DNA from: a virus
Direction: 5' to 3' (one strand)
Virus record (IMG/VR): IMGVR_UViG_3300031841_002839
Coordinates: 1 to 20,515 of that record
DNA: 20,515 bases
Both the position numbers and the translations under genes were made by a program. Each line of letters starts with the position of its first letter. Position 1 is the stretch's first letter. The notes below the pieces were generated by a model. That model saw nothing but the letters and a program-made list of their open reading frames with translations. It did not search any database and was not told the DNA's origin. Shown one piece after another: positions 1 to 20,515 of this stretch.

Positions 1-43
1 TTGCTTCTTCTGGAAACAATCTTTTACGCATTTTTTTTTCCAT
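1..43 (-). CDS. 5' end of an unidentified gene (partial)
   Basis: An ATG at 43 opens a frame that runs off the window after about 14 codons (MEKKMRKRLFPEEA). It follows the spanin gene in the same direction. A box TATATTTA (68-75), one base from the Bacteroidota -7 consensus, lies 24 bases upstream. The second Met at residue 5 is an alternative start. The peptide is very basic, but nothing else can be read and no function is assigned. Confidence 0.4.
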   Translation of the reverse strand, partial: MEKKMRKRLFPEEA

Positions 44-67
44 TAAGTATAAAATTAAAATTTCGGC

Positions 68-75
68 TAAATATA
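68..75 (-). promoter_or_regulatory. Promoter-like -7 box before the leftmost partial gene
   Basis: On the minus strand this reads TATATTTA, preceded by an AAATTTTG tract, close to the TAnnTTTG -7 consensus of Bacteroidota. It leaves a leader of about 24 bases before the ATG at 43. It matches less well than the four copies of the longer motif elsewhere in the window, so it is only a candidate. Confidence 0.35.
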
Positions 76-82
76 CAAAATT

Positions 83-532
83 TTATTTAAACCTTAATAA
101 TAAAACATTTAACCCTATTGAAATCAACAAAATAACAATTACAGAAACCGGGGTTCTGTATTTTATTACTTCCTTTGTTTTTACGATTGTATCGGATTTG
201 AAATTACTTTTAAATTCTTCAACTTTAGAATTGACCAGCGAATCAATATCAACTTGAACTTGCAGATTTCCTTTATCATTTGTAACAACAACTTTGGCCT
301 TATCGTTGTTTATAACGCGTTCAAAATCCTTTAAATTACCAAGCGAATCACAAGGTTTTTCGATTGTAATTGTGTCTTTAATTTGTTCCGTTACCGTTCT
401 GGTGACGTTTTTTATTATTGTATCACGAACTATTTTATCGCGATATTCCGTAACGGTTTTTTTAGCCACACAAGAATTAAAAAAAAATACACCTAAAATA
501 AGGTAAAATAAAATTTTTATTGCTTTCTTCAT
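83..532 (-). CDS. Candidate unimolecular spanin (lipoprotein with C-terminal membrane anchor)
   Basis: This 149-residue protein is predicted to span the periplasm and fuse the inner and outer membranes in the last step of lysis. The sequence shows a lipoprotein signal peptide (MKKAIK, hydrophobic residues 7-18, lipobox FNSC with Cys21), a polar Lys/Glu/Thr-rich middle (about 22-128), and one transmembrane segment at the extreme C-terminus (about 129-146). A lipidated N-terminus plus a C-terminal anchor is the topology of unimolecular spanins such as phage T1 gp11. No acidic surface-export signal follows Cys21, which fits retention in the inner leaflet of the outer membrane. The frame is open back to 625, but the start at 532 is preferred because only it gives the signal peptide and it avoids an overlap with the endolysin gene, which stops at 534. 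It follows the endolysin with a one-base gap, the expected place for a spanin. Function is inferred from topology and position. Confidence 0.72.
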   Translation of the reverse strand: MKKAIKILFYLILGVFFFNSCVAKKTVTEYRDKIVRDTIIKNVTRTVTEQIKDTITIEKPCDSLGNLKDFERVINNDKAKVVVTNDKGNLQVQVDIDSLVNSKVEEFKSNFKSDTIVKTKEVIKYRTPVSVIVILLISIGLNVLLLRFK

Positions 533-533
533 A

Positions 534-917
534 TTATTTGATGTTATTCCATCTTGCTTTTTTTCCACGTATATCGTAATGAACAAACGTATTGTAAACA
601 CCCAACCCACCTTCAATAATATCACCGCGTTTTATAAGGTACTTAATTATAAAATACATTTCAATTGGTGTTGTTTCGTTTACTTGCAAATCACCGGCCA
701 AGCCTTTCGTGTGCTTACTACCTAAAACCCCACCAATATCGCGATTGTGCGATTCACAACGATAACCGGAAGTTATTTTAATTGGTTTTTTGATGTAGTC
801 GCGAATTATTTGGTGTTGCTTAGCAAGTTTCTTGATGTTCTTAAATACATCTTCCGGCATTTCGCATCCGCATCTACAATCGTATTCGTGTTTACTAAAG
901 TTCTTCGTTAATTTCAT
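534..917 (-). CDS. Endolysin, peptidase M15-type (M15_3-like)
   Basis: This 127-residue protein is a predicted zinc peptidase that cleaves peptide cross-links of peptidoglycan to lyse the host. It has the family start (FSKHEYDCRCGC, residues 7-18), the conserved segment TSGYRCESHNRDIGG (49-63), the zinc motif His69-x6-Asp76 in SKHTKGLAGD, and the C-terminal VHYD with His113 as third ligand. It is a stand-alone catalytic domain with no wall-binding domain and no signal peptide, so it needs a holin to reach the periplasm. Its start overlaps the stop of the upstream gene as TAATG (917), implying coupled translation, and the spanin candidate follows one base later. Exact bond specificity (L-Ala-D-Glu or D-Ala-mDAP) cannot be read from sequence. 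Confidence 0.9.
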   Translation of the reverse strand: MKLTKNFSKHEYDCRCGCEMPEDVFKNIKKLAKQHQIIRDYIKKPIKITSGYRCESHNRDIGGVLGSKHTKGLAGDLQVNETTPIEMYFIIKYLIKRGDIIEGGLGVYNTFVHYDIRGKKARWNNIK

Positions 918-1237
918 TATTTATCAAAAAAACCCAATAATTTCAATACAAAACCACCTAAAGATGTAAGTATAAACAAACCGATACTAACTTTACCGGC
1001 GGTTATTTTATTGTTTGTTTCCAATTGCAAAACCCTATCTTTAACATTTTCCAAATCTTCAATAACTCCTTTTTTTTTCGTTGCCGGATTTGTTTCTAAC
1101 AAATCAATAATACGATCATTGAAGGCATCTTGCTTATTCATGTGAACGGATAATTTCATGGCAATTTCAAGTTGTTCGGTTGCCATTCGTTTTTGTTCGT
1201 TTCTAATTTCTTGTATTATTTGCTTATTTGTCTGCAT
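917..1237 (-). CDS. Coiled-coil protein with C-terminal membrane anchor (XhlA/holin-like)
   Basis: This 106-residue protein has a long charged helical N-terminal part (about 1-75, rich in Gln, Glu, Lys and Asn) and one strongly hydrophobic C-terminal segment (about 80-104) ending FFDK. This is the architecture of XhlA-type lysis accessory proteins, which associate with the membrane and help holin and endolysin. It lies directly before the endolysin gene and overlaps it as TAATG; its own start overlaps the upstream membrane-protein gene by 14 bases. It could be a holin, a holin partner or a membrane tether, and sequence alone does not decide. A run of nine A residues around codons 53-55 is a possible slippage site, but the shifted frame stops within a few codons. 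Confidence 0.6.
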   Translation of the reverse strand: MQTNKQIIQEIRNEQKRMATEQLEIAMKLSVHMNKQDAFNDRIIDLLETNPATKKKGVIEDLENVKDRVLQLETNNKITAGKVSIGLFILTSLGGFVLKLLGFFDK

Positions 1238-1448
1238 CTTTTGAATAACGTGAAATAATTAAATCGATTAAACTTTTTGGCGATAAAATAAGCACAGACC
1301 AAACAACCGAAACGAATATTTCCGTTGAAAGGCTTTCAAATTGGTTTTGAGTGTATCGCCATAATTGGATTGCACACAAAACAATACCGATAACCAATGT
1401 TAACCAATGAACGATTTTATATCTTTTATATTTGTTTTTTATACTCAT
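1224..1448 (-). CDS. Small two-helix membrane protein, holin candidate
   Basis: This 74-residue protein starts MSIKNKYKRY, has two hydrophobic segments (about 13-31 and 45-65) joined by a polar loop, and ends in a charged tail (RYSKDADK). The frame is open to 1505, but the start at 1448 is preferred because it forms an ATGA overlap with the stop of the upstream gene (1445-1447); the upstream extension would otherwise overlap that gene by about 60 bases. Size, two helices, a basic N-terminus and a place two genes before the endolysin fit a class II holin. There is no family motif I recognise, so the role rests on topology and context. Confidence 0.55.
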   Translation of the reverse strand: MSIKNKYKRYKIVHWLTLVIGIVLCAIQLWRYTQNQFESLSTEIFVSVVWSVLILSPKSLIDLIISRYSKDADK

Positions 1449-1726
1449 AATAAAGCCACAATTGTAATAATTAAACCAATCTTTACCGCAGACCAGGAAC
1501 CCCAAACCGCATCCAATTTATTAAAAACACCTTTTCCGGTTATTTTCTGCCAATATTCTATACCTACATGAAACGAAACACACAATACAACCGCAATCCA
1601 AGTACCTAACAACGAATAAAAAATGGTCAAAGGTAATATTACCAAAGGATTGATAACATCACCTAATAAATTGTGTCTTAATTTGTCAATCGCTACATTA
1701 TCTATAAAATGTTTCAGTCTTTTCAT
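1445..1726 (-). CDS. Small membrane protein of the lysis cassette, unknown function
   Basis: This 93-residue protein has an amphipathic N-terminus with DKLRH (residues 14-18), a hydrophobic stretch from about 22 to 52 that could form one or two helices, a polar segment with His53, Glu57 and DAVWGSW (72-78), and a final helix (about 80-93) that ends the protein. Charged residues flanking the helices (Asp14, His18, His53, Glu57, Asp72) recall VanZ-like or small phage membrane families, but I cannot name the family. It is the first gene after the fibre gene and is ATGA-coupled to the next membrane gene. It could be a holin, an antiholin or a superinfection factor. Confidence 0.5.
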   Translation of the reverse strand: MKRLKHFIDNVAIDKLRHNLLGDVINPLVILPLTIFYSLLGTWIAVVLCVSFHVGIEYWQKITGKGVFNKLDAVWGSWSAVKIGLIITIVALL

Positions 1727-1727
1727 C

Positions 1728-3749
1728 TTAAATCGTTGTTAAAGTTGTTAATTCAGCATCAGTTAAAGCAGTATCATATACTTTTAGTTCTCTTACTCTA
1801 AAGCCATTATTAGAAAATGTTAATTGATTCATACCACTTGGCATTGTTGCATTTGTGTCAGATACAATTTCAGAACCATTAAAATACACCTTAACATTAT
1901 TCAACTCGTATTTAAATGCTATCTTAAGGTTTTGAGTAATATCACTTGCAGTGTAAGTTATTCCAACTTGCTCAACACCTCCATCAAGTATAAAAAATTG
2001 CAAAGCATTTGGATTACCTATATCAGTTCTAATTTGAACACTATCATTAAGTGATGCTGAATCTCTTAAATAAACACCTGAAAAAGAAGAGTATTCATCA
2101 GTTAGAAAACTACCCTCAAAATACAAAACTCCCTCACTTGAATTAATTACATTACCCAATGAACTATTACCCGTAACTGCATCTGCTATTCTTGTAACCG
2201 CACTTCCGTTTGTTGGTATGTACGAAGTCATATAATCTCCACCACCTAAAACTCCATCATCTTCTAATTGCGCACCCCATACTTCAACCTCATCTCCTGA
2301 TGTATTTATTCTAACGTATGCTCTACCATTTGTACTCGTTGAAGTAGCAGTAACACTAAATCTTTGCCATTCGCTTGTAACTGAAATAGGTGTAGCAACA
2401 TTTTCAATAGCCACAATACTAATAACCCCATTACCTGTAACTCTTCGCACCCAAAAAGAAACCGTGTATGTTTGTCCACTCGTAATAGTAATTACATCTT
2501 GTAATTGTTGACCAACTGCGGTAGCAGTAACCTTAACCGCACTTAAGCTACCATCAGGTGCAAGAGTTGTACTTGCCGATAATGTAGCAGTGCTTAAAGA
2601 AGTCCAATCTGTTTGAGTGAAATCTTGCGAATAAGGTAATAGATTTCTTCTTTGTGGTTCTAACAACAATTCACCTACTCCATTAGTATAATCAATTCTT
2701 GGTACCCCAGTTGCAGCCGTTTCGATTTCACCGAATTGATCAACATAAGTTGCGGTACTTGTTCTTGAACTTGTTAAATCCTTTGAAGTATCTTTGTTGT
2801 AAACTCGAATTACATTGGTGTTGATTGCCGAAGGAATAAGATCGATAACCGGTTTAATTCCTAAAGATTTATCTAATGCTAAAGAATACGCACCTTCGTT
2901 TGGAAAATAAGTATCACCGGCCGTTTCTCGCGTTCTTGCCCAACTTTCTAATAAAGATTGACTTAATGATAAACCTTGCAATGTTATGTTATCGAATTTT
3001 CCGTTGAAGTTTGGCGCGGTAACATCACCACCAAATAACGCATCTTCGCTTCCATCAATACCAGCAGTTTGGAAATTCCAACCCGTTGTTTCGTTGTATC
3101 TTAATATTTGACCGGTTCCAGCAGCCGTATCACGCACCGCAAATTCACCATTATCGTAACTTAAAACTTCATAAGTTTTTCCGGTTGTGGGTGTTGTATT
3201 AGTTAATTTAACACCAATTCCACCCCCTTGACCACTTAGGCCACTTATTGTTTGTGATTCGGTAAAATTATTATCAACATTAGTATAAGCCAATGTAGTT
3301 GGTAATGAATTATCAATCTTTGCCCATCCTGTTGCAGTTTTTACGGCCCAATCATTTACTTTCCAATCAGTAATACCATCCAATGATGTTGAACCATCAA
3401 CCGAAACAATCCAATAATAACCAGTTGCAGTTATTCCGGTTATATCTGGTGTGTTTGTCGATGCATCCCAATTTCCTTGCGGAATTAATGCGCCTTGCAA
3501 CGCATTTATAGCAACATCTAATTGGCCTTTATTAACCGCTTCAGTTGAAGATGTTGCATCAGCAACTTCAAACGTTTCTGTACTATCACCATTCAAATCG
3601 GCCTTTCCGGTTAATAATGGTTGAATCAATGTTGCGATTTGCGTTATCGTTGCTTTTTCAGCCAATCCGGTTGTTGGATCAGCAAACGGAACTAAATCCG
3701 TACTTACTGGAGTTCCAGCGCCTAACTCGTTTATTTTTATTGTAGCCAT
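1728..3749 (-). CDS. Tail fibre / receptor-binding protein with carbohydrate-binding-like and LamG-like domains
   Basis: This 673-residue protein is the predicted host-recognition fibre. The N-terminus (1-60, MATIKINELG...) is the usual attachment segment of Bacteroidota phage fibres. Residues about 90-148 (GNWDASTNTPDI to KTATGWAKIDNS) form a module common in fibre shafts. From about 360 the segment EPQRRNLLPYSQDF starts a jelly-roll module like the CBM4/9 fold (FWVRRVTGNG at 432-441, WGAQLEDD at 491-498). The C-terminus (about 535-673) resembles a LamG/concanavalin A-like lectin, with FNGSEIVSD and the family-like ending RELKVYDTALTDAELTTL. It lies between the tail-tube-like genes and the lysis cassette, the expected place for an adhesin. 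Base composition changes inside the gene near residue 340-360 (see findings). The receptor is unknown. Confidence 0.75.
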   Translation of the reverse strand: MATIKINELGAGTPVSTDLVPFADPTTGLAEKATITQIATLIQPLLTGKADLNGDSTETFEVADATSSTEAVNKGQLDVAINALQGALIPQGNWDASTNTPDITGITATGYYWIVSVDGSTSLDGITDWKVNDWAVKTATGWAKIDNSLPTTLAYTNVDNNFTESQTISGLSGQGGGIGVKLTNTTPTTGKTYEVLSYDNGEFAVRDTAAGTGQILRYNETTGWNFQTAGIDGSEDALFGGDVTAPNFNGKFDNITLQGLSLSQSLLESWARTRETAGDTYFPNEGAYSLALDKSLGIKPVIDLIPSAINTNVIRVYNKDTSKDLTSSRTSTATYVDQFGEIETAATGVPRIDYTNGVGELLLEPQRRNLLPYSQDFTQTDWTSLSTATLSASTTLAPDGSLSAVKVTATAVGQQLQDVITITSGQTYTVSFWVRRVTGNGVISIVAIENVATPISVTSEWQRFSVTATSTSTNGRAYVRINTSGDEVEVWGAQLEDDGVLGGGDYMTSYIPTNGSAVTRIADAVTGNSSLGNVINSSEGVLYFEGSFLTDEYSSFSGVYLRDSASLNDSVQIRTDIGNPNALQFFILDGGVEQVGITYTASDITQNLKIAFKYELNNVKVYFNGSEIVSDTNATMPSGMNQLTFSNNGFRVRELKVYDTALTDAELTTLTTI

Positions 3750-3756
3750 ATTATTT

Positions 3757-4236
3757 TTATGCCGTTAAAATTTCGTTACCGTTTCCATCTTCGATTGAAT
3801 TACCATTTCCATCACCAAGAACGTAAGTTAATTCACTTGTTGATGTTGGTTGCCCATAACCTAAGATTGTACCGCTAAATGTAATAAATTCATCAATTGA
3901 ACTTGGTAATTCAACTTGCGTGAAATACCCACTTCCAAAATCAACGAATCTTTTATCACTATCTTCAATTTTCCATTCAATCAATGTTCTTGATCGCTTT
4001 AACGTTTTAATTTCATTGTAAGAAATTGTTTGCGAATCGTCAAAAATTGCGTTGAACGATATTTCAAATCCTTGATTCAACACTTCGTAAGAACCCCATC
4101 CACCGGTTTCGTTATTTGCTTTATCCAATGTTTCGATATTTTCGGTAAAACTATTATCAGTCAAACACCCAATCGGATAGTATGTTCCGGATTGTTTTAT
4201 ATACAATATCGTTGTTGTTCCTTTGTAAAACGTCAT
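3757..4236 (-). CDS. Tail-tube-like protein, third paralogue
   Basis: This 159-residue protein matches the putative major tail tube (9230-9667) and its immediate upstream neighbour. Shared features are the N-terminal pattern ...ILYIKQSGTYYPIGCLTDNS followed by NIETLD (residues about 9-40), a WGSYEV strand, TLIEWKIED near 85-93, and a C-terminal DEFITFSGTILGYG where the homologues have DEFATYSGTL or DEFISFDGEI. This is a small beta-sandwich of the tail-tube type. It overlaps the gene before it as TAATG (4236). It differs in a C-terminal extension of about 25 residues with a doubled DGNGN unit (LGDGNGNSIEDGNGNE), possibly a fibre-docking or calcium-binding tail. It may be a tail-tip ring, tail terminator-like or fibre-adaptor protein rather than a second tube. 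Confidence 0.65.
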   Translation of the reverse strand: MTFYKGTTTILYIKQSGTYYPIGCLTDNSFTENIETLDKANNETGGWGSYEVLNQGFEISFNAIFDDSQTISYNEIKTLKRSRTLIEWKIEDSDKRFVDFGSGYFTQVELPSSIDEFITFSGTILGYGQPTSTSELTYVLGDGNGNSIEDGNGNEILTA

Positions 4237-4640
4237 TATTTACTTGCTAAAATTTCGCCATCAAACGAAATAAATTCATCAATTGCATCATTTTCACTTA
4301 ACGAAACAATATAACCACTTCCACTTTCACTTATTGATGTATCTGCATTTTCAACTTTCCACGAAATAAGCGTTTTATTACGCTTTAAATCTTTGAGTTT
4401 ATCTAAACTTATTTTTGTAAAATCACCACCGGTGAAACGTGTGTTAATTAATAAGCCGCTGAAACTTATTGATATATTTTGTTTTGTAGGAACAAACGTG
4501 TTCCATCCAGAATTATCACGTGTTGTGGTGTTCAATGTTTCGATTGTATCGGCCATTGAGTTTTCAGTTAAACACGCAACCGGTAAAAAACCACTACCGA
4601 AATCAAGATACAAAATATTATAAGTTCCGTCTATAAACAT
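4236..4640 (-). CDS. Tail-tube-like protein, second paralogue
   Basis: This 134-residue protein aligns by eye along its length with the neighbouring paralogue at 3757-4236 and with the major tail tube: NILYLDFGSGFLPVACLTENS and DTIETL at the N-terminus (residues 8-36), TLISWKVENAD in the middle, and DEFISFDGEI at the C-terminus. The N-terminal alignment also fixes the start codon at 4640. It follows the large tail-tip gene rather than the chaperones, so it is more likely a distal tail or baseplate ring than the main tube. A copy of the 23-bp promoter-like motif sits 5 bases before the ATG, so its mRNA may be nearly leaderless and made separately from the upstream tail genes. Confidence 0.65.
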   Translation of the reverse strand: MFIDGTYNILYLDFGSGFLPVACLTENSMADTIETLNTTTRDNSGWNTFVPTKQNISISFSGLLINTRFTGGDFTKISLDKLKDLKRNKTLISWKVENADTSISESGSGYIVSLSENDAIDEFISFDGEILASK

Positions 4641-4644
4641 ACTT

Positions 4645-4667
4645 ACAAATATAAGAAAAATTTATCA
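4645..4667 (-). promoter_or_regulatory. Promoter-like motif, copy 4 (before tail-tube paralogue 2)
   Basis: On the minus strand the motif ends TATATTTG (4646-4653), matching the Bacteroidota -7 consensus TAnnTTTG, and is preceded by the same AT tract (ATAAA-TTTT) as three other copies at identical spacing. It overlaps the stop codon of the upstream tail-tip gene (4665-4667). The box ends 5 bases before the ATG at 4640, so a transcript starting at the usual distance would be leaderless or nearly so. Confidence 0.55.
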
Positions 4668-6911
4668 AGTTCGTATTTTTGGTTTAACCGTTTCGCCATA
4701 ATCTTCGGTTTGCGCATATAATACCTCATCATCTTGGAAATCGTAATTTAACAACTCAACGTTTTTTAGTGTTGTTACGTTATTATAAGCATCGTAAACC
4801 CAATTTACCGGTAACATTTTTTCTTTTACGTTGTTGATATTTATTACACTAAACAACGGAACGAAACCAAATACATCACCTTCAAACATTATTCTTGGAT
4901 TCCAACCCATTCGAATACGATCTTCAACCATGATTCTTAAAATAGGTTTTAATTCAGTAACACCATTTCGATTCCATGTTTCTGTTGGTGTTGTTTGATC
5001 ATTCTTGTATATTGTTGAATAATACGTTGCATCAGCAACATCACCGTTTAAAACTTTCTTAACATCATCGGTTGCCGGTGTGTAATTTTCGGCTTTTTCA
5101 ATGGTGTAATTCAATCCTTTCGGTAATTCTTGACCGGTGTAAGATTGCATAACTACTTTTTCAATAATTATTGGCGCTTCAGCATTAGAATCACCAGGAT
5201 TAAAAATAACGATGAAAATATTGCCGTCACTTTCCGGAACAACATCGCTTCTTAATTGTAAACTGAAATTCTTTTCATTCGCTTCAATTGTATGGCTTAT
5301 TAAAACACCGTCATTTTCCAAATCACTGCCATCAGAAATCCAAACACCATCCTTGTTCATATAATAATAATTCGAACCTTTATAATAAACAATTTTAAAA
5401 TTGATTCTACATTTAAAAAGATAAAAAGTCAAAGGATTTGAAAAAACAACTTCTGTTTGAATTCGCGGTTCTCCACTTACCGTATAATCATCCAAAGTTG
5501 CTTGGATATCAATTGAACTATCCGGCCGATAAATTAAAAACCCACGATTTGGATAGGCCTGTATAATTTCACCACTTCCGGAAATTGTCCATTCCGGAAT
5601 GGTTGTTGAATTTGTCCAATCTAAATTTACGTTTTGATAATATGGAAATACATTGCCATACTGCAAGTTTACGCGATACGCACCCAAAGAACGCTTGATT
5701 GATTTTTGTTGATTTGCGTTAGCGTGATGTGGATAATAACTATCGATTTGACTACCTAACGAAAACGAAATATCTTTAGCGATCGTTTCTGTTCCGGATA
5801 TTAAAACCCCATCTTTATCGTAATTATAAAACGTTATATTAGCGTTATCATGTGCTTCAATTGGTCTGTATATGTACCAATATCCACCATTTTGTAATAA
5901 CGTAGCGTTGAACAATTCTAAACATGATTTCAGAACTTCTTTACATGATAACGCATCGTTATCATCATTATTTACAAAACGTTCGCTATTTGCGTAAATA
6001 TTAGATAATACATCAACACCACTTAACCCATCGTAATACACGTTTACCGAAGTTCTAAATGGTAATTCTAAATTTGTTTTCGCTAAACAATTTGTAATAA
6101 TTTCAATAAACGATTGTTTACCGCTGAATAACAACCTATCTTGATTCGTGTACGCAATATCTTCTAAATATCCAAGACCATCAATCGCTTGTAGGTTTAT
6201 ATACCATTTATCTTCAACGTAGTTTTCATATAACCCTTCTGGCGATAACCATCCGATAAATTCAGTAACACTATTTCGGATATATTCAACCTTGTAAACC
6301 CTTTCTTGTTCGGTGTACAAATCTTCAAACGTTAATGATGTATTTGCTAATAAATTAACGTTCAACATTTGTGGTCTTAATGATGTCATTGTATCTTCAT
6401 CATCTTGTGATTCCAAAGTACAATTTCCTTCGACTTGAACGTATTCCGGTGTTGTGTTGGCCTTGTAAATATTAACGCGATGCTGAATATCTTTAACATC
6501 TTTAAATTCGAAATAATACGCGGTTGTAGTTGGTTCCGGTTCTATTGATTCACTTCGGTATGTTAATTTTACATCAGATGGTGTTGTTGAACCATTGTAT
6601 GTTGCGTTTTGGAAGAAAATATCACTACTTTCACCAGTCAAAGTAAGTATATCAGCCGAACGCGTAATTGTAAATTGTATCGAAGAACCATAATCGGTTT
6701 CAATAGCATCTTTTAAATTGATCGCACTACCTTCACCAACAACACCGAAAGTACCAGTTAAAACTTCGTTAATTTGTCGATTTGTATCAACAAACGTATA
6801 TGTATATGAAGTTGTTGTTGTTGTTCCCCTATTAAATACTTCGAAATAAATTACATTTGTTGCCGTTATATCGGCTTGAAAATCGATTAAAAGTTTGTTA
6901 ATTACTGCCAT
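4665..6911 (-). CDS. Large tail-tip / distal tail protein (putative)
   Basis: This 748-residue protein directly follows the tape measure gene and overlaps it as TAATG (6911), the position of distal tail or hub proteins. Residues about 1-130 look like a separate beta-rich domain rich in Thr and Ser. From about 130 the segments EFKDVKDIQHRVNIYK, NVNLLANTSLTFEDLY, FIGWLSPEGLYENYVED and LQAIDGLGYLEDIAY are of the kind seen in tail-tip proteins of Bacteroidota phages. Residues about 300-350 contain two Cys in LSCKEVLKSCLELFNATLL, then GGYWYIYRP. The C-terminal region after about 600 has RNGVTELKPILRIMVEDRIRMGWNPR, perhaps a conserved assembly segment. No enzymatic motif is visible. It probably forms the tip hub that carries the fibre and the tube-like rings encoded next. 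I infer the role from position, size and these segments. Confidence 0.6.
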   Translation of the reverse strand: MAVINKLLIDFQADITATNVIYFEVFNRGTTTTTSYTYTFVDTNRQINEVLTGTFGVVGEGSAINLKDAIETDYGSSIQFTITRSADILTLTGESSDIFFQNATYNGSTTPSDVKLTYRSESIEPEPTTTAYYFEFKDVKDIQHRVNIYKANTTPEYVQVEGNCTLESQDDEDTMTSLRPQMLNVNLLANTSLTFEDLYTEQERVYKVEYIRNSVTEFIGWLSPEGLYENYVEDKWYINLQAIDGLGYLEDIAYTNQDRLLFSGKQSFIEIITNCLAKTNLELPFRTSVNVYYDGLSGVDVLSNIYANSERFVNNDDNDALSCKEVLKSCLELFNATLLQNGGYWYIYRPIEAHDNANITFYNYDKDGVLISGTETIAKDISFSLGSQIDSYYPHHANANQQKSIKRSLGAYRVNLQYGNVFPYYQNVNLDWTNSTTIPEWTISGSGEIIQAYPNRGFLIYRPDSSIDIQATLDDYTVSGEPRIQTEVVFSNPLTFYLFKCRINFKIVYYKGSNYYYMNKDGVWISDGSDLENDGVLISHTIEANEKNFSLQLRSDVVPESDGNIFIVIFNPGDSNAEAPIIIEKVVMQSYTGQELPKGLNYTIEKAENYTPATDDVKKVLNGDVADATYYSTIYKNDQTTPTETWNRNGVTELKPILRIMVEDRIRMGWNPRIMFEGDVFGFVPLFSVININNVKEKMLPVNWVYDAYNNVTTLKNVELLNYDFQDDEVLYAQTEDYGETVKPKIRT

Positions 6912-8569
6912 TAATCAAATTTTAAAGTTCCCCCAAGATTTCTGTTTTGTCGTAATGTATTCGATAATACACCAACTAATTTTGTACCGGCAATTTCAAA
7001 TACAACCGTTCCACCGCCATTACCGCTAAATCCGGAAGTAAACGAACCACCGCTTGATGTTTGCGTTGAAGTTGATGTTGAAAATGCACCGCCACCACCA
7101 CTACTTTTGCCTATTCCACTAAACGCACTTGCCACGGCAGCGGTAGCACCGGCAATTAACGCTGGTAAAACAAACGCGCCAAATGGTGTTTTTGATGCGG
7201 TTTCACTTGCGGATGCAATCGCTGATCCTTTTGCTTTTACGGCATCTAAGGCAACTTTCTTTTTAGTAAATACGGCATCTTGAGCCAAGTATTTAAACAT
7301 TGATTGAATAATACTCCCCAAAAATGCGCCAAATATACCATTTGTTTGTGTTAATGAACTCGCTATATTGTTGCCTAAATTGATAAAAGAATTAGAAAGC
7401 GCATCTTTCACCATGTTAGTTTGCTCAATCATGGTTATATATTTTTCACGCATCGCAATAGTAGCGGAATCCAAAGAATTTATAATTGGCGCAACTATAT
7501 TTTCTGTTCCTAAAACACCTTGATCAAATGCGCCCTTCAACCCTTCAAACACCGAGCCTAAACTTGATTCATCAAATTCAATGGCTTCGCCAAATATAAT
7601 TTTTGGTTTTACCTTTATTGTTTTTTCGGTTTTTGTTGTTCCGCCAAGTATTTTATCTATTGAAGCACTTGAACTTTCGAGAAGTTTTTGAATTGCAGTT
7701 GTAGCGTTTTTAATAACTTTTTCTTCTTCACTTATTGCATCTTTTCTTTTTTGTGAACCCCTACCAACCGCAGTTGTGTAAGTTTCACTTGCCGAAAACA
7801 AAAACGCAAATCCAGAACCGACTTTATCTAAAACACCAACAAAATCATTTGCAGATTTGCTTTCCGCTTCAAATTTTTTCGCAGCCGCTTCGCTTATTCT
7901 ATTTGATAAACCTTTTATTAATGCTTGTTGAACTAATGCTTTTGTTAATTTATCAACTTGTATCGCGGTTTTTTCGCTATTAATTCCCTCAAGTTTTAGG
8001 TTTCCTAAATAATCTGGATATAACTTATTTATTTTTTCAACCGCTTCTTGCCTTCTTTTTCTTGAATTGTTTTCGTTTTTAGCAACACCAATCAAGGCAT
8101 TTAAAATAGCAATTTCACCTTCAACGCTACCTACTAAATCTTTTTGTGCTTCGGCTAATTTATTTGATTCTTTTGCGGTTTTAAACAACTGATCACCAAA
8201 CGCAACCATTAATGAAGTAACTGCCGAAACGGCTAATAAAATACCAGCCGGACCAGTCAACGTTGATAACATTGCCTTTAACGCTGCCTTTGAACTTCCG
8301 GTTGATTTCTGAAGATATCCGAAACTTTGTGTTAATTGCGTAATGTTGTTCGCTACACCTTGAATCCCAAATGGTGCATCCTGGATAACCCTTGAAAATT
8401 CGTTTACGGCTGGAACTGCATTGGCTGAACTTTTACCGATTTTATCGAATCCTTTCGAACCCCTTCCGGCTTGTTTATCGAATTGCAATAATTTCTTTTC
8501 GGCTTGTTTTAAACCCTTCTGAAACTTTTGAACTTCTGCTACTAATTCAACTCTTAATTTTTCGCTCAT
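6911..8569 (-). CDS. Tail tape measure protein
   Basis: This 552-residue protein sets tail length and is predicted to enter the host envelope during DNA injection. The N-terminus is a charged helix (residues 5-33, VAEVQKFQKGLKQAEKKLLQF), followed by the segment VIQDAPFGIQGVANNITQL (61-79), a pattern I associate with tape measures of this group. A hydrophobic segment lies at about 106-124 and a second one at about 460-485, then a Gly/Ser-rich stretch (about 486-525). The long middle is helical and Ala/Lys-rich. It follows the G/GT chaperone genes and precedes the tail-tip gene, the canonical place. Applying about 0.15 nm per residue gives a tail of about 80 nm, short for a siphovirus. The start overlaps the end of the GT frame by 23 bases. 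No peptidase or transglycosylase motif is visible. Confidence 0.88.
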   Translation of the reverse strand: MSEKLRVELVAEVQKFQKGLKQAEKKLLQFDKQAGRGSKGFDKIGKSSANAVPAVNEFSRVIQDAPFGIQGVANNITQLTQSFGYLQKSTGSSKAALKAMLSTLTGPAGILLAVSAVTSLMVAFGDQLFKTAKESNKLAEAQKDLVGSVEGEIAILNALIGVAKNENNSRKRRQEAVEKINKLYPDYLGNLKLEGINSEKTAIQVDKLTKALVQQALIKGLSNRISEAAAKKFEAESKSANDFVGVLDKVGSGFAFLFSASETYTTAVGRGSQKRKDAISEEEKVIKNATTAIQKLLESSSASIDKILGGTTKTEKTIKVKPKIIFGEAIEFDESSLGSVFEGLKGAFDQGVLGTENIVAPIINSLDSATIAMREKYITMIEQTNMVKDALSNSFINLGNNIASSLTQTNGIFGAFLGSIIQSMFKYLAQDAVFTKKKVALDAVKAKGSAIASASETASKTPFGAFVLPALIAGATAAVASAFSGIGKSSGGGGAFSTSTSTQTSSGGSFTSGFSGNGGGTVVFEIAGTKLVGVLSNTLRQNRNLGGTLKFD

Positions 8570-8840
8570 GGTATTGTTCTTGCGCTTTTTTAATCGCGTT
8601 TAATTGTGCATCACTTATTTTCTTTGAACTACCTAACTGCATGAATGAATTTATGCTTTTCGGTATTCTTTTTGGATCTCGATGCGGTGCAACCGTGTTA
8701 TTGTACATCAACAATCGCAACATTTCCCACTTTTCTTTGTTAACCCTTTTATACGAAAATAGGCGGAGTTGGAATTCCGCCCATGTCATTTCGCAATACT
8801 CTTCGTATGTACAATTTAATTCACCCAAAGCGGTAGCCAC
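8547..8840 (-). CDS. Tail assembly chaperone T segment, probably made as a G-T frameshift fusion
   Basis: This 97-codon frame has only a GTG (8840) as possible start, but it is open upstream through the A10 run and lies exactly in the -1 frame of the preceding chaperone gene. A -1 shift would join G to ...NWGADVVATALGEL and give a 222-residue fusion (8547-9214). The T part contains a Trp/Glu-rich segment (EYCEMTWAEFQLRLFSYKR) and a basic helical C-terminus ending HERKIKS. G and G-T proteins bind the tape measure and recruit tail tube subunits in lambda-like phages, and the position between the tail tube and tape measure genes fits. Independent translation from GTG cannot be excluded but looks unlikely given the frame relation. 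Confidence 0.75.
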   Translation of the reverse strand: MATALGELNCTYEEYCEMTWAEFQLRLFSYKRVNKEKWEMLRLLMYNNTVAPHRDPKRIPKSINSFMQLGSSKKISDAQLNAIKKAQEQYHERKIKS

Positions 8841-8857
8841 TACATCAGCACCCCAAT

Positions 8858-9214
8858 TTATTTTTTTTTTGACGTTTCAGCGTTTTCTTCGCTTTCCGGA
8901 ACGTCTTTTACCAAACTTTCGGTAAACGCTTTAATAAAATCTTGAACTTGTACTGAACCAAAGCCACCATTATCTTCAAGTACATCGACAAAATCATAAT
9001 AACCAAGACCATTATTTTGGCCACGTCTTTTAAGATTGTGTAAATAACTTTCATGCATCAATGTTGGAATAAATTTGAATGGATTTCTATTTAACTTTTC
9101 ATCAATTTGTTCTAAAGTGATGTTTTGTTCATCTAAAAATTCACCCAAAAACGAAAGCCCAAAAAAGAACTCGAATTCGTTTTTACCGAAAACAATTGTT
9201 TTTCTATTCTTCAT
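8858..9214 (-). CDS. Tail assembly chaperone G
   Basis: This 118-residue protein is the predicted zero-frame chaperone that, with its frameshifted G-T form, coats the tape measure protein during tail assembly. It is acidic and mostly helical (FGLSFLGEFLDEQNITLEQI, residues about 18-37; FVDVLEDNGGFGSVQVQDFI, about 75-94) and ends in a low-complexity tail (ESEENAETSKKK). The terminal Lys codons form the slippery run. It lies 15 bases after the tail tube gene and is followed by the tape measure. Similarity to lambda G is one of size, place and frameshift rather than sequence that I can align. Confidence 0.78.
   Translation of the reverse strand: MKNRKTIVFGKNEFEFFFGLSFLGEFLDEQNITLEQIDEKLNRNPFKFIPTLMHESYLHNLKRRGQNNGLGYYDFVDVLEDNGGFGSVQVQDFIKAFTESLVKDVPESEENAETSKKK
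8861..8870 (-). other. Slippery A10 run for predicted -1 ribosomal frameshift
   Basis: The minus strand reads TC followed by ten A and then TAA, so the zero frame is TCA AAA AAA AAA TAA and the -1 frame is open through the run and on into the T segment. Slippage on A-AAA-AAA immediately before the stop is a classic arrangement. Only a weak stem (GTAG/CTAC) lies downstream, so stimulation may come from the stop codon itself. Transcriptional slippage on the A run could give the same fusion. Confidence 0.75.
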
Positions 9215-9229
9215 AAATTAAGGTTTTTG

Positions 9230-9667
9230 TTATGCGTTAGGATCAACAGTCGTAATTAAACCGGTGTTTTGTAATGTTCCGCTATATGTCGCGAATTCAT
9301 CACCAGCACTTGCAGTTAATTCCAAATCAGACAATACCGCCGTACCATAATAATTAGTAGGTGTAGTTTGGTCTGTTGATAATTTCCAAGTAACCGTTGA
9401 ACCACTTGCAACGTTGATGAAATCCAACAACGCATCGAAATCAGTTTTTCCAGTTTCGGTTTTGATGTAAATTGCTTCGAAAGAAACTTCAGATGAAGTT
9501 GAACCGGCTTGTCTAATCACTAAACCTGGATCGCATTTTGTTTGCGTTTCAATTACGTTTCTTACAACGCTCAAACTGTTTGACGTTAAGCATCCGATAG
9601 GATCGTAAGAATCAACACCATCCCAAATAGATAGTATCACCGCTTCGCCTTTAATAAATGTACTCAT
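9230..9667 (-). CDS. Major tail tube protein
   Basis: This 145-residue protein is predicted to form the hexameric rings of the tail tube. Key segments are VILSIWDGVDSYDPIGCLTS and IETQTKC (residues about 10-45), VSFEAIYIKTETGKTDFDAL, a strand with TVTWKLSTD (about 95-103), and DEFATYSGTLQNTG near the C-terminus; this is the small beta-sandwich layout of TP901-1-like tail tube proteins. It lies between the neck genes and the G/GT chaperones, where the tube gene is normally found. Two shorter paralogues follow the tail-tip gene. Its 162-base upstream gap holds a promoter-like motif and a 14-bp palindrome in the leader, which suggests separate, possibly strong, expression, as expected for an abundant structural protein. 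Confidence 0.78.
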   Translation of the reverse strand: MSTFIKGEAVILSIWDGVDSYDPIGCLTSNSLSVVRNVIETQTKCDPGLVIRQAGSTSSEVSFEAIYIKTETGKTDFDALLDFINVASGSTVTWKLSTDQTTPTNYYGTAVLSDLELTASAGDEFATYSGTLQNTGLITTVDPNA

Positions 9668-9686
9668 GTTATTTTTGTTTTATTTT

Positions 9687-9700
9687 ATTAATCGATTAAT
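9687..9700. repeat. 14-bp perfect palindrome in the tail-tube leader
   Basis: ATTAATCGATTAAT reads identically on both strands. It lies a few bases downstream of the TATATTTG box at 9706-9713 and about 20 bases before the ATG at 9667, so it is inside the expected 5' leader or at the transcription start. It could be a repressor operator or an RNA hairpin. AT-rich palindromes occur by chance in such DNA, so this is tentative. Confidence 0.35.
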
Positions 9701-9704
9701 AGTT

Positions 9705-9727
9705 ACAAATATAAATAAAATTTATTA
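9705..9727 (-). promoter_or_regulatory. Promoter-like motif, copy 3 (before the major tail tube gene)
   Basis: The minus strand carries the -7 box TATATTTG (9706-9713) preceded by the shared ATAAA-TTTT tract at the same spacing as the copies at 4645, 11987 and 13926. Unlike the other copies it leaves a leader of about 38 bases, and that leader contains the palindrome at 9687-9700. It lies in a true intergenic gap, which supports a promoter role. Confidence 0.6.
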
Positions 9728-9762
9728 ATATCTGTAAAATTATTTTTTTTGTTTATCTCTCT

Positions 9763-9828
9763 TTAACCACCCATGATGAATCGGCTTTGAGTGTGCAATT
9801 CTGGGTACCAGTCAAAATTGTATGCCAT
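9763..9828 (-). CDS. Possible 21-residue micro-ORF after the tail terminator gene
   Basis: An ATG at 9828, one base after the stop of the upstream gene, opens MAYNFDWYPELHTQSRFIMGG and stops at 9763. It fills most of the otherwise empty gap before the tail tube promoter. In the adjacent frame the same bases read KWHTILTGTQNCTLKADSS then WVVKER and stop, without an ATG, which looks at least as protein-like. It may be a real micropeptide, the remnant of a longer gene, or chance. Confidence is low. Confidence 0.2.
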   Translation of the reverse strand: MAYNFDWYPELHTQSRFIMGG

Positions 9829-9829
9829 T

Positions 9830-10264
9830 TTAATTTATAGTTAATTCGATTCGTATAAACTTTCTAAATATATTTTCAACGCTTGTTTTCGTCACAACAT
9901 CATTCGGAAATGATTGCGTTTGTCTTAATATTACCAATCCGCTTCCAGCATCTAATGTTAGCACATCGGTTGCGCTTCGAACGGCATCGGCTATATTATC
10001 AGCCAATAATCTTGAACCAGGATTCCCAACACCGCTATATGAAGTAACAATATCTAATAAAATGCTTGATTCGTACCAATATTCACATTTATTTGATTTG
10101 TCAACCGTGTTTGTTTGCGTTGTCATTAAAACGTAATGATCAACTTCTAAACCTTCCGGAACTTCACTATCAAAACAAGGTATCGTTAACGTATCAACAA
10201 CGATATCATTTATCGCATCAAATACGGCCTTTCGAACCCATTTATCTGGTAATGATTTATTCAT
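9830..10264 (-). CDS. Tail terminator / tail completion protein (DUF3168-like, putative)
   Basis: This 144-residue protein starts KSLPDKWVRKAVFDAINDI and continues with alternating strands and helices (DHYVLMTTQTNTV at about 42-54, YWYESSILLDIVTSY at about 62-76, ADNIADAVRSATDVL at about 87-101, FRKFIRIELTIN at the end). The pattern of an N-terminal helix, a small alpha/beta core and a final strand is that of tail terminator proteins, which cap the finished tail tube and bind the head connector. It lies between the gp10-like gene (TAATG overlap at 10264) and the tail tube gene, the usual position. The assignment rests mainly on synteny. Confidence 0.6.
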   Translation of the reverse strand: MNKSLPDKWVRKAVFDAINDIVVDTLTIPCFDSEVPEGLEVDHYVLMTTQTNTVDKSNKCEYWYESSILLDIVTSYSGVGNPGSRLLADNIADAVRSATDVLTLDAGSGLVILRQTQSFPNDVVTKTSVENIFRKFIRIELTIN

Positions 10265-10794
10265 TATTTATTGAATTTTTTTGTTAATCTTTTCAATGCC
10301 GTTTTCAAATCTTTTAAGTACTGCGCCTTGCCTTTTACAAATGCCGGATAAAGATATGGTTGCGGATGCAAACCTTTCTTTAAAATACTCATGAAAATAG
10401 GATATGCCGCTTTTTCATCAATCCCTTTCGAACGGCACCAATCTTGAATACTTCTCAACCCCTTTTTAAACGTTCCTTTTGTGTTTATCTTTTCGATTTC
10501 ACTTGCAATCGCTTGTAATTCGGCTGGTACTTGAACTCTTTTTCCGGTTCCAAACTCAACATACGCACCATAAGTCAACCCAACATTAACCGCGTAATGA
10601 TAACCTTTTTCATCTTTTCGTTCGGTGTTTATCGATTGCGCTAATTTACCAACGTTCTTCGGTGCTTTTACCTTTGCATCTTCTTCAATCCCTTTTGCGT
10701 TTGCGAATGTTGATATCGCTATTTCTTCAGCACCTTCTTCACCTAACTGAACAAGTGATTTTAATACGTTTTTTGTATTGGTTTTAATTGGCAC
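10264..10794 (-). CDS. HK97 gp10-like neck / tail-component protein
   Basis: This 176-residue protein contains the recognisable core of the HK97 gp10 family: VKAPKNVGKLAQSINTER (residues about 38-55) followed by a strand VNVGLTYGAYVEFGTGKR (about 69-86), where the YVEFGT box is the family signature. The C-terminus is basic and helical (LKKGLHPQPYLYPAFVKGKAQY then KDLKTALKRLTKKFNK), with HPQPYLYPA being the second conserved segment. Family members act at the head-tail junction. It overlaps the head closure gene by 11 bases and the tail terminator gene as TAATG. Confidence 0.85.
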   Translation of the reverse strand: MPIKTNTKNVLKSLVQLGEEGAEEIAISTFANAKGIEEDAKVKAPKNVGKLAQSINTERKDEKGYHYAVNVGLTYGAYVEFGTGKRVQVPAELQAIASEIEKINTKGTFKKGLRSIQDWCRSKGIDEKAAYPIFMSILKKGLHPQPYLYPAFVKGKAQYLKDLKTALKRLTKKFNK

Positions 10795-11128
10795 CTTTTA
10801 CACTATCTTTTATTGCAATTATCTGCAAATCCCTATCTTCAAAACCTATATTTACAACACCTTGAATTTCGTAATTCGTGTTTCGATAACGTAAATACAT
10901 ATTTAAAGGATTTATGGTTAAATCATTTCGTTCGCGCATCGTTACAATAATTGTATTTAATAACGTTTCAACACCAACTTCTTCGCTTTTACGATCGTTT
11001 TTCATCGGTTCAATCTTGGCCCATGATGTACCAACTTGACTTGCCGTATTCGTGTAACCACCAAAACCATCAGAAACATTCGATGTTTGCCAAATTTCAA
11101 CCCTTTTATTATACTTTCTTGCCCTCAT
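10784..11128 (-). CDS. Head closure / head-tail adaptor protein
   Basis: This 114-residue beta-rich protein matches the head-tail joining family (SPP1 gp16-like, Phage_H_T_join). The start MRARKYNKRVEIWQ, the segment DGFGGYTNTASQVGTSWAKI (residues 20-39) and the end YRNTNYEIQGVVNIGFEDRD (about 85-104) are the typical pattern: basic N-terminus, DGFGG turn, and a W-A-x-I strand. These proteins close the portal channel and form the surface to which the tail binds. It is TAATG-coupled to the connector gene before it (11128) and overlaps the gp10-like gene after it. Confidence 0.85.
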   Translation of the reverse strand: MRARKYNKRVEIWQTSNVSDGFGGYTNTASQVGTSWAKIEPMKNDRKSEEVGVETLLNTIIVTMRERNDLTINPLNMYLRYRNTNYEIQGVVNIGFEDRDLQIIAIKDSVKGAN

Positions 11129-11598
11129 TAAATAATAAAACGCTTATTATAATCAATCGCATTTTGTAACCAAATTGGTAACATTCCGTACATCACCTTG
11201 TTTGATTCGGCTTCGTAATACATAAATTTAACTAATTCCAATGCACATTGAACAAGTTCATCCGGAACATTTGCCGGACCAGAATACCCAACATTCAAAA
11301 CCAATTCAGTATTTGCAGAAGAATTTGTTTCGTAGATATTGTATAATTCGTATTTCGTTTCAGTTGTATCGGTTGGTGATGTTACCGAATTAATTGGATA
11401 GTCATAAACGTAAACGCAAAATTCTTGAAACAAATACGTTTTCGAACGTGCATAAAACAAATGATTTGTACGCTTTTCGATCATTCTACACGCACTCTTA
11501 ATCATTGATGTTATTTGATTATTATCTTCGTTCAAAGTATCATCAATTCGTAAGAAAGTCTTTGCATCGGCTAAAGAAACAACACTTAAATAACTCAT
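11128..11598 (-). CDS. Head-tail connector protein (gp6-like)
   Basis: This 156-residue protein matches the gp6-like DNA-packaging/connector family. The N-terminus SLADAKTFLRIDDTLNEDN (residues 8-26) followed by a helix ITSMIKSACRMIEKRTNHLFY (about 29-49) is the family signature, then FPI/YPINSV-like (DYPINSVTS) and a C-terminal helix VPDELVQCALELVKFMYYEA. Such proteins form a ring under the portal. Start and order (portal and capsid upstream, head closure downstream) agree. It is coupled by ATGA to the 58-residue gene before it (11595-11598) and by TAATG to the next gene. Confidence 0.85.
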   Translation of the reverse strand: MSYLSVVSLADAKTFLRIDDTLNEDNNQITSMIKSACRMIEKRTNHLFYARSKTYLFQEFCVYVYDYPINSVTSPTDTTETKYELYNIYETNSSANTELVLNVGYSGPANVPDELVQCALELVKFMYYEAESNKVMYGMLPIWLQNAIDYNKRFII

Positions 11599-11771
11599 TT
11601 TTTCTTAATATTTACCTTTCGTTCTTTTGTTTTACGTTTTACTATTTTTTCAGCAAAACCATGTTCGATTAACTTTAACGCATATTCTTCTTCGCGCTCA
11701 ATTTCAACACCTGGTCCAATTGTTTCGCGTTTTTGTGCATCAAATACTTTTTTTAATAATCTTATTTTCAT
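11595..11771 (-). CDS. Small basic protein of the capsid-connector interval (58 residues, unknown)
   Basis: An ATG at 11771 opens MKIRLLKKVFDAQKRETIGP, continues with GVEIEREEEYALKLIEHGFAE and ends in a very basic tail (KIVKRKTKERKVNIKKK). It overlaps both neighbours by four bases as ATGA, at 11768-11771 and 11595-11598, strong evidence that it is translated. Short proteins of this form, with a strand, an acidic turn, the motif A-x-x-LIEHGFAE and a Lys-rich tail, occur between capsid and connector genes in many phages, where some are decoration or head-fibre-like and others unknown. The basic tail could contact DNA or the capsid. Function unassigned. Confidence 0.72.
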   Translation of the reverse strand: MKIRLLKKVFDAQKRETIGPGVEIEREEEYALKLIEHGFAEKIVKRKTKERKVNIKKK

Positions 11772-11983
11772 ATTACTTTGAATTTATTATCTAAAAATTC
11801 CACCAATTCTTCGTTTTGTACAACCGTAACAACCTCACCAGCAAAGAACAAATTAATACATCGTATTTCATCATCAATCGATGGAATGTAAAACCCATCA
11901 ATCTTATTTTCATCAATCCACGCGTTCTTGTAAATTCCGGTTTCCTCGATATCATCAATAACGGTGTAAAGTAGTACTTTCAT
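11768..11983 (-). CDS. Small acidic protein after the major capsid gene (71 residues, unknown)
   Basis: This protein reads MKVLLYTVIDDIEETGIYKN at the N-terminus and ends EELVEFLDNKFKVI. It is acidic, mainly beta, with the central segment KIDGFYIPSIDDEIRCINLF and a single Cys. It is first in the neck transcription unit, with a promoter-like motif 4 bases before its ATG and a terminator of the capsid unit further upstream, and is coupled by ATGA to the next gene. The form, a short beta protein that might bind the capsid surface, allows a decoration or immunity-type role, but I recognise no family. Confidence 0.62.
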   Translation of the reverse strand: MKVLLYTVIDDIEETGIYKNAWIDENKIDGFYIPSIDDEIRCINLFFAGEVVTVVQNEELVEFLDNKFKVI

Positions 11984-11986
11984 GAA

Positions 11987-12009
11987 ACAAATATAAAAAA
12001 AATTTATTA
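11987..12009 (-). promoter_or_regulatory. Promoter-like motif, copy 2 (before the neck gene unit)
   Basis: Identical over all 23 bases to the copy at 13926-13948. On the minus strand it holds the -7 box TATATTTG (11988-11995), ending 4 bases before the ATG at 11983. It follows the capsid terminator (12033-12058), so it is well placed to restart transcription for the neck genes. Start-site distance implies a leaderless transcript. Confidence 0.65.
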
Positions 12010-12020
12010 GATAATTATAA

Positions 12021-12058
12021 TAAATAAGAAATCCCTATACAACCGAAGTCATACAGGG
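12021..12058 (-). terminator. Intrinsic terminator after the major capsid gene, UUCG-capped
   Basis: On the minus strand an 11-bp stem (CCCTGTATGAC pairing with GTTGTATAGGG, using some G-U pairs) closes on a TTCG loop with C-G closing, the exceptionally stable cUUCGg tetraloop. It is followed by a T-rich stretch (ATTTCTTATTTATT). It lies about 50 bases after the capsid stop and just before the next promoter-like motif. Confidence 0.82.
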
Positions 12059-12106
12059 TTCTCAACAGAATAGAAAACAAAGAGAAAATCTATCTTTTCA
12101 ATACCA

Positions 12107-13228
12107 TTATACAGCAGTGAAGTCACCGTAGATTAATGCCGCTGGTTGTTCAACCGCTAAACCTACTTGAGCCTCAACTCTTGATGTAATGTTATTTTTT
12201 CTGAAGTTATCAGAATCATTTTCGCTAAACTCTAATGATAAACCTTCAGTAACAACTTTCTTAACTCTTGACCAGTCACCAACATAGTATTTGTTAGCAG
12301 CGATCCAGTTAGCGCGATATACCGGAATTCCGTTGATTCTTAATTGACCGGCTTCGAAAGTAACGACACCAGGTAAACCATATCCGGCACCAGTTGATTT
12401 TTCAGTCTTTAAGATATCGTAAAAATCAGATGGTGTAACAACGATTCCGTTTGCAGCAAAGTTAGAACCTTCTAAAGTCGCAACCTCGTTGATTAACATT
12501 TCAATCTTATTCTTTCCAGTAATTACTTCAGCAGATGCAGTCGCAGCAGTTGATAAAGTAGTGTTGAACGCAGCATTTTCAGCAATGAAATAATCACGTC
12601 TTAATGCTTGTGGTAACCAACTACCTAAGAATGGAAGGTTGTTGCTCATTTTCTTAGAATAAACTGCAAATCCAGCGATGAAATCAGTATTCAAATCAAC
12701 CATTGTAATATCGTAGTCAATTTGAGATTTCGCAGCACCTTCAGTTTGACCAGCGATCGCACCTTCAGAACCAGTTTCACGTGGGTATGTATATGTACCA
12801 CCTTCGATGTTTACAACACTTGCTAAGTCAGAAACATTTAGTAATTGACCTGGAGTTGAAACAACGTCGAATGAATAATCACGTGGTTGATCACCAGTTA
12901 AGTTAGTACCTAACGTCATATCACCAACCGCCTTGATTTGTACAGAATTTCCTTTTCTTACAGACTTGATGCTATCGAAGTTTTCATTAAGTGCATCTTT
13001 AATGTAGTCACCAGACTTTTTGTCTTTCTTTTGCTTAGATTGTAATTTTACATCTAATTCGTTAGCGTGTTTCTTTAACGCTTCGATTTCTTTTTCGAAG
13101 TTATCTTTAACTTCTTTTACTTCGCTTTGCAAACTTAACTCAAATTCCTTGATAAGTCTTTCCGCTTGTTCTTTTGATTTGCCTTCTAATTTTACAGACA
13201 ATTCGTTTAATTGATCTTTTAAATCCAT
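12107..13228 (-). CDS. Major capsid protein, HK97 fold
   Basis: This 373-residue protein forms the icosahedral shell. Residues 1 to about 75 are a charged coiled coil (DLKDQLNELSVKLEGKSKEQ onward), the delta/scaffold domain typical of HK97-type capsids, which the protease encoded just upstream would remove; cleavage probably lies near residues 95-102 (SVQIKAVG). The body has segments of the HK97 fold: an E-loop/A-domain region around GSEGAIAGQTEGAAKSQIDY, the helix AENAAFNTTLSTAATASAEV, and GIVVTPSDFYDILKTEKSTG then a C-terminal GINGIPVYRANW-like strand. Only one base separates it from the protease gene, so both share a transcript bounded by a promoter-like motif and a UUCG-capped terminator. 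Codon use appears somewhat richer than in its neighbours, fitting high expression. Confidence 0.9.
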   Translation of the reverse strand: MDLKDQLNELSVKLEGKSKEQAERLIKEFELSLQSEVKEVKDNFEKEIEALKKHANELDVKLQSKQKKDKKSGDYIKDALNENFDSIKSVRKGNSVQIKAVGDMTLGTNLTGDQPRDYSFDVVSTPGQLLNVSDLASVVNIEGGTYTYPRETGSEGAIAGQTEGAAKSQIDYDITMVDLNTDFIAGFAVYSKKMSNNLPFLGSWLPQALRRDYFIAENAAFNTTLSTAATASAEVITGKNKIEMLINEVATLEGSNFAANGIVVTPSDFYDILKTEKSTGAGYGLPGVVTFEAGQLRINGIPVYRANWIAANKYYVGDWSRVKKVVTEGLSLEFSENDSDNFRKNNITSRVEAQVGLAVEQPAALIYGDFTAV

Positions 13229-13229
13229 T

Positions 13230-13922
13230 TTATAGGTTTTTAATAAAGTTATTTAATATTTCTTGCTCTTTTAGAACCGACTTAACTTCCGATTGATTGT
13301 CTTCCAACGGATCAACTTTATCAAGTGATTGTTTGCCTAATTCGAACGCTTTTTTATGTAAGTCATTTAAAGCAATTTCCAAAAGGCCAAACGTTTCATC
13401 TGTAAACGTACCTTTACGAAATGCCTTAGTTATCTTTTTAATTTCATCTTGAACTTCTTCCATTGTCATTGATTTGAATCCGGTAAATGGTGTTTCGCTA
13501 TTTGCACCCAATGTAACGGCCGAACCTTCAAACAACTTAACTTCTTTCATGATGTATGCTTCACGATCATTATCGTAATGGCCCTTTACCGTTTGAAAAC
13601 CAATCGAATGTTCTTTAACAATTCCGGCTTCATACAATTTCAATAAATCGCTTGAATAAGAAGTATCAAGCATTGGAGTAGATTCGAAATACAACCCTTT
13701 TTCATCTTCCATCAATACGTTGAATTTTCCTAAAGGTTGTTTCCAATCATGTTGATTTAAAAAGAATATCTGGTCTTTGCGTTCGTTTATTGTCTTGGTA
13801 AACGCACCTTTTTCAATAATATCTTGATCATGATCTTTATTACCAAACGAACTCAAATAACCAGTAACAACACGATTTTTATAGTCAATGTCCTTAACTG
13901 AACCAAAGTTTTTGTATTTCAT
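13230..13922 (-). CDS. Prohead maturation protease, HK97 (U35) family
   Basis: This 230-residue serine protease cleaves the scaffold domain from the capsid protein during head maturation. It begins with the family pattern VVTGYLSSFGNKDHDQDII (residues 18-36), has the catalytic His58 in FFLNQHDWKQPLGKF, and the nucleophile Ser106 in IVKEHSIGFQT, followed by LFEGSAVTLGANSETPF (130-146), which contributes the remaining conserved residues. The C-terminal 80 residues are helical and charged (EEVQDEIKKITKAFRK), probably a targeting tail removed by self-cleavage. It sits directly before the capsid gene. The first ATG is preferred because the family pattern begins within 20 residues; the promoter-like box ends 4 bases before it, suggesting a leaderless mRNA. 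Confidence 0.9.
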   Translation of the reverse strand: MKYKNFGSVKDIDYKNRVVTGYLSSFGNKDHDQDIIEKGAFTKTINERKDQIFFLNQHDWKQPLGKFNVLMEDEKGLYFESTPMLDTSYSSDLLKLYEAGIVKEHSIGFQTVKGHYDNDREAYIMKEVKLFEGSAVTLGANSETPFTGFKSMTMEEVQDEIKKITKAFRKGTFTDETFGLLEIALNDLHKKAFELGKQSLDKVDPLEDNQSEVKSVLKEQEILNNFIKNL

Positions 13923-13925
13923 GTG

Positions 13926-13948
13926 ACAAATATAAAAAAAATTTATTA
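13926..13948 (-). promoter_or_regulatory. Promoter-like motif, copy 1 (before protease-capsid unit)
   Basis: The minus strand carries TATATTTG (13927-13934), matching TAnnTTTG, preceded by an 8-base T-rich spacer and TAATAAA. It is identical over 23 bases to the copy at 11987-12009. The upstream gene ends at a terminator (14055-14090), so a promoter is required here. No TTG is seen at the usual -33 position. The ATG lies only 4 bases downstream. Confidence 0.68.
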
Positions 13949-13992
13949 TAAAATTAATACTATCGAATTTTTTTATAGCTCTTGCTTATTCG

Positions 13993-14009
13993 AAAGTATT
14001 TTGTACTTT
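13993..14009. repeat. Short inverted repeat between terminator and protease promoter
   Basis: AAAGTA and TACTTT flank a five-base loop, making a perfect 6-bp stem. It lies in the 165-base gap between the Cys-protein gene and the protease gene, about 50 bases upstream of the promoter-like motif. It could be an activator or repressor site; nothing else in that part of the gap is recognisable. Confidence 0.25.
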
Positions 14010-14054
14010 TATCCCAGAGTAATTTTTTTCATTGATTGATTGTTTTGATTAGTT

Positions 14055-14090
14055 AAAAAGCATCGTTTGAGTAGCGGTGCTTTTTTTTTA
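14055..14090. terminator. Bidirectional intrinsic terminator after the portal-MuF unit
   Basis: AGCATCG and CGGTGCT pair as a 7-bp stem (one G-U) across a 9-base loop, flanked by A5 and T9 tracts, so either strand gives a stem followed by U residues. On the minus strand it comes directly after the stop codon (14088-14090) of the 52-residue Cys gene and ends the packaging-portal transcript. Confidence 0.85.
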
Positions 14091-14246
14091 TACCTCTTCG
14101 AAAACAATATCATTTAATTGATCTGGTAATGGCTTCGAATGATCGTTAGAACCATCCAATATTTCTTTCGGAATACCCAAAGGAAATGCGCCACATTTTA
14201 AATCACCTAAATAATGTTTGCAATTTATACATTTATCTACTGTCAT
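14088..14246 (-). CDS. Small Cys-rich protein next to MuF (52 residues)
   Basis: An ATG at 14246 opens MTVDKCINCKHYLGDLKCGA, continues FPLGIPKEILDGSNDHSKPL and ends PDQLNDIVFEEV. Cys6, Cys9 and Cys18 with His11 (C-x2-C-x-H-x6-C) could bind a metal. The body contains a F-P-x-GIP-x-EIL-x-G-x-NDH-x-KPLP pattern that I recall from short proteins encoded beside MuF/portal genes in phages of very different hosts. It overlaps the MuF gene as ATGA (14243-14246) and is followed at once by a terminator, so it is almost certainly translated. It may help head assembly or act with the MuF protein; no function is established that I can name. Confidence 0.78.
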   Translation of the reverse strand: MTVDKCINCKHYLGDLKCGAFPLGIPKEILDGSNDHSKPLPDQLNDIVFEEV

Positions 14247-15808
14247 AATGTTTTAAATAATTTTAATAAAGTCATAGGCACGTTTTTATCGCCATTTAAT
14301 CGCCAATAAGTGTACCATTCAACTAAATATTCTTTGAAATTTGTTTCGCCATATTCGGAAATACTTCGCTTTTGCCAATCGCCAACCGCTTTATATAACC
14401 TAAGTTGTTGATAATGCCGGTTGTGGCCAATTTCATGAATTAGCGTTTGACTGAATTTATCAGCAACTGAATCCGCTTGACTACTTACGGACCAATATTT
14501 GTTCGGATAATTTGTTTTAATTTTATCTTGTAATTCTTTTATACTTTGATTTACTTGTTTTTTGTACTTGTTTATTTTTCTTCTAAACGATAACGAAACT
14601 TCAACGTTTCCGTATTGATTTTCAACGTCATTCAAATATCCTTGCAGTTGGTTAATTTGTTCGTTGTAAGTTTTCAGTTCGGCTTTTCGGTGTTTTCTTA
14701 ATAAAGGTACGTTTAATTGAATTTTTTTATCACTACTGAAATAACGGCCATTAAAATTTGATTGCGGAGAATTAGTTACAGATAATTCGTTTAAATCTAA
14801 TTTACTGAACGCGTTTTCTTTCTCCATTGTCTTTAGTACCGAATTATATTCATCCGGTTTTAAACCCCTTAAAGATACCTTTTTTATACCTAATTTTCTG
14901 ATTCTTATTTCTGCATCACCTACCGTTTTGGCTGGTATAAAATTATTCGATGGTGATGTTGTTTGCGCTATTGATAATGGTGTTATTGCCCTTCCGGCAC
15001 TATCTACCCTTATAATATTCCCACTCGAATCCCTTTTTACCCTTTGCGCAACCGTGCATCTGCAATTTATAACATTACCGGCTGAACCATTTTGTTGATC
15101 GCCTGGATATTCCAATTGTTCACCACTTACATTGAACGATTCGCTTAATAATACCGTTTGGCCATTCATTGAATAATGATCAAATTTATCTTCCGGAATT
15201 CTTCGCGTTCTGCTATCTTGCGCCGATATCCAAACCTTTTCCATAACAACACCACTTACTGCCGATGCTCGAACGGCCGCAAAATTAGATGCGGTTGTTG
15301 TTTCAGTTCTTGCGATTCTCATTCCTTGCCATCGATAAAATTCCCTTGAACGAATGTATTTGTATATCGCATCCGTTACTTCAGAAGTTGTTTTGCCTTC
15401 GTTGTATTGTTTGGTGATTAACTCCATTAAAAAATCAATGTAGTTTTGTCGAACCGTTAAAATCTTTGATCCACCTTGACCAAGTAACATTTTTTGAACA
15501 TCGGCTAAAAACAAATCAGCGAATGTACCAAACGAAAAATCCTTTTGGTTTATTTGTCTGTTAATATACGCGCCAACCCTACGGCCGTGCTTCAAACCTA
15601 TTTCTTTATATATTTCTAAATACATTTGTTCGAATACGCTTTTATCAACGTACATTTCCAAAAACGCAATAACATTATATTGATTCGAACGTTCAAACGG
15701 AATCTTTGCCGTATGTTCTTTCAAATGCTTCCGGATAACACGAAACGCTTGTTTTTCATATCTTCCGTGCCATCGCATCCATTGTTGTCGAAATGTATTT
15801 AAACTCAT
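14243..15808 (-). CDS. MuF-type minor head protein with C-terminal zincin metallopeptidase-like domain
   Basis: This 521-residue protein has two parts. Residues 1 to about 258 form a portal-associated MuF (Mu gpF / SPP1 gp7) domain: helical N-terminus, ARTETTTASNFAAVRASAVS (167-186), KVWISAQDSRTR (191-202), FDHYSMNGQTV (209-219), and the closing NVINCRCTVAQ (245-255) with the family's Cys pair. Residues about 290-521 are an unusual extension with a charged helical linker (about 375-432), then an HEIGH zinc motif (458-462, in QTLIHEIGHNRHYQQ) and a downstream segment SEYGETNFKEYLVEWYTYW (484-502) in which Glu493 could be the third ligand. This resembles zincins such as the anthrax lethal-factor-like group. 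MuF proteins can enter the host with the DNA, so the domain may be an injected effector. It is TAATG-coupled to the portal gene (15808). Confidence 0.85.
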   Translation of the reverse strand: MSLNTFRQQWMRWHGRYEKQAFRVIRKHLKEHTAKIPFERSNQYNVIAFLEMYVDKSVFEQMYLEIYKEIGLKHGRRVGAYINRQINQKDFSFGTFADLFLADVQKMLLGQGGSKILTVRQNYIDFLMELITKQYNEGKTTSEVTDAIYKYIRSREFYRWQGMRIARTETTTASNFAAVRASAVSGVVMEKVWISAQDSRTRRIPEDKFDHYSMNGQTVLLSESFNVSGEQLEYPGDQQNGSAGNVINCRCTVAQRVKRDSSGNIIRVDSAGRAITPLSIAQTTSPSNNFIPAKTVGDAEIRIRKLGIKKVSLRGLKPDEYNSVLKTMEKENAFSKLDLNELSVTNSPQSNFNGRYFSSDKKIQLNVPLLRKHRKAELKTYNEQINQLQGYLNDVENQYGNVEVSLSFRRKINKYKKQVNQSIKELQDKIKTNYPNKYWSVSSQADSVADKFSQTLIHEIGHNRHYQQLRLYKAVGDWQKRSISEYGETNFKEYLVEWYTYWRLNGDKNVPMTLLKLFKTL

Positions 15809-17172
15809 TATTGAACTGAAGGAAAATCATCAAGTGATTGTTCCAACGTTAACACATCATCAATCACCGTAATTTGATTCATTAAATCATCTTCAACGAT
15901 ATCAAGATTCATTATTTCCCTTGCTTCGTTTTTAGTCACGAACCCTTTATCGTTTGCTTTTGATAACCATTCAACCAAAGATTTCATATCATCTTGCATT
16001 TCTGGAAGATCCGAAATATCGAACTTCAAACAATACCCTTGATAATCTTTGTATAACGGAAGGATATGTTGATTGAATAGGTTTTCAAATATTTGTAAAT
16101 CCGGAACAATCGTATCGATTAACACGCGTTTTTGCGCAACTTTATAATTGTCGTATTTCGCACCATTATCGTTATTCAATAACTTCGCATCCCAACCTAA
16201 CGCATTGCAAATTTGTTTTTCGTCAAACGTTAGATAATCAAACGGCTTCAATTCATCAGCACTTAACGATAAACGTGTAAACCCAATTTCAGCAGATACA
16301 CCGGCCATTTTACCTAATCGACCAGAATCCGCATCCATCTGCAATAACTTTTCTTTTAATGCCTTCGCTTGTGAATCAGTGAATCCGGATTGACCTTTTG
16401 CGTGAATTAAACCAAACGCACCACCGGAACGTAATGTTTTCTTATTCAAATCCAATGCTTCGTTTGAATTTTCAACGTTCTTCCAAACCGCACGTAATGG
16501 CGAATGGCCATAAACGTTTGTTGCTTGTAAATCGTAATTCGGATTGCTATACTTGATGTGTATTACCTCATCATCGGTAAATTCGGTATATTGATCGCCT
16601 TCAATTAACTTGTAACATTTAATCGGTGAATCTAAATCACCAATTTTATTACCAGGTTTTACAACGATTTCCATGTAATGCGATGGAAGGATATAATAAG
16701 CAATCGGTTCACCGGCTTGCATTCCACCTTCTGGCGCCAGTTTGTAAATAAATACCTCGCCACACGTTGCCAAATACGTTTCAAACAATTCTTTGAACTG
16801 CAACCATGTTGTAATTGGATTCGGTTGTTCGAGTTTGAAGTCTTTGATTGTTCCGTATGCCTTCGATTCGATTTTCTTTAATTCCAACCTTTGCTTCGGT
16901 GTAAGATTGTAATTCGTAGTTTTTACCAGCCTATTCGCTTTTTTCATTGCATCTTTATCTTCAATTTCCTTTATTTCGAAAGGAATCGATGCGAATTTAG
17001 TTGCCCTTTGATTGACAACCGAATAAACAAACGGATTGATATTGTACCCTTTTGTTATGTAGTTTATCTTGTTGTAGTCATATTGTGCTTCACCACCACC
17101 AAAGAAACTAAAAAAAGCATTGTTATATTTGTTCGTTCTACCAAGTAAACGATCAATCAAATTTGAACGCAT
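15808..17172 (-). CDS. Portal protein, HK97 family
   Basis: This 454-residue protein forms the dodecameric ring at one capsid vertex through which DNA is packaged and leaves. It shows portal signatures: NINPFVYSVVNQRATKFASI (residues about 45-64), a segment ITTWLQFKELFETYLATCGEVFIY, DDEVIHIKYSNPNYD, then YGHSPLRAVWKNVENSNEAL followed by LNKKTLRSGGAFGLI, and the C-terminal EWLSKANDKGFVTKNEAREIM, the clip/stem segment usual in HK97-type portals. Length is normal. It follows the large terminase gene after a 53-base gap containing a promoter-like box and is coupled to the MuF gene. Confidence 0.9.
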   Translation of the reverse strand: MRSNLIDRLLGRTNKYNNAFFSFFGGGEAQYDYNKINYITKGYNINPFVYSVVNQRATKFASIPFEIKEIEDKDAMKKANRLVKTTNYNLTPKQRLELKKIESKAYGTIKDFKLEQPNPITTWLQFKELFETYLATCGEVFIYKLAPEGGMQAGEPIAYYILPSHYMEIVVKPGNKIGDLDSPIKCYKLIEGDQYTEFTDDEVIHIKYSNPNYDLQATNVYGHSPLRAVWKNVENSNEALDLNKKTLRSGGAFGLIHAKGQSGFTDSQAKALKEKLLQMDADSGRLGKMAGVSAEIGFTRLSLSADELKPFDYLTFDEKQICNALGWDAKLLNNDNGAKYDNYKVAQKRVLIDTIVPDLQIFENLFNQHILPLYKDYQGYCLKFDISDLPEMQDDMKSLVEWLSKANDKGFVTKNEAREIMNLDIVEDDLMNQITVIDDVLTLEQSLDDFPSVQ

Positions 17173-17194
17173 ATAAAGAAAATTTATTTATCTA

Positions 17195-17202
17195 CAAATA
17201 TA
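17195..17202 (-). promoter_or_regulatory. Promoter-like -7 box before the portal gene
   Basis: The minus strand reads TATATTTG with AATAATTTT upstream, in the 53-base gap between terL and portal. It resembles the 23-bp motif seen elsewhere, but with a spacer longer by two or three bases. The leader would be about 22 bases. It would let head genes be expressed independently of terminase. Confidence 0.45.
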
Positions 17203-17225
17203 TATAAAAAAAAATTATTATTTTA

Positions 17226-18644
17226 TTAAAACACAAAAACTTGTGGTTGTGCTAACAATCTGTTAATTGATTGTACCAACGCATCTTGTAAATCATCGTG
17301 TTCACCGTTAGGAAATACCAAAATTCCTTGTTTATCATCGTAATACAATTTATTCACTAAAGATTTCCTAATATAAATCATCCCAGATTCAGCGTAAGGA
17401 GTTGCCATTGTTGCCCTTGCTATTTTATCGCCACCGGTAACATTTACCTCAATTGCTGGAATACCTTTGTTTGTTAATACTTGTTTTGCACTTTTTCCAC
17501 TCGCTTTTGCTTCAATGTAATGCGGTGATCGTTTCGATTGCATGAATGGTATTAATTTCGGAAACTCAAACCATCCAAAACCAATATCATCAATATACAT
17601 ATCTTTTTCAATTACACCAGCCGTAACATATGCACTCGCTGAATTTGTTTCTTTTTGTGTGTACGCCAAATCCCAATCAGTACCAATCTTTTTTATTGTA
17701 GGTAAAATCCGATTGAATTCATCATCATCAATTACCTTAAACCATTTCTGCCATATTGCACCATCTTCCGGTGCTGGAGTTTGCATAATTTGACCAGCAT
17801 ACCCATAAGAACCAAGATTTATTTTTAATTCATCAAGATCGTTTCTTGTTAGTCGTTTTATATCGAGCAACCCATCAACATACCTTTCTTTTAATTCCTT
17901 CGGCTTTATATCTTTTGATATCTCACCTGGTAAACAAATATGTTTTAATTTCTTACCTTTCTTTTCTAACCAATTACCAGTACAATCGCTTTTATGTAGC
18001 CTTTGCATTACTAAAATCGTAGGAGTAACACTTTTATCGACCTTTCGAGTTGATAACGTTACATCCATGAAATTATTTGCCGTTTCTCGTTCAACATCAC
18101 TTGATGCACCTTTAGGGTTAATCGGATCATCAACGATAATTATATGAGCATGAAATCCGGTAATTGTACCACCAACCGAAGTTGCGTATCTTTCACCACC
18201 TCTTGTTGTTTTGTAATGCGTTTTGTTGTCTTGGTCTTTCTTTATTTCAACACCATTAAACATTTTTTGATATTTATCGCTTTTGATAATATCCCTTGAT
18301 TTCAATGCGTGATCTGTTGATAACGAACCGGAATAAGAAGCCGTAAGAACTCGCAAACTGGGATCGATAGTCCAACACCAAGCCGGTAGCATAACCGTTG
18401 CAATCGTTGATTTGGATGTTCCGGGCGGTATGTTTATGATACAATCATATTCCTTCGATTTACGTTCTTTAACAAGGTAAACCATTCTTTGTAATTCATC
18501 ACATAAATATTCAATATGCCAATTATAAATCGGTTCTTCCGGAATAATTATCGACCAAAATTGTTTTACAAAATAAAAGAAACTTCTTCGGCATAATTCC
18601 CCTTTTACCTTATTTAGTTTCGGTATCAATGTTTTGTCTTGCAT
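17226..18644 (-). CDS. terL: Terminase large subunit
   Basis: This 472-residue ATP-driven packaging motor and nuclease has both expected domains. ATPase part: Walker A-like PPGTSKST (residues 73-80; the Gly/Lys spacing is of the degenerate terminase type), Walker B IIIVDDP (168-174, Asp172/Asp173) and the coupling motif TPTILVMQRLH (207-217). Nuclease part (RNase H fold): Asp323 in GTDWDLAYT, Glu378 in YIEAKASGKS, and Asp451/Asp454 in GEHDDLQDAL. Length is normal and no motif is broken. It overlaps the small terminase gene by 35 bases. Whether packaging is cos- or headful-type cannot be stated safely from these motifs. Confidence 0.95.
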   Translation of the reverse strand: MQDKTLIPKLNKVKGELCRRSFFYFVKQFWSIIIPEEPIYNWHIEYLCDELQRMVYLVKERKSKEYDCIINIPPGTSKSTIATVMLPAWCWTIDPSLRVLTASYSGSLSTDHALKSRDIIKSDKYQKMFNGVEIKKDQDNKTHYKTTRGGERYATSVGGTITGFHAHIIIVDDPINPKGASSDVERETANNFMDVTLSTRKVDKSVTPTILVMQRLHKSDCTGNWLEKKGKKLKHICLPGEISKDIKPKELKERYVDGLLDIKRLTRNDLDELKINLGSYGYAGQIMQTPAPEDGAIWQKWFKVIDDDEFNRILPTIKKIGTDWDLAYTQKETNSASAYVTAGVIEKDMYIDDIGFGWFEFPKLIPFMQSKRSPHYIEAKASGKSAKQVLTNKGIPAIEVNVTGGDKIARATMATPYAESGMIYIRKSLVNKLYYDDKQGILVFPNGEHDDLQDALVQSINRLLAQPQVFVF

Positions 18645-18939
18645 GAAGTTTTGTTAATACAATTAATTCTTCGTCACTCAATGAAGTTAAATCAAAATCT
18701 TCAGAAGATTCATCTTCACCAATTACAACACGATCCGGTGCTTTGCCAAAAACATATTCTTGAAGTAGTTTTAAATGCGGAAAACTTTCTTTTGATTCGG
18801 TTGCAATATGTTCGTAATATTTTTCGATTGAACCATATACTTCAATTATTGCGTTTTCACCCAATCTTCTTATTTGTTCCTCATCTGCCTTTCTTTTACG
18901 CCCAGCACCTTTTCTTGCGCCACCATGTCCATTTGCCAT
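18610..18939 (-). CDS. Terminase small subunit (putative)
   Basis: This 109-residue protein should bind the packaging site and guide the large subunit to it. The N-terminus GHGGARKGAGRKRKADEEQI (residues 4-23) is the Gly/Arg/Lys motif common in small terminases of this type, followed by a helical body with SFPHLKLLQEYVFGKAPDRV (about 52-71) and an acidic C-terminus (DESSEDFDLTSLSDEELIVL). Its position directly before terL with a 35-base overlap supports the assignment. The 268-base noncoding gap upstream is a natural place for its DNA target. Sequence conservation in this family is low, so the name rests partly on context. Confidence 0.82.
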   Translation of the reverse strand: MANGHGGARKGAGRKRKADEEQIRRLGENAIIEVYGSIEKYYEHIATESKESFPHLKLLQEYVFGKAPDRVVIGEDESSEDFDLTSLSDEELIVLTKLHARQNIDTETK

Positions 18940-19207
18940 ATTATTTGAATTTTTCTTGTTTATTCAACAAATATACAAAATTCCAAATTAATTACGGATT
19001 GTTACGTTTACACTTCTGATGGGTGCAACCCCATACATACCTTCCCTTTTTTTTATATTTCCCTTTATATATATCCCCAAAAACCAAAAACAACCCGAAA
19101 AAGTGTAGTAATAAGGTAATAAGGGTATATAATACAGTACATATCAGCAAGTTAAGTTACTACGGATTTTGGTAAATAAATGTTTTTGAATGTTTCGAAG
19201 TGTAGCG
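18940..19207. other. Noncoding gap before the terminase genes: candidate packaging or control region
   Basis: No convincing gene is present in these 268 bases. Seen directly: AAGTGTA three times (19101-19107, 19198-19204, and inverted at 19009-19015), TACGGATT twice in direct orientation (18993-19000, 19161-19168), a hairpin ATGGG/CCCAT with six-base loop (19019-19034), and a tandem pair TAATAAGGTAATAAGGG near 19109-19125. A 12-bp palindrome follows at 19201-19212. Small terminases often bind iterated short motifs next to their own gene, so a cos or pac site is a reasonable inference; regulation of terminase transcription is the alternative. A 25-codon frame on the minus strand here looks like chance. 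Confidence 0.4.
18968..18975 (-). promoter_or_regulatory. Promoter-like -7 box before the terminase genes
   Basis: TATATTTG on the minus strand, preceded by GGAATTTTG, lies 28 bases before the small terminase ATG. It matches TAnnTTTG but only part of the longer 23-bp motif. It is the best candidate start for the terminase transcript. Confidence 0.5.
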
Positions 19208-19212
19208 CTACA
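19201..19212. repeat. 12-bp palindrome at the end of the HNH gene
   Basis: TGTAGCGCTACA is a perfect palindrome that includes the TAG stop codon of the HNH nuclease gene (19208-19210). It directly follows TTCGAA-G on the plus strand. No T tract follows on the minus strand, so it is not a standard terminator. It may be a protein-binding site, possibly part of the packaging region next to it. Confidence 0.4.
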
Positions 19213-19990
19213 ATAGGTCAATACTTGAATTATTCAAAATTTCAGTTATTTTTGTTGGTTCTGGATGGTTATTCACCACCTTAATCAAGTTTTCGAATTT
19301 AACGTTTCGATTTCCTTTCTTAATATTATCTTGAGCGGATAAAATCTGAAGGTTAGTATAATGATTCAATAATAATACCTCATCTTCATTTTTAGCCAAA
19401 GAAATCGGAATGATGTGATCAATATGGCAATCTTCGTTATTCCATTTTTCGAAATCAAGCCAATTCATTAAATATTCAAAAGAACAACCAAGTATTTCAA
19501 AGGTTTTGCTGTTTTTGGAATACCCTTGAAATCTTATTGAATTTCCTATTAATACGCGCAGATTGTGTTTGATTTTATATAAAGGATCGTTTGTTCTTTT
19601 TTGTTTTAAATATTGTTTATTACGTTCGTTTATTTTTTCCTTATTATTTTGGTGATATTTTCTATTATATTCATTTAATCTTTCCTTATTATCTTGACGA
19701 TATCGTTTACTTCGTTCTAAAATGTTATTCTTATTATCTTGATAATATTGTTTTGCCTTTTCCTTATTATCTTGATAATATTGTTTTCTTCGTTCACTTA
19801 ATTTTTCCTTATTGTCTTGATAATGTTTTTTAACCTTGTCTTTATTGGCTTCATACCATTTTTTACAGTATTTTTTATTTTTCTTTTTAAGACATTCTTT
19901 ACAACGTGAAGTTCTACCATCAGAAATTCTTTTATCAGTATAAAATTCAGTTAACGGCTTTTCCTGGCCACATTTTGTGCAAGTTTTCAT
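19208..19990 (-). CDS. HNH endonuclease with N-terminal zinc ribbon and repeat linker
   Basis: This 260-residue protein is a predicted DNA nuclease. It has a zinc ribbon (Cys4, Cys7, Cys30, Cys33: CTKC and CKEC), a very charged helical linker made of repeats based on YQDNKEK (residues about 45-127), and a C-terminal HNH domain with CHIDHIIPISLA (188-199, catalytic His192 region), NHYTNLQIL (209-217) and DNIKKGN (221-227). The frame is open to 20080, but the start at 19990 is preferred: the zinc ribbon begins within three codons, and the upstream extension would read back across the promoter region to the terminator stem. Position before terS/terL fits an HNH protein assisting terminase cleavage, as in HK97 gp74, but free-standing homing-type HNH genes have the same build. 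A candidate promoter (TTTG-N20-TATCTTTA) precedes it. Confidence 0.85.
   Translation of the reverse strand: MKTCTKCGQEKPLTEFYTDKRISDGRTSRCKECLKKKNKKYCKKWYEANKDKVKKHYQDNKEKLSERRKQYYQDNKEKAKQYYQDNKNNILERSKRYRQDNKERLNEYNRKYHQNNKEKINERNKQYLKQKRTNDPLYKIKHNLRVLIGNSIRFQGYSKNSKTFEILGCSFEYLMNWLDFEKWNNEDCHIDHIIPISLAKNEDEVLLLNHYTNLQILSAQDNIKKGNRNVKFENLIKVVNNHPEPTKITEILNNSSIDLL
19610..19822. repeat. Tandem repeats of about 45 bp inside the HNH gene
   Basis: Codons 57-127 hold five successive units: YQDNKEKLSERRKQY, YQDNKEKAKQY, YQDNKNNILERSKRY, RQDNKERLNEYNRKY and HQNNKEKINERNKQY. Four units are 15 codons and one is 11. The DNA is visibly repetitive (ttattatcttga-type blocks), which suggests repeat number can change by slippage or recombination. 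The units should form a long charged helix. This is a coding repeat, not a CRISPR array. Confidence 0.85.
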
Positions 19991-20008
19991 AATATATATT
20001 TTTAGTAA

Positions 20009-20040
20009 AGATACATAAAGAAAACAATATACACAAAGAA
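20009..20040 (-). promoter_or_regulatory. Candidate promoter of the HNH gene
   Basis: Between the terminator and the ATG at 19990 the minus strand has a TTTG, about 20 bases, then TATCTTTA, one base from the Bacteroidota -7 consensus. The spacing fits a -33/-7 pair. The leader would be about 20 bases and AT-rich. Boundaries are approximate. Confidence 0.4.
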
Positions 20041-20043
20041 AAC

Positions 20044-20074
20044 AAAAAAACCCACTCGTTAGAGTAGGCCTTTT
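20044..20074 (-). terminator. Intrinsic terminator after the DUF3127-like gene
   Basis: On the minus strand CCTACTC and GAGTGGG pair as a 7-bp stem (one G-U) across a TAAC loop, followed by T7. It lies about 20 bases after the stop codon of the upstream gene (20093) and separates it from the HNH gene. Confidence 0.85.
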
Positions 20075-20092
20075 ATTCAATTGATCCGTTAA

Positions 20093-20458
20093 TTAAAACG
20101 GCAAATCATCTGTTTCAACCGGTTCCGGTTTGCCAGTATCGAACTTTTCCTTTAATTGTTCAATTGGTTCAGCCTTTTCCGGTTCGCTGATTCGCCAACC
20201 CACAATTGAATTATAGATTTTTGTTTCGCCTTGCGGATTCGTCCATTCACGGCCACGTATATTGATGTCTACGGTAACTTGTTCGCCTTCTTGATACTTG
20301 TTTAGCCGTTCACAATTATCCTTTAAAAAATCGATTGATATAGTTTGCGGATAATCTGTATCTTGATCAGTGATTAATACCAATTCGCGTTTTTTGAATC
20401 CGTTTGAACCGTATTCCTTTGTTGTTCCAATCTGTTTAATTTGCCCTTGTAAATTCAT
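20093..20458 (-). CDS. DUF3127-like single-stranded-DNA-binding-type protein
   Basis: This 121-residue protein reads NLQGQIKQIGTTKEYGSNGF at the start, then KKRELVLITDQDTDYPQTIS and NIRGREWTNPQGETKIYNSI. The GSNGFKKRELVL and G-REW-NPQGE-KYFN-like pattern identify the DUF3127 family, common in Bacteroidota and related by fold (OB-like) to SSB. The C-terminus is disordered and acidic and ends TDDLPF, like the conserved acidic tip of SSB that recruits replication and repair proteins. It is probably the last gene of the upstream replication or recombination module and ends in its own terminator. The 57 bases upstream hold no clear promoter box. The product name is a family match; its biochemical role here is inferred. 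Confidence 0.82.
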   Translation of the reverse strand: MNLQGQIKQIGTTKEYGSNGFKKRELVLITDQDTDYPQTISIDFLKDNCERLNKYQEGEQVTVDINIRGREWTNPQGETKIYNSIVGWRISEPEKAEPIEQLKEKFDTGKPEPVETDDLPF

Positions 20459-20515
20459 GTTTATTTGTATTTATTAATTAATTATAGTTCGAATTTTAAT
20501 TTGTATCTGCTGGAA

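Follow-up and report, generated by a model that had tools for sequence, protein, structure and literature searches.

Gene layout of the window

The window, a 20,515-base IMG/VR fragment, carries siphophage late genes on the minus strand. A terminase, portal, MuF-like protein, prohead protease, capsid, connectors and tail terminator are followed by the tail-side set of tube, tape measure protein (TMP), hub, two tube paralogues, fibre and lysis genes. Among named phages, Flavobacterium phage 11b and Cellulophaga phage phi10:1 are its closest relatives. A megablast search of the tail module against phages returned no match. The tail genes are ordered w1 tube, two small ORFs, TMP, hub, w2, w3 and fibre; there is a 1-nt overlap of w2 with w3 and a gap of 7 nt before the fibre gene. 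The features are as follows.

9230..9667, minus strand: w1, major tail tube protein of 145 aa, before the TMP (PF06199, 2.8e-9; PHROG 1407; upstream clade)
8858..9214, minus strand: small ORF in tail assembly chaperone position (by position only; weak PHROG hits)
8547..8840, minus strand: small ORF overlapping the TMP start, in second assembly chaperone position (PHROG 16333, unknown function, 1e-10)
6911..8569, minus strand: TMP of 552 aa (PHROG 25337, tail length tape measure, 6e-20)
4665..6911, minus strand: baseplate hub or tail tip protein, Mu gp44-like, 748 aa (PHROG 33803, 2e-115; AF2; Foldseek)
4236..4640, minus strand: w2, first downstream tube paralogue, 134 aa (PHROG 1407; downstream clade)
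3757..4236, minus strand: w3, second downstream tube paralogue, 159 aa (PHROG 1407, PF06199; tube fold by AF2/Foldseek)
3757..3846, minus strand: C-terminal tail of w3 with two DGN repeats, approximately residues 131-159 (class B, which pairs with IKINEL-type fibres)
1728..3749, minus strand: tail fibre of 673 aa with an IKINEL-type N-terminus and a CBM_4_9-like region (PHROG 5939, tail protein, 2e-44; PF02018 sub-threshold), the proposed partner of the w3 tail

On the head side, the MuF-like protein (14243-15808; PF04233, 4e-7) has a long C-terminal part with HEIGH, a zinc-metallopeptidase-like motif, in SQTLIHEIGHNRHYQQ. This part carries no Pfam name and could be a MuF-linked enzyme or a toxin-like domain.

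Family, spread and selection of the downstream tube copies

The proteins w1, w2 and w3 are homologous tail-tube proteins. The three ORFs that a first-pass annotation of this DNA had read as tail-tube-like paralogues are all present on the minus strand, and they share the sequence blocks on which that reading was based: an N-terminal block (IGCLTSNS in w1, VACLTENS in w2 and IGCLTDNS in w3), a central W-K strand (TWK, SWK and EWK, respectively) and a C-terminal block (DEFATYSGTL, DEFISFDGEI and DEFITFSGTI). Their homology lies far above chance in PHROG, Pfam, within-record and profile-profile searches. With w1 as the query against its own record, w3 is retrieved at E 4e-10 and w2 at 1e-6. All three match PHROG 1407 ('major tail protein'; w1 1e-24, w2 3e-19, w3 2.5e-17), and w1 and w3 score above the Pfam cut-off for PF06199 (Phage_tail_2), with w2 just under it (20.7 vs 23.8 bits). 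A profile-profile comparison aligns the upstream and downstream tube families over 141 columns (probability 99.9, E 1e-33).

The structure predicted for w3 (AF2 from 68 aligned sequences, pLDDT 78.8) is a tail-tube fold and not a differing one. Its best matches among solved structures in Foldseek are the monocin tail tube (1e-8), GTA, lambda gpV (4.5e-7) and 80alpha tubes, with baseplate tube rings of PVC and AFP (6j0n_n, 6rao_F) further down the list, and it is nearer to tubes than to Dits. The long hairpin and the W-K strand are kept, leaving the tube fold intact. The same fold is assigned to w2 because this protein is 39% identical to w3 and belongs to the same profile family. The doubled DGNGN tail noted at the end of w3 is also real, and tails of the same kind occur in single-copy relatives (contigs L055, L131 and L260).

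The prevalence of downstream copies was counted in viral contigs found by the hub only, so that the paralogue itself does not bias the count. This search gave 47 loci, 42 of them with room after the hub. A downstream tube gene is present in all 42, as one copy in 36 and as two in six, although these are not 42 independent lineages because some are near copies (for instance the window relatives L007-L009, 97-98% identical). Searches with the paralogue itself enlarged the set to 284 loci, or 158 once overlaps were removed. The related phages with a downstream copy are mostly phages of Flavobacteriia; a scan of genome contigs with profile A4 found a single Lacinutrix MAG. Flavobacterium phage 11b (gp44) and Cellulophaga phage phi10:1 (gp089) each have one downstream copy, which is the usual number among relatives, and both were already annotated as tail proteins. 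Their neighbours were considered as second copies and rejected, 11b gp45 being fibre-like and phi10:1 gp090 giving no match. In phi12:1, an outgroup related distantly by its hub and with adjacent TMP and hub genes, no downstream tube is found; gp59, the gene after its hub, was considered as a hidden paralogue and is not tube-like. The extra copies behind the tip gene are thus real, but they are less of an oddity than the first-pass annotation implied, a single downstream copy being standard for this family. No literature report of a downstream tube paralogue was found in a search with partial coverage, most subscription journals lying outside it.

A few contigs differ in layout. L282, a distant relative, has two tube-family genes side by side ahead of the TMP (250-1098) and none after the tip gene. 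In L065 (7792-9901, minus strand), inverted portal-like and MuF-like genes lie between the hub and the downstream tube, within the tail module; the L059 group appears to have the same insertion, judged from a 2.2-kb gap.

In a tree of 139 tube domains, the 82 downstream and 57 upstream sequences separate without a single misplacement (support 0.906). From this clean split, the downstream copies make up a separate lineage of long standing, within which the tandem pair of the window is a younger duplication. The nearest single-copy relative of this pair in the tree is L131. Two downstream copies also occur in L020/L021/L046, L268 and L281, and the pairs of L020 and of the window are separate duplications in the tree, in which L268 and L281 were not placed. 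The downstream clade has moreover lost the invariant KC pair of w1-type tubes, which is replaced by RD followed by a conserved GW. The change sits between the first two long strands, and in gpV-like tubes the loop between these strands contacts the next ring. The loss of KC therefore fits a different neighbour, and such consistent differences between the clades suggest different ring contacts.

Both w2 and w3 are under purifying selection, with dN/dS values of 0.036 (w2) and 0.044 (w3) against L007 and of 0.17 and 0.03, respectively, against L009, which rules out either of them as a decaying copy. A duplication of the tube gene that is non-functional or serves dosage only would agree with the shortness of w2 and with the rarity of a second tandem copy; the dN/dS range of 0.03-0.17 for both copies and the ancient separate clade largely refute this explanation and leave it a negligible probability.

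Adhesin fusions and matching of tail and fibre

Of 92 upstream tube proteins, 91 go no further than the barrel; the exception, L153, has a He_PIG Ig-like domain. The downstream copy usually extends 10-40 residues past the barrel; the extension is shorter than 10 residues in three cases, which are of the w2 type, and w2 itself ends at the barrel end and has no C-terminal tail. Eight contigs from five groups carry about 200-440 extra residues on the downstream copy. In L020 (9898-10944), L021 (2294-3343) and L046 (9898-10944), these comprise two TSP1 domains (PF19028, 3e-26), which to our knowledge are unusual on a phage tail protein. L088 carries a PKD domain and DUF285 (PF03382, 4e-60), whereas L278 and L280 carry PKD and a C-terminus that ends much like that of L088, DUF285 itself not being detected. 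The fusion in L178 is FN3-like by a weak match (0.03), and the 360 aa added in L229 contain no named domain. Such adhesion domains (TSP1, PKD with DUF285, FN3-like) occur in relatives only and are absent from the copies in the window.

At the loci of L088, L278 and L280, no fibre gene stands at the expected place after the fusion, though one may lie elsewhere in these genomes. Instead, the fused gene is followed by an ORF of 66-77 aa and then by an M15-type peptidase. The small ORFs look similar in all three contigs (L088 11749-11982, L278 7328-7528, L280 7331-7531) and may possibly encode an assembly factor. Because the adhesin-joined copy takes over the place of the fibre, the downstream tube is best read as a fibre anchor. 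Separately, L281 (3915-5080) encodes the hub, an 88-aa ORF and two tube paralogues, after which no recognisable fibre gene follows.

For the non-fused contigs, the C-terminal tail was compared with the 60 N-terminal residues encoded by the next gene, leaving 68 pairs after removal of near copies. Tails and fibre starts were sorted into seven classes each by separate patterns. The tail class equals the fibre N-terminal class in 63 of the 63 pairs in which both could be classed, 37 of which fall in one class, with the reservation that the patterns were written post hoc from the list. Pattern-free distances were used as well, since the class patterns had been drawn up after viewing the data. Tail and fibre distances correlate at 0.85, and a partial Mantel test that removes the distance of the tube body retains 0.571, a value reached in none of 2000 permutations. 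The control was the hub C-terminus, encoded next to the opposite end of the tube gene, and it gave 0.07. On a tree built from the barrel only, the eight labels need 11 changes, where the minimum possible is 7, and classes C and F each have at least two origins on well-supported branches. Tail and fibre start have thus probably been exchanged together more than once.

This covariation does not by itself prove contact, because joint recombination of neighbouring gene ends can also yield it. Under that explanation, which concerns the docking step alone, the ends move jointly while the proteins do not touch. In agreement with it, the fibre gene usually begins within about 15 nt of the end of the tube gene. 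Yet it accounts neither for the covalent fusions in which the fibre gene is absent nor for the start of the variable part at the end of the barrel, and the hub end that flanks the tube gene on its opposite side shows no covariation with the tail. We regard recombination as the sole cause as rather unlikely; the hub control and the fusions argue for contact between tail and fibre without amounting to proof. In L268, the order of hub, tube, a short fibre-start-like protein, tube and fibre looks as if tube and fibre had been copied as one cassette.

A proposed place at the tail tip

Most siphophages have dit and tal after tmp, the tube and the hub being joined by a Dit hexamer (PMC7291167). Here, the gap between TMP and hub is at most 60 nt in 123 of 134 contigs, so that no dit gene lies in between; two larger gaps (L004, L086) hold small ORFs of 65, 73 and 132 aa, which fall outside the tube family. 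The hub model (AF2, pLDDT 76.5, with residues 1-131 variable and poorly modelled) matches Mu gp44 (1wru, E 8e-6), MuSo2 (3cdd) and CBM folds in Foldseek; these matches came from fold comparison alone, the hub profile finding none among solved structures by sequence. An inserted carbohydrate-binding-like jelly roll at residues of about 430-600 might, on the basis of the model, be a second sugar-binding site at the tip, beside the fibre. In Mu, the tube-like gp43 forms a hexamer located, along with the gp44 hub, at the base of the tube (PMC11915804). In these phages, the sole tube-fold candidate for such a gp43-like place is the downstream tube paralogue.

We consider it probable, if by a modest lean, that the downstream paralogue is a tube-derived distal ring that substitutes for a Dit or tube initiator, with the adhesin either anchored to it or forming part of it. 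Six downstream copies would form the last ring, between the final tube ring and a trimeric Mu gp44-like hub, a place that belongs to Dit in most siphophages and, in Mu, to the tube initiator gp43. One face of the barrel would stack against the tube and the opposite face against the hub, and the C-terminus would point outwards, either docking a fibre through a short matched tail or bearing an adhesin covalently. After the tandem duplication in the window, w3 would have retained the fibre-docking DGN tail and w2 would have lost it. The docking idea does not explain w2, as w2 has no tail; this copy would probably form a second ring, or plain subunits between the hub and the fibre-bearing ring, and both two stacked rings and one mixed ring may be envisaged. 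For the extra copies, the first-pass annotation had suggested either specialised rings at the tip or an adaptor function for the fibre. The fibre role is backed by the adhesin fusions, the three contigs without a fibre gene and the matching of tail and fibre classes, while a ring and its location are what we infer. The distal-ring reading is weakened by the position of the gene, which follows the hub and does not lie between TMP and hub as dit does, and phi12:1, having no downstream tube, indicates that such a ring is not needed with every such hub.

Two other placements of the protein can be considered. As a peripheral adaptor, the tube fold would be reused off-axis in a collar piece resembling BppU or p132, by which fibres are fastened either to the hub or to the final ring of the tube. 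All fibre and adhesin evidence fits this equally, and an order of hub, adaptor and fibre is typical of upper baseplate and collar proteins. Against it, both the long hairpin and the W-K strand of an intact tube fold are retained, and the junction of tube and hub would be left without a dedicated protein, given the absence of dit; an adaptor therefore seems unlikely to us. Alternatively, the downstream copies could be minor tube subunits within the shaft, among the w1 rings, displaying adhesins along it in the manner of decorated or extended major tail proteins, as might be expected from a protein of the same fold and family as w1 and from the one upstream tube with an Ig-like decoration (L153). 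This is distinctly unlikely in our judgement: the gene lies next to hub and fibre in every contig, the C-terminal tail tracks the fibre and not the hub, and the loss of the KC pair and other changes in the clade suggest ring contacts different from those of the shaft.

More tentatively than the distal ring itself, and with somewhat more doubt than belief, we propose a wider picture. In a siphophage lineage without Dit, a tube gene copied behind the hub may have become a general-purpose adhesin socket, its tail acting as a matched plug for interchangeable fibre classes, a plug that covalent adhesins can replace; the window would then combine plugless and plug-bearing rings. If so, plain gene duplication would have turned a tube protein into a fibre socket, as another route to the function served elsewhere by Dit, evolved Dits and tube initiators. 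The class of the C-terminal tail would be a readable rule that predicts the fibre class, showing how host-recognition parts are swapped among phages infecting a major group of marine and freshwater bacteria, and the 'major tail protein' labels downstream of the hub would be accounted for.

The closest parallels are 11b gp44 and phi10:1 gp089, tube-family proteins that, as in the window, come right after an orthologous hub and ahead of the fibre genes. They are 35-36% identical to w3 and differ in being one downstream copy and not two; their records say only 'major tail protein' or 'phage tail protein', with no tip role. Among characterised systems, Dit ring domains are built on the tube fold, and CBMs are found on evolved Dits (PMC7291167, PMC10688798). 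Dits and evolved Dits (TP901-1, p2, SPP1, 80alpha, skunaviruses) are, like the protein proposed here, tip ring proteins of tube fold that bear carbohydrate-binding or adhesion domains, and the w3 model shares their tube-fold ring domain. However, the dit gene lies between those for TMP and Tal and the downstream paralogue after the hub; Dit has a belt and peripheral (galectin/OB) domains, whereas w2 and w3 consist of the barrel with at most a short tail; and the downstream copy, unlike Dit, is paralogous to the tube, with about 30% identity. In JBD30, the Dit contains two tube-like domains bearing oligosaccharide-binding decorations and contributes to fibre attachment (PMC11445458). The downstream copy may be likened to JBD30 gp49, whose decorated tube-like domains form fibre attachment sites at the junction of tube and hub (PMC11445458), but gp49 has two tube-like domains per chain and is a trimer, whereas w2 and w3 are single-domain proteins.

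In the tube initiators Mu gp43 and Pvc5/Afp5, a tube paralogue is placed between tube and hub, and here, too, a tube paralogue accompanies a gp44-like hub. These are contractile systems, while the window belongs to a siphophage, and the downstream copy differs from them in having no helix-rich or LysM part and in being tied to fibres. A variation on this theme, in which a downstream tube paralogue would fill the role of an evolved Dit or tube initiator, is our best reading of these comparisons. Finally, extended or Ig-decorated major tail proteins such as lambda gpV resemble the fused downstream copies in joining a tube fold to an extra C-terminal domain. There the shaft protein itself is decorated, whereas here the shaft is almost always bare and the downstream paralogue carries the decoration.
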